NCBI GenBank assembly: GCA_017849585.1
Contig: JAFIGT010000021.1
Coordinates: forward strand, 124,001-188,000
Source: Verrucomicrobium sp.
Lineage (GTDB): Bacteria > Verrucomicrobiota > Verrucomicrobiia > Methylacidiphilales > UBA1321
DNA: 64,000 nt
Direction of reading: 5' to 3'
Under the pieces are notes generated by a model, which was given only the letters and a program-made list of their open reading frames with translations, made no database searches and was not told the DNA's origin. The position numbers and the translations under genes were made by a program. Shown here piece after piece: positions 1-64,000 of this stretch; position 1 is the first letter of the stretch; each line of letters begins with the position of its first letter.

Positions 1-1077
<1,077 letters not shown>

Positions 1078-1106
1078 ATATAACCCGGGTAGGTGCGACG
1101 TTCCGG

Positions 1107-2571
<1,465 letters not shown>

Positions 2572-3654
2572 CTAGGCCTGCGATTTGACGTAGACGGTTT
2601 GCGTGGGGTAGGCGAATTCGATCTTCTCGGCGTCGAACTTTTCCTTGATGGCGAGGTTGAGTTCGCTGATGAGGAGTTTGTATTCGAGCGCGGTTTTGTA
2701 GTCGGCCCAGCAGATGGCTTCGAGGTCGAGAGAGCTGGCTCCGAGGTTGGTGAAGGTGGTGGTGACGCGGTTGACCTTGGGATGGCTCTGGACGATTTCG
2801 GCCATGAGAGCGAGGGCTCGTTCGATCTGCGGGCGCTGGTTGTCGTAGGTGATGCCAACAGTGAGGATGGTGCGGACGAGTTTGTCCTTGGAGTAATTGC
2901 GGATCTGCTGGTCGACGAGGTCCTTGTTCGGGAGGTTGATTTTTTCCCCGGTGAGTGCGGTGAGCTGGATGCAGCGCAGTCCCATGTCGGTGACGAAGCC
3001 GTCGTATTCGCCGAACGAAATGCGGTCGCCGACCTTGAATAACTTGCTGAGGGTGATTTCGAGCGAGCCGATGATATTTCCGATAGTCTTTTGCGACGCG
3101 AGAGCGATGGCGGCCCCGAGGAAGCTGGCGCTGGCGAGGTAGGGCTTGATGTCGATGAAGAAGGAGAGGACATAGAGTATGCCGATGGCGGCGACGAGGA
3201 ATTTACCGGCCTTGCCGAGGAGCTGTGCCCAGCGTTCGTCGAGGTTCGAGCTGCCTTGTTCGCTACGGGCGACGAGTAATTGGCTGGCGATGTCGACCAG
3301 ACGGTAGGCGAGGACGAGGAGGGTGAAATTGATGACGATGGGGAAGAATCCGACGTGGACGCTCTGCCAGAGATTGGAGGGCATCTTCTTGAACGAGTCG
3401 AAGGCGAGTCGCGCAAAAATGACGAAGACCACGAGTCGGCCCGGACCGCGCGCCGCGAGGTAAATGCGGTTGCGCAGCTCTTCGCTGAAGTCCTTCATCG
3501 AGCGGGCCATGAGGCGGCGCATGACGCGATCGGCCACCAGGATGGCCGCGATGCCGAGGAGGAGATAAACCCCGGCCTGAATCAATTCGGCAGGCGTGGC
3601 GCGGGTGATGATCCAGTCGAAGCAATCTTTGGAAAGGGAGATCAATTTGTTCAT
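2572..3654 (-). CDS. Small-conductance mechanosensitive channel, MscS family
   Basis: MscS-type channels open when the inner membrane is stretched and release small solutes during osmotic downshock. The 360-residue protein has three to five hydrophobic segments in the first 200 residues. These are followed by the pore-lining, Ala/Gly-rich helix (SASFLGAAIALASQKTIGN, around 175-195) that defines the family. Next comes the cytoplasmic beta domain (KVGDRISFGEYDGFVTDMG, then NLPNKDLVDQQIRNYS) and the alpha/beta C-terminal domain. It is longer than E. coli MscS (286) by extra N-terminal membrane segments. It stands alone, downstream of an unrelated + strand gene's divergent start. The exact subfamily cannot be assigned by eye. 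Confidence 0.93.
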   Translation of the reverse strand: MNKLISLSKDCFDWIITRATPAELIQAGVYLLLGIAAILVADRVMRRLMARSMKDFSEELRNRIYLAARGPGRLVVFVIFARLAFDSFKKMPSNLWQSVHVGFFPIVINFTLLVLAYRLVDIASQLLVARSEQGSSNLDERWAQLLGKAGKFLVAAIGILYVLSFFIDIKPYLASASFLGAAIALASQKTIGNIIGSLEITLSKLFKVGDRISFGEYDGFVTDMGLRCIQLTALTGEKINLPNKDLVDQQIRNYSKDKLVRTILTVGITYDNQRPQIERALALMAEIVQSHPKVNRVTTTFTNLGASSLDLEAICWADYKTALEYKLLISELNLAIKEKFDAEKIEFAYPTQTVYVKSQA

Positions 3655-3825
3655 GGCATTAAGCGGAAATTCGTGAGGGTAGGTGAGGGATGATTAAACC
3701 AAAGGAATTTCTGCTGGGAAGGGAAATCGCAAGTAGCGTGAATTCGCCTTCATCCACTCGCGGCGTATTTACTTTTGATCCCCGTTGCGCATCATGAGGA
3801 CGACTTTTACTTTTCGGCTCACACC

Positions 3826-5394
3826 ATGTTTTCCGCCCAACGACTCGCTGTTGCCCTTTCGCTGCTCACTCTCGGCTATTTGACCCTGCCCGTGCTCGTG
3901 TTTCTCGCGGGCTGGCTCTGGTGGCCTTGGGCGCTTTCCAGTACCGCGCTCACGGTGACGGCCTTCGGTCTCCTCGCGAAACGCATTCTCGCCACCCCTA
4001 ATCTCACTGGCGTCTATGTCGATGCGCTTGTGCCGTGGCATACCCTGTTTCTTTCGCTCTTGCCTCTTTCAGCGCTCACTCTTATTTCCGGAGTGGGTGG
4101 ATACGGCCCCGGCAACATCGATTGGGTGAAACATCACGCCGTGCTCTACGATCTCGTTTCGCAACCTTGGCCTGTCACCTACTCGCTGCCCGTCGGGCGT
4201 GCCGCGTTAGTCTATAACGTCGCCTATTATCTTCCCGCCGCTGTCGTTGGCAAAGTCTGGGGCTGGGCGGCGGCGAACCACGCGCTGTTCGCTACCACTC
4301 TGCTTGGTGCTTGGCTCGTCTCGCTCTGGTTGGCTGTTTTCTGTCCACGTCATACCTTGCTTGCCGTGGGGGTGTTCACGTTCTTTTCCGGCATGGACTC
4401 GCTCGGCTTCCTGCTCCATTTCCCAGTTCCGCACCGGATTGATTTCCTCCTGCACCAAACCCACATCGATTGGTGGACCGCCGCATGGCAATTGCCCGCG
4501 CATCTCACTGGCATCTTCTGGTCACCCCAGCACACATTCGCCGCGTGGCTGGCCACCGCCTTGCTCCTGCATGTTTATTGGCGCGACTGTCATTTCGGCG
4601 TTGAATGGTTCCTCGTCGCCCTTCTCCTCTTCTGGTCGCCCTTTGTCGCGGTGGGGGCTTTGCCCTTTGCCTGGCTCGTCCGCCGGATGCGCACCGCGCC
4701 CTTGCCCGAAGCTTCCCCCCGGACCCGATGGGATCGCGTGCCAGCCATTGCCGCCATCGTACTTGCGATAGTGGGCCTCCTTTTCTACGCCGCGCATTAT
4801 CCGGAAATTCCGTCCAATCAGTTCGGCGTGCCGCAACCGGCCACGACACCTGCCAATGGCTTCTTTTTCGCCGCGAAGCCACCCAATCAACCCAGCGAAT
4901 GGAGCGCCGCCTTGCAGGAATATGTCCTCTGCGCCGCATTGGAATTTGGTTTGCTGGCGCTGGTTCTCACCGCGAACCGCCACGCCCTTGTTCCTCGTGA
5001 ACGCCGTGTGCTGCTGGTGAGCACCCTTTTTCTTCTTGGCCTGATGTTGTTCCGCTACGGCTTTTACAACGACCTCGTCATGCGTGCCTCGCTTCCTGCT
5101 CTCTTTGCCCTGTCGTTGCTGCTCGTTTTGTCTTTGCCTCAAATTCGCACGCCGGCGTCGCGTACCTTCATTGTCCTGATTTTCGCATTCGGCATGTTCA
5201 CGCCGCTCCTGTCCATTCGCGGTAACCTGGAATCGCTTTCGCGCGCGCCGTCCCTCTGGCGTTGCCCGCAAGGGATGCACCTCACGCTCGCGGCCTCGCA
5301 ATATCGCCGCGATTACCCTCTCATTCTTTCGCAATATCTTACCCGCACGGAAAACCTCTTTTTCCGTGTCTTCGCCAAGAAAATCACCCCCTGA
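3826..5394 (+). CDS. Polytopic membrane protein of unknown function
   Basis: Not recognised. The ATG at 3826 is chosen because the protein then begins directly with a membrane segment; the in-frame upstream extension is charged and unlike a leader. The product is about 522 residues with roughly ten hydrophobic segments. It has a hydrophilic, conserved-looking loop near residue 85-120 (YGPGNIDWVKHHAVLYDL) and aromatic-rich stretches (FPVPHRIDFLLHQTHIDWW). The architecture, with one large external loop after the first membrane helices and an Asp-bearing first loop, resembles GT-C-type membrane glycosyltransferases, but no diagnostic motif was found. Its stop lies 5 bases before the next start, so it is probably co-transcribed with the serine hydrolase. 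Confidence 0.8.
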   Translation: MFSAQRLAVALSLLTLGYLTLPVLVFLAGWLWWPWALSSTALTVTAFGLLAKRILATPNLTGVYVDALVPWHTLFLSLLPLSALTLISGVGGYGPGNIDWVKHHAVLYDLVSQPWPVTYSLPVGRAALVYNVAYYLPAAVVGKVWGWAAANHALFATTLLGAWLVSLWLAVFCPRHTLLAVGVFTFFSGMDSLGFLLHFPVPHRIDFLLHQTHIDWWTAAWQLPAHLTGIFWSPQHTFAAWLATALLLHVYWRDCHFGVEWFLVALLLFWSPFVAVGALPFAWLVRRMRTAPLPEASPRTRWDRVPAIAAIVLAIVGLLFYAAHYPEIPSNQFGVPQPATTPANGFFFAAKPPNQPSEWSAALQEYVLCAALEFGLLALVLTANRHALVPRERRVLLVSTLFLLGLMLFRYGFYNDLVMRASLPALFALSLLLVLSLPQIRTPASRTFIVLIFAFGMFTPLLSIRGNLESLSRAPSLWRCPQGMHLTLAASQYRRDYPLILSQYLTRTENLFFRVFAKKITP

Positions 5395-5399
5395 TCACC

Positions 5400-6479
5400 A
5401 TGTCCCTCCAGCAACGCATCCAATCCTTCCTCGATGAACGCACCGCCGCCGGCATCGAGTGCGGCGTGCAATTCGTCGCCTATCGCGATGGCCAGTTGAT
5501 CGTCGACGTCGCCTCCGGCGTCACCGATCCCGTCACCAAACAGCCCGTTACGGGTGACACCCTCTTCCCTGTTTTCTCCGTCAGCAAGGGAATCACCTCC
5601 ACGTTGGTGCACCAGATTGTCGAACGTGGGGGGCTCACCTACGACACGCCGATTGCCAAGGTCTGGCCCGAGTTCGCCGCCAATGGCAAGGAAGACATCA
5701 CGCTCCGGCAGGCGCTCACTCATTCCAGCGGGCTGCCCCATATGCCGAGTGGCATCGGTTTCGCGGAACTCTGCGACTGGAATTACATGTGCCGCGCTCT
5801 CGCCGCGCAAACGCCCTCGTGGAAACCCGGCACGCGCATCGAATACCACGCGATGACCTTCGGCTGGATCGTCGGCGAAGTCGCGCGCCGCGTCACCAGC
5901 CACGCCACGTTCGAGTCTTTGCTGGAAGAAAAAATCAGCCGCCCGCTGGGGCTCACCGGTCTCTACATCGGCCTGCCGGCTGAAGTCAAAACGCCCATCG
6001 CGATTCTTGAAGAGCCCAACGCCACGGAACCGGTCGCCCCGCTGAATGGACTCGAGTCCGTCCCCGCCTGGATGGGACCACTCTACGCCATCATGAACCG
6101 CGACGACCTGCGCCACGCCTGCCTTCCCGCCAGCAGCGGCATCATGAACGCCCGTTCACTCGCCCGCCACTACGCCGCCGTTTTGCCCGGCGGCATCGAC
6201 GGCGTGGAACTGCTCCCGCCGTCCCGCGTGAAACTCGCCACGGAACCACAACGACTGGAACATGCCGAAGGCGATTACGAAAAAGATTGGGGTCTCGGTT
6301 ACAAGCTGAGCGCCAATCCAGCCGATCCTCACAATCGCTTCACCGAGTTCGGCCATGGCGGCTATGGCGGCGCCAAGGGCTTTGCCGATATCGAGTCCCG
6401 CCTCGCCATCGGCTTCACAAAAAATCTCTACACCAATCAGGACACACTCGCGCAACTCGTGGCTCTGCTGAAAGAGTAA
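5400..6479 (+). CDS. Serine hydrolase, beta-lactamase/esterase (class C-like) family
   Basis: Members of this family (PF00144) are penicillin-binding-protein-like serine enzymes acting as esterases, D-amino peptidases or beta-lactamases. The ATG at 5400 is used, 5 bases after the preceding stop, giving 359 residues. The nucleophile motif SxxK is visible as SVSK (Ser60, Lys63). The second motif Y-x-x appears as YHAM (around residue 148), and the third as HGG near the C terminus (GHGGYGG). LTHSSGLPHMP is the loop typical of EstB-type esterases. No signal peptide is seen, so a cytoplasmic carboxylesterase is more likely than a true beta-lactamase. The gene ends in front of a strong bidirectional terminator. 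Confidence 0.92.
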   Translation: MSLQQRIQSFLDERTAAGIECGVQFVAYRDGQLIVDVASGVTDPVTKQPVTGDTLFPVFSVSKGITSTLVHQIVERGGLTYDTPIAKVWPEFAANGKEDITLRQALTHSSGLPHMPSGIGFAELCDWNYMCRALAAQTPSWKPGTRIEYHAMTFGWIVGEVARRVTSHATFESLLEEKISRPLGLTGLYIGLPAEVKTPIAILEEPNATEPVAPLNGLESVPAWMGPLYAIMNRDDLRHACLPASSGIMNARSLARHYAAVLPGGIDGVELLPPSRVKLATEPQRLEHAEGDYEKDWGLGYKLSANPADPHNRFTEFGHGGYGGAKGFADIESRLAIGFTKNLYTNQDTLAQLVALLKE

Positions 6480-6490
6480 CGGGTTAACTC

Positions 6491-6530
6491 CACAAAAAAA
6501 GGCGGCACCGGAGTGCCGCCTTTTTTTGTG
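6491..6530. terminator. Bidirectional intrinsic terminator
   Basis: A perfect 18-bp inverted repeat (arms 6491-6508 and 6513-6530) has a four-base loop. Its GC core GGCGGCAC is flanked by A7 on one side and T7 on the other, so it can stop transcription from both directions. It separates the serine hydrolase gene (+) from the convergent small membrane-protein gene (-). Confidence 0.93.
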
Positions 6531-6545
6531 GAAACCTCGACCGGT

Positions 6546-6857
6546 TTATTTAGCCGGAGCTGCGGGGGCCGAGTTGGAGATCTTGTACTTCGCCACGATC
6601 GCCTTCGCATCCGCATTGCCCGTATCGGCCAATGCCAGCAATTCCATCACCACGCGCTGCAGTTCGTTCTGCGTCTGGTTCGCCCGCGTCACGACTTCCG
6701 ACTGCTGCTGGATCTGCCGTTGCAAACCCATGCGCTGCGTGAAAATCAGTGTGAACTGGTATGCTTCCAGAATCACAAACGCCGCACTCACCAACACCAG
6801 CGGCCAAAACGGGCTGATATGAAATTGCCCATTCTCATTCGGTTCTTCGTGAATCAT
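6546..6857 (-). CDS. Small single-pass membrane protein with coiled coil, paralogue A
   Basis: Not recognised. The product is 103 residues. About 15 polar residues are followed by one membrane helix (WPLVLVSAAFVILEAYQF), then a Gln/Arg-rich heptad segment of about 55 residues and an Ala/Pro-rich tail. The arrangement and sequence parallel the next upstream gene on the same strand (6857-7138). Both have a membrane helix, a Q-rich coiled coil, a D-A-K motif and a final Y-x-I-x-N/S. They look like tandem paralogues. The start codon overlaps the upstream stop by one base (TAATG), indicating translational coupling. Both probably form a heteromeric membrane-bound coiled-coil assembly, but the role is unknown. 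Confidence 0.85.
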   Translation of the reverse strand: MIHEEPNENGQFHISPFWPLVLVSAAFVILEAYQFTLIFTQRMGLQRQIQQQSEVVTRANQTQNELQRVVMELLALADTGNADAKAIVAKYKISNSAPAAPAK

Positions 6858-7138
6858 TATCGGTTTCCTCCCTCGGCGGCGGCGCCTTGATTGATTGTGT
6901 AGCCGTTGCGGTTCAGCAATTCGCGCATCTTCGCATCACGCAGGGCCGACTGACCCATGTCCGTCAGGAGATTGCGACCGATCTGCTGCGACTGCGCACC
7001 CCGGTTGATCGCCGCTTGTTGCTCGTAAACAGTCTTCTCGAGCGAGCGATTCATTTGACCGAAGACAATGATGAGCAAAACCAGGACGAGACTGAGACCG
7101 CATGTCGTCATGGCGATATTGAATTGGAATCGTGTCAT
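6857..7138 (-). CDS. Small single-pass membrane protein with coiled coil, paralogue B
   Basis: Not recognised. The ATG at 7138 is preferred over an in-frame TTG at 7159. The 93-residue product has an N-terminal membrane helix (LSLVLVLLIIVFGQM) and then a Gln/Glu-rich segment with heptad spacing, KTVYEQQAAINRGAQSQQIG. It ends in DAKMRELLNRNGYTIN before a short Gly/Asn tail. This matches paralogue A in order and spacing (DAKAIVAKYKISN). It precedes paralogue A with a one-base overlap. The two probably arose by duplication and are likely produced together in equal amounts. Confidence 0.82.
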   Translation of the reverse strand: MTRFQFNIAMTTCGLSLVLVLLIIVFGQMNRSLEKTVYEQQAAINRGAQSQQIGRNLLTDMGQSALRDAKMRELLNRNGYTINQGAAAEGGNR

Positions 7139-7211
7139 GTTGGTGGGCTGGTTTCGCAAATTCCATCGGCGATGTCAAGGGGCCTGAACCAAACATCAGA
7201 CAGCAACCGCG

Positions 7212-7724
7212 TTAGCGAAAATACGTTGCTTCCAGCAAACGCGCGGCTTCGATGAAACCCTCGTGCAAGACTTGCGCCCGTTGCGACGCCAGCAGCACCG
7301 CCTCCACCGCCGAAGTGCGTGTGTCCGCGCCGAGCAAGGCTGCCGCCGCTTTGGGTAATGCATAGTCCTCGCCGCTGCTCGCCTTGATGCGGAAATTCAT
7401 GCCTTCCTCGGCACCGAGACAGCCCTCCACCAGTTCGAAGTAGGCCGGATCGATCGGCACCCGCGCCATCTCCAGCAAGGCGAACCCGCGAAAGATGCTC
7501 GCCACGAAAGCGACACGCGCCGAGCGTTGATGATGATGCAGGCGCGTGATGTACTCCGCCAGCGGCATGCCCCGTTCTTTCGCGGCTTCGATGACTTCCA
7601 GCCCCAGCGTGACCGTTCGTTTGGTTTTGTGCGACACGGGCAGAGGGTAAAGTTTTTCCCGTCGCTGGTCAAATTCAGCGAAGACCGAATGCGAATGCGT
7701 GAAGACCGCCCCGTCGGTAAGCAT
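7212..7724 (-). CDS. Hypothetical soluble protein
   Basis: Not recognised. The 170-residue product is mostly helical by composition, with no signal peptide or membrane helix. Noticeable are a His-rich stretch (RLHHHQRSAR) and an alternation of Ala/Leu/Glu-rich helices. The same strand carries the two coiled-coil membrane genes 74 bases downstream, so it may belong to the same unit. The ATG at 7724 is the best-supported start, though an internal start cannot be excluded. Codon use resembles the neighbouring genes and the amino acid composition is that of a folded protein. Confidence 0.7.
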   Translation of the reverse strand: MLTDGAVFTHSHSVFAEFDQRREKLYPLPVSHKTKRTVTLGLEVIEAAKERGMPLAEYITRLHHHQRSARVAFVASIFRGFALLEMARVPIDPAYFELVEGCLGAEEGMNFRIKASSGEDYALPKAAAALLGADTRTSAVEAVLLASQRAQVLHEGFIEAARLLEATYFR

Positions 7725-7915
7725 GGAGACTCACCGTAAAACGTCGTCCGCCAAAGCGACAGCTTAAAATTTTGCACGTCCGACCACCTCATCCGTTCTC
7801 TCCACAAGAGACCGTGCCATCATACCGCTCTTTCAGGAAATTTAATTCTAACTTCTTGATTAATAGAGTCGAAGAGGCATAGTCTTAAGTAAACACGAAA
7901 GGAAATTCCAAAATC

Positions 7916-8224
7916 ATGAGCGCTAATACTGTCAGCCGCGATAAGTTGATCACCGATTTCAAGGTAGTTGTCCAGGATGCCGAAGAGCTTCTCAAAGCCA
8001 CCGCCGCCACCGTGGGAGAAAAATCCACCGTCGTGCGTCAACGCATCGAAGAAAACCTTCGTGAAGCCAAGGCCAAGCTCGCCCAGGCCGAAGCGATCGT
8101 CATCGACAAGACTAAGGAAGCCGCCGAAGCGACCGATACCTATGTCCGCGCCAATCCGTGGCAGGCCGTCGGCATTGCCGCTGGCTTGGGATTCCTGGTG
8201 GGCGTGCTCGTTAGCCGCCGCTAA
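7916..8224 (+). CDS. YqjD/ElaB-type DUF883 membrane-anchored protein
   Basis: DUF883 proteins such as E. coli YqjD and ElaB are inner-membrane proteins linked to stationary-phase stress, and YqjD can bind ribosomes. The 102-residue product has a long amphipathic, Glu/Lys-rich helix (residues 10-75). It ends in a single membrane helix preceded by RANPWQAVGIAAGLGFLVG and closed by SRR, the hallmark C terminus of the family. A purine-rich AAAGGAAA lies about 12 bases before the ATG. It heads a three-gene set with the yqjE-like and yqjK-like genes, matching the E. coli order. Confidence 0.92.
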   Translation: MSANTVSRDKLITDFKVVVQDAEELLKATAATVGEKSTVVRQRIEENLREAKAKLAQAEAIVIDKTKEAAEATDTYVRANPWQAVGIAAGLGFLVGVLVSRR

Positions 8225-8241
8225 ATCTCCGGATCAAAGCC

Positions 8242-8649
8242 ATGTCCGAAACACAGGAACCTCGCTCCACCCCGGCTCCCGGTATTGCGGAATCGTTCAA
8301 GGCATTGCTGCTGACTTTTGTCAGCAGCCTCTACACCCGCTTTGAAATCGCCACCACCGAAATCGAGGAAGAGCGTGAACGTCTGGAAGAACTCCTTCTT
8401 CTTGGCGTCGCCTGTGTATTCTGTCTGTGTGTGGGAGTACTTCTGGTCAGCCTGCTCATTGTGGCGCTGGCTTGGGATACTCCCTACCGGATGGCCGTTT
8501 TTGGCGGCGTTACCGCGGCTTATCTCGCCAGCGGCGTCTGCCTCATTTTCGTCCTCCGCAATAAAATCCGCAACAAGCCGCGTCTTTTCGCCACCACTCT
8601 TTCCGAACTGGCCAAAGATTGCGACTGCCTGCGCAAAAGCAACCCGTGA
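8242..8649 (+). CDS. YqjE-type (DUF1469, 'phage holin family') membrane protein
   Basis: The family is named for similarity to holins but usually sits in a chromosomal yqjD-yqjE-yqjK cluster. The 135-residue protein begins with a polar segment and an amphipathic helix (TRFEIATTEIEEERERLEE). Two membrane helices follow (about 50-75 and 82-105) around a short turn, and then a basic tail. It lies 17 bases after the yqjD-like gene and its stop overlaps the start of the yqjK-like gene. There is no lysin or phage gene nearby, so a phage origin is not supported. Confidence 0.9.
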   Translation: MSETQEPRSTPAPGIAESFKALLLTFVSSLYTRFEIATTEIEEERERLEELLLLGVACVFCLCVGVLLVSLLIVALAWDTPYRMAVFGGVTAAYLASGVCLIFVLRNKIRNKPRLFATTLSELAKDCDCLRKSNP

Positions 8650-8957
8650 GCGCCAAACTCGACGCCCTTGCCCGACACCGCGCCGAACTGGTCGCCAAGT
8701 CTGACCGGCAGCGGCAGGAACTGGCCGACCACTTTGCCCAGGTGGAACGCCCGCTTCATCTGGCCGATACCGGCATTCGCCTTGTCCGCACCCTGCGGGC
8801 GCATCCCATCCTGATCTCCGCCATTGCCGCCATCGTCGGCAAAATCTTCGCCGGTCGCCTCGGTTTTATCCAACGTCTGGGAGCTTGGCCCGCTCGTATC
8901 ATGACTGCGTGGCAGCTGTTCACCCGCGTCCGTTCCGCCTTTACCCAACCACGGTAG
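8646..8957 (+). CDS. YqjK-like protein
   Basis: The start is taken as GTG 8646, which overlaps the preceding TGA (GTGA), a typical translational coupling. The 103-residue product carries an Arg/Glu-rich coiled-coil start (RHRAELVAKSDRQRQELADH). It has one central hydrophobic segment (HPILISAIAAIVGKIFAG) and a basic C-terminal half. This composition and the position after yqjD and yqjE fit the poorly characterised YqjK family. The stop codon lies inside the start of a palindromic intergenic element (8956-8968). Confidence 0.75.
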   Translation: MSAKLDALARHRAELVAKSDRQRQELADHFAQVERPLHLADTGIRLVRTLRAHPILISAIAAIVGKIFAGRLGFIQRLGAWPARIMTAWQLFTRVRSAFTQPR

Positions 8958-8998
8958 GGCTGAGCCCTGCACACGGCAACGACGGTGCAGAGTGCCGT
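8956..8998. repeat. Palindromic element also found at 63483-63499, plus hairpin
   Basis: AGGGCTGAGCCCT (6+1+6 palindrome) followed by GCACAC is shared with the gap downstream of uvrA (63485-63503), where the palindrome extends to 8+1+8. Here it overlaps the stop of the yqjK-like gene. A second weaker stem ACGGCA/TGCCGT follows, ending at 8998. The position at a gene 3' end suggests a REP-like or terminator-like role; there is no U-tract. Confidence 0.5.
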
Positions 8999-9109
8999 AC
9001 TTATTCCTCAAGGCTTTTGAGTTTTGCCGTGGCGCTTTGACTTTTGACCTTTGAGATTTGACTTACTTGCACGACAGCCGCAAGAATCCCCTTTCACCAA
9101 AATACTTCC

Positions 9110-9892
9110 ATGCCGACCAAAACGACGAAAAAATCCCAACGCTGGGTCATCAAACTGGGTACCGGAATCCTCAGCGATTCCAAGGGCCAACTGGACCTCC
9201 TCCAATTTCAAAACCTCGTCCGGCAGGTCTCCACGCTCATTAAGCGCGGGCATGAAGTCATCCTTGTCAGTTCCGGCGCGGTCGGCGCGGGTATGGGCAT
9301 CCTGAAGATGAAGATGCGTCCCACTCGCATGCGCGAACTCCGCGCCTGCGCCGCCATCGGCCAGCCCCAGCTCATGCACATCTACGAGGAACACTTTAAC
9401 CGCCACAAGCTGCACGTCGCGCAGATGCTCCTCACCTACCTCGACCTCGACAGCCGCTCCCTTTACTCCAACGCGCAAAAAACCCTCGGCTATCTCCTCG
9501 CGCTGAAAAACTGCGTTCCCATCATCAACGAAAACGACGTCGTCTCGCATCAGGAACTCAAGTTCGGCGATAACGACCAACTCTCCGCCCATGTCGCCGT
9601 CATGGTCGAAGCCGACCGCCTCATCATCCTCTCCAACATCAACGGCCTCGCCGAACATTCCGACGGCACCGGCAAAGTCCTGCCCTTCGTGAAAACCATC
9701 GACGCCAAGATCGAAGCCCTTGCCGGGGTCACACTCAGCCAGACCTCCGTCGGCGGCATGATCTCCAAGATCAAGGCCGCGAAACTCACGACCTCACGGG
9801 GTATTACGATGCAAATCGCCAATGGCCGCACCCCCAATGTGCTGCTAAAAATTTGCCAAGGTCAACAAATCGGGACTATCTTTCAAGCGTGA
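9110..9892 (+). CDS. proB: Glutamate 5-kinase (short form, no PUA domain)
   Basis: ProB phosphorylates glutamate to gamma-glutamyl phosphate, the first step of proline synthesis. The 260-residue protein contains only the amino acid kinase fold. It shows WVIKLGTGILS at the N terminus, VSSGAVGAGMG (phosphate-binding loop), INENDVVS and an NGLAEHSDGTGKV segment. The C-terminal PUA domain present in the E. coli enzyme (367 residues) is absent. Short ProB forms occur in several phyla, so this is variation rather than truncation. The stop overlaps the GTG start of proA, so the two are translationally coupled. Feedback control by proline is expected through the kinase domain, but this was not tested. 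Confidence 0.95.
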   Translation: MPTKTTKKSQRWVIKLGTGILSDSKGQLDLLQFQNLVRQVSTLIKRGHEVILVSSGAVGAGMGILKMKMRPTRMRELRACAAIGQPQLMHIYEEHFNRHKLHVAQMLLTYLDLDSRSLYSNAQKTLGYLLALKNCVPIINENDVVSHQELKFGDNDQLSAHVAVMVEADRLIILSNINGLAEHSDGTGKVLPFVKTIDAKIEALAGVTLSQTSVGGMISKIKAAKLTTSRGITMQIANGRTPNVLLKICQGQQIGTIFQA

Positions 9893-11154
9893 GCACTGAA
9901 ATTCAATCGACCATCCGCGATATCTGCAACAAGGCGAAGGGAGCCAGCCGTCAACTCGCCCGCGCCGCCGCATACGATCTGAACTATGCCCTCGAGCAGA
10001 TCGCCCTGGCCCTCGAAGCCCACAAAACCGAAATTGTCGCTGCCAATGCGAAGGATCTCGAAGCCGGAAAGTCCAAGGGACTCACTGGCGCGATGCTCCA
10101 ACGACTCGAACTCAACGACAAGGTCTACCAGCAGATGGTCGACGGCGTGCGCCAGATCATCGCTTTGCCCTGTCCCCTCGGTGAAATCCTCTTTGGCCGC
10201 ACCCGCCCCAACGGACTCGAGATCCAAAAAATCCGCGTCCCCATCGGCGTCATCGGCATCATTTACGAATCCCGCCCCAACGTCACCGTCGACGCCGCCG
10301 CGCTCTGCCTCAAGGCCGGCAACGCCGTCGTGCTCCGGGGCGGCAGCGAAGCGATCCATTCCAATCTCGCTCTTGCCATCGCATTGCAAAAAGGACTCGC
10401 CGCCGCCGGACTTCCCGCCGCGAGCGTCCAGCTCATCCCCACCACCGACCGCGACGCGATCACCACGCTCTGCCAACAGAGCGACACCGTCGACCTGCTC
10501 ATCCCCCGTGGCGGCTACGGTCTGATCAAGACCGTGACCGAAAACGCGCGTATGCCGGTCATCAAACATTTCAATGGCATCTGCCACCTCTACGTTCACC
10601 CCAAGGCGAACTTCGACATGGCCGAAAAGATCATCCTTAACGCCAAGTGCCAAAAGCCTGGCGTCTGCAATGCGCTGGAAACCTTGCTCGTCGATACGGC
10701 CATTGCGGAGACATTCATCCCCCGCATCGTCGCCGCGCTGCAAAGCAAAGGCGTCGAGGTGCGCGGTGACAGTTACACCCAAAAACTCGGCGGCATAGTC
10801 GTCAAGCTCGCCACAGAAGAAGATTGGGGAACTGAGTATCTCGACCTCATTCTGTCCATCAAAACGGTCAACAATCTTTCCGACGCCGTCGCCCACATGG
10901 ACCAATACGGCTCTCACCACTCCGACGGCATTATCACCGATGACGCTGCTGCTGCGGCCGATTTCTTCCGTATGATGGACTCCGCCGCGCTCTTCTGGAA
11001 CGCCTCCACCCGCTTCAACGACGGCTTCGAATTTGGGTTCGGCGCGGAAATCGGTATCAGCACCGACAAAATTCATGCGCGTGGCCCCATGGGGCTTGAG
11101 GAACTCACCTCCTACAAATACCTCGTCCGCGGCAACGGCCAGGTGCGCACGTAA
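9889..11154 (+). CDS. proA: Gamma-glutamyl phosphate reductase
   Basis: ProA reduces gamma-glutamyl phosphate with NADPH to glutamate semialdehyde. The start is GTG 9889, overlapping the proB TGA. The 421-residue length matches the family (about 415-420). Visible motifs include YESRPNVTVDAAALCLKAGN and LRGGSEA in the cofactor domain. KCQKPGVCNALE holds the catalytic cysteine, and near the end comes GAEIGISTDKIHARGPMGL, the family signature. A strong hairpin follows (11171-11205). The gene order proB-proA completes two of three steps of proline synthesis from glutamate; proC is not in the window. Confidence 0.97.
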   Translation: MSTEIQSTIRDICNKAKGASRQLARAAAYDLNYALEQIALALEAHKTEIVAANAKDLEAGKSKGLTGAMLQRLELNDKVYQQMVDGVRQIIALPCPLGEILFGRTRPNGLEIQKIRVPIGVIGIIYESRPNVTVDAAALCLKAGNAVVLRGGSEAIHSNLALAIALQKGLAAAGLPAASVQLIPTTDRDAITTLCQQSDTVDLLIPRGGYGLIKTVTENARMPVIKHFNGICHLYVHPKANFDMAEKIILNAKCQKPGVCNALETLLVDTAIAETFIPRIVAALQSKGVEVRGDSYTQKLGGIVVKLATEEDWGTEYLDLILSIKTVNNLSDAVAHMDQYGSHHSDGIITDDAAAAADFFRMMDSAALFWNASTRFNDGFEFGFGAEIGISTDKIHARGPMGLEELTSYKYLVRGNGQVRT

Positions 11155-11170
11155 TTCCATCATCCGCTGA

Positions 11171-11205
11171 CACACACACCAGCGCTGCGCGCCGGGGTGT
11201 GTGTG
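11171..11205 (+). terminator. Hairpin downstream of proBA
   Basis: A perfect 10-bp stem CACACACACC / GGTGTGTGTG (11171-11180 and 11196-11205) encloses a GC-rich 15-base loop shortly after the proA stop. There is no U-run, so it may be a weak or factor-dependent terminator or an mRNA-stabilising stem. Confidence 0.55.
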
Positions 11206-11337
11206 CCTTGATGCGCCAGTCAAAATACAGATACTTCAATCATGGAAATTCCCGTCCCTGAATTGACACCCCTCAAATCACCATTAAGTTGATTGCTTTG
11301 AATCTGTGAAATCTGCGGACCTTCCTCTTCCCAAACC

Positions 11338-12603
11338 ATGACCACCCCTTCGCGCCTCGAACAAATCCGCAGCCGCATGCCGGAGGGTGGCCTCTTCGCC
11401 GAAAAAACCTGGCGCATCGCCGACACCGCTTTTTCCCTCTCGTCGAAGCACGTCGAGCAGATCGAAAAACTCGGCCACCAGCTCCACCGCTTCAACCAAG
11501 CCTGCAATCTCCTCTACCGCCAGAGCTGGCAGGGCAAGAAACCGGCGTGGATCGCCGAACTCCTTGACCGCGGCAAGCCACCGGAACTCATCGCCATCGC
11601 CCGCGATGAGCGCATCAAAAACCATCTCCCCGCCGTCATCCGGCCCGACCTCATTCTCACTGAGAATGGCTTCGCGATGAGCGAACTCGACAGCGTCCCC
11701 GGCGGCATCGGCCTCACCGGTTGGCTGGCGGAAACCTACAGCGCCCTCGGCGACAACATTCTCGGCGGACCGCGTGGCATGCGCGATGGGTTCGAAAAAA
11801 TATTCCCTGCGGGCGATGTCCTCATTTCCGAGGAAGCCGCCTCGTACCGGCCCGAACTCGAGTGGCTCACTTCGCCCGAGCGCGTGAAAGCCGCCGAGAC
11901 CTACACCGCCAACGGCGCCTCGATTTATCGCTTCTTCGAAGGGTTCGACTGGAAAAATCTCCACTCACTGCAAGCCTCGTGGCAGCCCGGCCAGCCGATG
12001 ACACCGCCGCTCAAGCCCTACATCGAGGAAAAACTCTGGCTCGCCTTGTTCTGGATGCGGCCGTTACAGGAGTTTTGGCGGCAGGAACTCAGCGAGAAAG
12101 GCCAGCTCCAGCTCCAGCAGATCATTCCTTACTCGTGGGTGCTCGACCCCACGCCATTGCCGAATCATGCCGTCATTCCCGAACTCGGCATTCACGACTG
12201 GAAAGAGATGGGCGCGTTCAGCCAGAAACAGCGCGATCTCGTGCTCAAGATCTCCGGCTTCTCCCCGCTCGCGTGGGGTGCCCGCGGCGTCTACATCGGC
12301 TCCGACATGCCCGCGCCGGAGTGGCAGCAACTCATCGACCAGAGCCTCGCCGATTTCGAACATCAGCCGCACGTTCTGCAACGCTTCGTTCATGGCGACC
12401 TCTTCGCCCAAAATTACTACGACGAAGACGGCCAGCTCCACGAGCTCAAAGGCCGCGCCCGCGTCTGCCCCTACTACTTCGTCCATCAGGACAAGACGAG
12501 TCTCGGCGGTGTCCTCGTCACCCTCTGCCCGTCGAACAAGAAGCTCCTCCACGGCATGAAGGACGCCATCATCTCGCCCGCCGCCAATAGGGCTGTATCG
12601 TAG
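11338..12603 (+). CDS. Probable ATP-grasp-like protein of unknown substrate
   Basis: Not firmly recognised. The 421-residue soluble protein shows features reminiscent of circularly permuted ATP-grasp/glutathionylspermidine-synthase folds. RPDLILTENGFAMSELDSVP resembles their 'R-D-x...E-x-D' segment. ARGVYIGSDMPAPEWQQL followed by HVLQRFVHGDL resembles an ATP-grasp subdomain that ends in a Gln-x-Phe-Val strand. KGRARVCPYYF could be the basic/metal-binding strand. The first 50 residues lack a signal peptide. It stands alone after proBA and before kdsD. It could catalyse an ATP-dependent peptide-like ligation, but this is inference from local sequence patterns; the open reading frame itself is well supported by length and codon pattern. 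Confidence 0.7.
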   Translation: MTTPSRLEQIRSRMPEGGLFAEKTWRIADTAFSLSSKHVEQIEKLGHQLHRFNQACNLLYRQSWQGKKPAWIAELLDRGKPPELIAIARDERIKNHLPAVIRPDLILTENGFAMSELDSVPGGIGLTGWLAETYSALGDNILGGPRGMRDGFEKIFPAGDVLISEEAASYRPELEWLTSPERVKAAETYTANGASIYRFFEGFDWKNLHSLQASWQPGQPMTPPLKPYIEEKLWLALFWMRPLQEFWRQELSEKGQLQLQQIIPYSWVLDPTPLPNHAVIPELGIHDWKEMGAFSQKQRDLVLKISGFSPLAWGARGVYIGSDMPAPEWQQLIDQSLADFEHQPHVLQRFVHGDLFAQNYYDEDGQLHELKGRARVCPYYFVHQDKTSLGGVLVTLCPSNKKLLHGMKDAIISPAANRAVS

Positions 12604-12657
12604 TCGAAGTCGTTACCGACCGGGGTGGGGATGGGGCCGCTTTGCCGTCACGCTGTC

Positions 12658-12687
12658 TTTACATCGACGGGTGGATTTGGTTATGCT
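12658..12687 (+). promoter_or_regulatory. Candidate sigma70-type promoter for kdsD
   Basis: TTTACA (12658-12663), a 17-base spacer and TTATGC (12681-12686) resemble -35 and -10 boxes. If used, transcription would begin only a few bases before the ATG at 12697, giving a nearly leaderless mRNA; no Shine-Dalgarno sequence is visible there. Confidence 0.3.
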
Positions 12688-12696
12688 GTCCGGCTT

Positions 12697-13668
12697 ATGG
12701 ATTTTGTGAAGAAGGGCAAGCGGGTGATCGAGATTGAGATCGCCGGCTTGCGCCATGTGCAGAAGCGGCTCGATGGTGATTTTGAGAAGGCCGTGGAGTT
12801 GATGTTGGAAGTGCTGGCGGCGGGACGGAAGTTTATCGTCATTGGCGTGGGCAAATCGGGCAATATCGGTCAGAAAATTGCCGCCACGCTCACGAGCACC
12901 GGTTCCCCGACGGTCATTCTGGACGCGTCCGATGCGGTTCATGGCGATCTCGGCGTGGTCTCGGAAGGCGATCTCGTAATCGCGCTCAGCAAGAGCGGCG
13001 AGACGGAGGAGATTTTGCGCCTGTTACCGCTCCTGAAGCGGGTGAATGTGAAGATGGTCTCGATGACCGGTCATCCCCGTTCGACCTTGGCGAAGCAGTC
13101 CGATGTCCATTTGAATATCGATACGCCCATGGAGGCGTGTCCGCTGAATCTCGCGCCGACTTCCAGTACAACCGCCATGCTCGCTGTGGGTGATGCGCTG
13201 GCGATGGTAGTCCTTGAAGCGCGGGGGTTTAAGAAGGAAGATTTTGCCCGTTTTCATCCCGGCGGCCAACTAGGCCGTCATTTGCTCACCCGGGTCCAGG
13301 ATGTCATGCGTCCGCTCGATCAGGTGGCCTTGCTCGGCGAGAAGGCGACCGTGAACGAGGCGTTGATGCAATGGAACGTGAAACGCGCTGGGGCGGCCAT
13401 TGTGACCGGTCCCAAGGGCAAGATCGTCGGTATTTACACCCATGGCGACTTTGTGCGCGGCTATCAGGCTGATGCGCGGGTGGGGAGCAAGAAGCTTTCG
13501 GAAGTGATGACAAAGGGCCCAATCACCGTGCGAGTTGACAAACTTGCCGTGGAAGTGCTCAATGTTTTCCAGAAACACCGCATCGATGACCTCGTTGTGG
13601 TGGATGCTCAGCAGCGTCCGGTCGGTTTGGTCGACGCGCAGGACATCGCTAAACTCAAACTGATGTAG
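12697..13668 (+). CDS. kdsD: Arabinose-5-phosphate isomerase (SIS + two CBS domains)
   Basis: KdsD/KpsF converts ribulose 5-phosphate to arabinose 5-phosphate, the first step towards Kdo for LPS. The ATG at 12697 gives 323 residues, equal to the E. coli enzyme's length. The N-terminal SIS domain shows GVGKSGNIGQKIAATLTSTG, ALSKSGETEE and APTSSTTAMLAVGDALA. FHPGGQLGRHL, a family signature, joins it to two C-terminal CBS repeats (about 205-255 and 270-323). Together with waaA 1.2 kb away it indicates a Kdo-containing outer membrane. It is followed by efp at 41 bases; these may be co-transcribed. Confidence 0.95.
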   Translation: MDFVKKGKRVIEIEIAGLRHVQKRLDGDFEKAVELMLEVLAAGRKFIVIGVGKSGNIGQKIAATLTSTGSPTVILDASDAVHGDLGVVSEGDLVIALSKSGETEEILRLLPLLKRVNVKMVSMTGHPRSTLAKQSDVHLNIDTPMEACPLNLAPTSSTTAMLAVGDALAMVVLEARGFKKEDFARFHPGGQLGRHLLTRVQDVMRPLDQVALLGEKATVNEALMQWNVKRAGAAIVTGPKGKIVGIYTHGDFVRGYQADARVGSKKLSEVMTKGPITVRVDKLAVEVLNVFQKHRIDDLVVVDAQQRPVGLVDAQDIAKLKLM

Positions 13669-13709
13669 AAGAAATAATCCAGGAACAGACAGATAGAATT
13701 GTTTTACTT

Positions 13710-14273
13710 ATGCCGAACGCAAACGAAATAGGAAAAGGTCAGGCCATCAAATTCAACGGTGATATTTGTATGGTGCTCGAAACACAGCATCGCACCCCGG
13801 GCAACTTGCGTGCCTTCGTTCAGGCCACGCTGCGCAGCTTGCGCACGGGCAAGTCGTTCGTGCAACGCTTCAACTCCAACGAATCGCTGGAAATCGTCCC
13901 GATGGCTCGCAAGAAGTACGAGTTCAGCTACAAGGACAACACTGGCTACACCTTCATCGATCCGGCCACCTACGAGTCGCTCACGTTGCAGGAAGATCTG
14001 CTCGGCAAGGTGAAGGATTATCTGACCGAGAACATGACGGTCGATGTGATCTTCACGGACGACAAGGTGGCCGAAGTCGAGCCGCCCTCGAGTGTCATTC
14101 TCAAAATCGTGGATTCCCCGGAAGGCGTTCGTGGCGATTCCGCCAATAACGTCCAAAAGACGGCCACGCTCGAAACCGGCTTGCAGGTCCAAGTTCCGCT
14201 CTTCATCAAAGAAGGCGAAATGGTCAAGATCAGCACCGCCGACGGCAAGTACATGGGCCGCGCGAACGGTTAA
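13710..14273 (+). CDS. efp: Elongation factor P with Asn at the loop tip
   Basis: EF-P binds between the P and E sites of the ribosome and relieves stalling at polyproline. The 187-residue protein has the three beta-barrel domains of the family: KOW-like domain I (1-65), the OB domain II from about 68, and the C-terminal OB domain with the LETGLQVQVPLFIKEGE signature. In E. coli the loop tip is PGKGQAF with the modified Lys34; here the same position reads PGNLRAF, so the modified residue is Asn32. Lysylation by EpmA or rhamnosylation of Arg is therefore not possible at that site. It is followed by a hairpin terminator. Confidence 0.95.
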   Translation: MPNANEIGKGQAIKFNGDICMVLETQHRTPGNLRAFVQATLRSLRTGKSFVQRFNSNESLEIVPMARKKYEFSYKDNTGYTFIDPATYESLTLQEDLLGKVKDYLTENMTVDVIFTDDKVAEVEPPSSVILKIVDSPEGVRGDSANNVQKTATLETGLQVQVPLFIKEGEMVKISTADGKYMGRANG

Positions 14274-14322
14274 TCCCGTTGTATTTACATTCGAGTGACA
14301 CGAGTCGCTCGATGCTCAGTCA

Positions 14323-14354
14323 ATGCCCGCCAGAAGAATCCTTCTGGTGGGCAT
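14323..14354 (+). terminator. Intrinsic terminator of efp
   Basis: A 14-bp stem (14323-14336 with 14341-14354, one G-U pair) and a 4-base loop AATC are followed by a T-rich stretch (TACTGTTTCT). A smaller 9-bp hairpin (14291-14312) precedes it. Confidence 0.8.
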
Positions 14355-14507
14355 TACTGTTTCTACTCCTTAGGGCAATCCCTTGAAAAGGGGGCTAATG
14401 CATGTACTGTAAGCTACAGAGTGTGGTCTGGGTAAAAATCACCCCGCTGTCACTTGATTTCCTTTTAAGATGTGCGAACGGTTCTCAAGATACCCGAGCA
14501 ATTCTGA

Positions 14508-14837
14508 ATGCGATCTATTATGGCACCTGTAAAGTCCTCGTTACGTAAAGATCGTCGCACTGTAACTATTAATTATTCGGATTCGGCAGATTGCGCCACG
14601 GAGGAAATTCATTGGTGCGAACGGGGAGTGACGCTTCACACGAAATGGTATTTCCGGCAGGGAGCCGAAGTGGAGCTCGGCGTGGAAATGGGACGAAAAC
14701 GGCACGCGTGCAGCGGCGTAGTGGTCGCGTGCGAAAGTCTCGATGAGCCGGGCCATTACCGGATGACCCTTTATTTTCTCGAACCGCCCTGCGAGGAAAT
14801 CCAGTACGCGGCGCGGTGCATTTGTGGACAGGACTGA
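14508..14837 (+). CDS. Probable PilZ-like domain protein
   Basis: Weak assignment. The 109-residue protein begins with a basic segment (LRKDRRTVTINY) in which R-K-D-R-R could serve as the RxxxR c-di-GMP contact of PilZ domains. It continues as alternating beta strands (KWYFRQGAEVELGVEM, SGVVVACESL, YRMTLYFLEP), as expected for a small barrel. The D/N-x-S-x-x-G motif is not clearly present, so it may be degenerate and not bind c-di-GMP. ATG 14508 or ATG 14520 could be the start. It ends 17 bases before the convergent waaA stop. The upstream 150 bases after the efp terminator hold its promoter, but nothing definite was identified. Confidence 0.5.
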   Translation: MRSIMAPVKSSLRKDRRTVTINYSDSADCATEEIHWCERGVTLHTKWYFRQGAEVELGVEMGRKRHACSGVVVACESLDEPGHYRMTLYFLEPPCEEIQYAARCICGQD

Positions 14838-14854
14838 GCGGGCGAGAAATCGGC

Positions 14855-16186
14855 CTACTTCTTCTTTTTGGACTTATCCTGATCGATGGAGGCGAGGATC
14901 ATTTTCGCGGTGGTGCGACCGGCACCGAGATTGTCGCGGAAGGTCTGGAGGGCGCGGGCGCTGAGTTCGGTGCGCTGCGCTTCGGAGCCGAGGAGTTCGC
15001 GAATCTTTTGGGCGAGTTCGAGTTCGTCATTCACTTGAACGAGTCCGCCACGGCGGACGAACTCGTGGGTTTGTTGCGGGAAATTCTGCATGTTCGGACC
15101 GACGAGAATCGGAGCGCCGAGCCGGGCGGCTTCAATGAAGTTCTGGCCGCCGCTGCCGCGCAGGCTTTTGCCGACGAAGACCAGCGTGGCCTTGGGATAG
15201 AGGGATTTGAGTTCGCCGGTGCTGTTGACCACGACGGCTTCGGGTGTGCTGCCGTTGGAGAGGGGGACTTCGAGTTCGCCGCGCAGAACGACCTTGAGTC
15301 CAAGGTCGAGGCACTTTTCGTAGATCGCCTTACCGCGTTCGGCGTGACGGGGGGCGAGGACGAGGCGCAGGGCGGGGTATTGCTCGCGCAGTTCGAGGTA
15401 GATCTTGGCGAGGATTTCCTCTTCGCCGGAATGGGTGCTGCCTCCGAGGAGAATGGGCGCGTTCTTGTCCCAGCCGAGGAGCGACCACCAGGCATCGATT
15501 TCCGCAGGTGCGGCACCGGGCATGTCGGCGACGTCGTACTTCATGCTGCCGACATTGAAAATGGCCTCGGAGGAGAATCCAGCGCGGGTGAGGCGGGCGA
15601 CGTCTTCGTCATTCTGCGCGAAGATGAGATCGACTTCCTCCATGACGGGGCGGGTGATCCAGCGCAGCAGGCGGAAGCGTTCTTCGCTGCGTTTGGAAAG
15701 GCGGGCATTGACGAGGTAGATGCGGATGCCGCGACGCTTGGCGCACCAGATGTAGTTGGGCCAGATTTCGGCTTCGACCATGATGAGCCGGCGTGGACGG
15801 AAGGTTTCGAACGCATGCCGGACGGACCAGAGGAAGTCGGCGGGATTGAAGACGATGATGGTGCGTTCGTCTTCGAGCTTGCGGGCGACGCGTTGGCCGG
15901 TGATGGTGGTGGTGCTGAGGACGATGATGAGGTTGGGGTTTTGCTCGCGGAGGCGCTGGATGAGGACGCTGGCGAGCATGACTTCACCGACGCTGACGGC
16001 GTGTATCCAGATGTCGCAGCCGTGGGGGAGGCGCTGCTTGATGCCCTTGTAGATGCCGATGCGCTGTTCGATGTCGCGCCACCAGTGACCGCGCTTCCAC
16101 AAGCGGTAGCCCCAATAGGGCCACGAGACGAGAACCGCCGCAAAGAACGCGACGTTGTAACCGACTTGCAGGAGAAACCGAATCAT
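14855..16186 (-). CDS. waaA: 3-deoxy-D-manno-octulosonic acid (Kdo) transferase
   Basis: WaaA adds Kdo from CMP-Kdo to lipid A precursors on the cytoplasmic face of the inner membrane. The ATG at 16186 gives 443 residues beginning with a membrane anchor (FLLQVGYNVAFFAAVLVSWP). The glycosyltransferase N-terminal domain follows with WIHAVSVGEVMLASVLI and STTTITGQRVA. Then comes the catalytic-region motif VEAEIWPNYIWCAKRRGI, and the C-terminal GT-B half shows GGSTHSGEEE and GGQNFIEAARLGAPILVGP. The length and motifs match GT30 enzymes. A basic tail (KSKKKK) closes it. The in-frame upstream extension is rejected because it lacks family similarity. Confidence 0.94.
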   Translation of the reverse strand: MIRFLLQVGYNVAFFAAVLVSWPYWGYRLWKRGHWWRDIEQRIGIYKGIKQRLPHGCDIWIHAVSVGEVMLASVLIQRLREQNPNLIIVLSTTTITGQRVARKLEDERTIIVFNPADFLWSVRHAFETFRPRRLIMVEAEIWPNYIWCAKRRGIRIYLVNARLSKRSEERFRLLRWITRPVMEEVDLIFAQNDEDVARLTRAGFSSEAIFNVGSMKYDVADMPGAAPAEIDAWWSLLGWDKNAPILLGGSTHSGEEEILAKIYLELREQYPALRLVLAPRHAERGKAIYEKCLDLGLKVVLRGELEVPLSNGSTPEAVVVNSTGELKSLYPKATLVFVGKSLRGSGGQNFIEAARLGAPILVGPNMQNFPQQTHEFVRRGGLVQVNDELELAQKIRELLGSEAQRTELSARALQTFRDNLGAGRTTAKMILASIDQDKSKKKK

Positions 16187-16296
16187 GGGTAAGCGCTGAT
16201 TAAAGCACGTGGAAAGGGGAAGGGAAGTTTTCAGTTCGAGGTTTTCAGTTTTCAGTGGGGAAGGGGGTGAGGGTTCTTGATGAATCGTCATTACCA

Positions 16297-16446
16297 CCGC
16301 CCCTTTGCCCGATCCCTCGACTATGCTCGGGATGACGGAGTGTGAAAGTGGAGATCGTAAAGCGATTTGCGCAGCAAATCAGCAACTGGGGCCAGCGTCA
16401 CGCTGGTTCATCCCGAGCGTAGTCGAGGGATCGGGCAAAGGGGCGG
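16297..16446. repeat. 39-bp near-perfect inverted repeat with two inner hairpins
   Basis: Arms 16297-16335 and 16408-16446 are reverse complements with a single mismatch. The 72-base spacer contains two further perfect small hairpins, GATTTGC-GCA-GCAAATC and CCAGCGT-C-ACGCTGG (16392-16406). The latter 15-mer recurs at 19535-19549. The element fills most of the 294-base gap between waaA and the Xer gene. It could be a structured RNA, a REP/BIME-type element, or a small mobile element; there is no reading frame in it. Confidence 0.75.
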
Positions 16447-16480
16447 TTTAGAATTCCCCCTCTGAAAACTCATCCCCCAC

Positions 16481-17470
16481 TCAGGCGCGGGGATGCGCCC
16501 CCTGATACACCTTCTTGAGACGTTCGACGGAGACGGAGGTATAGATTTGGGTGGTGGTGAGTTGCGAATGGCCGAGCAGTTCCTGCACGCTGCGGAGGTC
16601 GGCGCCGTGTTCGAGCAGGTGGGTGGCGAAGGTGTGGCGGAGCTTATGCGGGGTGAGTTTGTAATCCAGCCCGGCGAGTTTCAGGTAGGTCTTGAGGAAG
16701 AGCTGGACGGTGCGGCCATTGAGCCGTTTTCCCTGCGCGGAAACAAACAGCCATTTCGTTTCGAATGGGCAGAGGTCGAGGTATTGGCGGAGTGCTTGCA
16801 GGGCGGGTTCACCAAGGGGGCAGATCCGTTCCTTGTTCCCTTTGCCGAGGACGCGGACGCAGCCGTTGGACCAGTCGACGGTTTTGCGATCGAGCTGGAT
16901 GAGCTCGTTGAGACGCATGCCCGAGCTGTAGAAGGTTTCGAGGATGGCCGCGTCGCGCCACATCTGCCATTCGTTCCACGCAAAGTGGGGGCGCTTCTTC
17001 TCACCACTGCTGCGGGCGAGCTTGATCAACTCCATGGCCCAGCGGCGGTGCGGGGCGTCGAGCAGGGAGATGACTTGGTGCTCGGTCATGAAGACGGGCA
17101 ATCGGCGGGCGAGTTTCGGTAGCGGCACGCCTTTGACCGGATTGATTTTGATGCGGCCCATCTTGAGGCTGTACTGGTAAAAGGAGCGGAGCGCGGCGAA
17201 GCGGAGTCGAATGGACGACGGGCTGAGCTTTTGTTCGCGGGAGAGTCGGTACAGGTAGTTGCGGAAATCGCGTTGTTCGAGCGACCACCACGGGCGCGGG
17301 GCGACGCTGGGATAAAACTCGGCGAGAGCTTGCGCGTAGTTGCGGACGGTGAGGGGCGATTGCCCGCGTTCTTCGCGGCTCCACGCGAGGAATTCCGCGA
17401 CGACAGGATCAACCGCTTTCGGCGCGGGATCGGGCTGCGCGGTGGGGGGCTGGTTCTTGAGCTTCGCCAC
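16481..17470 (-). CDS. Tyrosine recombinase, XerC/XerD family
   Basis: Xer recombinases resolve chromosome dimers at dif with FtsK. The 329-residue protein has the N-terminal SAM-like core-binding domain (about 20-115). All catalytic residues are visible: Arg in SGMRLNELIQLD, Lys in GKGNKER, HKLRHTFATHLLEHG (His-x-x-Arg), the second His in LLGHSQLTTTQIYT, and the Tyr in the same string. These are closest to XerC/XerD rather than to phage integrases, and no phage genes lie nearby. A 15-residue Pro/Ala-rich N-terminal extension precedes the domain. Assignment to XerC or XerD cannot be made by eye. Confidence 0.93.
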   Translation of the reverse strand: MAKLKNQPPTAQPDPAPKAVDPVVAEFLAWSREERGQSPLTVRNYAQALAEFYPSVAPRPWWSLEQRDFRNYLYRLSREQKLSPSSIRLRFAALRSFYQYSLKMGRIKINPVKGVPLPKLARRLPVFMTEHQVISLLDAPHRRWAMELIKLARSSGEKKRPHFAWNEWQMWRDAAILETFYSSGMRLNELIQLDRKTVDWSNGCVRVLGKGNKERICPLGEPALQALRQYLDLCPFETKWLFVSAQGKRLNGRTVQLFLKTYLKLAGLDYKLTPHKLRHTFATHLLEHGADLRSVQELLGHSQLTTTQIYTSVSVERLKKVYQGAHPRA

Positions 17471-17524
17471 GATGCGGGAGTGTGGACGATCCCGGAATTT
17501 TTGACAACTCCTGTAAAGCGAGGC

Positions 17525-18049
17525 TTATACGAGTTTGGGCTGATGGTTCAGAAACAGAACCAGATCATGGACGGTTTTGACAGAGCCAAAATACGGGTTG
17601 GATTCCACGTTTTCCATAGAACGCTGGCAGCGTCGGGCTATGTCATAGGCCATCATATCGAGATCCTCTCCATCAAAATGAAGATCTTCTTCAAAGCGAT
17701 CGGAGGCACGAAAAGGAAAGATCTCCTCGCGACTGATCATCCATGGCTGTAACTCCTCAAACGTCGCGCGCATGGTTTGGGTATCGAGCCTGCGGTAATC
17801 GAACTGGCGGGCATACGTGCAGATGGATTCACCGGTGCGTGATGCGACAATGGTGCGCATTTTTCGCCGCTGTCGCTTGCCTTCAAGCCAGCCGAGAAAT
17901 ATTAATCCATGAACAACGAGGGAGATGAGTGAAGTGTGAAAAAAACAGCCCAGTCCATCCGGAACCGCCGACCAAAAACTTAACCACCAGATCGATAGAC
18001 GCTTTTCAGGAGTGGGCGGTAGGAGACGACGGCGTGAAGCTCGTATCAT
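17525..18049 (-). CDS. Membrane-anchored acyl-carrier-protein-like protein lacking the Ser
   Basis: The protein family is not recognised by name. The 174-residue product has a basic N terminus, one hydrophobic segment (residues 34-53), and a linker RTGESICTYARQFDYRRLD. Residues 85-172 read like an ACP four-helix bundle: ASDRFEEDLHFDGEDLDMM aligns with the ACP 'DS-x-EDLGLDSLDLVEL' region, and SVKTVHDLVLFLNHQ aligns with the terminal 'TVGDLVDYI' helix. At the phosphopantetheine serine the residue is Gly127. It therefore cannot be a conventional acyl carrier unless a different residue is used. It sits alone between xer and galT on the same strand. Confidence 0.75.
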   Translation of the reverse strand: MIRASRRRLLPPTPEKRLSIWWLSFWSAVPDGLGCFFHTSLISLVVHGLIFLGWLEGKRQRRKMRTIVASRTGESICTYARQFDYRRLDTQTMRATFEELQPWMISREEIFPFRASDRFEEDLHFDGEDLDMMAYDIARRCQRSMENVESNPYFGSVKTVHDLVLFLNHQPKLV

Positions 18050-18126
18050 GAGGTCCGTCCTAACTACCGATGGCGAGGAAAGCCAGAGAAATTTTCCGGC
18101 TTTCCTGAGCCCGGCGCGCGTTCGAT

Positions 18127-19170
18127 TTACGCTTCAGTGAAATGCTTTTCCGAGAGGCCGCGCAATTTGTCGGCGGCTTGTTCGGCGGTGAGGTCGCGCT
18201 GGCCCTCGGCCATCATTTCGTAGCCGACCATGAATTTCTTCACGGTAGCGGAGCGCAGGAGCGGCGGATAGAAATGGGCGTGGAGTTGCCAGTGGGGGTG
18301 ATTGCCGCCGTCCGTTGGCGCGCCATGCCAGCCCATGGAGTAGGGGAAGGACACCTGGAACAAGTTGTCGTAGCGGGTGAGGTGGCGCTTCAAAATCTCA
18401 GCGAGACTGTGGCGTTCGGCGGGGGTGAGGTCTGGCAGACGCTGCACGTGGCGGCGCGGCAGGAGCAGGGTTTCGTACGGCCACGTGGCCCAATACGGCA
18501 CGAGCACGACCCAGTCTTCGTTCTCGACGACGATGCGTTCCTTGAGCTTGGTTTCGGTGGCGAGATAATCGAGGAGCAGCGGCTGGCCGTTCTTCGCGAA
18601 GTATTCCTGCTGCTTGCGATCTTCCTTGGCCGGTTCGTTCGGGATGGTGTTCGTGGCCCAGACCTGGCCGTGCGGGTGGGGATTGGAACAACCCATGACC
18701 TCGCCCTTGTTCTCGAACACTTGGACCCACTTGTGATTTTTGCCGAGGTCGGTGATTTGGTCGGCCCACGTATTGACCACGCCTTCGATCGCGGCGACGG
18801 GAAGCTGCGGCAAGCTCAGGTCATGGCGCGGCGAGAAGCAAATCACGCGGCAGACACCGGCCACCGGTTCGCTGTGGAGCAGGGGCGACGCGTCCGGCGG
18901 GAGCTGACCCGCTTCCGGGAGGACGGCGCTGAAGTCATTGGTGAAAACGAAAGTGCCCTTGTAGTCGGGATTCAGTTCGCCGTTCATGCGCTTGTTGCCA
19001 GCGCAGAGCAGACACTTCGGATCGTGCGCGGGGAGATTGGCGTGGGGCAGGGTCTCCTGCTTGCCGAGCCACGGGCGCTTCGTGCGGTGGGGCGAGACGA
19101 GAATCCAGTCGCCCGTGAGGGGGTTGAGGCGGCGATGGGGGAAATCGGTAGCGGACAAATCGGTGCTCAT
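18127..19170 (-). CDS. galT: Galactose-1-phosphate uridylyltransferase
   Basis: GalT exchanges UMP between UDP-glucose and galactose 1-phosphate in the Leloir pathway. The 347-residue protein contains [17 protein letters not shown] at the N terminus and CLLCAGN (zinc ligands). The nucleophile motif is HPHGQVW, where the central His forms the uridylyl-enzyme. The C terminus has [10 protein letters not shown] and [15 protein letters not shown]. Length and motifs match the family. No galK or galE lies next to it, though an aldose epimerase occurs at 37.4 kb. Its promoter must lie in the 379-base gap with the structured element at 19338-19458. Confidence 0.96.
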
Positions 19171-19337
19171 AAAGTCAGTAGTTCCGGTTAAATAAGAGAC
19201 AAAGTATCGTTAGCGTAGCTAAAGGAACAAGAAGCGGGAAGTAAAGTGGAAAGTGCGGGGGAGGGGAGCTAATGAAGAAGGTAATATTGGGATCGTATTC
19301 GGCTTGGAAGTGCTACTTATATTGTTAGGCTAAGGAC

Positions 19338-19458
19338 GTATGGCAGAGGGGAAGGATCCGGCTTAAAGGCTTCCAGAGGTCATAAGGCCAACCGCGCCCA
19401 GGGGCTTGGGCACCGTCTGCGAAAATAGGATCAGGCGCAGACATTACCTCTGCCATAC
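19338..19458. ncRNA. Candidate structured RNA or MITE-like element, 121 nt
   Basis: In the 379-base gap between galT and the pyrophosphatase, a perfect 12-bp terminal stem (19338-19349 with 19447-19458) encloses further stems. These are GGAAG/CTTCC (19350-19354, 19370-19374), GGTC/GGCC (19378-19381, 19386-19389), GCCCA/TGGGC (19396-19400, 19407-19411) and GTCTGCG/CGCAGAC (19415-19421, 19436-19442). The result is a multi-branched fold. No SRP, 6S, tmRNA or RNase P signature was seen, and no known riboswitch core. Strand is undetermined because the folding is symmetrical. It could also be a miniature inverted-repeat element. Confidence 0.5.
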
Positions 19459-19534
19459 CTCTTGCTAGAAGATTTTTGGTGGGCAAAACTCTCAGTGTCC
19501 AAAAGCGGACCGCATCGCGTGCCAGCTATTGAGT

Positions 19535-19549
19535 CCAGCGTCACGCTGG
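19535..19549. repeat. CCAGCGTCACGCTGG palindrome at a gene 3' end
   Basis: A perfect 7+1+7 palindrome directly follows the pyrophosphatase stop (minus strand). The identical 15-mer occurs at 16392-16406. It probably forms a hairpin at the mRNA 3' end; no U-tract follows. Confidence 0.6.
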
Positions 19550-21211
19550 TCAGCCCTGATCGCGGGCGACTTTATTGAGCACGTTGCAGAGGTGCGGCAG
19601 GAGCTGTTTTTTGCGACTGACGATGCCTTCAAGGTGGAAGAGATTGGTTTCCTTCCGGGGATAATCGATGGCGCCGATGATGCGCTCGTTTCCGGCGCAG
19701 AGCAGGTAGCTGTCGTGCGTGGTGATGTCGGTAATGAGCAGGCAGGCGAAATCAAGCTGGCGCGAGCGTTGCAATTCCGTGAGCGCGGCGGCCAGTTCGT
19801 TCTGCTTCGGCCAGAAATGGTCGAAGCCGAGTTCCTCGACCTGCGCGACGGCGATCTTCCAGCCGTTTTCCTCGTACTGCTTGCAGTCCGCGCCGACGAC
19901 CACTTCGGGCGTGTTGACCTGCAGCGCAGAACCGGTGGCGAAAAATTGATCGGCGAATTGACTGACCGGCACCGGGGTCATCGTGCCGAGCCAGCTCAGG
20001 ATCTCGCGGTCGATCTCCGTTGTGGTAGGCGAGGTGAGGTGCAACGTGTCAGAAATAATTCCCGCCGCCATGCAGAGCGCGATGCCGGGATCCGGCGCGA
20101 TCTGGCGCTGGCGGAACATGCGGGCTACGATGGTGCAGGTGGAGCCGAGGGGTTCGTTGATGAAGCGGATCGGTTCGCGCGAGGTGAGGCCGCCGCCGAG
20201 CCGGTGGTGGTCGATGACCTCGAGGATGTCCGCCTCCTCCGCGCCGCTGACGGCCTGGCCGAATTCGTTGTGGTCGACGAGAATGAGCTGGCAGACCGGC
20301 GGATTGACGAGGTCGGACTTGGAAAACACGCCGAGAAGTTTTCCGGCATCATTGAGTACAGGGAAAATCGGCTGGGCGGAATCCTGCAGCGCGTGCCGCA
20401 ACGGCTTGATGAGCGCGTGCTCGTTGTGGGCAATGTAATCGGGTTCCAGCGCGAGAGTGATCCGCTTGGCGCACTTGATCAGGAGCGTGGTCGAGGCGGT
20501 GTCGTGCGGGCTGGAGATGACCGTGACGTTGCGTTCGCGGGCGAGCGCGAGCAGTTCGTCGCTGATGTTGTAGCCACCGGTGATGACGAGACCGCGCACG
20601 CCGTATTCGATGGCGGGCTTGATCACAGTGGGGCGGTCGCCCGCGACGATGAGGAGTCGCTCGGGCGGATAGTGGTGAATCTTCTCGGTGAATTTTTCCG
20701 CGCTGTAGGCGGCGACGGAAAGGAGAAATTCTACTTCCTCCTCGGGCTGGTAGACATGCTGGAAGTCGCCCTTCAGTGCCTCGCAAATGCGGCAGAGGCT
20801 GGTCTCGATATTGCGGGCGTGATCGATGTCCTGATAATCGGGCAGGAGCAGGCCGACGAGCTTGGTGATCGAGACGAGGCCAAGGAGTTTACCCTCGGCA
20901 TTGAGCACGGGCAGACTGCGGAGATCGCGCTGGCGCATGCGGTTGAAGGCGGTGTGGAGGCTTTCCCCTTCGTGAGCGAAGATGACCTCGCGCTGGGCGA
21001 TCTGCGACACGGTGGGCCGCACATCCATGATCAGGCGGGGCGGGTCCATCTTCGCCTGTTGCAGGGCGAACTTGGTGCGCGCGTTGATTTCGCCGCAACA
21101 GGCGGCAAGCGCGTCGGGCCGCTCGGTGCGGCAGAGAAAATCGGCATACGCCAGGGCGGAGCAAATGGCGTCTGTATCGGGATTCTTATGTCCAAAAACC
21201 AGCGTCGGCAT
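19550..21211 (-). CDS. ppaC: Manganese-dependent (family II) inorganic pyrophosphatase with CBS and DRTGG domains
   Basis: Family II pyrophosphatases hydrolyse pyrophosphate to phosphate with Mn2+ or Co2+. The ATG at 21211 gives 553 residues beginning PTLVFGHKNPDTDAICSA, the DHH-superfamily metal motif. The regulatory insert follows: a first CBS repeat (about 65-130), a DRTGG domain (around 190-260, GDRPTVIKPA and GLVITGGYN), and a second CBS repeat. Then come LVDHNEFGQAVSG and VIDHHRLGG, and the C-terminal DHHA2 domain with substrate-binding residues. This CBS-DRTGG-CBS insert is known from enzymes inhibited by AMP/ADP and activated by ATP or diadenosine polyphosphates. Similar regulation is likely here. 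The gene stands alone, ending at a palindrome. Confidence 0.93.
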   Translation of the reverse strand: MPTLVFGHKNPDTDAICSALAYADFLCRTERPDALAACCGEINARTKFALQQAKMDPPRLIMDVRPTVSQIAQREVIFAHEGESLHTAFNRMRQRDLRSLPVLNAEGKLLGLVSITKLVGLLLPDYQDIDHARNIETSLCRICEALKGDFQHVYQPEEEVEFLLSVAAYSAEKFTEKIHHYPPERLLIVAGDRPTVIKPAIEYGVRGLVITGGYNISDELLALARERNVTVISSPHDTASTTLLIKCAKRITLALEPDYIAHNEHALIKPLRHALQDSAQPIFPVLNDAGKLLGVFSKSDLVNPPVCQLILVDHNEFGQAVSGAEEADILEVIDHHRLGGGLTSREPIRFINEPLGSTCTIVARMFRQRQIAPDPGIALCMAAGIISDTLHLTSPTTTEIDREILSWLGTMTPVPVSQFADQFFATGSALQVNTPEVVVGADCKQYEENGWKIAVAQVEELGFDHFWPKQNELAAALTELQRSRQLDFACLLITDITTHDSYLLCAGNERIIGAIDYPRKETNLFHLEGIVSRKKQLLPHLCNVLNKVARDQG

Positions 21212-21427
21212 AGGCCACCTAAGCCTGTTTGCGGCCTTCAAGGCAAGCCATTTGCATCGGGAAAGATATGAAATTAACAGCGTTAACGCCGTGGGTGGTG
21301 TTTCGATTAGCGCCGTTAATTTGATTTCCGTATCCCGGGTTCCCCCGGGAAAAAGAAAATCTTCGAGAAAGACAATTTTCCGTTAGACAATTCACCGCGG
21401 TTTCCCATATAGTCGCCCTTCCTTAAA

Positions 21428-21508
21428 GCACTCGTGGCGAAATGGCAGACGCGCACGCTTGAGGTGCGTGTGGAGAAATCCATGGGAGTTCGAGTCTCCC
21501 CGAGTGCA
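21428..21508 (+). tRNA. tRNA-Leu (anticodon GAG)
   Basis: The 7-bp acceptor stem GCACTCG/CGAGTGC (21428-21434 with 21501-21507) is followed by discriminator A. The anticodon stem CACGC/GCGTG carries the loop TTGAGGT with anticodon GAG, reading CUU/CUC. The long variable arm (TGTGGAGAAATCCAT) is a class II feature of tRNA-Leu. The T arm GGGAG-TTCGAGT-CTCCC is complete. The 3' CCA is not encoded. Confidence 0.96.
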
Positions 21509-21545
21509 CACCTCTTACTTCAGCTTTTCAGCTGTAGCGGACCTT

Positions 21546-22001
21546 ATGACAACCCCGCTTGTTCCGCAGTTCAAGGCGAAGATTCCCGGTTATTTGTCAT
21601 ATCCTCTCAGTTCAACACTGATTTCGGAACAGATTGTTCCCTTCGCGAAAGACTATCCGTTTTGTTTTTCCTTTTCAGATGGTCACGTTCCCAAAAAGAA
21701 CAGTGAGATTGTGAATCCCTATTCGGTTGCGAGGCTGAGTTATCGGTATATTGACCCCAAGAGGATAAGCCACTCGATGATTGGGACCTTATATGGAGAG
21801 TCGCATTGGGATTTGACACTGAACGCGGTATTGCGCATTCAGCGCAAAAAGATCATGGAGTTGTTTGACGCGGAGGGTATCGAGCGTCTTCAGCAATGGC
21901 TAAAAGAACCGCGCACACCTATTTGGTTTGGTCAGACGCACTCGTTCTCGATTCAATATATTCCCTTGGAAGGTCGGTTCGCTTACGAGATTGGGGGCTG
22001 A
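21546..22001 (+). CDS. Hypothetical protein next to tRNA-Leu
   Basis: Not recognised. The ATG at 21546, 38 bases after the tRNA, gives 151 residues with no signal peptide or membrane helix. It contains aromatic and basic stretches (LSYRYIDPKRISHSMIGTLY, RIQRKKIMELFDAEGIERLQ) and ends in a beta-rich segment (HSFSIQYIPLEGRFAYEIGG). The coding sequence is noticeably less GC-rich at third positions than the surrounding genes. Together with its position immediately after a tRNA gene, this suggests acquisition by transfer. No integrase or direct repeat of the tRNA 3' end was found nearby. Confidence 0.65.
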   Translation: MTTPLVPQFKAKIPGYLSYPLSSTLISEQIVPFAKDYPFCFSFSDGHVPKKNSEIVNPYSVARLSYRYIDPKRISHSMIGTLYGESHWDLTLNAVLRIQRKKIMELFDAEGIERLQQWLKEPRTPIWFGQTHSFSIQYIPLEGRFAYEIGG

Positions 22002-22059
22002 TTCACTAACATCGAAGGGTAGAGCAGAGTTCTTATGAAGCAGGCTACGAGGCGCTGAG

Positions 22060-22710
22060 TCAGAGCGCGGGTTGAAGCCGGATATGCTCCAGTAGCTCCA
22101 AAATTTCCGCATCGGTCGTTTGATCGAAATGGCCATACCACGCGCCGACGGCATCGAAGTGCCGGGGGATGCTGGCGCAGACGACTTCGTCGGCCATGCG
22201 GGCGAGTTCGGCGCAACTATCGGCGGCTCCGACGGGCGCGGCGACGACAACGCGGGAGGGGTTATGTTGTTGCACGGAAAGAATGGCGGCCTGCATGGTG
22301 AGGCCGGTGGCGATGCCGTCATCGACGAGGATAACGATCTTCGATTTGAGATCGGGAAGGGGACGATTGCCGCGGTAACAGTGTTCGCGGCGATGCAGTT
22401 CCTTGCGCTCGGCGTCGATGACGCGCTCCAGTGCTTCGGGAGTGACATGGAATTGCTCCACCGCGGCAGGCGATACCCGGTCGACATCGCCTGCCGCCAG
22501 CGCGCCAATGGCCAGTTCGGGGTACTCGGGGAGTCCCAGCTTACGAACAACCAGCACGTCCAGCGGCGCAGGGAGGGCCTTAGCCACTTCGTAGCCTACA
22601 AGCACACCGCCCCGGGGCAGGGCCAGAACCTGGACGTCGTTCCGGTCCTTGTAGGCAGTTAACTTGTTCGCCAAGGCTTTTCCGGCTTGAAACCGGTCTT
22701 TGAAGTGCAT
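22060..22710 (-). CDS. Phosphoribosyltransferase family protein
   Basis: Type I phosphoribosyltransferases use PRPP; this stand-alone group often has no known substrate. The ATG at 22710 is chosen because AGGAGG stands 7 bases before it. It gives 216 residues; an in-frame ATG at 22800 is less likely. The PRPP-binding motif VILVDDGIATGLTM is clear, and LALPRGGVLVGYEVAKALPA is the flanking region of the fold. LDVLVVRKLGLPEYPELAIGA is typical of the subgroup found in many bacteria next to esterase or erythromycin-esterase-like domains, none of which is present here. It is divergent from the lacI gene. Confidence 0.88.
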   Translation of the reverse strand: MHFKDRFQAGKALANKLTAYKDRNDVQVLALPRGGVLVGYEVAKALPAPLDVLVVRKLGLPEYPELAIGALAAGDVDRVSPAAVEQFHVTPEALERVIDAERKELHRREHCYRGNRPLPDLKSKIVILVDDGIATGLTMQAAILSVQQHNPSRVVVAAPVGAADSCAELARMADEVVCASIPRHFDAVGAWYGHFDQTTDAEILELLEHIRLQPAL

Positions 22711-22793
22711 GGGCACGCCTCCTGATAAAACATACCCCCGTTTTTCGAATTGGCTAGGGATTGCGTGGATCTTTTCTGAAAGTCTTGGGGCAG

Positions 22794-22807
22794 TTGTCAT
22801 AGGTTAA
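22794..22807 (+). promoter_or_regulatory. Candidate LacI operator upstream of lacI
   Basis: TTGTCATAGGTTAA lies 60 bases before the lacI start. It matches 12 of 14 bases of TTGACATATGTTAA (complement of 25046-25059) in front of the GH130 gene, which suggests one regulator recognises both. The binding itself is inferred. Confidence 0.4.
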
Positions 22808-22866
22808 TTGCGGCCTTGTCATCGGACGGTATTGGCACAAGCTTGGGCAAAAGTTGATGTAACCCC

Positions 22867-23961
22867 ATGCCTGCCCGACCCACAATTTCACGACCGACCC
22901 AAGCCAACATTGCCCGACTCGCGGGGGTGTCGCGCCCGACTGTTTCCCTTGTGCTCAACGGAGATCCCGGTCCGTCGGAGGAGACGCAACGCAAGGTGTT
23001 GTCGGTGGCGAAGCGGCTCGGTTACCGCCCGAATTTGCTCGTGCGGGGAATGAAGAGTGGGCGGAGCCAATCGGTGGGCGTATTGGTGCCGCCGGTAGAT
23101 TCGTATTGGGCCGAGGTGTTGTACGGATTGCATGATGAATTGGTCGGTGCGGAGTACAGCCCGATCCTGATGTGGGCGCATCATTCCACGATCAAGGACG
23201 CCAATTTCAGCAGTAGTCACATTTCCGATAATGCGCCGACGGACGGACTGAAGGTGATTTATCAACTACTGGATCGCCGGGTGGATGCGGTGATTCTGTG
23301 GCCGCCGTTCGCGCTGCTCTACGAGGAGCATATTCACGAGTTCACCAATCGGAAAGTGCCCGTGGTGACGATTGATCATGATTTGCCGCGGGAATTTCAA
23401 ACGGACTCCGTGAGTGCCAATGACCGGGGCGGGGGCAAGATCGCCGCGCAACATTTGCTGGATCTCGGTCATCGTCGACTGGGGCATCTGACGGGTTTTT
23501 TGAAGGACAGTTGGGCGCGGGATCGACGCGATGGTTTTGAAAAGGCGGTCGAAGCGGAGCGAGGTGCGTCCTGCCAAACAATCGAATTGGAGAATGATTT
23601 GCAGATCGTGGAGAAGGCGCTTGAGCTGTTGAGGTGCAAGCAGCGACCCACGGCGATTTTCGCCGCCACGGATACCATCGCGGCGGGGGTGTATGAAGCG
23701 GCGGCCAAGTTGAAGTTGAAAATTCCGCGCGACTTGTCGGTGATCGGTTTTGCGGACTTGAGTTTCAGCGCGCGTTTGCATCCGGCGCTGACCACGATTC
23801 GACCGGATAGCTATAAGATCGGACGGCTCGCTGCCAAGCAGGCGGTGGATCGGGTGGAGGGGAAAATCGCTGGGGCGAAGGGGCAGAAGCTTCAAGTATC
23901 CGTTGATCTGGTCGTGCGTGCTTCGACGGCGCAAAGGGGTACGTCAGCAAACACTCTCTAA
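22867..23961 (+). CDS. LacI-family transcriptional regulator
   Basis: LacI-type regulators bind palindromic operators and release them on binding a sugar or related ligand. The 364-residue protein has an N-terminal helix-turn-helix (TQANIARLAGVSRPTVSLVLNG, about 13-34) and the hinge RVLGYRP-like segment AKRLGYRPN. The periplasmic-binding-like effector domain follows, with VGVLVPPVDSYWAEVLYG, DAVILWPPF, RLGHLTGF and FAATDTIAAGVYEAA. It stands beside a convergent GH130 gene and shares a possible operator with it, so it probably controls mannoside use. The stop is inside a perfect terminator stem (23961-24003). Confidence 0.93.
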   Translation: MPARPTISRPTQANIARLAGVSRPTVSLVLNGDPGPSEETQRKVLSVAKRLGYRPNLLVRGMKSGRSQSVGVLVPPVDSYWAEVLYGLHDELVGAEYSPILMWAHHSTIKDANFSSSHISDNAPTDGLKVIYQLLDRRVDAVILWPPFALLYEEHIHEFTNRKVPVVTIDHDLPREFQTDSVSANDRGGGKIAAQHLLDLGHRRLGHLTGFLKDSWARDRRDGFEKAVEAERGASCQTIELENDLQIVEKALELLRCKQRPTAIFAATDTIAAGVYEAAAKLKLKIPRDLSVIGFADLSFSARLHPALTTIRPDSYKIGRLAAKQAVDRVEGKIAGAKGQKLQVSVDLVVRASTAQRGTSANTL

Positions 23962-24003
23962 AACAAAAACGCCAGCCGCAGAACACGGCTGGCGTTTTTG
24001 TTT
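23961..24003. terminator. Bidirectional intrinsic terminator between lacI and GH130
   Basis: A perfect 18-bp stem (23961-23978 with 23986-24003) has a GC core CGCCAGCCG, a 7-base loop, and A/T tracts on both sides. It terminates the convergent genes lacI (+) and GH130 (-). Confidence 0.93.
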
Positions 24004-24014
24004 GTGAGCAACGA

Positions 24015-25025
24015 TCAGGCTTTATTGGCTTTGAGCCAGGTGAGGACTTCGTCCACGCGGCAGAATGCGAGGCTTGTGACCGTATCGGCGCAGCCGTAGT
24101 AGATTGCGCAACGACCCGAGGGGGCATCGACCAACGCGGCGCAGGGGAACGTCACATTCGGCACGTCGCCCATGCATTCGTACGGGGTTTGCGGTGACAT
24201 CAAGTATGGACGCGGTGCGGCGATCACCTTCCACGGCTTTTCCAAGTCGAGCAAGGCAGCGCTCCAACTGTAAACGTACCCGTTACAGGATTGCAGCACG
24301 CCGTGATAGAACATCAGCCAGCCTTCGCTGGTTTCAATCGGGATCGGACCCGCGCCGATTTTCAATCCCTGCCACTGGCTGATGCCGCGACCCATGACGT
24401 GGCGGTGGCAACCCCAGTAGGTCATATCCGGGCTGGCGCTGACGAAGATGTCGCCGAAGGGGGTGTGCCCGTTGTCGCTCGGTCGGCTGAGCATGAGATA
24501 CTTGCCGTTGATCTTGCGCGGGAAGAGCACGCCATTTCGGTTGAAGGGCAGAAAGGCGTTCTCGATTTGATGGAAGGTTTCGAAATCCTTTGTCCAGGCG
24601 ACGCCAATGGTGGGGGTGCCTGCATAGGCATTGCACCACGTGATGTAGTAGCGATCTTCGAGCCAAACAACGCGCGGATCGTAGCCGAGAACCCACTTGG
24701 CGATGTCGGGATCAGCGCCGATGAATTTGATTTTCTGCGGGTTGATGTTCCACTTCAGACCATCGTCGCTGAAGCCGACATGCAGCTCCTGATTGCGATC
24801 TGTGTGGTCGCAACGGAAGACGCCCGCGAACTTGCCCTTGAAGGTGACCACGGCGCTGTTAAACGCGCTGTTGCTTTCCGGGAACGGATTGCGCGGGATG
24901 ACGGGGTTATGGGTGTAACGCCAGACGACGGAGGGATCGCCAGCGGGACGATCCTGCCACGGAATATTGGGGAGGGCATCGCCGACGACTTTGACTTGGG
25001 ATGGAGCCAGAAAAGGTGAACTCAT
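24015..25025 (-). CDS. Glycoside hydrolase family 130 protein (mannoside phosphorylase type)
   Basis: GH130 enzymes phosphorolyse beta-mannosides, for example mannosyl-glucose or mannooligosaccharides, releasing mannose 1-phosphate. The ATG at 25025 gives 336 residues. Typical segments are NPVIPRNPFPESNSAFNSA at the N terminus and FVGFSD-like HVGFSDDGLKWN. GYDPRVVWLEDRYYITWCN carries the conserved Asp and Glu of the active site, followed by SRPSDNGHTPFGDIF and LMFYHGVLQ. The family and fold (five-bladed propeller) are well supported, the exact substrate is not. A near-palindromic motif stands 20 bases upstream (25046-25059), and the regulator lacI is convergent. Confidence 0.9.
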   Translation of the reverse strand: MSSPFLAPSQVKVVGDALPNIPWQDRPAGDPSVVWRYTHNPVIPRNPFPESNSAFNSAVVTFKGKFAGVFRCDHTDRNQELHVGFSDDGLKWNINPQKIKFIGADPDIAKWVLGYDPRVVWLEDRYYITWCNAYAGTPTIGVAWTKDFETFHQIENAFLPFNRNGVLFPRKINGKYLMLSRPSDNGHTPFGDIFVSASPDMTYWGCHRHVMGRGISQWQGLKIGAGPIPIETSEGWLMFYHGVLQSCNGYVYSWSAALLDLEKPWKVIAAPRPYLMSPQTPYECMGDVPNVTFPCAALVDAPSGRCAIYYGCADTVTSLAFCRVDEVLTWLKANKA

Positions 25026-25045
25026 GGGTGGATTTTGACAGCGGC

Positions 25046-25059
25046 TTAACATATGTCAA
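25046..25059 (-). promoter_or_regulatory. Candidate LacI operator upstream of GH130
   Basis: TTGACATATGTTAA (minus strand) is a near-perfect 14-bp palindrome centred on CATATG. It lies about 21 bases before the GH130 start and between the divergent GH130 and DUF485/symporter genes, so it could affect both. A 12/14 match is found upstream of lacI (22794-22807). Confidence 0.45.
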
Positions 25060-25172
25060 ATGCAATTCAGCCCTTCTCGAATTTGGGGGGGGCTTTTATA
25101 TTATTAGTGTGGATTATGCGGCTATTAAAAAATAACTTGCGCGGCGTGCGATGCTGGTGCAAGTTGTGACCG

Positions 25173-25433
25173 ATGTCACAATCATCACTGTGTTCGCAGC
25201 GGAATGCGCGTTGGGGGTTGCGTCTTTTCTTTCTCTATCTCTTTCTTTATGCGGGATTTATCGGCGTCAATGCGTTGGCTCCCGAGGTCATGTCTCATCC
25301 TTGGTGGGGGGGGGTGAATGTGGCGATCTGGTCTGGAATGGGCTTGATTGCGGTGGCATTCGGTTTGGCAGTGCTCTACCTCTATCACGCGGAGGATGAT
25401 CATCACGAGCAGGGTGGTTCGCAGGTCGGTTGA
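25173..25433 (+). CDS. DUF485 family membrane protein (YjcH-like)
   Basis: DUF485 proteins are small two-helix membrane proteins almost always encoded directly before an ActP-type symporter, as here (27 bases upstream). The 86-residue product has two hydrophobic segments (RLFFLYLFLYAGFIGVNAL and AIWSGMGLIAVAFGLAVLYLY). It ends in a polar, His/Asp-rich tail (HAEDDHHEQ). No strong Shine-Dalgarno sequence is seen before the ATG. It probably acts with the symporter, but its biochemical role in the family is not known. Confidence 0.88.
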   Translation: MSQSSLCSQRNARWGLRLFFLYLFLYAGFIGVNALAPEVMSHPWWGGVNVAIWSGMGLIAVAFGLAVLYLYHAEDDHHEQGGSQVG

Positions 25434-25460
25434 GAACAAGCTGAGGGGAGAAGGACAGGT

Positions 25461-27254
25461 ATGATTTATCAGGCATCGTGGACCGCAATTTTGGTTTTCG
25501 GCGTTTTTGTGGCGGGTGTGCTGGGCATCAGTTTTTATCTCGGATCGAAGGCGAAATCGTCGCACGGTTATTACGCTGCACATGGGCAGATTCACTGGTT
25601 TGTGAACGGCATTGCATTTGCCGGGGATTATCTTTCGGCGGCATCGTTTCTGGGCATTTGCGGGATGATCGCTTTTTACGGTTACGACGGTTTTCTTTAT
25701 TCCATCGGGTATCTCGCGGGCTGGATCGTGGCGCTTTTCGTGATTGCGGAGCCGCTCAAGCGCATGGGGAAGTTTACGTTTGCCGATGCGCTCGATGCTC
25801 AGTTCCATTCGCGCGGAGTCAAACTCGCAGCAGCGATCAGCACGCTGGTGGTGAGCTTGTTCTACCTGATTCCGCAGATGGTTGGCGCGGGGGCACTGGT
25901 GAAGCCGCTGCTTGGTTTCTCGCATCTTACTGGCGTATTGCTGGTTGGCGTGGTGGTGGTCACGATCGTGGTGACGGCAGGGATGGTGTCGACCACGTGG
26001 GTACAGTTCATCAAGGGCTCGTTGCTGGTGTTCTTCTGCGCGATTCTGACAGTGATGATTATGCAACGCGGGTTTACAGTGGCCCCGGAAGATTTACAGG
26101 AGCAACGCGTGACCGTACTGACTTCGCCGGACGGGGCGAAGAAGACATTCGTTAACGGTGTTCCACAAGGGCGGGGGCCGGGCGAGGGGGATCTGCAACC
26201 GGTTGGTCACATCCGGCGATTGCCGGGCGATGTGGCAAGCACTGGACCGCTGGGGCCGTTCGAATACTTTAGCGTGCTTGAAAAGAGTCAGGTGGAGGTC
26301 TGGCGTCAGGAGCCGAAGAAGCTTACCGAAAAGACTGACGTGGGCACGGCGGTCACGACGGTGTATCGGGCTCAGTTGAAGCCCGGCAGCGACTTGTTGG
26401 TACCGGGGGCGAGTCCGACGTTCAAGGGATTGCACAACGGGGATTGGAAAGCCAAGGTCGATTTCGTCTCGCTGATGCTGGCGCTCTTTGCTGGAACGGC
26501 TTCGCTGCCGCACATCCTGATTCGCTACTACACGGTTAAAGATCAGGCCAGCGCGCGCAAGAGCACGGTGGTGGGAATTGCGAGTATTGGATTCTTCTAT
26601 GTGTTAACGCTCTATCTGGGCTTTGGGGCGATGACGAGTGGCGCGCTCGATGTGACGAACAGTAACATGGCGGCCCCGCTGCTGGCCCGGACTTTTGGCG
26701 AACTGGCTTTTGCCGTGATCTCGGCCATTGCCTTCACGACGGTGCTGGGCACGGTGAGCGGTCTCATCCTCGCCGCCAGCGGTGCGGTGGTGCATGATAT
26801 TTTGACAAACTTCTGCAAGATCGATTTGCACGATGGGGCGAAAGTGACGGCGGGCAAGCTAGCGGCGGTGGTGGTGGGGGTATTGGCGATGATACTGGGC
26901 GTTGCGTTTGAAAAAATGAATGTCACATTCCTTGTCGGATGGGCGTTCAATATTGCCGCTTCGGCGAATCTTCCCGCGCTGGTCATGGTGCTGTTCTGGA
27001 AGGGGACGACCAAGACCGGGGTAACTCTTTCCATTATCGTGGGAATGCTTTCCTCGCTGACCTGGGTTTTGTTCAGCAAGGAAGCCTATCAGCATGTTTA
27101 CGGATTGAATCCAGCGGACGCGCTGGCGCCGTTCAGTCAACCGGGGATTGTGACGATTCCACTGGCCTTTGTGGTGCTGGTGGTGGTGTCGTTGTTGACC
27201 TCGAAAAAGTCGAATTCTGAACTTCTCCCCGAAACGATGGTCCACAAAGCTTAA
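25461..27254 (+). CDS. Sodium:solute symporter (SSS family, ActP-like)
   Basis: SSS transporters couple uptake of organic acids or sugars to sodium or protons; the ActP branch imports acetate, glycolate or propionate. The 597-residue protein starts at an ATG with GGGGAGAAGG 7-15 bases upstream. It contains about 13 hydrophobic segments, including the first-helix FYLGSKAKSSHGYYAAHGQI and AGDYLSAASFLGICGMIAFYGYDG, the signature region of ActP. A non-membrane loop of about 110 residues (roughly 215-330) is larger than in E. coli ActP. Coupled with DUF485 it is likely a monocarboxylate importer. Whether it serves the neighbouring carbohydrate genes is inference. Confidence 0.9.
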   Translation: MIYQASWTAILVFGVFVAGVLGISFYLGSKAKSSHGYYAAHGQIHWFVNGIAFAGDYLSAASFLGICGMIAFYGYDGFLYSIGYLAGWIVALFVIAEPLKRMGKFTFADALDAQFHSRGVKLAAAISTLVVSLFYLIPQMVGAGALVKPLLGFSHLTGVLLVGVVVVTIVVTAGMVSTTWVQFIKGSLLVFFCAILTVMIMQRGFTVAPEDLQEQRVTVLTSPDGAKKTFVNGVPQGRGPGEGDLQPVGHIRRLPGDVASTGPLGPFEYFSVLEKSQVEVWRQEPKKLTEKTDVGTAVTTVYRAQLKPGSDLLVPGASPTFKGLHNGDWKAKVDFVSLMLALFAGTASLPHILIRYYTVKDQASARKSTVVGIASIGFFYVLTLYLGFGAMTSGALDVTNSNMAAPLLARTFGELAFAVISAIAFTTVLGTVSGLILAASGAVVHDILTNFCKIDLHDGAKVTAGKLAAVVVGVLAMILGVAFEKMNVTFLVGWAFNIAASANLPALVMVLFWKGTTKTGVTLSIIVGMLSSLTWVLFSKEAYQHVYGLNPADALAPFSQPGIVTIPLAFVVLVVVSLLTSKKSNSELLPETMVHKA

Positions 27255-27281
27255 CGGCTGAATTCCTCCGGTAGCGGAGTT

Positions 27282-28082
27282 TCACCCCTGAAGAAGGGAT
27301 TGGCCTCCGTCGATGTAGATCTCGGTTCCGGTAATGTGATTGGAAGCGTCTGAGGCGAGAAACCAAACGAGCTCGGCCACCTGACCGGCAGATCCCGGGG
27401 TATTGCCGGTGAGGGGAATGGGCCCCTCGGGATATTCCACGGGGATACTTTCTGTTTCAAGGTTTCGATGTTCGGTGTTGTTGTCGATCAAGGTGCTGAT
27501 GGCTCCCGGACAGATGGCATTGACGCGGATGCGGTATTTGGCGAGTTCGACAGCGAGCATTTTGGTCATGGCGACTTGCCCGGCTTTGGAACAGGAGTAA
27601 GCGGTGGCCCCCGTATTGCTGAAGATGCGGTTGCCGTTGACTGAGGCGGTGACAATGATGGAACCACCCTGACGCTTGAGGTAGGGCGCAGCGTGCTTGA
27701 TGGTGAGGAAAGTTCCTTTGAGGTTGATGGCAAGGGTCTTTTCCCACTCCGCTTCGTCGATTTCTTCAATGGGGGCCCAGACGCCGTTGATACCGCCATT
27801 GGCGAGGACAATGTCGATGCGTCCCCATTGGACAACGGTTTGCTCGACTGCTTCAAGCAGTTCGGCGCTGGAGGAGATATCGGCGACGATGGGGATGGCG
27901 TTGCCGCCACCGCTGCGGATTTCCATGCTGGTGATTTCCACTTCTTCGTGAGTGCGGCTGACCACGGCGATAGAGGCTCCGGCATAGGCGAGTGCCTTGG
28001 CGGAAGCTTTACCGATACCGGAGCCGGCACCGGTGATGAAAGCGACACGGTCGGTCAAGGTGCCTTTCATGAAGGGGATCAT
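27282..28082 (-). CDS. Short-chain dehydrogenase/reductase (SDR)
   Basis: Classical SDRs are NAD(P)-dependent oxidoreductases. The 266-residue protein has the cofactor motif TGAGSGIG (about 18-25) and the downstream NGGIN strand replacing the usual NNAG. The catalytic set is Asn in the LAINLKG helix, Ser in VTASVNG, and YSCSKAG (Tyr-x3-Lys). The C terminus ITGTEIYIDGGQSL is typical. ATG 28082 or ATG 28070 could be the start. The substrate is unknown. The gene is convergent with the symporter and may act on the product of the carbohydrate locus, but that is inference. Confidence 0.92.
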   Translation of the reverse strand: MIPFMKGTLTDRVAFITGAGSGIGKASAKALAYAGASIAVVSRTHEEVEITSMEIRSGGGNAIPIVADISSSAELLEAVEQTVVQWGRIDIVLANGGINGVWAPIEEIDEAEWEKTLAINLKGTFLTIKHAAPYLKRQGGSIIVTASVNGNRIFSNTGATAYSCSKAGQVAMTKMLAVELAKYRIRVNAICPGAISTLIDNNTEHRNLETESIPVEYPEGPIPLTGNTPGSAGQVAELVWFLASDASNHITGTEIYIDGGQSLLQG

Positions 28083-28352
28083 AGAATTTCTCGTTTAAGG
28101 GTGGTGGAAGGAGCGGTCATAGAAGAGCGGCGGTGATGCCACTCCTCGCACGGTGCTTGCTACTCGTTCTTTCCAAAGGAATTATTCTTGTTTCGACAAA
28201 GTGGAGACGACGGGAGTGCGTAGAGTTTCGCGCGCATTTTGCAGAGGTTTGGGAAAGGGGGCGTGCAGGGTGCAGGACATTTTAATTGGTGAATCTCTGG
28301 GCTGGTTTTTTGTACAGGTTCGTCGGATATTAGGGGTAGAAGAGTTTATTGT

Positions 28353-28670
28353 ATGGCGCATCATCCAGAGAAAGAAGCAGGCTCGGATCCGGCCCAGTTG
28401 GCGGCGGATGTGGTGAGGGAAATTATGTCAACAGGCTTGAAGCAGGGGCATCAACAGGATGCTTGGCGTTCCGAGCCGCAGGACAATCATCTCGACAAGG
28501 CCTTGCGTCATGCGCTGACGTTTCGGTTGATGCGCGAAGGCAATAGCAAGGAGCCGGATGCCGAGGGGGAAGATCGGATGGCGCATTTGAAGCGCGCGCT
28601 GTGCCGGTTGGCGCTGGTGTTGTGTCAGGAGACCGATCGAAAGCAGGAGAAGTCCTCCGCGATTCGCTGA
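28353..28670 (+). CDS. Small helical protein, possible dATP/dGTP diphosphohydrolase-like (DUF5664) fold
   Basis: Not firmly recognised. The 105-residue product reads WRSEPQDNHLDKALRHALTF, then a D/E-rich loop (KEPDAEGED) and HLKRALCRLALVL. That order (Trp, Leu-rich helix with a paired His, acidic loop, His-Leu-x-x-Ala helix) resembles the DUF5664 all-alpha family, some phage members of which are dATP/dGTP diphosphohydrolases. The typical N-terminal 'K-x-D-x-G-K' segment is absent. It lies alone between a divergent SDR gene and the convergent HAD-type gene. The 270 bases upstream show no further feature. Confidence 0.5.
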   Translation: MAHHPEKEAGSDPAQLAADVVREIMSTGLKQGHQQDAWRSEPQDNHLDKALRHALTFRLMREGNSKEPDAEGEDRMAHLKRALCRLALVLCQETDRKQEKSSAIR

Positions 28671-28691
28671 GTCGGATTTTCCATCGCGCTT

Positions 28692-30794
28692 TTACGCGTC
28701 TTCTTCCACAAGTTGACGGAGCAGCCAAGATTGGGGTGTCTGCTGATGCAGCAGGCCCGGTTTCCATTCCGCCTGCTGGTAAGTGGTAAGTAATTCCTGA
28801 GGCGAAAGACTATCGTGCGGAAAAACGGCGAGGGGGCGTGGATGGGGTGATCCGTTGAGGTAATGCAGCGCTCCCAGCTTGAGGGCTTCCTCAGAGGTGG
28901 GGGCAAGAGCGAGTCGTGTGAATTCGGCGACAGCAATCTCGGGCGGTGTTTCGAGAAGCGTGGTGTGAAGCGGAGACTGAAAGATGGCTTGGGCGTAGGC
29001 AAAGATGCCTTGATGCAGCGTGTTCAATTGCGCGGTTTGCTCCGGGTCGGTAGGCAGCGGATTGTGGTGCGGTTTGACGCTGTTCTGGAGGTGGGTGAAA
29101 TAGCGTAGCGGCGGTTGATCGGCCGCGCAGAGGGTATAGAGAAGGGCGCGGCCCGTGGAGAGAGTCTGGCTGAGGGAGAGCGGTTCTCCGTTGTGGGCCA
29201 GATAACTGTGATAATGGTAATCGACAAGTTGCGGGGCTTGGGCTCCGGGGAGAGTGAGGAGATGAAAGCCAGTCAGATTGTGATGGATTTCCTCATGGTG
29301 GAGAATCGAGAGCAGTGACTTGGTGGCCGTGTTGTTCCAGCCGAGATCGACGAGAGCTGTCGGGCAATCGGTGGTGAGATGTTGTTGCTGAAGATAGCGC
29401 AAAAGGATTTCGCGTTCGCCCTGCGCCCGTTCAGTCAAGGCTCCGAGTAGGTCTGGATCGCGAAAGAGACGTTGCAGGCGCACGGGGTTTTGCCGCGGAT
29501 CAATGGGTGTTTCGGGGGAATGAAATCCGGCCTTGTTCAAGGCTGAGACGAAGAGTTCGGGATCCAGATCCAGCTGGGAAAGAAGTTCGGAGACCGGGCA
29601 GGATCCATATCCCCTGAAGAGAGTTGGAAGATCGGGTGAATATTGACAGCCGAGTGTGGGAAGAAGGTAGGCGCGGCGCGATGCATGGAGATGCTCCGCC
29701 GGGGGGAGTTCGGGATGCTGTTGCTGGAGGATTAGGTAGATCTGGTGCAGCAGGTGTCCCGAGCGTCCAAGGAAATAGGCGTGTTGAATGTGCTGCCGCT
29801 GCCATTGGGCGGCGAGCCACAGGATGAAGCAGGTTAGCATTGGCCCTACGCTGAGCGCGCCAAGTTGCAGCCAGAAGGATTGATCATCCGGGGGTAGTGA
29901 CGGTGGAAAAGTCAGGGTGCAAGCCGTGCCGCGCAGAAGCGATTCCGTGTGGCGAACGTCGAGGGATTGATGTTGTACGGAGGCGGTAACCGGTGGGCTG
30001 TAGGGGTGCAGGAGGCAGGATGCATCCGCCAGTCGCGCGGCGCTGGCGTCGATCTCGGGGTCATGTCCGATATGAAGAATCTGCTGGGGGGAAATGGAAA
30101 GGGCTTTGGCCGCCCGGCGTATGAGGCCGCCATTGGCGAGATTCGCACGGTATGCGGCAGTGGTGAAAAGCAGGTTGGGTGTGAGGGGATAACCGATATG
30201 GTGGAGAATTTCGAAGAGATGGTTTTTGTCGAGAACGGTATCCGCGAGAATGAGGATCGCCTTGCCTTGGGCGTGCGCTGTCTGGGCGAGTTGCAAAATC
30301 GGAACGAGAGGACGGGCCAGAATGCGTTCGAGTGTGTGCTCGGCCTGAACGCAGGCAGTCACCTGTTCGGGAGTCAGTCCGGATTCGTGACCAAAGCGCT
30401 CGTAGATTTCGTCGAGCGTTGTTTCAGTCGAGCCTGTCTGCTGACGACTGGCTTGCCGGGCGGTTTCTTCAGCTTGAAGCCGGAGTGCATAAATTTGTTC
30501 GCGGTTCAACGGGAGCTCCGCAAATGGCGAAAGGGTCTTCAGGAAAAGAAAGCGATCCTCGGGTTGAAGACAGGTTCGTTGTAAGGCGGTATCCCATAGG
30601 GAGAGTGAAATCGCCTGAACTTGAGGCAGCCGCTCATTCCACAAGCGGAGAAAATCCGATTCGCGTTCCGTGGGAGAAATGGGCGTGGTGGAGAGGCCGA
30701 GAGTGCGGCGCGTGGCCGATATTTTTTGTTGTAATTCCTCAATAGCAGCAAGCTCCTGGGTGGACCAGGCAGACTCTGAAAACATGGTAGGCAT
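28692..30794 (-). CDS. Large HAD-type two-domain protein with lost catalytic residues
   Basis: The 700-residue protein has the layout of large HAD-type proteins often found in surface-polysaccharide clusters. An N-terminal HAD-like region (about 55-265) is followed by a second domain starting near 340 (AYFLGRSGHLLHQIY). In those proteins the first motif reads SFDIFDTLL; here it reads SLSLWDTAL, so the nucleophile Asp is Ser65 and only Asp68 remains. The fourth motif HIGD is HIGH (241-244), and the second-domain 'FL-x-RDG' is FLGRSG. It is therefore probably a pseudoenzyme or has changed chemistry. It is divergent from the solute-binding protein gene and no polysaccharide cluster is adjacent. 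An ACG/ATG-like second start at residue 4 is possible. Confidence 0.75.
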   Translation of the reverse strand: MPTMFSESAWSTQELAAIEELQQKISATRRTLGLSTTPISPTERESDFLRLWNERLPQVQAISLSLWDTALQRTCLQPEDRFLFLKTLSPFAELPLNREQIYALRLQAEETARQASRQQTGSTETTLDEIYERFGHESGLTPEQVTACVQAEHTLERILARPLVPILQLAQTAHAQGKAILILADTVLDKNHLFEILHHIGYPLTPNLLFTTAAYRANLANGGLIRRAAKALSISPQQILHIGHDPEIDASAARLADASCLLHPYSPPVTASVQHQSLDVRHTESLLRGTACTLTFPPSLPPDDQSFWLQLGALSVGPMLTCFILWLAAQWQRQHIQHAYFLGRSGHLLHQIYLILQQQHPELPPAEHLHASRRAYLLPTLGCQYSPDLPTLFRGYGSCPVSELLSQLDLDPELFVSALNKAGFHSPETPIDPRQNPVRLQRLFRDPDLLGALTERAQGEREILLRYLQQQHLTTDCPTALVDLGWNNTATKSLLSILHHEEIHHNLTGFHLLTLPGAQAPQLVDYHYHSYLAHNGEPLSLSQTLSTGRALLYTLCAADQPPLRYFTHLQNSVKPHHNPLPTDPEQTAQLNTLHQGIFAYAQAIFQSPLHTTLLETPPEIAVAEFTRLALAPTSEEALKLGALHYLNGSPHPRPLAVFPHDSLSPQELLTTYQQAEWKPGLLHQQTPQSWLLRQLVEEDA

Positions 30795-30889
30795 ATCGGA
30801 CCGAAGGCGGAAAAAATTACCGTTTTTGCAGTCACATTATTAACGATGGGAAAATGACGCTTTGCGAAGGGGGCTGGAGGAGCTAAAGA

Positions 30890-32158
30890 ATGGCGATGCA
30901 TCGATGGGGAATCACACTGGCTGTCGTGGCCATTTTATTAGTCTTGGCAGGAGCCTTATGGGTGACGATGCGTGGACCGGTCCTTGATAAAACAAGCTCT
31001 CCGTTGACGGTGGATGCCGAGTCTCCGGCGTTGGTGCCGGGATCGGTGGGAAAACTGAGTGCGTGGATTTTTACCGGGGAAATTCCGGGTGCGGCGTGGG
31101 AGCGAATTGTTCGCGAGTTTGAAAAGAGCAGTGGCTATCGCGTGCAGTTGACGGTGTATGATTCCGAGGAGAAGTATCGCGAGTCTCTGCGCGTGGCGTT
31201 GGCGGAGCGGCGATTGCCGGATGTTTTTCTGATTGAATCAACGGAGGCGGAAGCCTTGAAGCAGGCGGGGCAAATCGCTCCGGTAGAGGTGACGCCGGGA
31301 GATGCCGCCGAATGGGTGCCGGGAGTGTTGGCGACCTTTCAGCGCGGGGACAAGACATTGGGTTTTCCGTCGGAGTTTACGCTGCTCTCTCTCTATTATA
31401 ATACGGCGTCGTTTGATCGGGTGGGGGTGGCTTATCCCGATGTGCATTGGACATGGGAGACGTTGCTCGGTATCAGTCAGGCGATTTATCGCGCGCCGTC
31501 GAATGATCAAGGAGAGCCTCTTTATTCGCTGGAGCTGCCGTTGCGTTTTGATGTGTGGCAGGCTTTCGCGGCGCAGGCAGGTGGCAGTTTATATGACGGG
31601 ACGTCCTGGCAGGTGGGCACGCCCAAGACGCTGGCGGCGCAGGTGAAGTCGTTGACCTACTTGCGGGATTTTCTCAAGCGTTACGTGATCGTGCCGCGAC
31701 CGCCCTCGGCAGTGAGCGGGAAGCTGTTTGTGCAGGGGCGGGCCAGTATGGCGATTGCGGGGGCGGAGTTGCTGCGGGAGTTGCGTTCGCGGCCGGACTT
31801 GCGGTGGGGGGTGGCGCCATTGCCGAAGGATGAAAACCGTTCCACCGTGGTGAAGGCGCGCGGGTGGACCGTGTCGGCCCAATGCACGAGTCCGAAGGAC
31901 GCGGCGCGATTGGCGCGGGCACTCGCGACACAGCCATCGCGGTCGAATTGGCTGTCTGCTCATGCTGGGCCGGGAGCTTCGCGTTCGACTGCCGAGCAGG
32001 TGTTTTACAGTGCGGCGGCTTATGCGCAACCGTTGCCGTTTATTGCCACGGCACCGGAGTTGGAACGGATCATCAATGAAGAGTTGTTGAGGTGGATCAA
32101 TCAGGATAATCCGTCGCCCGAGGCGATGATCGAGTGGTCGCAGAAGTTGTTGAAGTGA
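30890..32158 (+). CDS. Extracellular solute-binding protein (family 1), membrane-anchored
   Basis: Family 1 binding proteins capture sugars in the periplasm for ABC importers. GGAGG stands about 8 bases before the ATG. The 422-residue protein has an uncleaved-looking N-terminal hydrophobic segment (ITLAVVAILLVLAGALWV). Typical motifs are LPDVFLIESTEAEALKQAGQ, GFPSEFTLLSLYYNTASFD, WTWETLLGISQAI and GRASMAIAGAELLRELR. No lipobox Cys is seen, so it may be anchored by the helix. No permease or ATPase genes are adjacent; the binding protein is an orphan here. The ligand cannot be assigned. Confidence 0.88.
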   Translation: MAMHRWGITLAVVAILLVLAGALWVTMRGPVLDKTSSPLTVDAESPALVPGSVGKLSAWIFTGEIPGAAWERIVREFEKSSGYRVQLTVYDSEEKYRESLRVALAERRLPDVFLIESTEAEALKQAGQIAPVEVTPGDAAEWVPGVLATFQRGDKTLGFPSEFTLLSLYYNTASFDRVGVAYPDVHWTWETLLGISQAIYRAPSNDQGEPLYSLELPLRFDVWQAFAAQAGGSLYDGTSWQVGTPKTLAAQVKSLTYLRDFLKRYVIVPRPPSAVSGKLFVQGRASMAIAGAELLRELRSRPDLRWGVAPLPKDENRSTVVKARGWTVSAQCTSPKDAARLARALATQPSRSNWLSAHAGPGASRSTAEQVFYSAAAYAQPLPFIATAPELERIINEELLRWINQDNPSPEAMIEWSQKLLK

Positions 32159-32785
32159 TCAGCGGCCCATTGCGTCGGCGAGTTCGCTCGCGGCGCGATT
32201 CAAGTCGTCGTCGTTGGCGTTGGAAGCGATGGTGATCGGAGCGCCGAAATGGAAATCGCAGCGGGCGAATGGCCAGGGAATCTGGAATCGGTCCCAGCTG
32301 CGGAGCTGGATCTTGTGGGAATACTCGATGCGTAGCGGGATGATGGAATGGCCCGATTTGCGGGCGAGATGGAGTACGCCCGGTTGAATTTGGTGTCGTG
32401 GGCCGCGTGGGCCGTCCGGGGTGATGGCGGCGTCGATCCCTTCCTCCAGCCAATGCATGAGGGCGAGCAGTGCGGCGGAGCCTCGCTTGGAGCTGGACCC
32501 GCGGGCGGCGTACATGCCGAATTCGTGAATGATGTTGGAGATGAGGTTGCCGTCTTTGCTGCGGCTGATCATGGCCGCAAGGCGGAAGTGAGGGAAGAGC
32601 TGGCGTTGGATATAGGGGAGCAGAAAAAGACTGTCATGCCAGAACGCGAAGAGGACGGGGTCGCGATTGAGCTTCTCCTGAAAATGATACGGGTCATGGA
32701 CATGCAGCCGAACCGTGCCGCCGAGCAGGCGGATCAGGGCAGCTCCCAGTTTGGGGGCGAAGCGTCGTTCCAGCCAGCGTTTCAT
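32159..32785 (-). CDS. Lysophospholipid acyltransferase family protein (DUF374)
   Basis: DUF374 proteins belong to the LPLAT acyltransferase superfamily, which transfers acyl chains to glycerol-phosphate or sugar lipids. The 208-residue protein shows FWHDSLFLLPY, SRSKDGNLIS, GMYAARGSSSKRG and TPDGPRGPRHQIQPGVLHLARKSG. The HxxxxD motif is present in degenerate form (HDSLF). The start overlaps the stop of the MFS gene by 4 bases (ATGA), so the two are translationally coupled on the minus strand. This MFS-acyltransferase pairing resembles the LplT-Aas system for lysophospholipid recycling in E. coli. Its own substrate is unknown. Confidence 0.88.
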   Translation of the reverse strand: MKRWLERRFAPKLGAALIRLLGGTVRLHVHDPYHFQEKLNRDPVLFAFWHDSLFLLPYIQRQLFPHFRLAAMISRSKDGNLISNIIHEFGMYAARGSSSKRGSAALLALMHWLEEGIDAAITPDGPRGPRHQIQPGVLHLARKSGHSIIPLRIEYSHKIQLRSWDRFQIPWPFARCDFHFGAPITIASNANDDDLNRAASELADAMGR

Positions 32786-34155
32786 GGGAGCGGTTTGCGG
32801 AAGAAGAGCCGGGTGATGGCCCGGGACGGCGTGTTGATCAACAGTTCATGCATGAATTCGTCGGTTCGCATGGCACGGGGTTCGTCCAGACGGTGCAGGT
32901 AGTATTGAGCGACGACCATGGTGAGGGCGAGGACGATGTAGAGAAAACTATACTTGTTCCATTCCCATCCCCAAGTGATGTGATGCCAGTTGCTGAGGCT
33001 GTCGAGGATGATCCCCCAGAGCACCGGCATGAGGCCGAGCACGAGGCTGACGATGACGCTGAAGAGGGCGAAGAAGTGGCTGCGGCCCATGGCGGGTACA
33101 ATGCTCATGAGCATGCGGGTATTGCCGAGATTGTAGAGCGAGCCGCAGAGTCCGGCGCTGATCTGGATGATGATGAGCCAGGTGTAGGTGAGCGGCAGGA
33201 CCCGCGAGGCGGTGAGCGCCCAGCCGAGAAAATGGAGTGTAAAGAAGATCAGTCCCAGGGCGATGATGGGACGGCTGCCTACGCGGTCGACGATTTTGCC
33301 AAAGGCAAAAAGTGAGCAGGCGCTGACGAAGACGCTGAGGCTGGCGAGGAGCAATGTCTTCGAGCTGCTGAAGTGAAAGAGGTCGCGGAACATCGGAATC
33401 CAGAAGACGCCTGCAGCGGCAAAGGCGGAATTGGCGATGACATTGAAGATCATGAACTTGAAGAAGGGCGGGTAGAAAAGCATTTCGCGCCACGGCACTT
33501 TGCCGCTGCTGTAGGGGGTGGCTTCGACCGGTACGTCGGGAATCTTTTGGAGGAAGTAGAGACTCGCCATGGCGGAGGCGAAGCTGAAGAGAAAGATGCC
33601 GCCGAAAGCGTAGAGTGAGGAACCTTCGCGCAGGAAATAGGAGTTCAACAAGAGCGCGCCGACGCCAGCCAGGGCTCCGGACATTTGATCTCGGGAGATG
33701 TAATGGCCGCGGATTTCTTCCGGCACGAGCTTGGTCATCCATGGAAGGAATCCGCAAACAGAAATACCGCGTGAGGCGTTGTAGAGAAAGAGCAGCAGCA
33801 GCATCAGGGCGATGCGCGTGGCGGTATCAATGCGACCGGGGAGGAAGGCGGTGACGGCCATGCCGATGATGAGGTAGCTGCGGGCGCTCCAGCCGCGCAG
33901 GACGAACTTGCGGTAGCCGATGGTTTCCACAAAGCGGGCGGCAGGAACTTGCAGGATGTTGAGCAGGGGCGGGAGTGCGGCGACGATGCCAAGGATGGTC
34001 GCGCTGGCGCCGAGTTGCTTGAAGAAGAGCATCATCGGGACGCCGAGGACGATGGAGAAGGAGACGGTATTGAAAACTTGAAAGGTGTAGGCGTTGGCCA
34101 GGCCCAACGGCATGCGGGGGGGCGCAGGCGCGGAGGGATCAACAGAAGTGGACAT
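32782..34155 (-). CDS. MFS transporter, 12-helix type
   Basis: The ATG at 34155 is used because the in-frame extension upstream (34156-34377) is unlike a leader; it gives 457 residues. About twelve membrane segments are visible, with a central loop. GASATILGIVAALPPLLNILQ is followed by RFVETIGYRKFVLRGW in the first half (typical D/E-x-x-G-R/K-K position), and DRVGSRPIIALGLIFFTLHFLG in the second. Its stop overlaps the start of the acyltransferase gene. The pairing suggests a lipid or lysolipid permease, but sugar or drug transport is equally possible. The start has no clear Shine-Dalgarno sequence. Confidence 0.88.
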   Translation of the reverse strand: MSTSVDPSAPAPPRMPLGLANAYTFQVFNTVSFSIVLGVPMMLFFKQLGASATILGIVAALPPLLNILQVPAARFVETIGYRKFVLRGWSARSYLIIGMAVTAFLPGRIDTATRIALMLLLLFLYNASRGISVCGFLPWMTKLVPEEIRGHYISRDQMSGALAGVGALLLNSYFLREGSSLYAFGGIFLFSFASAMASLYFLQKIPDVPVEATPYSSGKVPWREMLFYPPFFKFMIFNVIANSAFAAAGVFWIPMFRDLFHFSSSKTLLLASLSVFVSACSLFAFGKIVDRVGSRPIIALGLIFFTLHFLGWALTASRVLPLTYTWLIIIQISAGLCGSLYNLGNTRMLMSIVPAMGRSHFFALFSVIVSLVLGLMPVLWGIILDSLSNWHHITWGWEWNKYSFLYIVLALTMVVAQYYLHRLDEPRAMRTDEFMHELLINTPSRAITRLFFRKPLP

Positions 34156-34590
34156 GACAGGAAAAATTACGGAGTAGCCGGTTCTGGTGGGAAGTATTAG
34201 GGATGGGGCACTGGGTGCAAGTTTAAATGCAAACGGCCATTGGGTGGGGGTGGCGAAAAAAGTGGGATCGCGCTCCGAACGGCTCCCAACGTCTACACCG
34301 CTTTCTTGGTCCCGGTCCGGGGGAAGCAGGATTTCAGATTTCAAATGGGAGATTTGAAATGAAGAGAGTCCGCGCATGAGTCTATTTCTAGCAGAAAGCG
34401 CGGAAAGATGTTTGCGTTAGGTTGGCTACGTTTGTTAGGTGTGCGAGATTTTTGCTGCTGAAGGCAGCCGGTAGGACGAGTTTCTTGCTTTCGGTTGGAC
34501 AGCTGAAAGCACAAGCCCAGACATCGAGGCGCGGTACGACAAAGCGGGAGCAAGCTCCCGCTTTCCAAATGGGTTCAGCGTCAGCCGCGC
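34156..34590. repeat. Second copy of the intergenic A/B repeats; region without gene
   Basis: No gene is supported in these 435 bases. Segments A (34251-34296) and B (34411-34458) match the gap at 2157-2571. A small 9-bp hairpin ATTTCAAAT/ATTTGAAAT (34338-34346 with 34352-34360) lies between them. The lysS terminator (34541-34564) is near the right end. Confidence 0.5.
34541..34564 (-). terminator. Intrinsic terminator downstream of lysS
   Basis: A perfect 11-bp stem AAAGCGGGAGC / GCTCCCGCTTT with a 2-base loop lies 27 bases beyond the lysS stop on the minus strand. It ends in TTT. Confidence 0.75.
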
Positions 34591-36018
34591 TCAGGCCTTG
34601 GGCTTGAGCAGCGGGAAGAGGAGGACGTCGCGGATCGATTCCGCGCCGGTGAGGACCATGGCGAGGCGGTCGATGCCGATGCCGATACCGCCAGCGGGGG
34701 GCATGCCGTATTCGAGCGCGGCGAGGAAGTCCTCGTCGAGGTCCATCTTTTCGCCGCCGGATTGTTCGAGGAGGCGTTCGCGTTGGACGATGGGGTTGTT
34801 CAATTCGCTGTAACCGGGGGAGATTTCCTGTCCGGCCATGATGAGTTCGTAGACGTCGACGACGCTGGAGTCCTCGGTGTTCTGGCGGGCGAGGGGAACG
34901 AGTTCCTTGGGCAGGTGGGTGACGAAGAGCGGGTTCTTTTGCTTGGCTTCGACGAGCTTTTCGTAGACTTGGTTGGTGACTTCGAAGTCGACGAGGTCGG
35001 GGCCAATCTCGACGCCGAGTTCGGCGGCCTTGGCGCGGCGGCCTTCGGGCGTGAGCTGGAACCAGTCGGCTCCGGCGACGTCCGTAATGCAGTCGTTGTA
35101 CTTCTTGCGCGGCCACGGGCGGGTGAGGTCGATCTGGGTGGGGCCGACGACGAGGGTGCCCATGACCTTTTCGGCGACGGTGGTGATGAGTTCTTCCACG
35201 AGCTGCGCCATCATTTCGAAGTCAGCGAAAGCCCAGTAGGCTTCGAGCATGGTGAACTCGGGGTTGTGCTTGCGGGAGATGCCTTCGTTGCGGAAGTTGC
35301 GGTTGAGTTCGAATATCTTGCCCATGCCGCCGACGAGCAAGCGCTTGAGGTAGAGCTCGGGGGCGATGCGGAGGAAGAGGTCGATGTTGAGGGCGTTGTG
35401 GTGGGTGACGAACGGCTGCGCGGCGGCGCCACCGGCGACGGCCTGCATCATGGGGGTTTCGACTTCGTTGAAGCCGCGGGCTTCGAAGAAGTTGCGGACT
35501 TCGCGCACGATGCGGCTGCGCAGGAGGAGGGTCTTGCGGGCGTCTTCGCTGACGATCATGTCGACGTAGCGCTGGCGGTAGCGGGCTTCCACGTCGGAGA
35601 GTCCATACCACTGGCTGGGGATGGGGCGCAGGGACTTGGAGAGGAGTCGCAGGGAGGAGAGCTTGAGGGTCTTTTCGCCGCTCTTGGAGGTGAAGAGGGT
35701 GCCTTCGCCACCGATGAAGTCGCCGATGTCGAGGAGCTTCCAGTAGGCGAAGACGTCGTCGCCGAGGCTTTGCTTGTTGGCGTAGATCTGGAACTTGCCG
35801 TATTGATCTTGGATGTGGGCGAAGACGCTCTTGCCCATGTCGCGAATGGAAACGAGACGACCGGCGATGCGGACGGTCTTGTTTTCTTCAAAGCCGTCGA
35901 TCACTTCCTTGGTGGTGAGGGCGTCGGGATAGGCGGAGCCAAAGGGGTCGATGCCGAGTTGGCGCCAGGCTTCGAGCTTTTGGTGGCGCAGTTGGAGCAA
36001 TTCGCTGAGTTCTTCCAT
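34591..36018 (-). CDS. lysS: Lysyl-tRNA synthetase, class II
   Basis: LysS charges tRNA-Lys. The ATG at 36018 gives 475 residues. The N-terminal anticodon-binding OB domain (about 50-150) shows VRIAGRLVSIRDMGKSVFAHI. Class II motifs follow: motif 1 region FEARGFNEVETPMMQ, motif 2 FRNEGISRKHNPEFTMLEAYWAF, and motif 3 GIGIGIDRLAMVL at the C terminus. The length is shorter than the 505 of E. coli because of small gaps and a shorter N terminus. It is encoded alone, with a terminator just downstream, and upstream lies the Dabb gene on the same strand. Confidence 0.97.
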   Translation of the reverse strand: MEELSELLQLRHQKLEAWRQLGIDPFGSAYPDALTTKEVIDGFEENKTVRIAGRLVSIRDMGKSVFAHIQDQYGKFQIYANKQSLGDDVFAYWKLLDIGDFIGGEGTLFTSKSGEKTLKLSSLRLLSKSLRPIPSQWYGLSDVEARYRQRYVDMIVSEDARKTLLLRSRIVREVRNFFEARGFNEVETPMMQAVAGGAAAQPFVTHHNALNIDLFLRIAPELYLKRLLVGGMGKIFELNRNFRNEGISRKHNPEFTMLEAYWAFADFEMMAQLVEELITTVAEKVMGTLVVGPTQIDLTRPWPRKKYNDCITDVAGADWFQLTPEGRRAKAAELGVEIGPDLVDFEVTNQVYEKLVEAKQKNPLFVTHLPKELVPLARQNTEDSSVVDVYELIMAGQEISPGYSELNNPIVQRERLLEQSGGEKMDLDEDFLAALEYGMPPAGGIGIGIDRLAMVLTGAESIRDVLLFPLLKPKA

Positions 36019-36153
36019 AAAAGTAAAAAAGGTGAGGGGCGAGACTACCTTGCCCGGATAGGGGAGACAATAGGAAATCAAGGGCAGGAGGTGGGTTCCT
36101 GCGGGAGTGCGGGTCTGATCGGGATGCGTCCGGTGGTGGCGGACGGACGGGGA

Positions 36154-36474
36154 TCAGGAGTAGCGGACGTCTTTGCCGGGCTCCATCTCGTAGTTGAACG
36201 AGGTGATTTTCGAGGAGAAGGGATCGAGCACCTGTTTTTGGAACTGGGTGTAGACGGCGCTTTCCTGGGCGTACTTCAGCTTGTCCATGTTTTCCAGGTC
36301 CATGGAGAAGAAATAGGTATAGGGATTGGTTTTGACTTCGATCCGCTTGCCAACCCGGAGGTTGTTGATTTCCGGGATCTTGAGGAGACGGATACGCGTC
36401 TCTACCATGATGGATTCGAGTTGTTCCGGGGTGACGGAAGGTTTGACTTCGAGCAAGCTGATGTGGTGAACCAT
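36154..36474 (-). CDS. Dabb (stress-responsive A/B barrel) domain protein
   Basis: Dabb proteins form small dimeric alpha/beta barrels; few have known functions. The 106-residue product reads HHISLLEVKPSVTPEQLESI at the N terminus (His at the first strand) and PEINNLRVGKRIE in the middle. The final strand-helix-strand contains HPTHYEF-like residues replaced here by SAVYTQFQKQVLDPFSSKITSFNY. This pattern is typical of the family. It lies 135 bases upstream of lysS on the same strand and may share a transcript; no link in function is known. Confidence 0.85.
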   Translation of the reverse strand: MVHHISLLEVKPSVTPEQLESIMVETRIRLLKIPEINNLRVGKRIEVKTNPYTYFFSMDLENMDKLKYAQESAVYTQFQKQVLDPFSSKITSFNYEMEPGKDVRYS

Positions 36475-36687
36475 GGCGAGGTGTCAGTGTGCTTGTGCCG
36501 CGCGGAGTGTCAAGGTGGAAAAGGCGTGGCAAAAGGAGTTTTTCTGTGGACGGAGGTGTTGGCTAAATGGAAATGTTCGCGATGTAAATCATTCTGTTTT
36601 CCTATTTCCTCGACTTTTTTTGTGAAAAAAACATTATGGGTAAAATATTCCTAATTTATTTGGACTAACCTTTCGATTGATACTCTT

Positions 36688-37257
36688 GTGTTCGAGAACT
36701 TCCTAAAAAAACCAGACGCAGCTCCGGGTGAAAATCCGGAACCGCAAGAAACCTTACCTACTCCCATGAGCGATACCAAAAAAACCAACCTGACTGACGT
36801 ATTCCGTTCCCCGGCGACCAATACCCGTATTGCCGGTCTTGAGACGACTTTGATCACGGCCGCGGCCGAGTTCAAAGGCTCTCTGGCCTTTTCGGGCGAG
36901 CTTCGCCTCGACGGACGCATTGAAGGCAACATCCAGGCCGAAGATGGTCAACTGACCATCGGCGAGGAAGCCGTTGTGAAGGCGGAAATCTCGGTCAAAG
37001 ATGTGATCATTTACGGCAAGGTGCAGGGCGATATCACCGCACAGGGCCGCATTGAGATCAAGGGCAAGGCGCAGGTCTATGGCGACCTTCACGCGAATCG
37101 CGTGATGATCGAGGACGGCGCGGTGTTCGTGGGTAATTCCAAGACGCTGAGCGGCGGCAATGAGCCGAAGCCGGAATTCAGCCAGATCTTCACCCGCCTC
37201 TCCAACGGGGGCTCTTCCCGGTCGAACGGGCACAGCTCGAAGGTTGAAGCGGAATAG
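36688..37257 (+). CDS. Bactofilin
   Basis: Bactofilins form membrane-associated filaments that position cell-wall or stalk enzymes. The GTG at 36688 gives 189 residues beginning MFENFLKKP, similar to the short N-terminal membrane-targeting peptides of the family; ATG 36766 is the alternative. The core (about 55-145) is a right-handed beta-helix made of short Gly/Ile-rich repeats, e.g. SGELRLDGRIEGNIQ, VIIYGKVQGDITA and IEIKGKAQVYGDLHA. A Pro-rich and Ser-rich tail flanks it. It is followed by an intrinsic terminator (37282-37313). Two further bactofilin genes occur at 55.9-57 kb. Confidence 0.93.
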   Translation: MFENFLKKPDAAPGENPEPQETLPTPMSDTKKTNLTDVFRSPATNTRIAGLETTLITAAAEFKGSLAFSGELRLDGRIEGNIQAEDGQLTIGEEAVVKAEISVKDVIIYGKVQGDITAQGRIEIKGKAQVYGDLHANRVMIEDGAVFVGNSKTLSGGNEPKPEFSQIFTRLSNGGSSRSNGHSSKVEAE

Positions 37258-37281
37258 AGAGGCTGTTTTTCTCGAATAACG

Positions 37282-37313
37282 AAAAACCCGGTGCTTTACG
37301 GCACCGGGTTTTT
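37282..37313 (+). terminator. Intrinsic terminator of the bactofilin gene
   Basis: A perfect 13-bp stem (37282-37294 with 37301-37313) has a GC core CCCGGTGC and loop TTTACG, followed by more T residues. Confidence 0.93.
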
Positions 37314-37354
37314 TGTGGTGACGAGGCACGTCGGATTGCGCTAAGTGTGGCGGT

Positions 37355-38263
37355 ATGCTCCGCACGATCACTTTTCAGGGCCAGTCCGTGTATGAACTTT
37401 CCAATGGCCGTTCGACGGCATTGATTGCTCCGCAGGCGGGGGCTCGCTTGCTGAACTGGAAGGTGGACGGACAGGCGGTCATTCATTGGCCGGAGACGGC
37501 GGATTGGTCCAAACCCGCCCATGTGCGCGGTGGCAATCCGATCCTGTTTCCCTTTATCGCGCGGCACATGGTGAATGGCGAGATCGGCTGGTGGCTGGAT
37601 GCGGTGGGTACGAAACGTGAGCTGCCGATGCATGGTTTTGCGCGCAATGCGGTCTTCGGCGTGGTGCCGATGTCGGACCCGAACACCCTGCGGATGCGCA
37701 TTATCCCGACGCCGCAAACGCAGGCGTGGTATCCATTTGAATTTGTATTCGATGTCGTCTATCGACTGGGCGAGGCAGAGCTTGAGGTGCGGCTGGAGGC
37801 GAGCAATAACGGGGTGGACCCGATGCCTTATTATATGGGACATCATTTTTACTTTGCCGTGCCGCATGACGCGCGTGAGCGGTGGGAGGTGAACATCCCG
37901 TGTGGGCAATGGGGAAATCAGGATTTTACGAACGGTTCCATTATCGAGCGTTCGGCGGCTTCGGCGGTGACGCCGTTATCCGATCCAAAGTTGAGCGACC
38001 GGTTCCATCTTGGGCTGAAATCGAAGGAGATTTCCCTGCTGGAACAGGGCACGGGCAAGGGCGTAGTGTTCGCTCTGGAAGCGGGCGGCAATGTGCCGTG
38101 GTTCGATGTGACGACGTGGACGCAGGATGCTTCGTCGGACTTCTACTGCGTGGAGCCGTGGACGGGGCTGCCGAATGCGATCCACAATGGCAAGGGGCTG
38201 CGTTATCTCTCGCCGGGGTCGAAGGAAAGCGCGGTGTGCGTGCTTAAGGCGATGGGGTATTAG
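37355..38263 (+). CDS. Aldose 1-epimerase family protein
   Basis: Family members interconvert alpha and beta anomers of sugars or sugar phosphates; some act on D-hexose 6-phosphates. The 302-residue protein has GGNPILFPF (GNPILFP-type substrate region), the catalytic His in LPMHGFARN, a second His in PYYMGHHFYFAVP, and Glu in YCVEPWTGLPNAI. These match the mutarotase fold (galactose-mutarotase-like beta-sandwich). The region near the C terminus overlaps by 20 bases the convergent hypothetical gene. It may act with galT in galactose use, although it is 18 kb away. Confidence 0.92.
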   Translation: MLRTITFQGQSVYELSNGRSTALIAPQAGARLLNWKVDGQAVIHWPETADWSKPAHVRGGNPILFPFIARHMVNGEIGWWLDAVGTKRELPMHGFARNAVFGVVPMSDPNTLRMRIIPTPQTQAWYPFEFVFDVVYRLGEAELEVRLEASNNGVDPMPYYMGHHFYFAVPHDARERWEVNIPCGQWGNQDFTNGSIIERSAASAVTPLSDPKLSDRFHLGLKSKEISLLEQGTGKGVVFALEAGGNVPWFDVTTWTQDASSDFYCVEPWTGLPNAIHNGKGLRYLSPGSKESAVCVLKAMGY

Positions 38264-38723
38264 GTTTCTTGGGAGTTTTGTCCAATTGGCTTTGGACAAG
38301 ATTTACGGCTGATTGCAAGGGCTCTTTCAAATAGCCAAAAGAGCCGAATTCAGCTTTGGCCTTATCCAGTTTTATGCCTCGATAGGTCCAATACACATAG
38401 TCGTTCTCAATTAAAAAGAACGAGGCGCATCCGGGGTGTTCATAGCCCGTCTTGGTCCGAGTCAGGAATACCAGAAATCGTCCTGTGCGAAGAAAATCCC
38501 CATAAGGTTCTTTAAGTTCAAGATAGTGAACTCTAGGACCTTTCAGAACGTGGGTCACTTGGGCCAGAGCTCGTGGCGGGGTTGACTGGATGAGGGAATC
38601 AATCGTAACAATAGCGACGAGATCAGATCGGCGAATCAGGTCTTTGAGTTCAAGAATAATAATGGGATTCGCGAATGTGCGGGAAGTGCACAGAAGAAAT
38701 AAAACAGCGAAGGCGTATTTCAT
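38244..38723 (-). CDS. Hypothetical exported protein
   Basis: Not recognised. With the ATG at 38723 the 159-residue protein begins with a signal peptide (KYAFAVLFLLCTSRTFA, likely cleavage after A). ATG 38738 or 38732 would add five or three residues; AGGG stands just before 38723. The mature part contains 'VAIVTI', 'VLKGPRVHYLELKEPYGDFL' and 'FLVFLTRTKTGYEHPGCASFFLIENDY'-like beta-rich segments, reminiscent of small exported beta-barrel or OB-like proteins. Codons are less GC-rich than in neighbours. The terminator of clpP overlaps its 5' end. It overlaps the aldose epimerase gene by 20 bases at the 3' end. Confidence 0.65.
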   Translation of the reverse strand: MKYAFAVLFLLCTSRTFANPIIILELKDLIRRSDLVAIVTIDSLIQSTPPRALAQVTHVLKGPRVHYLELKEPYGDFLRTGRFLVFLTRTKTGYEHPGCASFFLIENDYVYWTYRGIKLDKAKAEFGSFGYLKEPLQSAVNLVQSQLDKTPKKPNTPSP

Positions 38724-38732
38724 ATCCCTCAT

Positions 38733-38770
38733 AATCAAAAAAGCCCGGTTTGCACCGGGCCTTTTTGATT
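38733..38770 (-). terminator. Intrinsic terminator of clpP
   Basis: Arms 38733-38748 and 38755-38770 pair over 16 positions with one G-U pair. The GC core is GCCCGG, with A/T tracts outside. It lies just after the clpP stop and overlaps the upstream leader of the hypothetical gene. Confidence 0.85.
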
Positions 38771-38782
38771 CCAGCGGACTGG

Positions 38783-39409
38783 TTAGAGCTCGGTGGCTTT
38801 TTTGATGATCTTGTGGACGAGGCCGTAGGCTTTGGCTTCTTCGGCGGTCATCCAGAAATTACGGTCGGTGTCGTGTTCGATGCGTTCGATGGACTGGCCG
38901 GTTTGCTGGTGGAAGGTTTCGTTGAGGCGGGCGCGCATTTTGAGGATTTCCTGTGCCTCGATGCTGATGTCGCTGGCTTGGCCGCCGACGCCGCCGCTGG
39001 GTTGGTGCAGCATGAAGCGGGTGTTGGGGAGGCAGAAGCGGTTTTCCTTGTCCGCGGCGGCGAAGATGAGGGCGCCAGCGCTGGCGACCCAGCCGGTGCC
39101 GACGATTTTCACGCGCGGTTTCACGTAGCGGATCATGTCGAAGATGGTGTCGCCGGATTCGACGTGGCCGCCTTGTGAGTTGATGATGATGGTGATGTCG
39201 TCATCCGATTTGCTGGCGAGGACGAGCAGTTTGCTGGTCACTTCCTGGGCGAGTTTCTGGTTGATCTCGCCGTAGATGAGGATGGTGCGGGTTTCGAGGA
39301 GTTGAGCTTCAAAAGGGACCGGGCCCTTGGCGTCTTTCTCGGATTCCTTGCACGGTGCATCTTCTTCTTCGCTGAAACGGATGGGATTCATGGCAGTTAA
39401 ATTAGTCAT
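38783..39409 (-). CDS. clpP: ATP-dependent Clp protease proteolytic subunit with Ser-His-Asn triad
   Basis: ClpP forms a tetradecameric chamber that degrades unfolded proteins delivered by ClpX or ClpA. The 208-residue protein shows the fold-defining SQGGHVESGDTIFD, the nucleophile Ser110 in GWVASAGALIF, and His135 in FMLHQPSGG. At the position of the catalytic Asp (B. subtilis Asp172 in DTDRD) the motif reads DTDRN, so it is Asn184; alignment of 23 residues here needs no gap. Such an Asn occurs in Listeria ClpP1. The N-terminal 35 residues are an acidic extension. No clpX gene is adjacent. It probably works with another ClpP, as in two-subunit Clp systems. Confidence 0.93.
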   Translation of the reverse strand: MTNLTAMNPIRFSEEEDAPCKESEKDAKGPVPFEAQLLETRTILIYGEINQKLAQEVTSKLLVLASKSDDDITIIINSQGGHVESGDTIFDMIRYVKPRVKIVGTGWVASAGALIFAAADKENRFCLPNTRFMLHQPSGGVGGQASDISIEAQEILKMRARLNETFHQQTGQSIERIEHDTDRNFWMTAEEAKAYGLVHKIIKKATEL

Positions 39410-39466
39410 GTATCGGCTCGGGGCAAGTCCGAACCAAGAATTAATTGGGCGGGCGTACGGGATTGT

Positions 39467-40450
39467 TCAGTTCTTTTTCTGGCGGGCGACGAATTCAATG
39501 GCGGCACCGCTCTGGAAGCGGAGGAGGCCACGGTTCTTTTCGTCGAGATAGCTGGTGGCGAGGTCGAGGGTGATGCCGGCGAGTTCGAGGCTGTTGCCGA
39601 TGATGACGTAGTCGTATTCAATGCCGCCGAGCCGGGCGCGGTATTCGTCGGGATTGGGGATGTGGAAGCTGTGTTTGTCGGTGTGGCGGAGGATCTGGCG
39701 TCCGATGATGGCGAGGAGGATCAGGACGGCGGCGGCGAATCCCATGACCTTGAAGGTGCCCCACCAAGGTTCGGTTTTTTTCCAGTTGGTGCCGAGGAAT
39801 AGGAAGAGAACCATGTAATAGTGGATCGGGATGACGCAGAGGCTGACGATGCTGAGGGTGATCTTCCAGTCGAAGAGAATGAAGTAGGCGGCTCCGAGGA
39901 GTAAGCAGCAGCGGGCAAAGAACCAGAATTGTTCGACCATGACGGCTTCGCGCGGTCGCAAAATATTATGACCAAAACGACCTTTCAGGAGGGAGCGTTC
40001 GAGGCTGCTGATCTGTGCGCTGAAGGCAGACTTGGGTTCGGGCGTGGCGGAGCCGTTGCGTTCGGCGACCATCTGGTCGACGTTTACCGTGGGGCCACCT
40101 CCCGCCCCGGGCATGCCGGAGAGGCCGTTGAGGACGGTACTCCAGAGGCCGGTGACGTTGCGGGTGACTTGCGAGGGATCTCCCTTGGCCATTTGTTGTA
40201 CTTGTTCTCGGGCGGCGGCGGCGGGGTCTTGGGCGGTGTCCGTGGGGGTGGATTCAGTCTTCGCCTGAAGTTCCATTTGGGTGTCCGGGGGGATTAGGGC
40301 GTTCTCGATGCGGGCGAGGGGGACAATATAGGAGAAGACGCACAAGAGGGTGAGTGCGGCGGTGCGGGCGGGGAATTCGCGAATGAGAAAGGCGAGGGCG
40401 ATGCACATGAGCACGATGTCCATCGTGAAGTTGTACGAAGCGTAATTCAT
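39467..40450 (-). CDS. Hypothetical integral membrane protein
   Basis: Not recognised. The 327-residue protein has two N-terminal hydrophobic segments (residues 8-45). A cytoplasmic or periplasmic disordered Ala/Pro/Gln-rich stretch (55-145) follows, and then four hydrophobic segments between about 170 and 245. A soluble C-terminal domain of about 75 residues comes last, with HIPNPDEYRARLGGIEYDYVI. No enzyme motif was seen. The gene is 57 bases upstream of clpP on the same strand and may be co-transcribed. The start at 40450 gives a sensible N-terminal membrane segment. Confidence 0.75.
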   Translation of the reverse strand: MNYASYNFTMDIVLMCIALAFLIREFPARTAALTLLCVFSYIVPLARIENALIPPDTQMELQAKTESTPTDTAQDPAAAAREQVQQMAKGDPSQVTRNVTGLWSTVLNGLSGMPGAGGGPTVNVDQMVAERNGSATPEPKSAFSAQISSLERSLLKGRFGHNILRPREAVMVEQFWFFARCCLLLGAAYFILFDWKITLSIVSLCVIPIHYYMVLFLFLGTNWKKTEPWWGTFKVMGFAAAVLILLAIIGRQILRHTDKHSFHIPNPDEYRARLGGIEYDYVIIGNSLELAGITLDLATSYLDEKNRGLLRFQSGAAIEFVARQKKN

Positions 40451-40789
40451 CCGTTATCCCTGGTTCATCCCTGTCAAAAGTCGCCGCGGTTAATAAGTGA
40501 GCGCCTTAACGGCCAATCCCATACAACGATTTTAGATCCCTTTCAATCAAGTATTTCGGGGTTGGTTCCGATAAGTAGCACTAACGTATGTGCCTTGGGT
40601 TCGCGTGTGACTTGTAATGATGTGTTTCACTCTCTGCTCAAATGGGATGCAAAGGATGAGGCAAATCGGCCGCTACGTGTATTTGTCACAAGTTTGGCTT
40701 CAAATTTGCTGGTCAAGCGAACCGCTGCACGACTACGTTTAATGCCGTTGTGCCATTGGAATCGTCGAAAACCTTAAGGAGGTAATGTT
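40451..40789. other. Intergenic region before glgP, no gene seen
   Basis: These 339 bases lie between the divergent starts of the membrane-protein gene and the glgP gene. I see no gene, tRNA or convincing hairpin. Its last 15 bases contain the strong Shine-Dalgarno sequence AAGGAGG of the phosphorylase. Confidence 0.5.
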
Positions 40790-43351
40790 ATGTCAGATTG
40801 GCCGTTTACGTTTTCCGTCACCCCACAAATCCCCCCGCGTATCGAAGCGTTGCGGGAGATCGCATACAACCTCTGGTGGAGTTGGAATGAAAGCGCTATT
40901 TCGCTTTTCCGTCGGCTCGATCCCGTCCTGTGGGAAGAATGTCATCACAATCCGGTCCGGCTCTTGCGTAAAATCAAGCAGTCGAGCCTTGTGCGCGCGG
41001 CGAATGATGGCGATTTCTGCAATCATCTGGACGACGTCATGGGCCAGCTCAATGCGTATCTGAGCAAGGGGGACCGCTGGTATCGCAAGACCTATCCGAA
41101 CGAAGAGTCGAATCTGGTCGCGTATTTCTCGGCGGAATTTGGTTTTCACGAATCGCTGCCCATCTACTCCGGTGGTCTCGGCATTCTTGCGGGCGACCAT
41201 TGCAAGGCGGCCTCGGATCTGGGGATTCCATTCATCGCGGTGGGCTTGTTGTATCGCCTTGGCTATTTCAAGCAGCGGATTAACAAGGATGGCTGGCAGG
41301 AATCCGAGCAGGTGAATTGGAATTTCTATGAACTGCCGATCACCGAAGTGCGCGTGGGCGATGATGCGAAGCCGTTGCTCATCTCCGTGCAATTGCCGGG
41401 CCGTCTCGTTTACGCCAAGGTCTGGCAGGTGCGCGTCGGCTTGATCCGTCTATTCCTGCTCGACACCGACATTCCCGACAATAACGAGGAAGATCGCAAG
41501 ATCACCTACCAGCTTTATGGCGGTGATCACGAAATGCGCATCAAGCAGGAAATCGTTCTCGGCATTGGTGGTGTGCGCGCCATTCGCGAGATGGACTTGC
41601 ACCCGATGGTCTATCACTTGAATGAAGGTCACGCGGCGTTCCTTTCGCTGGAACGCATCCGTCGCCGGATGATGGAGCGCCAGCTTGGTTTCCAGGAAGC
41701 GTTGCAGGCGGTCGCGGCTTCGAATCATTTCACCACGCACACGCCGGTCCCGGCGGGCAATGATGCGTTCTCGCCCGAGCTGATGGGCAAGTACTTCACC
41801 GATTTTGCCCGTGAGTGCAAGATGGGCTTCGACGAGTTCATCCAACTGGGCCGTCCGTGGGAGAACAAGGCGGGCGATCCGTTCAGTATGACGATCCTTG
41901 CCCTGCGCACCTCGCGTCAGTCGAACGGTGTCAGCGCCATTCACGGCCGCGTTTCGCGGGAGATGTGGCAGGTGGTCTGGCCCGGCGTGCCGCAGGCGGA
42001 AATTCCGATCGGTCACATCACGAACGGCATTCACACCCTCACGTGGATGGCTCCCGAAATTCGCTCCATGATCGAGCGTGTGGGCGGGGCATTCTGGGAG
42101 GACGATTGTTCGAGCAAGGAGGCGTGGAAATGCATTGAGAAGATCTCCGACGAGGAGCTCTGGACCGTGCATCAGAAACTCAAGATCAAGCTCATCCAGT
42201 TTGCGCGCAAAAATCTGCATCACCAGCGCATGCCCGCCGGTTACAGCGCGGTGGATATCCGCGGGGCGGAGGATGTGCTCGATCCGCGGTTGCTGACCAT
42301 CGGCTTTGCCCGCCGCTTTGCGACGTACAAGCGTGCGAATCTGTTGTTCCGCGACCTGAACCGTCTCGAAGCGATCGTCAATCACCCCGAGCGTCCCGTG
42401 CAATTCGTGTTTGCCGGCAAGGCGCACCCGGCGGATGACGGCGGCAAGCGGTTGATCCAGCGCATTTATCAAGTGGCGCAGATGCCGCAGTTCAAGAACC
42501 GGATTGTCTTCATCGAGAATTACGACATTGACGTGGCCCGTCACATGTATCATGGCGTGGACGTCTGGCTTAATAACCCGACCCGTCCGCTCGAGGCGAG
42601 CGGCACCAGCGGCGAAAAGGTGTGTCCGAATGGCGGCATCAACCTGAGCGTGCGCGACGGTTGGTGGGACGAGGCGATCGACGGCACCAACGGTTGGGCC
42701 ATCGGCGAGGAAGTGCAGAGCCCCGATCCGGCGGTGCAGGACGAGTTCGATTGCATTTCGATCTACAGCCTGATCGAACACCAGATCGCGCCGCTCTACT
42801 ATCGCCGCAACAGCAGCGATCTGCCGCATGAGTGGATGCAGTGGATGCGCCGCAGCATGGAGACGGTGGGGCCGGAGTACAACACGTTTCGCATGGTGCA
42901 GGATTACGCGAACAAGTTCTATCTCACGGCGGGAGCCAACGGGCGTCAACTACGTGAAAACGATTACCAGGGATCGATCCAACTGGCAGCGTGGAAGCAG
43001 CGTATCCGCGCGAACTGGCACCAAGTGCAGGCGAAGGAAGTGCACTGGAAACACCCCAGTGCGTTCCGCGTCAGCGTCGGTGACGAGTTTGCCGTGGAGT
43101 GCAAGGTGCATCTCGGCCAGTTGGCGCCCGAAGAAGTGCAGGTGGAAGCGTATGTGCGCATGACCAGCGGTACGGTTTATCACGCGTATGTGCTCGCGGC
43201 GGCGGATAAGCTCGCCGATGGTTGGTACCTCTACAAGGGCGTGGTGCAGGCCGGAGATAGCGGTACGTACCAGTTCAATGTGCGGGTGCTGCCGTTCCAT
43301 CCGAACATGGTACAGAAGCATGAGCTGCGACTGACCACTTGGGCGTCCTGA
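40790..43351 (+). CDS. glgP: Alpha-glucan (glycogen) phosphorylase, DUF3417 type
   Basis: The enzyme phosphorolyses glycogen or maltodextrins to glucose 1-phosphate. The Shine-Dalgarno AAGGAGGTAA precedes the ATG by 4 bases. The 853-residue protein starts with the DUF3417 domain (PPRIEALREIAYNLWWSWNE, about 15-110) that defines the thermophile/PVC-type GT35 branch. The glucan phosphorylase domain follows, with FSAEFGFHESLPIYSGGLGILAGDH, FTTHTPVPAGND and the pyridoxal-phosphate Lys in EASGTSGEKVCPNGG. A C-terminal beta domain of about 130 residues (from 720) follows. The length matches that branch. A terminator ends the gene. Confidence 0.96.
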   Translation: MSDWPFTFSVTPQIPPRIEALREIAYNLWWSWNESAISLFRRLDPVLWEECHHNPVRLLRKIKQSSLVRAANDGDFCNHLDDVMGQLNAYLSKGDRWYRKTYPNEESNLVAYFSAEFGFHESLPIYSGGLGILAGDHCKAASDLGIPFIAVGLLYRLGYFKQRINKDGWQESEQVNWNFYELPITEVRVGDDAKPLLISVQLPGRLVYAKVWQVRVGLIRLFLLDTDIPDNNEEDRKITYQLYGGDHEMRIKQEIVLGIGGVRAIREMDLHPMVYHLNEGHAAFLSLERIRRRMMERQLGFQEALQAVAASNHFTTHTPVPAGNDAFSPELMGKYFTDFARECKMGFDEFIQLGRPWENKAGDPFSMTILALRTSRQSNGVSAIHGRVSREMWQVVWPGVPQAEIPIGHITNGIHTLTWMAPEIRSMIERVGGAFWEDDCSSKEAWKCIEKISDEELWTVHQKLKIKLIQFARKNLHHQRMPAGYSAVDIRGAEDVLDPRLLTIGFARRFATYKRANLLFRDLNRLEAIVNHPERPVQFVFAGKAHPADDGGKRLIQRIYQVAQMPQFKNRIVFIENYDIDVARHMYHGVDVWLNNPTRPLEASGTSGEKVCPNGGINLSVRDGWWDEAIDGTNGWAIGEEVQSPDPAVQDEFDCISIYSLIEHQIAPLYYRRNSSDLPHEWMQWMRRSMETVGPEYNTFRMVQDYANKFYLTAGANGRQLRENDYQGSIQLAAWKQRIRANWHQVQAKEVHWKHPSAFRVSVGDEFAVECKVHLGQLAPEEVQVEAYVRMTSGTVYHAYVLAAADKLADGWYLYKGVVQAGDSGTYQFNVRVLPFHPNMVQKHELRLTTWAS

Positions 43352-43391
43352 GCCAGGCGGATGTGACCGTGCGTCACGTTCCCGTTTGACG

Positions 43392-43423
43392 AAAAAGCCT
43401 GCGATTTACATCGCAGGCTTTTT
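43392..43423 (+). terminator. Intrinsic terminator of glgP
   Basis: A perfect 13-bp stem (43392-43404 with 43411-43423), GC core GCCTGCGA, loop TTTACA, followed by further T residues. Confidence 0.92.
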
Positions 43424-43482
43424 TGTGTCCGGTTCTGTCGAAAAAATATCGAGGGGGATGGTCTGCCGATACGGCTTTGATC

Positions 43483-44163
43483 CTACCTCTTTTGAAACTT
43501 CGCGATGTAGGCGTAGCGGCGTGCGACCGATTGCACGGTGAGGGTGCCGAGACCTTTTTCCTCCCACGCGCGTAACTGTGTGAGGAGTTCCGGCCGGTGG
43601 GCGACGTGGAATTTCTTCAGCCAGCCGCGCAGCATCTTGCCGAACCACGCGGGGAGGTCGCCCTGATCCCAGAAATCGACGATGTAGAGCGTGCCGCCCG
43701 ATTTCAGGTTGGCCAGTCCCGCTTCGAGGGCGAGCGGCCAGGTGGGGATGATGGAGAGCGAGTAGGAGAAGAAAAGCGCATCGAAAGGTTCACGCAGGCC
43801 GAAGGTCGTTTCGTGGCGGAGATTTTCCGCCAGCTCGGGTCGCAGAATGATGCGTCCGATCAGTCCTGATTTGCGGAGATTCTTTTCGGCGGTCTCCAGC
43901 ATTTGGCGGGAGGCGTCGAGGCCGTAGAGTTCGACCTTCGGATTGCGCTTGGCGAGACCCACCAGATTGCGCGCCGTGCCGCAACCGATTTCAAGCACGC
44001 GATCGCCGGGCTGCAAAGCCGGGGCCATCTGGTCGAGGAGCTGATCGCGGCCCAGGAGATAGTATTTGCGGGAGAGGTCGTAGATGTGCCGCGTGAGGCG
44101 GTACATCTGGTCCATGGCCTGCGATTGATCGGCCGGGGCGGTCAACGTATCGGCGTTGCTCAT
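43483..44163 (-). CDS. btaB: S-adenosylmethionine-dependent N-methyltransferase, BtaB-like
   Basis: BtaB methylates the homoserine moiety of the lipid made by BtaA three times to give the betaine lipid DGTS. The 226-residue protein has the SAM-binding motif VLEIGCGTARNLVGLAKR and LYGLDASRQML, the downstream FFSYSLSIIPTWP, and VDFWDQGD. The N terminus MYRLTRHIYDLSRKYYLLGRD is characteristic of BtaB proteins. It is 15 bases downstream of btaA on the same strand, giving the gene order of the known btaA-btaB pair. It has no membrane helix and probably acts at the membrane surface. Confidence 0.88.
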   Translation of the reverse strand: MSNADTLTAPADQSQAMDQMYRLTRHIYDLSRKYYLLGRDQLLDQMAPALQPGDRVLEIGCGTARNLVGLAKRNPKVELYGLDASRQMLETAEKNLRKSGLIGRIILRPELAENLRHETTFGLREPFDALFFSYSLSIIPTWPLALEAGLANLKSGGTLYIVDFWDQGDLPAWFGKMLRGWLKKFHVAHRPELLTQLRAWEEKGLGTLTVQSVARRYAYIAKFQKR

Positions 44164-44178
44164 GATGGGGGAGGCCGG

Positions 44179-45414
44179 TTAGCGGTCCATCGTGTAGAGA
44201 TGGAAGCCGCCATAGATCGAGGAGCGGTCCTTCTTGAAGAGCGTTTGCGAGCGTTCTTCCTGATAGGTGAACTTTTTGCGGAGTTCGGGCGAAAGGGCGG
44301 TTTCGATGGGGGACTGGCTGGCGGCTGTGCGGAAGATGACGCGGGAGCCGGGACGGCCCACGCGGGCGACTTCGCTCCAGAGTTCTTGCATCTGCGCGGG
44401 CTTCATCCAGTCCTGCGAGTCGAGGAAGACAAACCGGTCGAGGCTCTTGGCGGGTTGCGTGCGCATGAAGCCGGTGAGCGTGCCGACGTGGGTTTCCACG
44501 CGATCGACATTGTCGCGCAGGGTGTCGAAATTTTGCGGTTGGAGATATTCCGGCAGCGCGCGGCGGAAGGCGCGGTCGTAGCTGCGGCCAAAGGCCTGCC
44601 AGCCGAAATAATTGTCATCGATCGGGAAGTCGCAGGCGAGGCGCTCGATGCGTTCGCGATAGACGTTGATCATGCCGCCGCCGGTCTCGGTTTCCATGGC
44701 GCGGAATTGTTGCGGCGGAATGCCGAGACTGTAGAGGGCGAGGGGCATCTTGCCCGCGCCGCGCACGAGCCAGTGGTCAAAGAAGGGTTCAATGTCTTCC
44801 TGATAGATGCGGCGCTGTTCCGCGGAGGTGGAGGCGGTGAGCAGGCGGGAGGGGTCGCGGCGGTGCACCTTCATGATGATGTGCAGGAAGCGCAGGAAAT
44901 AGCCGAGCTTGGCGTAGTCGTAGAAATTCTTGGTGAAGTACTTGATGCGCGGGCCAAAGAAGAGGCGGCGAATCCAGTTGCCGCCCTCCCAGAAGCGCTT
45001 CATTTCCGGGTCCATGTGTTCGGCCAGGTGGGCCTTATAATTCGCCCAGTTGCGCTTGTCATTGGCGCAGCCGAAGAAGAGGAAGAAGTCTTCGTAGTCG
45101 GGGAGGTGGCGGAGTGCGGCGAGCTTGAGTTTGAGAAGACAGATGTGGTTGCGGTTGAGATCGACGGCGTGGATTTTTTCCGGCGACTTGGCGAGGTAGT
45201 TCAGGACATTACAGCCGCCGGAGGAAATGGTGAGGATGCGGGTGGTGTCGGTGACTTCCATCGCTTCGAGGTCGACGCGCGGGTCTTCCCAGATTTGATT
45301 GTAGACAAAGCTGTTGAACCAGAAGGTAAAGAGGCGCTCGGAGATGCCATGACGGCTCAGAGGCGAATGTTGATGGACGGCATCTTCGAGTAATTCCGCT
45401 GTTTTCACGCTCAT
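44179..45414 (-). CDS. btaA: S-adenosylmethionine:diacylglycerol 3-amino-3-carboxypropyl transferase (BtaA)
   Basis: BtaA transfers the 3-amino-3-carboxypropyl group of SAM to diacylglycerol, the first step of the betaine lipid diacylglyceryl-trimethylhomoserine. The 411-residue length matches the DUF3419 family (about 400-420). It shows WFNSFVYNQIWEDPRVDLEAM, RILTISSGGCNVLNYLAKSP (SAM-binding loop), IHAVDLNRNHICLLKLKLAAL, and the end RSSIYGGFHLYTM. The gene starts a two-gene unit with btaB. Expression in many bacteria rises under phosphate limitation; no Pho box was recognised here. Confidence 0.92.
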   Translation of the reverse strand: MSVKTAELLEDAVHQHSPLSRHGISERLFTFWFNSFVYNQIWEDPRVDLEAMEVTDTTRILTISSGGCNVLNYLAKSPEKIHAVDLNRNHICLLKLKLAALRHLPDYEDFFLFFGCANDKRNWANYKAHLAEHMDPEMKRFWEGGNWIRRLFFGPRIKYFTKNFYDYAKLGYFLRFLHIIMKVHRRDPSRLLTASTSAEQRRIYQEDIEPFFDHWLVRGAGKMPLALYSLGIPPQQFRAMETETGGGMINVYRERIERLACDFPIDDNYFGWQAFGRSYDRAFRRALPEYLQPQNFDTLRDNVDRVETHVGTLTGFMRTQPAKSLDRFVFLDSQDWMKPAQMQELWSEVARVGRPGSRVIFRTAASQSPIETALSPELRKKFTYQEERSQTLFKKDRSSIYGGFHLYTMDR

Positions 45415-45474
45415 AAAGTTGTCTCCGAAAAGGGCTTATTCTTGAGTAACAGTGGTCTCACGGTAGCGCAATGA

Positions 45475-46815
<1,341 letters not shown>

Positions 46816-46817
46816 AA

Positions 46818-47168
46818 ATGACTGCAGACTTCGTTTTGACCACCACTTCGTTTCTGGCCCAAGCCGCTGATGCCACTAATGGCCAGCAAGCACCCGCGTG
46901 GGTGCAGTTTGTGCCCTTCATTTTCATTATCGCCATTTTCTACTTCGTCCTGATCCGCCCACAGATGAAGGCGAAGAAGGAGCAGGAAATCCTGATTGCG
47001 TCGGCCAAGACCGGCGACAAGGTGATCACCAGTGGCGGATTGGTCGGCGTCATCTCGAACGTCAAGGACAAGACCGTTATCGTCAAGGTTGGCGACGTCA
47101 AACTCGAAGTGCTCAAGACTCACCTGACTTCCATCACCAAGCCCGAGAACGCTTCTTCCGAAAGCTAA
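46818..47168 (+). CDS. yajC: Preprotein translocase subunit YajC
   Basis: YajC is a small subunit associated with SecDF in the Sec translocon. The 116-residue protein has a short N-terminal segment and one membrane helix (VPFIFIIAIFYFVLIRPQM), followed by KAKKEQE. A soluble Val/Lys-rich domain (KTGDKVITSGGLVGVISNVKDKTVIV) follows; all are typical. ATG 46818 lies 2 bases after tgt, and secDF starts 25 bases downstream. A TTG at 46812 in the same frame is not preferred. Confidence 0.96.
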   Translation: MTADFVLTTTSFLAQAADATNGQQAPAWVQFVPFIFIIAIFYFVLIRPQMKAKKEQEILIASAKTGDKVITSGGLVGVISNVKDKTVIVKVGDVKLEVLKTHLTSITKPENASSES

Positions 47169-47193
47169 TTTTCCACCCCCAGTTTCCACTGTC

Positions 47194-49503
47194 ATGGTCT
47201 ACCTCATTTTTGCCAGCGCCCTGGCTTTCCTCGCATTTCTCATTTGGTATCTCGCCTCGCCGGATTTTAACACCCGGCGCGTGGCTGGTCTGGCCTCGAT
47301 CCTCGCGGCGTTGGCCACCTGCCTGCTGTCGATGTATCCGCTCGCCCAGACGATCAAGCTGGGTCTTGACCTCAAGGGAGGCACCTCATTTCTCGTCGAG
47401 CTTCAGGGCACACCGAGCCCATCGGCGGTGCAGCAGGCGATCGGCGTCATTCGCAAGCGTATTGACCCGAATGGTGTTCGCGAACTGATCGTCCAGTCGG
47501 TCAGCTCCAACCGTATCAACGTCCAGATCCCCGGTTTGGCCGAGGGAGATCGCGATGAGGCGGCCCGCCAGCTTTCCCGCGTGGCGAAGCTCGAGTTCCG
47601 CATGGTTCACCCCGACAGTTCCAGCATCCTGAAGCAAGTCGACCCCGCCACCGGCAAGCTCCCGGTGCAATACGCGCTCGAGTATGAAGTGTTGAAATTG
47701 CAGGATCGCGCGAAGGACGGCAAAGTCTACTTCGAGCCGATCGTCGTCAAGCGTGTGGCCGAACTCTCCGGCAAGCACGTTTCCCGCGCCTTCCGCAGTG
47801 GCGATCAACTCGGTCGTCCCGAAGTGGTCATTCAGTTTGATTCCGAAGGTCAGAAGCGTTTCGGTGCGGTGACGGAAGCCAATATCGGCCAGCGTCTCGC
47901 CATCGTGCTCGATAACGAAGTCAAGAGCGCGCCGGTCATCCGCGCGCGCATCACCGACAATGCCACCATCTCCGGCGGCAACATGAGCTTGGTTGAATCG
48001 GAAGAACTTGCCAGCGTGTTGGAAAATCCGCTGGAAACGCCCGTGGCGATCAAGGAAATCCGCGGCGTTGACCCGACCCTCGGGCGCGACTCGATCCAGA
48101 GCGGTCGCGATGCGGCGCTCTACGCGCTGATCGGTGTGTGCGCGTTCATGGTGATTTACTATCGACTCGCCGGCCTCGTGGCGGTGGTTTCGTTGGCGGT
48201 GAATTTGGTGATTCTGCTCGGCCTCATGGCGCAGTTCCACTTCACGCTCAGTCTGCCGGGTATTGCCGGTATCGTGTTGACGATCGGTATGGCCGTCGAC
48301 GCCAACGTGCTTATCTACGAGCGTATTCGCGATGAGCTCGCCCAAGGTAAACCCCTGCGTACGGCGATTGATCTCGGTTTCAACCGCGCCTTCAGCGCCA
48401 TCTTCGATTCGAACATCACCACGGTCATCCCGGCGGTGGTCCTGATGTTCCTTGGCACCGGCCCGCTGCGCGGCTTCGCGGTCACGCTGACGCTCGGTAT
48501 CGTGGCGAATCTCTTCGCCGCGCTGGTCGTCTCCCGCAATTGCTTCGACTGGATGCTGACCTTCAACAAACTCAAGGGACTGACAATGATGCAGTTCCTC
48601 CACAGCCCGAAGTTCGACTTCCTGCGCTACCGTCACATTGGCGTGATCGCATCGCTTGTGATCCTGGTTTGGGGCGGCATCGCTTTCCAGACCAAGGGCG
48701 ACAAGCTGCTGGGTGTGGATTTCAAGGGCGGCGATTCGTTGACCTTGAAATATGAGACCATGGCTCCCATGGAGGAGGTGCGCGCGGCCTTGCAAAAGGC
48801 GGGTGTCGATGTCAGCCAGTTGCAATACTCTCCCGAAGCTCACGTGCTGATGGTGCAGACGCCCGAGGGACAGGGCAACAAGGCCGAAGAGGTTATCAAG
48901 AGCACCTTCGCCTCGTCCAAGTTTACCCATGGTGGACTGGATCGCGTCGGACCGGCGGTGGGTGACGAGCTCAAGACCCGCGCCCTTCTCGCGCTTTCGA
49001 TCGGTTTGATTGGCATCCTGATCTACTCCGCGGTGCGCTTCGAATGGACTTATGCGGTTGCGGCGGCCATAGGGCAGCTCCACGACGTGTTGATCGCGCT
49101 CGGCTTCATGGCCATTCTGGATCGTGAATTGACGCTGACTCTCGTCGGCGCGTTCCTGACCATTGCCGGTTACTCGATCAACGACAAGATCGTCGTCTTC
49201 GACCGTATCCGTGAGGGCGCGCGTTTGCGCGAGAAGGGGACCTTCTATGAGGTCATCAATCGCAGCTTGAACCTGACTCTGGCTCGTACGCTCCTCACGG
49301 GCGGCACAACGTTGATCGCGACGACCGCGCTCATCCTGTTCGGCGGTCCGGTGATCCATGATTTCAGCGTCGCCATGCTGATCGGTATCCTTTCTGGTAT
49401 CTATTCCTCGCACTTCATCTCGCCCCCGCTCGCGTGGTGGCTGGAACACTACAAGGAAAAGAACACCGCCAAGCTCCGTAAGTCAGCAACCAGCGCAGCC
49501 TGA
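47194..49503 (+). CDS. secDF: SecD-SecF fusion, protein translocase accessory subunit
   Basis: SecDF uses the proton motive force to assist protein export. The 769-residue protein joins SecD (about 1-455) and SecF (about 465-769). SecD shows the first membrane helix, GLDLKGGTSFLVELQG, RKRIDPNGVRELIVQ, GLDLGR-like VDPTLGRDSIQSGRDAALY and GMAVDANVLIYERIRDE. SecF shows VDFKGGDSLTLKY, VGPAVGDELKTRALL, and NDKIVVFDRIREG. Twelve membrane segments are visible. Such fusions occur in several phyla. The preceding yajC is 25 bases away and recJ follows at 58 bases. Confidence 0.96.
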   Translation: MVYLIFASALAFLAFLIWYLASPDFNTRRVAGLASILAALATCLLSMYPLAQTIKLGLDLKGGTSFLVELQGTPSPSAVQQAIGVIRKRIDPNGVRELIVQSVSSNRINVQIPGLAEGDRDEAARQLSRVAKLEFRMVHPDSSSILKQVDPATGKLPVQYALEYEVLKLQDRAKDGKVYFEPIVVKRVAELSGKHVSRAFRSGDQLGRPEVVIQFDSEGQKRFGAVTEANIGQRLAIVLDNEVKSAPVIRARITDNATISGGNMSLVESEELASVLENPLETPVAIKEIRGVDPTLGRDSIQSGRDAALYALIGVCAFMVIYYRLAGLVAVVSLAVNLVILLGLMAQFHFTLSLPGIAGIVLTIGMAVDANVLIYERIRDELAQGKPLRTAIDLGFNRAFSAIFDSNITTVIPAVVLMFLGTGPLRGFAVTLTLGIVANLFAALVVSRNCFDWMLTFNKLKGLTMMQFLHSPKFDFLRYRHIGVIASLVILVWGGIAFQTKGDKLLGVDFKGGDSLTLKYETMAPMEEVRAALQKAGVDVSQLQYSPEAHVLMVQTPEGQGNKAEEVIKSTFASSKFTHGGLDRVGPAVGDELKTRALLALSIGLIGILIYSAVRFEWTYAVAAAIGQLHDVLIALGFMAILDRELTLTLVGAFLTIAGYSINDKIVVFDRIREGARLREKGTFYEVINRSLNLTLARTLLTGGTTLIATTALILFGGPVIHDFSVAMLIGILSGIYSSHFISPPLAWWLEHYKEKNTAKLRKSATSAA

Positions 49504-49561
49504 GCTCCTGAGAAAAAGGCTTTTGGGCGGTATTCCGTCATGAAGCCTTTTCCCTTTACCT

Positions 49562-51292
49562 ATGATCGCAAGCGCTTCCACTTCGAAGCCCGGCCTCAGC
49601 GCCTTGGGTAAGAAATGGAATCGCCCAGATGCCTCTCCCGCCGAAGCCAAGGCTTTGGCGGCGGCCCTGAAGGTGCCGCTGATTGTCGCCACACTTCTAT
49701 GGCAGCGTGGTTTTCGCACACCAGAAGCCGCGCAGGCTTTTCTCGATCCTCGCTTGCAAAATCTCGGCGATCCCTTTGCCTTGACCGATCTTCAGAAAGC
49801 CGCGGAGCGTATCTGGCAGGCGGTTGAGAAGCAGGAGAAGATCGTTATTTTCGGCGACTACGATGTCGATGGCATCACCTCCAGCACGTTGCTCTGGCGG
49901 GTACTCCGCAAGCTCGGTGCCACTCAAGCGGTTCCCTTCCTACCCCATCGCATCGAAGAAGGGTATGGACTCAGTCAGGAGGGTGTGGAGCGCTGTGTGG
50001 CGGAACATGCGCCTCGTCTGCTCATCGCGGTCGATTGCGGCACCACCGCGCCGGATCAGGTGGACTGGCTCAATGCGCAAGGCGTGGAGGTCATCATTGT
50101 TGATCACCACGCACTGGCCGAACGCAAACCCGCCGCTGTGGCTCTGGTCAATCCCCAGCAGGATGGCCGCTACGAATATCTGGCGAGCGTCGGACTGATT
50201 TTCAAACTCTGCCACGGCTTGCTCAAGGTCCGGCCCGAAGCGCAGAAGAAAGTCGATCTCAAGGAATATCTCGACCTCGTCGCCGTCGGCACGGTGGCCG
50301 ATATCGTGCCACTGGTGGATGATAACCGCATTTTTGTGCGGCGGGGGTTGGTCCAGTTGGTGAACACCATCAATCCCGGTTTACGCGCGCTTTGTCAGGT
50401 CTCCCAGATTCGGGGCACTCCAACCACGCAGGACGTTGGTTTTCGTATCGGGCCGCGGCTCAATGCCAGTGGACGGCTCGGGGACGCGTCGCTTTCCCTG
50501 CGCTTGCTCACGACCGATAACGAAGAGGAAGCGCTCAAGATCACCCGCGAGCTGGATTCCAACAACCGCGAGCGGCAGGGGCTGGAACAAACGATTTTGG
50601 AAGAAGCGCAGCGCGTGCTGTTGGAATCGGTCAATCCCGTGGATGAACGCGCCATTGTCCTCGCCAGCCGTGGCTGGCATGTCGGCGTGATCGGGATTGT
50701 CGCCTCGCGCATCCAGCGGGCGCACCATCGGCCCACCATTATCATCGGTATCGACGAAAACGGCGTTGGCAAGGGGAGCGGTCGCAGCATCGAGGGTTGC
50801 AGCCTTGTGGACGGTCTTACGCAATGCTCCGAACATCTGATGCTTTACGGAGGTCACGAAATGGCGGCGGGCCTGACCATTGCCGAGGACAAGGTGGAAG
50901 CGTTTCGCGGCGCTTTCAGTCAATACGCCCGCACCGTTCTGCGGGAGGAACATTTGCAGCCGACGCTGGAACTTTCCGGTGCGATCGAACTCTCCGAGTT
51001 GAATACCGCCTTGTTTCACCAGATCCAGCAACTCGCGCCGTTTGGCCGGGAGAATCCCGAACCGATTTTTGTTTTCAACGGGACGAAATGCCGTCGTGCG
51101 GCAAAAACTTTTGGACGGAATCATTTCAAGCTCGCGCTCGATATCGGCGGCGGGGAATGCGAGGCTGTGGCCTTTGGCCTCGCGCAACATACGCCGCCCG
51201 GCAGTGGTAGCCCGCTCGCGGGTGTTCTGGATTGGGATGATTACCATCATCGCGTCCAGATTAGACTACTCGATTGGCAGGCATCGAGATAA
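49562..51292 (+). CDS. recJ: Single-stranded-DNA-specific exonuclease RecJ
   Basis: RecJ degrades single-stranded DNA 5' to 3' in recombination and mismatch repair. The 576-residue protein contains the DHH phosphoesterase motifs FGDYDVDGITSSTLL, AVDCGT and IIVDHHALAERKPAAVALVNP. The linker and DHHA1 domain follow with RIGPRLNASGRLGDASLSLRL, SRGWHVGVIGIVASRIQ, GKGSGRSIEG and GGHEMAAGLTI. The C-terminal OB region ends in WDDYHHRVQIRLLDW. Length matches the E. coli enzyme (577). It starts 58 bases downstream of secDF and is followed by the FkbM-type gene at 19 bases. Confidence 0.96.
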   Translation: MIASASTSKPGLSALGKKWNRPDASPAEAKALAAALKVPLIVATLLWQRGFRTPEAAQAFLDPRLQNLGDPFALTDLQKAAERIWQAVEKQEKIVIFGDYDVDGITSSTLLWRVLRKLGATQAVPFLPHRIEEGYGLSQEGVERCVAEHAPRLLIAVDCGTTAPDQVDWLNAQGVEVIIVDHHALAERKPAAVALVNPQQDGRYEYLASVGLIFKLCHGLLKVRPEAQKKVDLKEYLDLVAVGTVADIVPLVDDNRIFVRRGLVQLVNTINPGLRALCQVSQIRGTPTTQDVGFRIGPRLNASGRLGDASLSLRLLTTDNEEEALKITRELDSNNRERQGLEQTILEEAQRVLLESVNPVDERAIVLASRGWHVGVIGIVASRIQRAHHRPTIIIGIDENGVGKGSGRSIEGCSLVDGLTQCSEHLMLYGGHEMAAGLTIAEDKVEAFRGAFSQYARTVLREEHLQPTLELSGAIELSELNTALFHQIQQLAPFGRENPEPIFVFNGTKCRRAAKTFGRNHFKLALDIGGGECEAVAFGLAQHTPPGSGSPLAGVLDWDDYHHRVQIRLLDWQASR

Positions 51293-51311
51293 CGTCACCT
51301 CCAGAGCGACC

Positions 51312-52100
51312 ATGACGACTCGATCCCGATTTTCTTTTTTCCAGCGCCTCAAGGGAAGTCTCCGCTTTCGCTGGAAATGGGCTCAGCTCGGAGTGTTTTT
51401 TTTCAAGTCCCGCGATTTCTCCCTCGCTACGGTGCGAGTGGATGGTCGACCGATCACGCTCCAGTTGCCTGAAGCGGAACGCCTCGTGCTTGAACATGAG
51501 TTGTCATTGATTTATCTCGAGGACTGCTACCGTCTGCTCGAGGTGCGGCCCCGGCCGCGCACCATTGTCGATATCGGCGCCAACGTCGGTTTTTTCTCCC
51601 TCGTGGCGAAGCACCATTTCCCAACCGCGACGATTCACGCTTACGAACCCAATCCCGAATTGCAAGCGGCGCTCGGCGCGCATCTCACGCCGCTCGGCAT
51701 TCGGATTTATCCCGAGGCGGTGGGTGCTGCCGACGGGTTCATCCAGCTCAAGCTCGCCGGTAATTCCCAGCATACCACCGTCGAACCAAGTGCGAATGGT
51801 ACGATTGTCCAGACGCGCTTTGCGGAAGTGGTTGCCCGCTGCAAAGGGAGCATTGATCTGCTCAAACTCGACTGCGAGGGTGCCGAATGGGACATTCTCG
51901 CAACCAAGGACGCACTCGCTTCCGCCCGCTGCCTGCGCATGGAGTACCATCTCTGGGCGCGGCCCGGCAGCACGGTGGACGACATTCGGCGTCTTGTGGA
52001 GGACGCCGGATTGACGGTCGATTTTCTGGTGGAAATCGAGCCGGGCGGCTGGGGATTGCTCGGCGCGAGTCGTTCGCAGCTGGCGACTACAACGCCTTGA
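51312..52100 (+). CDS. FkbM-family methyltransferase
   Basis: FkbM methyltransferases O-methylate sugars or other hydroxyl compounds with SAM. The ATG at 51312 gives 262 residues. TIVDIGANVGFFSLVAKH is the glycine-rich SAM-binding loop, HAYEPNPELQAALGAHL follows, and DLLKLDCEGAEWDIL is the FkbM signature. No signal peptide is visible, but the first 35 residues are basic and hydrophobic. The gene lies between recJ and the convergent rnd, with a 14-base overlap at the 3' end. The substrate is unknown; glycan modification is possible but not shown. Confidence 0.9.
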   Translation: MTTRSRFSFFQRLKGSLRFRWKWAQLGVFFFKSRDFSLATVRVDGRPITLQLPEAERLVLEHELSLIYLEDCYRLLEVRPRPRTIVDIGANVGFFSLVAKHHFPTATIHAYEPNPELQAALGAHLTPLGIRIYPEAVGAADGFIQLKLAGNSQHTTVEPSANGTIVQTRFAEVVARCKGSIDLLKLDCEGAEWDILATKDALASARCLRMEYHLWARPGSTVDDIRRLVEDAGLTVDFLVEIEPGGWGLLGASRSQLATTTP

Positions 52101-53202
52101 CGAGGGGATCGATCAGGTCGACCTGCCATTGGCACCAGCGGTCTTCGGCGACGAGCTTGGCCGGGCCGTTCTCGGGATCGCGGGCGATTTCGAGCAGGGT
52201 GCTCTTGGAGGCGATCAGGCTTGGGTCGAGCTTGAGTTTTTCCGCGATTTCATCGCGGCCCTTGCGCAATTTTTCCATCCGCGCGTCGGCCTTGGCGTCG
52301 TGACGCAGGCGTGGCTTGGAGGGAAGTTTGGCGATGGGTTCGGCGGTACGGCCTGCTTCCACCGCGGCGATCAATTTTTCCGCGCGGCCATGGGACATCC
52401 GGTGCGGCCAATGTGGGAAGGCGGGGGGAGGCATCTTGGGTGACTCGGAGGCCCACTCGGCAAGGTCAAGCAGGGTATCGTTGTTCATCACCTTGAAGAC
52501 GGGCAAGTCGGCCTTTTCGGCTTCGAGTTCACGCCAATGCCAGATCGATTTGAGAATCGCGAGGCCGACCGGGGTCAGGCGGTTGGAGCCGCTCAGGCGC
52601 CAGACGTTCTCCGGTTCCTCTTCGCGGGAAATCAGACTGGTGCGGACGACACGGGCGCACGATTGCTCGTGCCATTCGAGGCGGCCCTCGAAGTGGAGCA
52701 ACTGCGTCATCTCATGCAGGATGCCCTCGAGATAGCGGGTGTCCTGCACGGCGTAGTCGAGCATCGAGTGGCTGAGCGGACGTTGCGACCAGTCGGCCTT
52801 TTGATTCTTTTTGCTGAGCTTGATGCCGTAAAAATGCTCCACGAGGGCGGCATAGCCGAAGGCAGAGAATCCAAGTAATTGCGCCCCGAGCATGGTGTCG
52901 AAAACAGCTCCAGGCTCCTTGGCACCAATGCGACGCATCATGCGTAAATCGAAATCGGCTCCCTGTAAAATCCAGATGGCCCCGCTCATTTTCTGCCAAA
53001 GCGGCGATAAGTCCAAATTTGTCAGGGGGTCGACGAGAAAATGATGTCCCGCCTGCGCAATTTGCACGAGGGAAACGCTTTCCTTGTAGTGATGGAGGCT
53101 ATCTGCCTCGGTATCAAGGGCTAGCGGCTCACTAGGGCGCAGTACCGCCGTCACTTGTCGAAGGGTCTCTACATCATCGACCCAGAGAAAATCGTTGCCC
53201 AT
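52087..53202 (-). CDS. rnd: Ribonuclease D
   Basis: RNase D is a 3'-5' exonuclease that trims tRNA precursors. The 371-residue protein has the DEDD motifs: Exo I LALDTEADSLH, Exo II WILQGADFDLRMM, and Exo III YAVQDTRYLEG with the Y-x3-D. An HRDC-type helical domain lies at about 210-290, followed by a second C-terminal HRDC-like region. The usual His-Ala before the Exo II Asp is replaced by Gln-Gly, a minor variation. The 14-base overlap with the convergent FkbM gene is small. It is divergent from moeZ (57 bases between starts). Confidence 0.93.
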   Translation of the reverse strand: MGNDFLWVDDVETLRQVTAVLRPSEPLALDTEADSLHHYKESVSLVQIAQAGHHFLVDPLTNLDLSPLWQKMSGAIWILQGADFDLRMMRRIGAKEPGAVFDTMLGAQLLGFSAFGYAALVEHFYGIKLSKKNQKADWSQRPLSHSMLDYAVQDTRYLEGILHEMTQLLHFEGRLEWHEQSCARVVRTSLISREEEPENVWRLSGSNRLTPVGLAILKSIWHWRELEAEKADLPVFKVMNNDTLLDLAEWASESPKMPPPAFPHWPHRMSHGRAEKLIAAVEAGRTAEPIAKLPSKPRLRHDAKADARMEKLRKGRDEIAEKLKLDPSLIASKSTLLEIARDPENGPAKLVAEDRWCQWQVDLIDPLVKAL

Positions 53203-53259
53203 TTTTGCGCATCTAATATGTTGTTATCTCCCCGCATAAAACAAGCAATAAATACAACA

Positions 53260-54435
53260 ATGAGTTATCTGCCTCGAATCCAAAGCGCCTATTCCAAGGC
53301 GGCGCTCTCCAATGACGAGATCAAACGTTACGGCCGGCACCTGATCATGCCCGAAGTGACGATGGAGGGGCAGAAGAAGCTCAAGGCGGCGAAAGTGCTT
53401 ACCATCGGCACTGGCGGACTCGGTTCGCCTCTGCTGGCCTACTTGACGGCGGCGGGTGTGGGCAAGATCGGGTTGGTCGATTACGACACGGTCGATTACT
53501 CGAACCTGCACCGCCAGATCATTCACAAGACCAGCAGCGTGGGGAAGCCGAAGATTGTTTCCGCTGTGGAGACGATGAAGGAACTGAATCCGTACGTTGA
53601 GGTGGAGACCTATCAGATCGCCCTGCGCTCGGACAACGCGTTGGAGCTTTTCAAGGACTACGACATCATCATCGACGGTACGGATAATTTCCCGACCCGC
53701 TATCTCGTGAACGACGCTTGCGTGCTCCTCGACAAGCCGAACGTCTACGGCAGCATCTTCCGCTTCGACGGCATGTCGACCATCTTCTGGGGCTCGCGCG
53801 GTCCCTGCTATCGTTGCCTCTATCCCGAACCCCCGCCGCCGGGTATGGTGCCGAGCTGTGCCGAAGGTGGCGTCTTGGGCGTATTGCCGGGCGTGATTGG
53901 GGTGATTCAGGCGATTGAAGCGGTGAAGTTGATTATCGGCCAGGGCGACTTGCTGATGGGCCGCCTGCTCATGTTCGACGCGTTGAAGATGAAGTTCAAG
54001 GAACTCAAGCTCCGCAAGGATCCGAAGTGTCCGATTTGCGGTCCGAACGCATCAATCAAGGCGCTGATCGATTACGATCAATTTTGCGGGGTCAGCCATG
54101 CGCCCAAGTCGGAAATTGTGCCTGAAATCAGCGCCATTGATTTGAAGAAGATGATCGACGACAAGGTCGACTTCGACCTGATCGACGTACGGGAAAAGCA
54201 CGAGGTGGAGATTGCGCAGTTGCCGAATGCGAAACTGATCCCGCTCGGCGAACTGGCCCAGCGCATGCACGAACTGGATAGTGCGCGCGAGATTGTCATC
54301 GCCTGCAAGAACAATGACCGCAGCGCGAAGGCATGGAAGCAGCTCCACAACTCCGGATTTCGCAAGATTCGCAACCTGGCCGGCGGCATTGAAGCTTGGA
54401 GCGAGGATGTCGATCCCTCGGTGCCACTCTATTGA
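53260..54435 (+). CDS. moeZ: MoeZ-type adenylyltransferase-sulfurtransferase (ThiF/MoeB + rhodanese)
   Basis: These enzymes adenylate the C terminus of ubiquitin-like sulfur carriers (MoaD, ThiS, CysO) and then transfer sulfur to them. The ATG at 53260 gives 391 residues. The ThiF/MoeB domain (1-260) shows EIKRYGRHLIMPEV, LTIGTGGLGSPLLAYLTAAGV, DYDTVDYSNLHRQIIH, DGTDNFPTRY and CAEGGVLGVLPGVIG, with zinc pairs CYRC and CPIC. The rhodanese domain (about 285-391) has the active-site Cys in IVIACKNNDRSAKA. No moaD, thiS or cysO gene is nearby. It begins the six-gene operon ending at 56975. Confidence 0.95.
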   Translation: MSYLPRIQSAYSKAALSNDEIKRYGRHLIMPEVTMEGQKKLKAAKVLTIGTGGLGSPLLAYLTAAGVGKIGLVDYDTVDYSNLHRQIIHKTSSVGKPKIVSAVETMKELNPYVEVETYQIALRSDNALELFKDYDIIIDGTDNFPTRYLVNDACVLLDKPNVYGSIFRFDGMSTIFWGSRGPCYRCLYPEPPPPGMVPSCAEGGVLGVLPGVIGVIQAIEAVKLIIGQGDLLMGRLLMFDALKMKFKELKLRKDPKCPICGPNASIKALIDYDQFCGVSHAPKSEIVPEISAIDLKKMIDDKVDFDLIDVREKHEVEIAQLPNAKLIPLGELAQRMHELDSAREIVIACKNNDRSAKAWKQLHNSGFRKIRNLAGGIEAWSEDVDPSVPLY

Positions 54436-54440
54436 ACAAC

Positions 54441-54752
54441 ATGGATACGGAGCTGGTCCTTACGGCTGGCGCGGAAGCTCTTCCGGGCGTGGAGGTGGAG
54501 ACGAAGGTTGAAGAGGCCTTCGCGAGCGGCTGGGGCGTCATCGTCTGGAACGATCCGGTCAACCTGATGAGCTATGTGGTCCATGTCTTTCAGGTTGTGT
54601 TGAAGATGAACCGCCAGCAGGCACACAAACACATGCTAGAAGTCCACGAAAAGGGCAAAAGCCTCGTGGCCATGGAAACGCGCGAGCATGCGGAACATCT
54701 CGTGCACCGCTTGCAACGGTATGGACTCACCGCCACGATGGAGCCGGTATGA
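54441..54752 (+). CDS. clpS: ATP-dependent Clp protease adaptor ClpS
   Basis: ClpS brings N-degron proteins (N-terminal Leu, Phe, Tyr, Trp) to ClpAP or ClpCP. The ATG at 54441 is 5 bases after moeZ and gives 103 residues. An N-terminal disordered arm of about 30 residues is followed by WGVIVWNDPVNLMSYVVHVF, in which the Asn-Asp pair and Met form the N-end pocket. MLEVHEKGKSLVAMETREHA contains the conserved His. The fold and length match ClpS. Its stop overlaps the start of the DUF2017-like gene by 4 bases. The corresponding pairing clpS-DUF2017 is well known from actinobacteria. Confidence 0.93.
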   Translation: MDTELVLTAGAEALPGVEVETKVEEAFASGWGVIVWNDPVNLMSYVVHVFQVVLKMNRQQAHKHMLEVHEKGKSLVAMETREHAEHLVHRLQRYGLTATMEPV

Positions 54753-55297
54753 AGTGCGCTCCCGTGCCGGACAAGCCGGATCAGTGGCAGCTCGACTGGA
54801 ACGATTTCGAAGCGCAAATGGCCGCCGGTTCCTTTCAGCGGATGGCCATGCATTACCAATTGCAGGTGGATGACTTGCCGCCCGCCTTGCAGGCGCACTG
54901 GCGGGGGCACCTCGCCGAGGCCAAGGATGTTGAGGCGCTCAAGGAGGAACAGCACTTGCTTGAAGGAGAACGGCTCGCCTGGCGTTCCGAGCGGTTGACG
55001 CTGGTGGAAAAATGGGTGGCGGCGTACGCGAAGTCTGGAATTGGATTGGCTTGGTCGCTGCAGGATCGCGAGGAATTGGAAGGGTTGTTGATGGTCCTCA
55101 ATGACCGGCGGTTGATTCTGGCCGTGGAGCACGGGATAGATGAGACGCTGATGGAAGTGGACCTGGATAACGTCGCCGAGATTCCCTTGCGGCAGGCCCT
55201 GTGGGAAGTGCACGTGCTGGCGCTCTTTCAAGAGCAATGCCTCGCCGCGCTCGCCTTGGCGGAGAACCCTGAAACGAAGAAAGACGACATCCCATGA
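54749..55297 (+). CDS. DUF2017-like protein paired with ClpS
   Basis: DUF2017 proteins of unknown function are encoded directly behind clpS in actinobacteria. The 182-residue product has an N-terminal variable half and a helical C-terminal half. REELEGLLMVLNDRRLILAVEHGI and IPLRQALWEVHVLALFQEQCL match the 'W-L-x-x-LNDLRLALGTRLGI' signature of the family in order and spacing. ATG overlaps the clpS stop (ATGA), so production is coupled. A role as a ClpS cofactor or alternative adaptor is inference from context only. The identification is moderate because the family is divergent. Confidence 0.72.
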   Translation: MKCAPVPDKPDQWQLDWNDFEAQMAAGSFQRMAMHYQLQVDDLPPALQAHWRGHLAEAKDVEALKEEQHLLEGERLAWRSERLTLVEKWVAAYAKSGIGLAWSLQDREELEGLLMVLNDRRLILAVEHGIDETLMEVDLDNVAEIPLRQALWEVHVLALFQEQCLAALALAENPETKKDDIP

Positions 55298-55920
55298 ATC
55301 ATATTAATTTCAACGAATACGACGGATTTATCTTTGACCTCGATGGCACGATTGCCGATACGATGCCGGTCCATTTTCATGCTTGGACCGCCACGCTGGA
55401 GCGCAAGGCAGGACAGCCCAGCCGCTTCACTGAAGCGCTGTTTTACTCCAAGGGAGGAGTTCCGGCACGTGAGATTGTGGCGTGGTTAAATCAGGAGCAT
55501 GGGTATAATTTGCCCATTGAGGAAACGACGGAGGAAAAGGAAAACCTCTTTTTGACATTTCTCAGTGAAGTTCAGCCCATCGAGCCCGTTATTAATGTTG
55601 TGAAGAAATTGGGCAAAGAACGCAAAATGGCGGTCGCCTCGGGCGGTTACACCGAGATCGTGCGCCACACGCTTGAAAAGCTTGGCATGCTCGAATACTT
55701 CCCGGTGCTCGTCGGAGCCGATCAGGTGAAGCAGGGGAAGCCTTCGCCGGAAATATATCTCCGCGCCGCTGAATTGCTCGGGGTGAACCCGAAGAAATGT
55801 CTCGCCTTTGAAGATGGAGAACCGGGTATCATTTCGGCCCGGGCCGCAGGCATGCAGGTCATTGACGTGAAGCCGTACTACTGCGAAGGTCGCAGCTGGT
55901 ACACGATTCCGACGAAGTAA
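55294..55920 (+). CDS. HAD-superfamily hydrolase, beta-phosphoglucomutase-like
   Basis: Such HAD phosphatases act on small phosphometabolites. The 208-residue protein has all catalytic motifs: FDLDGTIADTMPVHFHAW (Asp nucleophile and Asp general acid), VASGG in motif II, Lys in KQGKPSPEIYLRAAELLG, and FEDGEPGIISARAAGM in motif IV. The cap domain is helical. The sequence is closest to the phosphatase branch of the beta-phosphoglucomutase family (YqaB, YvdM-like). Start overlaps the DUF2017 stop by 4 bases; the first bactofilin follows at 21 bases. The substrate is unknown and the link to the operon is only positional. Confidence 0.92.
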   Translation: MNHINFNEYDGFIFDLDGTIADTMPVHFHAWTATLERKAGQPSRFTEALFYSKGGVPAREIVAWLNQEHGYNLPIEETTEEKENLFLTFLSEVQPIEPVINVVKKLGKERKMAVASGGYTEIVRHTLEKLGMLEYFPVLVGADQVKQGKPSPEIYLRAAELLGVNPKKCLAFEDGEPGIISARAAGMQVIDVKPYYCEGRSWYTIPTK

Positions 55921-55941
55921 CATTTCGATGAGGGGAAAGCG

Positions 55942-56235
55942 ATGCCATTGTTCAACCGGGCCAAACCAACCACCACGCACCTCGACGCGTCTGTTCGCGC
56001 CGAGGGTAGTCTGAGTGTGCCCGGCGATCTGGACCTCTATGGCACAATCAAGGGTGGTCCCATTGAGGCGAAAAAGCACATCACGATCCATGCTCGCGCG
56101 ACTGCCAGCGGTCCCTTGAAGAGCCATTCCTTATTGGTTGAACCGGGGGGGCGTTACCGCGGCAAGGTGACGGTGGGGCCGGTGCCGACGGATCTTGTGC
56201 AACGATTCGGACGGGCGCTGGGACTGATCAAATGA
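55942..56235 (+). CDS. Short bactofilin / polymer-forming cytoskeletal protein
   Basis: The 97-residue product consists almost only of the beta-helix core: HLDASVRAEGSLSVPGDLDL, YGTIKGGPIEAKKHITIHAR and a KSHSLLVEPGGRYRGKVTVG-like stretch, with the Gly-rich coil spacing of bactofilins. The last residues are basic and hydrophobic. It lacks the disordered tails of the larger bactofilin at 36.7 kb. It overlaps the Zn-ribbon bactofilin gene by 4 bases, so the two are likely partners. A GAGGGGAAAG segment lies 5 bases before the ATG. Confidence 0.85.
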   Translation: MPLFNRAKPTTTHLDASVRAEGSLSVPGDLDLYGTIKGGPIEAKKHITIHARATASGPLKSHSLLVEPGGRYRGKVTVGPVPTDLVQRFGRALGLIK

Positions 56236-56975
56236 GCGACAAGTTCAAAGTGACCTGCCCCCATTGCGGGAATGTGCAGGAGGAGCCGATGGGGGCGATC
56301 TCCACCTATTGCCGTTCCTGCAAGCAGCACATCCCGATCAAGGGCAACCGCAAGCGCAAGGCGGCGGTGGTGCCGCAAAATACGCGCGTCGTGATCTGCC
56401 GCGAATGTGGTTACACCGACAAGATTGTCTCCCACGCGCTTTCGACCCAGTGCGAGAATTGCAGCACCTATCTCGACCTGCGCAATCATGTCATTCAGGG
56501 CAAATCCGGTCAGAAGCTGGTCACCTATGGGGACGTGACATTTATGCCGGGCAGCACGTACGAAGGACCGCTGGTCCGCGCCAGTAAGATCACCGTCGCG
56601 GGCAAGGTCTCGGCGATTTTACAGGCAGATGTGGAATTGGAAATCCAGGCTGGGGCCAGGATTTCCAATCCGATTCAGTCTCCGCTTATCAAGATCAGGT
56701 CCGGCGCGGAGGTGATCGTCGGGCAGATCAACACCCGCTGTCTGGAGCTGGCTTCTAAACTCCGCGCGAATACGATTACCGCTTCGGAGCAACTGATCAT
56801 TTTGCCCACAGGCATGTTGATCGCTCAGCAGATTTATACCCGCTTCGTCGAGGTGCAGCCCGGAGGTGTCCTCGTGGGGGATCTCACCGTGGAGCCGGGA
56901 GAAGTGGTTCTGGATACGACGCCACCGGCCGAGTCTTCCGAATCGACCGAAGAGGAAGATCCCAAGCTGGTGTAG
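56232..56975 (+). CDS. Bactofilin fused to two N-terminal zinc ribbons
   Basis: The 247-residue protein has an unusual layout. Two CxxC-x14-CxxC modules (Cys9/12/27/30 and Cys56/59/74/77) precede a bactofilin-type beta-helix of about 125 residues (roughly 90-215; e.g. TFMPGSTYEGPLVRASKITV, and VQPGGVLVGDLTVEPGEVV). An acidic tail (SSESTEEEDPKL) closes it. Zinc ribbons are usual in nucleic-acid- or protein-binding proteins, so this is a filament protein with a probable recognition module. It ends the six-gene operon and lies 12 bases before the convergent cobalamin adenosyltransferase gene. Confidence 0.85.
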   Translation: MSDKFKVTCPHCGNVQEEPMGAISTYCRSCKQHIPIKGNRKRKAAVVPQNTRVVICRECGYTDKIVSHALSTQCENCSTYLDLRNHVIQGKSGQKLVTYGDVTFMPGSTYEGPLVRASKITVAGKVSAILQADVELEIQAGARISNPIQSPLIKIRSGAEVIVGQINTRCLELASKLRANTITASEQLIILPTGMLIAQQIYTRFVEVQPGGVLVGDLTVEPGEVVLDTTPPAESSESTEEEDPKLV

Positions 56976-56986
56976 CCCGCCAGCGG

Positions 56987-57538
56987 CTACTTCGCTACGC
57001 CCTGAGGAAAATAGGTTTCCGTATAGCGGGCGAGCAGCCACAGAACGTCCGACAGCCGATTCAGATACTTGATGGCGAGGCTGTGCTCGATCTTGGAAAG
57101 ATCCTGCGTGCCAACCACCAACCGTTCCGCACGGCGGCAAATGGTTCGTGCCACATCAAGCGTTGCGGCGGCGAGGGAATCGCCCGGCGTGGCCCAGCCA
57201 TCAAAGCTAATTTGTTCGCTCTCCACCTTGGTCACCAATTCGTCCAGATGCGCCAGAGCCTCCGGACGTAGCTTCGGATAGCGTTCATCTTTGCGGTAGC
57301 GTTCGATATCCTCCATCGCTGTGGCCAGTTCGCCCATGAGCGGTACGAGCTGCTTCTGGATCTTGAATAATTCCTCCTTGATCCAGGCGCAAGGCGTCGT
57401 GGCGCGGGCCATCCCGATCTGGCTGGAGAGTTCATCCACCGTGCCATAAGTCTCGACCCGTGGATTGGTCTTCGATACGCGGCGTCCATACATTAAACCC
57501 GTGGCGCCCAAATCCCCCGTGCGTGTGGCAATCGACAT
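56987..57538 (-). CDS. Cob(I)alamin adenosyltransferase, PduO/EutT-type (ATR)
   Basis: The enzyme adenosylates cob(I)alamin with ATP to give coenzyme B12. The 183-residue protein shows the N-terminal ATP-binding segment TRTGDLGATGLMYGRRVSK. VDELSSQIGMARA, SLAAATLDVARTICRRAERL and YLNRLSDVLWLLARY follow, the features of the PduO/MMAB ATR family. The length agrees with the family. It is encoded alone, divergent from a short gene at 57623, and convergent with the bactofilin operon. No cobalamin riboswitch or cobalamin pathway gene lies nearby. Confidence 0.95.
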   Translation of the reverse strand: MSIATRTGDLGATGLMYGRRVSKTNPRVETYGTVDELSSQIGMARATTPCAWIKEELFKIQKQLVPLMGELATAMEDIERYRKDERYPKLRPEALAHLDELVTKVESEQISFDGWATPGDSLAAATLDVARTICRRAERLVVGTQDLSKIEHSLAIKYLNRLSDVLWLLARYTETYFPQGVAK

Positions 57539-57622
57539 GTCTTTTTAATCGCATGAAATTGTCCGCGACACGACAAGTTTTTTTGCTAAGACAGTGTGGT
57601 AGCTAATGAGGTCTGTCTCCCT

Positions 57623-57802
57623 ATGAGTGGAAAATTAATTGCCGCCTTGCTGTTGATCGGGGTTCTCATTCTGATCGTGATTTTTAATTCCGGTCCGGTC
57701 TCGCTCAATCTTCTCTTCGCTGAATTGCGCGTGGCCAAACCGATACTCATCTTTGGCACTTTCGTCGGCGGTCTCATCACCGGCGCGTTGCTTAAACAAT
57801 AG
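57623..57802 (+). CDS. Small LapA-like (DUF1049) membrane protein
   Basis: The ATG at 57623 (GAGG 10 bases upstream) gives 59 residues. It has two hydrophobic segments separated by a short polar stretch: LIAALLLIGVLILIVIF, then NSGPVSLNLLFAEL and a second segment ILIFGTFVGGLITGALL. The pattern N-x-x-P-V-x-L-x-L/x-F resembles the LapA/DUF1049 family linked to LPS assembly in enterobacteria. The gene is too short for a firm family assignment. The M24 peptidase gene starts 25 bases downstream and may share its transcript. Confidence 0.7.
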   Translation: MSGKLIAALLLIGVLILIVIFNSGPVSLNLLFAELRVAKPILIFGTFVGGLITGALLKQ

Positions 57803-57827
57803 CCACTTTGGCGGCCTTCGTTTTCTT

Positions 57828-58931
57828 ATGAAAAAAGCCCGGATGATCTATGCCTCCAGCGAGGCCGATGCGGATATTCTTTACGCCACCCGTCATTTCG
57901 TGCCTGATCCGTTTCTCTGGTGGGAATGGCGGGGGCGGACGCACGTGGTGATGAGTCCTCTCGAAATTGATCGTGCCCGTAAGTCGAAGCACATCGACCA
58001 TGTACATGCACCGGAAGAATTCATTCTCAAAGGCACCAGCGCCGGTACGGCGCAATTGATTGTGGAGATTGCCCGCAAGCAAAAGTTCAATGCGGCCACG
58101 GTACCTGCCAGCTTCCCCTTGGGACTGGCCTGCGAATTGAAGGAACTCGGTTTCCACGTCGATGTGGCGGAAGGGGCGTTCTTCCCGCAGCGACAGTTCA
58201 AGACGGCTGACGAGGTGAAAAAATTGACCGTGGCGCTGCGTGTGGCCGAGGCGGGTCTGGCGCGCGGTTTTGAAGTGCTGCGGCAGACGAAGATCGGTAC
58301 AAGGGGAGTGCTGCGCTGGGGCAATGCGGTGCTCACCAGTGAAATTCTGCGGGGTGAGATCGACGCGGTGGTGGTGAAAAAAGGCGGACTGCCCGCGAAC
58401 ACCATCGTCGCGGGTGGCGATCAGGCCTGCGATCCGCATGAACGCGGCTCGGGTCCCCTCCGTGCGAACGAGACGATCATCATGGATATTTTTCCGCGTC
58501 ACCAAGCGACCGGCTATTTTGGCGATCTCACCCGCACCGTGATTCGCGGTCGCGCTTCCGACGCGCAGAAAAAACTCTACTTCACCGTGGCCGAGGGCAA
58601 ACGCTGGGTGCAAAAGCAGATGAAGCCCGGTGTGGACGGCAAAAAACTGCACGAAGCGCTGGTGCAACGGTTCACTGAGGCGGGCTTTCCGACGGAAAAG
58701 CGCAAGGGTCGCTGGGTCGGCTTTTTTCATGGCACGGGCCATGGCCTCGGATTGGAGATTCACGAATCTCCCCGCTTCGCAGCGGGGAAGTTCAAGAAGG
58801 GATTGGCCCTCACGGTCGAACCCGGTCTCTACTATCCCGGCCTTGGCGGCGTCCGGCTCGAAGACGTGGTCATCCTCCAAACGGGCGGGATTTTCAATCT
58901 GACCACGGCGCCGCAGTTTTTGGAGATCTGA
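57828..58931 (+). CDS. M24-family metallopeptidase, Xaa-Pro aminopeptidase-like
   Basis: Family M24 peptidases (pita-bread fold) remove N-terminal residues next to proline. The ATG at 57828 gives 367 residues: an N-terminal domain of about 130 residues and the catalytic domain. Metal ligands are visible in order: Asp in IMDIFPRH, Asp in YFGDLTRTVI, His in HGTGHGLGLE, Glu in ALTVEPGLYYP, and Glu in VRLEDVVIL. The substrate-binding His is in HEEP-like HESPRF. The length and motifs agree with PepP/PepQ-type enzymes. It is convergent with pyrD by 8 bases. Confidence 0.93.
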   Translation: MKKARMIYASSEADADILYATRHFVPDPFLWWEWRGRTHVVMSPLEIDRARKSKHIDHVHAPEEFILKGTSAGTAQLIVEIARKQKFNAATVPASFPLGLACELKELGFHVDVAEGAFFPQRQFKTADEVKKLTVALRVAEAGLARGFEVLRQTKIGTRGVLRWGNAVLTSEILRGEIDAVVVKKGGLPANTIVAGGDQACDPHERGSGPLRANETIIMDIFPRHQATGYFGDLTRTVIRGRASDAQKKLYFTVAEGKRWVQKQMKPGVDGKKLHEALVQRFTEAGFPTEKRKGRWVGFFHGTGHGLGLEIHESPRFAAGKFKKGLALTVEPGLYYPGLGGVRLEDVVILQTGGIFNLTTAPQFLEI

Positions 58932-58939
58932 CGGAAGGC

Positions 58940-59941
58940 CTACAGCTTGTTGCAGATTTGGCGCACGATGAACGGACCTTCGTAGATGAAACCGGTGTAG
59001 ATTTGCAGGAGAGAGGCACCTGCATCGAGTTTCTCCCGGGCGTCATCGGCGGTGAAGATGCCCCCCACGCCGATGATTGGCAGTTTGCCGCCGGTGGCGC
59101 GGCTGATGAAGCGAATGATCTCCGTGCTGCGCTGACGCAGTGGCGCACCGCTTAATCCACCTTCCTCCTTCAGCGAAACAGAGGATTTATCAATGGTCGT
59201 GTTCGTTGCGATGATGCCGTGGAGGTGATTCTCTGCAATGCATTCGAGAACCGACATGATTTCTTTTTCGTCAAGGTCCGGCGCGATTTTGATCACGACC
59301 GGTTTGCTATCGGCGCCAAGATTGGCTTCCACGATAGGCCGCACGAGTGCATTTAGCGCATCCTTTTGCTGGAGCAAGCGCAGGCCGGGGGTGTTGGGGG
59401 AGCTGATATTGATGGCGAAATAGTCGGCGTAGGGGCGCAGGGCGAGAAAGCTTTCGAGATAGTCCTTGCCGGCTTCCTCCAGCGAGGTGGTTTTCTGTTT
59501 GCCGATGTTAATGCCAATCGGAATCTTGGGCCAGCGACCGGATTGCTTTAAGGCTTCAAGGCGGCAGGTGATTGCTTCCAAGCCATCGTTGGGAAAGCCC
59601 ATGCGGTTGATCAGTGCCTGGCTTGATGGAATGCGGAAGATGCGTGGCTTGGGATTGCCCGGTTGCGGCTTGGGCGTGATCGTGCCGATTTCCGCGTAGC
59701 CGAAGCCGAGGCTTTCCCATGCGGGCAGGGCGACAGCATCCTTGTCGAAACCGGCGGCAATGCCGATCGGATTGCCGAAGTTAAGACCCCAGAGTTTTGT
59801 TTCTAGCTTGGGATTGGCCACCTTGGCATAGGTCGCGAGCGATTGATGAAAGAGCGGGACGCGGAGCGCGGTGAGGGCGAGGTGGTGGACACACTCGGGG
59901 TTGAGCTGAAAGAACAGCGGGCGGATGACGTTCTTGTACAT
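58940..59941 (-). CDS. pyrD: Dihydroorotate dehydrogenase (quinone), class 2
   Basis: PyrD oxidises dihydroorotate to orotate in pyrimidine synthesis and passes electrons to quinone at the membrane. The ATG at 59941 gives 333 residues. An N-terminal amphipathic segment (YKNVIRPLFFQLNPECVHHLA) is typical of class 2, as is the serine base in YFAINISSPNTPGLR. NPIGIAAGFDKDAVAL, IATNTTIDKS and GGIFTADDAREKLDAGASLLQIYTGF are the FMN-binding parts. It lies 5 bases downstream of mnmE on the same strand. It is convergent with the M24 gene. Confidence 0.97.
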   Translation of the reverse strand: MYKNVIRPLFFQLNPECVHHLALTALRVPLFHQSLATYAKVANPKLETKLWGLNFGNPIGIAAGFDKDAVALPAWESLGFGYAEIGTITPKPQPGNPKPRIFRIPSSQALINRMGFPNDGLEAITCRLEALKQSGRWPKIPIGINIGKQKTTSLEEAGKDYLESFLALRPYADYFAINISSPNTPGLRLLQQKDALNALVRPIVEANLGADSKPVVIKIAPDLDEKEIMSVLECIAENHLHGIIATNTTIDKSSVSLKEEGGLSGAPLRQRSTEIIRFISRATGGKLPIIGVGGIFTADDAREKLDAGASLLQIYTGFIYEGPFIVRQICNKL

Positions 59942-59946
59942 GAGTT

Positions 59947-61284
59947 CTATTTTCCGATGCAAAAATTCTTGAAGAGTTGATCGAGGATATCCTCGTTCGT
60001 GGCCAATCCCACTATCTGACCAATTTCATTCAGCGCGGCGCGAAGATCAATGCTAATCAACTCGGGAGCGAGTCCCCCCGTGAGTCCCGATGCGGCCCGG
60101 CCGAGGGCCTCCTCGGCGCGGTGCAGGGCCGCTTCCTGACGGGCATTGATGGTCAGCCAGCCGGTATCGGCGGGTCGTTGGGAGCCGATCAGCCGCTTTT
60201 CGATGGTGTCTTCCAATTCGGTTAAGCCCTGACTGGTTCGCGTGGAAACGGCAAGAGCGTTTTGATGGTCGGGATGTCGCCCCAGATCGACCTTGTTGGC
60301 GACGGGGAGATAGAGCCGGTCCTGCAGCGAGGTTTGCAACTCCGCGTCGAACGCGGTCAGCGCGTGAGGCGCTTCGAAAACGTGTAGAATCAGGTCGGCC
60401 CGTTGCGCGACGGACTGGGCGCGGCGCACGCCCTCGGCTTCGATTTCGTCGTGGGTCTCGCGTTGTCCCGCCGTGTCGACGAGCAGCAGACGAAAACCGC
60501 GCACGTTGCATTCCGCTTCAATGGTGTCGCGGGTCGTGCCGGGCGTGGCGGAAACAATGGCGCGGCTTTCGCGCAGGAGGGCGTTGAGGAGACTCGATTT
60601 GCCGACATTCGGCGCACCGACGATGGCCGTGGTGATGCCTTCGCGCAGGATGCGGCCCAGCGGGGCGGTTTGCAGCAGGGCAATCACTTCCTGTCGCATT
60701 GTGTCGATGCGACCGAGGAACGTTTCGCCGGTCTCGGGTTCGATGTCTTCCTCGGGGAAATCGATGTAGGCTTCGAGATGGGCGAGGAGGTCGATGAGTT
60801 GGTGGCGGAGCTGATTCAACTTCTCCGCGAGCCGACCTTCCTTCATCGCCTGCGCGCCAACGAGGGCGCGTTCGGTGCTGGCATGGATCAGATCGAGCAC
60901 GGCCTCCGCTTGGGTGAGATCGAGCTTGCCGTTGAGGAACGCGCGCTGGGTGAATTCTCCGGGCTCGGCGGGACGCGCGCCCTGATGGATGAAAGCCTGT
61001 AGGATATTTTGCGCAATGAGCGGATTGCCGTGGCAGGAAATCTCCATCGTGTCTTCGCCCGTGAAAGAATGTGGCCCTTTCCAATAGGTCGCGACGGCTT
61101 CGTCGAGGAGTTGTCCTTGATCCCGCAAATGGACGAACACGGCGTGCTGCGGCGTCCACTCGCGGGGTGCGGCGAGCAATGTGTTCGTATAGGCGACGAC
61201 GTCGGGACCGCTCAGCCGGATGACCGCGAGGGCGCTGATGCCGGGCGGCGTGCTGAGGGCGATGATGGTGTCGGTGGCGCTCAT
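59947..61284 (-). CDS. mnmE: tRNA modification GTPase MnmE
   Basis: MnmE works with MnmG to make the (carboxymethyl)aminomethyl modification at U34 of some tRNAs. The 445-residue protein contains the formyl-THF-binding N-terminal domain (DTIIALSTPPGISALAVIRLSG, and CHGNPLIAQNIL). The G domain has GAPNVGKSSLLNAL, TPGTTRD, LVDTAGQRE and ANKVDL. The C terminus ends in FCIGK, the conserved Cys-Ile-Gly-Lys. It overlaps the chrA stop by 4 bases. The minus-strand run plsC-chrA-mnmE-pyrD is closely spaced and may be one transcript. Confidence 0.97.
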   Translation of the reverse strand: MSATDTIIALSTPPGISALAVIRLSGPDVVAYTNTLLAAPREWTPQHAVFVHLRDQGQLLDEAVATYWKGPHSFTGEDTMEISCHGNPLIAQNILQAFIHQGARPAEPGEFTQRAFLNGKLDLTQAEAVLDLIHASTERALVGAQAMKEGRLAEKLNQLRHQLIDLLAHLEAYIDFPEEDIEPETGETFLGRIDTMRQEVIALLQTAPLGRILREGITTAIVGAPNVGKSSLLNALLRESRAIVSATPGTTRDTIEAECNVRGFRLLLVDTAGQRETHDEIEAEGVRRAQSVAQRADLILHVFEAPHALTAFDAELQTSLQDRLYLPVANKVDLGRHPDHQNALAVSTRTSQGLTELEDTIEKRLIGSQRPADTGWLTINARQEAALHRAEEALGRAASGLTGGLAPELISIDLRAALNEIGQIVGLATNEDILDQLFKNFCIGK

Positions 61285-62663
61285 GAAAGGTAGGAATGGA
61301 GAATGCCAATCAAACCGAACGCGGGCACGAGATAAATCACGTCGATCTTCACTTTTTGCAAGCCCACGAAGCCAATGATGCTCATGAACAGCACAAATGA
61401 ATCGATCTGGAACGAACTGGCGTAACTGCTGGAGCGGCCCATGGTGCTCTCGGTGATTTGCACCGAAGTGAAGAGCGCATGCACGGCGAACCAGACGGCG
61501 AGGTTGAGGATCACGCCCACCACGGCGGCGGTTACGGCATTGAGCGCGTTCGTCAGGGCGGTGACTCGGCGCATCTTTTCAATATATGGTGCCCCCGCGA
61601 AAATAAAGAGAAACGATGGCGCAAAGGTCACCCACGTGGTCATGATCGCGCCGAGAATCGCGGCAACGAGGGCGGGCAGATCGCCGGGATTTTGCCACGC
61701 ACCGACAAAGCCGACGAATTGCAATACCATGATCAGCGGGCCGGGTGTGGTCTCCGCGAGGGCGAGGCCATCAAGCATTTGCAGTGGCGAAAGCCATTGG
61801 TAGACATCGACCGCCTGCTGGCCGACATAGGGCAGCACCGCATACGCGCCGCCGAAGGTAATGAGCGCCGCTTTGCTGAAGAAGAGCCCTTCCTTTGTGA
61901 TGGTATGGCTCCAGCCGAGAATCCATCCAGCAAGCAGCACAGGCGTTAACCAGACGACAATGCCGAGCGCAATTCGCTGGGCGAGTTGCCTGACGTCTAT
62001 GTGTCGAGAGGGGAGCGCTGCCGCCGGTCCTGGAGCTGCCATGGTGGGTGGGTGCGCGCTGCGGTTGTGTTGGAAATGACCCGGAAAGAAATGACCGCCA
62101 ATCCAGCCGATCAACCCCGCGCCGAACACAATGGCGGGGAACGGTGCTTTGAGAAAATAGATGGCGACGAAAGAGAGGCCCGCAATCGCCCACAGCGTAC
62201 GCGTTTTGAGTGCGCGTTGGCCGACGCGCAGTACCGCGACGGCGACAATGGCGATGACCGCTGGTTTCAATCCATAGAAGAACGCCGCGATCCAGGCGAT
62301 CTTGCCGAACGCCATGTAAATCCAGCTCAGGGCGAGCAGCAACACCGCCGCGGGGAGCACAAAAAGAATGCCCGCCGCCAGTCCACCGCGTGTGCCGTGC
62401 ATCAACCAGCCGATATAGGTGGCGAGCTGTTGTGCTTCGGGGCCAGGCAGCAGCATGCAGTAATTCAGCGCGTGGAGGAATCGCTCTTCACTGATCCACT
62501 TGCGCTTATCCACGATCTCCGTGTGCATGAGCGCGATTTGACCCGAGGGGCCGCCGAAGCTGACGAGTCCCAGCTTAAACCAAAAGCGGAGCGCTTCTTT
62601 GAATGTCGGCAGGGCGACTGGTGAGGGCGTGGGGACTGGAGGCAACTCAGGCGTTGTGGCCAT
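61281..62663 (-). CDS. chrA: Chromate transporter (ChrA/CHR family), two-domain form
   Basis: CHR proteins export chromate by sulfate/chromate-type antiport; many members in non-resistant organisms have unknown natural substrates. The 460-residue protein has two homologous halves of about six membrane helices each. The first half has FKLGLVSFGGPSGQIALMHTEIV, the second has FFSKAALITFGGAYAVLPYVGQQAVD. LALAETTPGPLIMVLQFVGFVGA is the conserved Glu-Thr-Thr-Pro-Gly-Pro motif. Start overlaps the plsC-like gene's stop by 17 bases, and its stop overlaps mnmE by 4 bases. Chromate resistance in this organism is inference. Confidence 0.92.
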   Translation of the reverse strand: MATTPELPPVPTPSPVALPTFKEALRFWFKLGLVSFGGPSGQIALMHTEIVDKRKWISEERFLHALNYCMLLPGPEAQQLATYIGWLMHGTRGGLAAGILFVLPAAVLLLALSWIYMAFGKIAWIAAFFYGLKPAVIAIVAVAVLRVGQRALKTRTLWAIAGLSFVAIYFLKAPFPAIVFGAGLIGWIGGHFFPGHFQHNRSAHPPTMAAPGPAAALPSRHIDVRQLAQRIALGIVVWLTPVLLAGWILGWSHTITKEGLFFSKAALITFGGAYAVLPYVGQQAVDVYQWLSPLQMLDGLALAETTPGPLIMVLQFVGFVGAWQNPGDLPALVAAILGAIMTTWVTFAPSFLFIFAGAPYIEKMRRVTALTNALNAVTAAVVGVILNLAVWFAVHALFTSVQITESTMGRSSSYASSFQIDSFVLFMSIIGFVGLQKVKIDVIYLVPAFGLIGILHSYLS

Positions 62664-63447
62664 GGTGAACAGGAGGGTGTGGTTTGGAGGGTGAAATCCT
62701 CAAGCGTTCGCGCGAGTCGGCCAGCCGATTGGTAATATCGTGATGCAGCTTGGCGGCTAATTTCTTGCGATCCGTGGCCGGTTCGACGGGACTAAACTGA
62801 ATGATCGCCTCAATGGAGGAATAGCTTAGGAGCTGGAGCAGATGCGGTAGCAGCGTCACATCGCCATACCAGCTCACGCCTTCTGAGCTGCCGGTTTCCT
62901 TCACGCGATAGCTGATTGTGCAGGGCAGAACGTTCGATTGGATTTCCACGGCGGGTTGCAGCAAACCGGGATGAAACGGCAGCACATGCGTGCCATCGGA
63001 CGTCGTGCCTTCGAGGAAAAGTCCCACCGGCACTCCGGCCTCGGCAATCGTGCGGACGCCACTGGTGAGGCGACCCACGTCGCTGCGCTGTTCGCGGTTG
63101 ATGTAGAGCGTGCCGCCGCAACGGGTCAGGATTCCGCCCCAGGGCCAATCGCGGATATCGTGTTTGGCGACGAAGATGACCGGTGTTTGCGACGCGATCA
63201 GGAACGGGTCGATGTAGCTCATGTGGTTCGATGCAAGTATCCCCGCCGGGGCGGGATTGCCGATGCGGATGATCTTCAAATTGATCATCCAGCAGATCGC
63301 TTTCGAATAGCGGCTGAGCCAGCGCCCCTGATAACGGATGCGCGCCGCCCCTTTAAGCCAGTTGCCGATCAGGGCGAAGTCCAGAAACGCGGTGACGCTG
63401 ATGAAGCCGAACAACACCAGTCGCGTAATCATCCTTACGAAATTCAT
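62647..63447 (-). CDS. 1-acyl-glycerol-3-phosphate acyltransferase family protein (PlsC-like)
   Basis: PlsC-type enzymes acylate lysophosphatidic acid or related lipids at the membrane. The 266-residue protein has an N-terminal hydrophobic segment. It has NHMSYIDPFLIA (NHxxxxD), the Gly-rich RCGGTLYINRE, FLEGTTSDG and LPFHPGLLQPA, the four blocks of the family. An extra C-terminal basic region (KKLAAKLHHDITNRLADSRE) is present. It overlaps the chrA start by 17 bases. The REP-like palindrome at 63483-63499 lies upstream. Whether it acts on lysophosphatidate or another lysolipid is not determined. Confidence 0.9.
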   Translation of the reverse strand: MNFVRMITRLVLFGFISVTAFLDFALIGNWLKGAARIRYQGRWLSRYSKAICWMINLKIIRIGNPAPAGILASNHMSYIDPFLIASQTPVIFVAKHDIRDWPWGGILTRCGGTLYINREQRSDVGRLTSGVRTIAEAGVPVGLFLEGTTSDGTHVLPFHPGLLQPAVEIQSNVLPCTISYRVKETGSSEGVSWYGDVTLLPHLLQLLSYSSIEAIIQFSPVEPATDRKKLAAKLHHDITNRLADSRERLRISPSKPHPPVHHGHNA

Positions 63448-63482
63448 GGCCGGATGGTATCAGTCCTTTGCCACCTGACAAG

Positions 63483-63499
63483 GCAGGGCTGAGCCCTGC
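63483..63499. repeat. GCAGGGCTGAGCCCTGC palindrome after uvrA
   Basis: An 8+1+8 perfect palindrome followed by ACACA, shared with 8956-8970 (AGGGCTGAGCCCTGC-ACAC). It lies between the uvrA stop (minus strand) and the plsC-like start. It may act as an mRNA 3' hairpin; no U-tract follows. Confidence 0.6.
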
Positions 63500-63511
63500 A
63501 CACAGTTGCGT

Positions 63512-64000
63512 TCAGGCCTTCAACGCTTTCGCCAGAAATGGACCTGTTACGGACTTCTTGTTCTTCGCGACCTGTTCCGGCGTGCCGGTGGCGATGAGGA
63601 GTCCGCCACCATTGCCGCCCTCGGGACCGAGTTCGATCACATAGTCGGCTTCCGCGAGCACATCGAGATGATGCTCAATGACGACCACGGTATGGTCCGC
63701 ATCGACGAGTTGATGCATCACATCGAGGAGCCGTTTCACATCAGCGAGATGCAATCCGATGGTCGGTTCTTCGAGGAGATAGAGATGATGCGTTTTGCCG
63801 AAGCCGGGCATTTTGAGCCGCTTGTTCACGTTCGTGCCGAGGGAGCGCGAAAGTTCTGCGACGAGCTTGATGCGTTGCGATTCGCCGCCCGAAAGCGTGG
63901 GACTGCGCTGGCCGAGGGTGAGGTAACCGAGCCCGGTGTCGGCGAGAAGTTGGAGGGGACGTTGCAGTCGCGGCACATCGGCAAAGAATAAAGCTGCTTC
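63512..64000 (-). CDS. uvrA: Excinuclease ABC subunit A, C-terminal part (cut by window)
   Basis: UvrA is the ATPase that finds DNA lesions in nucleotide excision repair. Only the last 162 residues are in the window; the frame is open to the right edge (EAALFFADVPRL). The ABC signature LSGGESQRIKLVAEL is present. The Walker B region reads LLEEPTIGLHLADV, where the usual Asp of LDEPT is Glu. The rest of the second ATP-binding domain follows (VVIEHHLDVLAEADYVIELGPEGGNGGG, IATGTPE). It ends at FLAKALKA, typical of the UvrA C terminus. The gene is the first of the minus-strand run toward plsC. Confidence 0.93.
   Translation of the reverse strand, partial: EAALFFADVPRLQRPLQLLADTGLGYLTLGQRSPTLSGGESQRIKLVAELSRSLGTNVNKRLKMPGFGKTHHLYLLEEPTIGLHLADVKRLLDVMHQLVDADHTVVVIEHHLDVLAEADYVIELGPEGGNGGGLLIATGTPEQVAKNKKSVTGPFLAKALKA

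Follow-up and report, generated by a model that had tools for sequence, protein, structure and literature searches.

Two adjoining genes in a 64-kb stretch of verrucomicrobial DNA (the whole of which is referred to here as the window) raise the question of whether their host can make a phosphorus-free membrane lipid, and whether it would do so in response to phosphate shortage. The genes of interest are as follows.

44179-45414, minus strand: btaA, 411 aa, predicted S-adenosylmethionine:diacylglycerol 3-amino-3-carboxypropyltransferase, a DUF3419 protein
43483-44163, minus strand: btaB, 226 aa, predicted diacylglycerylhomoserine N-methyltransferase, a class I SAM methyltransferase

The btaB gene lies downstream of btaA on the same strand, separated from it by 15 bp. 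We assign a probability of about 90% to the reading that btaA and btaB form a small operon for synthesis of the betaine lipid DGTS. In this pathway, BtaA would transfer the 3-amino-3-carboxypropyl group of S-adenosylmethionine to the free hydroxyl of diacylglycerol, yielding diacylglycerylhomoserine, and BtaB would then methylate the amino nitrogen of this product three times, again with S-adenosylmethionine. The predicted product, DGTS, is zwitterionic and free of phosphorus and would serve as a stand-in for phospholipids when phosphate is short. We infer both reactions, as well as this physiological role, from characterized proteobacterial relatives.

The surroundings of the pair are unremarkable with respect to lipids. 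Upstream of btaA lies the divergent gene tgt (queuine tRNA-ribosyltransferase), with yajC and secDF beyond it, and downstream of btaB lies a glycogen-phosphorylase-like gene on the opposite strand. Since there is no lipid gene among these neighbors, btaAB stands alone in the window genome, where btaA is the sole DUF3419 gene of the 4.79-Mb assembly. An Rfam search over the 64-kb window returned no match, a scan for sigma-70 promoters found none, and a search of viral contigs recovered no relatives.

To what extent are these proteins genuine BtaA and BtaB? The BtaA protein matched the Pfam family DUF3419 (PF11899; cut-off, 28.2 bits) with 346.5 bits and an E value of 2.8e-103, across profile positions 7 to 384 of 385. 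BtaB scored above the cut-off for several Methyltransf Pfam families, the best being Methyltransf_31 (6e-14). Neither protein reached an NCBIfam equivalog cut-off; BtaA had no NCBIfam match of any kind, and a dedicated BtaB model was absent among the matches listed for BtaB. Thus, of the two family assignments in the original prediction, profile searches confirmed DUF3419 for BtaA and placed BtaB among the Methyltransf families, without a dedicated BtaB model in the matches listed. Sequence comparison was informative for both proteins. Over its whole length, the window BtaA is 43 to 44% identical to the BtaA proteins of Rhizobium leguminosarum and Shinella, and the window BtaB is 42% identical to the products of the genes that adjoin btaA in Sinorhizobium meliloti and R. 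leguminosarum. R. leguminosarum and Shinella served as the BtaA references because the Sinorhizobium btaA that we recovered (L031) is split into two frames; Rhodobacter sphaeroides BtaA was not among the recovered loci. The split gene, in S. meliloti Ak57 (L031:3953-5202), consists of two overlapping frames, reflecting a frameshift or a sequencing error, and sits on a 3.7-Mb record labeled pSymB. In S. meliloti, btaA is SMc01848, which is annotated as needed for DGTS synthesis (PMC12542648), and DGTS is made via BtaA and BtaB in both S. meliloti and R. sphaeroides (reviewed in PMC3972451).

The pairing of the two genes is also widely conserved. We examined 80 named loci carrying the BtaA proteins nearest to that of the window, drawn from Planctomycetota, Acidobacteriota, Gamma- and Alphaproteobacteria, and Desulfovibrionales; in 74 of them, the retrieved flanking sequence encodes a BtaB homologue. 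The window BtaB and the rhizobial and other partners of BtaA also have invariant columns in common. In a phylogenetic tree, BtaA of the window's family (UBA1321; see below) was placed with rhizobial, planctomycete, and other BtaA sequences, while a third DUF3419 subfamily branched off on a long branch with a support of 100. The identities of both genes and their adjacency, as originally predicted, are therefore borne out, and on these sequence grounds the window pair almost certainly encodes the known two-step DGTS pathway and is ordinary in kind.

Among the closest known systems, those of S. meliloti and other Rhizobiaceae have the same two protein families in the same order and adjacency, with full-length identities of approximately 42 to 44%; they differ from the window in phylum and in flanking genes, and sinorhizobial btaAB is PhoB regulated (PMC3972451), whereas the window copy has only a weak match to a Pho box. 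Closer in sequence are MAGs of Planctomycetota and Thiotrichales (L047, L050, L051, and L053), whose BtaA proteins rank among the nearest named relatives from outside the family (54 to 56% identity) and whose btaB adjoins btaA; we found no experiment in the literature on BtaA or BtaB from these MAGs.

An AlphaFold2 model of the window BtaA (pLDDT, 90.5; pTM, 0.91) shows a SAM-methyltransferase core into which a large helical segment is inserted. Foldseek returned nothing below an E value of 1e-3 for this model, and searches of solved structures with BtaA, both by single sequence and by profile, found no relative of it and no solved DUF3419 structure; support from the fold therefore covers the SAM core only. 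Within the realigned Foldseek list, SAM methyltransferases dominate, with Z scores of 11 to 13 over 158 to 226 residues. Several residues are invariant in 54 BtaA sequences, namely, S65-G-G-C-N69 (after strand 1), D85-L-N87 (after strand 2), L331-D332, and Q334-D-W-M337. Judging from their place in the modeled fold, these residues would form the SAM site.

The original prediction had tentatively attributed the DNA to a verrucomicrobium from gene content, and this attribution was correct. The closest named BtaA, at 98% identity, is that of the MAG "Verrucomicrobia bacterium Tous-C9LFEB," which was obtained from the Tous reservoir in Spain (PMC5673642) and is listed in the Methylacidiphilales (PMC8706344). 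The same study assigned the genus JABDGH01 to the candidate family UBA1321, sister to the methanotrophic Methylacidiphilaceae (PMC8706344). The JABDGH01 BtaA (L044) is 67% identical to that of the window, and we filed the window's genus in UBA1321 because L044 and the genome G410, which is of the same family as the window genome, carry the same locus. Within this family, 11 of 12 genomes have a BtaA-type gene, the lone exception being a genome that is 66% complete, while none of the 50 genomes examined from the remaining families of the Methylacidiphilales had a DUF3419 match. Two MAGs from the BOG_genome_mining set (L045 and L046), whose records are titled Bacteroidetes and Betaproteobacteria, have BtaA of the UBA1321 type (66% identity), and these titles are probably wrong. 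In sister-genus genomes (L125, L126, L129, and L132), a citrate-synthase family gene, checked against Pfam in one case, lies close upstream of btaA, and several of these genomes also have a protein of about 535 aa without a Pfam match near btaAB.

How did the family come to have this gene? In a tree of 61 BtaA sequences, the UBA1321 family formed a single clade (support, 100) that lay amid Thiotrichales, Planctomycetota, and Acidobacteriota and was separate from the Alphaproteobacteria and from a second verrucomicrobial lineage of BtaA. The family's BtaA is a branch of its own, with identities of 43 to 56% to the other named sequences in the comparison. These data make it likely that BtaA reached the family by horizontal transfer, and we slightly favor an arrival separate from that of the other verrucomicrobial lineage; such a history is compatible with DGTS synthesis. 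It is suggested by the position of the clade among Planctomycetota, Acidobacteriota, and Gammaproteobacteria, by an identity of 54 to 56% to planctomycete and thiotrichalean BtaA versus approximately 30% to that of other Verrucomicrobiota, and by the absence of BtaA from the 50 genomes of other Methylacidiphilales families. On the other hand, a tree that joined both verrucomicrobial lineages was not rejected (AU P = 0.34, a value that is indicative only, as both tested groups were chosen after the tree was seen), and shared descent with losses is therefore possible. A tree that grouped the UBA1321 BtaA solely with the alphaproteobacterial sequences was rejected (P = 0.0007, indicative only for the same reason).

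We also considered where the diacylglycerol for DGTS synthesis would come from. A PlcP-like phosphoesterase adjoins btaAB in Thiothrix, in Thiomicrorhabdus, and at two other Verrucomicrobiota loci, L013 and L014 (family code f23), where its gene is directly beside btaA-btaB, resembling the arrangement in Phaeobacter. With the Thiomicrorhabdus protein as the query, a PlcP-like protein went undetected in 12 UBA1321-family genomes; the same query recovered relatives in 7 of 7 comparison genomes, down to 27 to 29% identity. The family may use an enzyme other than the usual one to supply diacylglycerol. With no PlcP-like gene detected, the family differs from the Thiothrix loci and from Phaeobacter sp. 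MED193, whose plcP-btaA-btaB cluster (PMC4796936) has the same lipid genes as the window together with plcP; the window's family instead has btaAB attached to pst-phoU in one member.

That member, G410, belongs to a sister genus and encodes pstS, two permease reading frames, pstB, phoU, btaA, and btaB in this order on one strand (L128:6931-14487), with a Pho box of 27.6 bits ahead of pstS. In this family member, the arrangement thus ties btaAB to the phosphate regulon. An Escherichia coli-style Pho box (CTGTCAT-N4-CTGTCAT) did not score clearly above shuffled sequence at any tested promoter, those of pst included, and we replaced it with a matrix built from the family's own pst promoters. These promoters have a clear direct repeat, approximately CGTCACA-N4-CGTAACA, and score 22 to 28 bits; with the matrix built from five of them, the held-out pst promoters of L163 and L166 scored 24.6 and 22.1 bits. 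In the window, the upstream region of btaA contains one candidate site.

45580-45597, plus strand: weak Pho-box-like element, TGTTGCAGAACTGTAACA, an imperfect palindrome, 10.4 bits with the family matrix

This element precedes btaA by 166 to 183 bp, lies upstream of the divergent tgt as well, and is the second-best site of the 64-kb window. The idea that a Pho box precedes btaA thus fared unevenly, as the site about 174 bp upstream scores 10.4 bits, compared with 22 to 28 bits for pst boxes. For phosphate regulation more broadly, the family's pst genes have a clear Pho box and btaAB ends a pst-phoU run in one relative, but the window promoter has only a weak match. The seven-site family matrix was also run on 87 btaA loci of other taxa. 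It located five sites of at least 15 bits, each no more than 300 bp upstream of btaA, and none elsewhere (P of about 2.5e-7); Fundidesulfovibrio, Mesorhizobium, Roseospira, a gammaproteobacterium, and a verrucomicrobium of the second lineage (L004) are among the taxa concerned.

It is possible, though we consider it somewhat unlikely, that in the window's genus btaAB is constitutive or serves another stress, such as acid or temperature, outside the phosphate response. The low score of the best promoter match relative to the pst boxes points in this direction, as do the location of btaAB outside the pst-phoU region in the window genome, where phoU is on another contig, and the failure to detect the tested PlcP-like enzyme in the family. 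These points are countered by the position of btaAB after phoU in the pst run of G410 and by the conservation of the weak element in both sequence and distance in L124, where it precedes btaA by about 182 bp and tgt is not a neighbor. In addition, sites of at least 10 bits are rare in family DNA (approximately 0.03 per kb, or about 1% for the upstream region). Phosphate control of the window copy is plausible. A broader picture, in which a largely uncultured freshwater and peat family remodels its membranes with DGTS, ties btaAB to pst-phoU, and obtains diacylglycerol without the PlcP used by other DGTS makers, is one that we put forward only tentatively. Least probable by far is that the pair makes another aminolipid, such as diacylglycerylhomoserine with no or incomplete methylation, or a homoserine lipid built on an ether backbone, for although substrate choice is not readable from sequence and the UBA1321 BtaA is a distinct branch, most members of the clade keep BtaB next to BtaA, and the window BtaB has the invariant columns of rhizobial and other partners.

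Finally, we asked how the DGTS operon proposed for the window compares with what is present elsewhere in the phylum. A DUF3419 match was found in 39 of 387 sampled Verrucomicrobiota genomes, 15 of which, including the window genome, score above 330 bits. The other 14 high-scoring genomes make up the second, distant BtaA lineage (approximately 30% identical to the window BtaA), and in 12 of these a BtaB homologue adjoins or overlaps btaA. Most of the remaining DUF3419 genomes belong to the third subfamily, without btaB (0 of 15 members tested have btaB beside the DUF3419 gene). Genes of this third subfamily lie in a conserved verrucomicrobial cluster (L133:2453-12292, L134:3051-13513, L171, L172, L173, L174, and L176) that includes some or all of an HMG-CoA reductase, a UbiA prenyltransferase, a PPDK/PEP-utiliser protein, an AMP-binding ligase, a SEC59-like protein (a reading made without a Pfam match), and an unnamed protein of about 350 aa. 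This cluster, which is not in the window genome, may represent an undescribed aminolipid or isoprenoid pathway.

Verrucomicrobia have been named among the bacteria with reported betaine lipids (PMC10667739, 2023); one of the articles cited there (PMC4796936) describes PlcP, not DGTS, in a verrucomicrobium, and we found no lipid measurement for the UBA1321 family in the literature. The suggestion that this locus would be a first record of betaine lipid production for the phylum does not hold as worded, given that 14 other sampled genomes carry btaA, mostly with an adjoining btaB, and that the phylum is already listed. The btaAB pair also occurs in other Verrucomicrobiota and in several other phyla; what is new is the pstS-pstCA-pstB-phoU-btaA-btaB run in one member of the UBA1321 family.

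Collectively, these data would place the DGTS pathway across a whole, little-studied candidate family of the Methylacidiphilales whose members occur in bogs, soils, and freshwater reservoirs. They also provide a set of genomes in which phosphate-driven lipid change could be tested, along with a possible cultured relative, strain LW23 ("Astrumicrobium roseum"), which has been described as the family's sole cultured member (PMC8706344 and PMC7251102) and for which G417 is a candidate genome. If the predicted pathway operates, betaine lipids in such waters and in peat need not stem from algae, fungi, or Proteobacteria.
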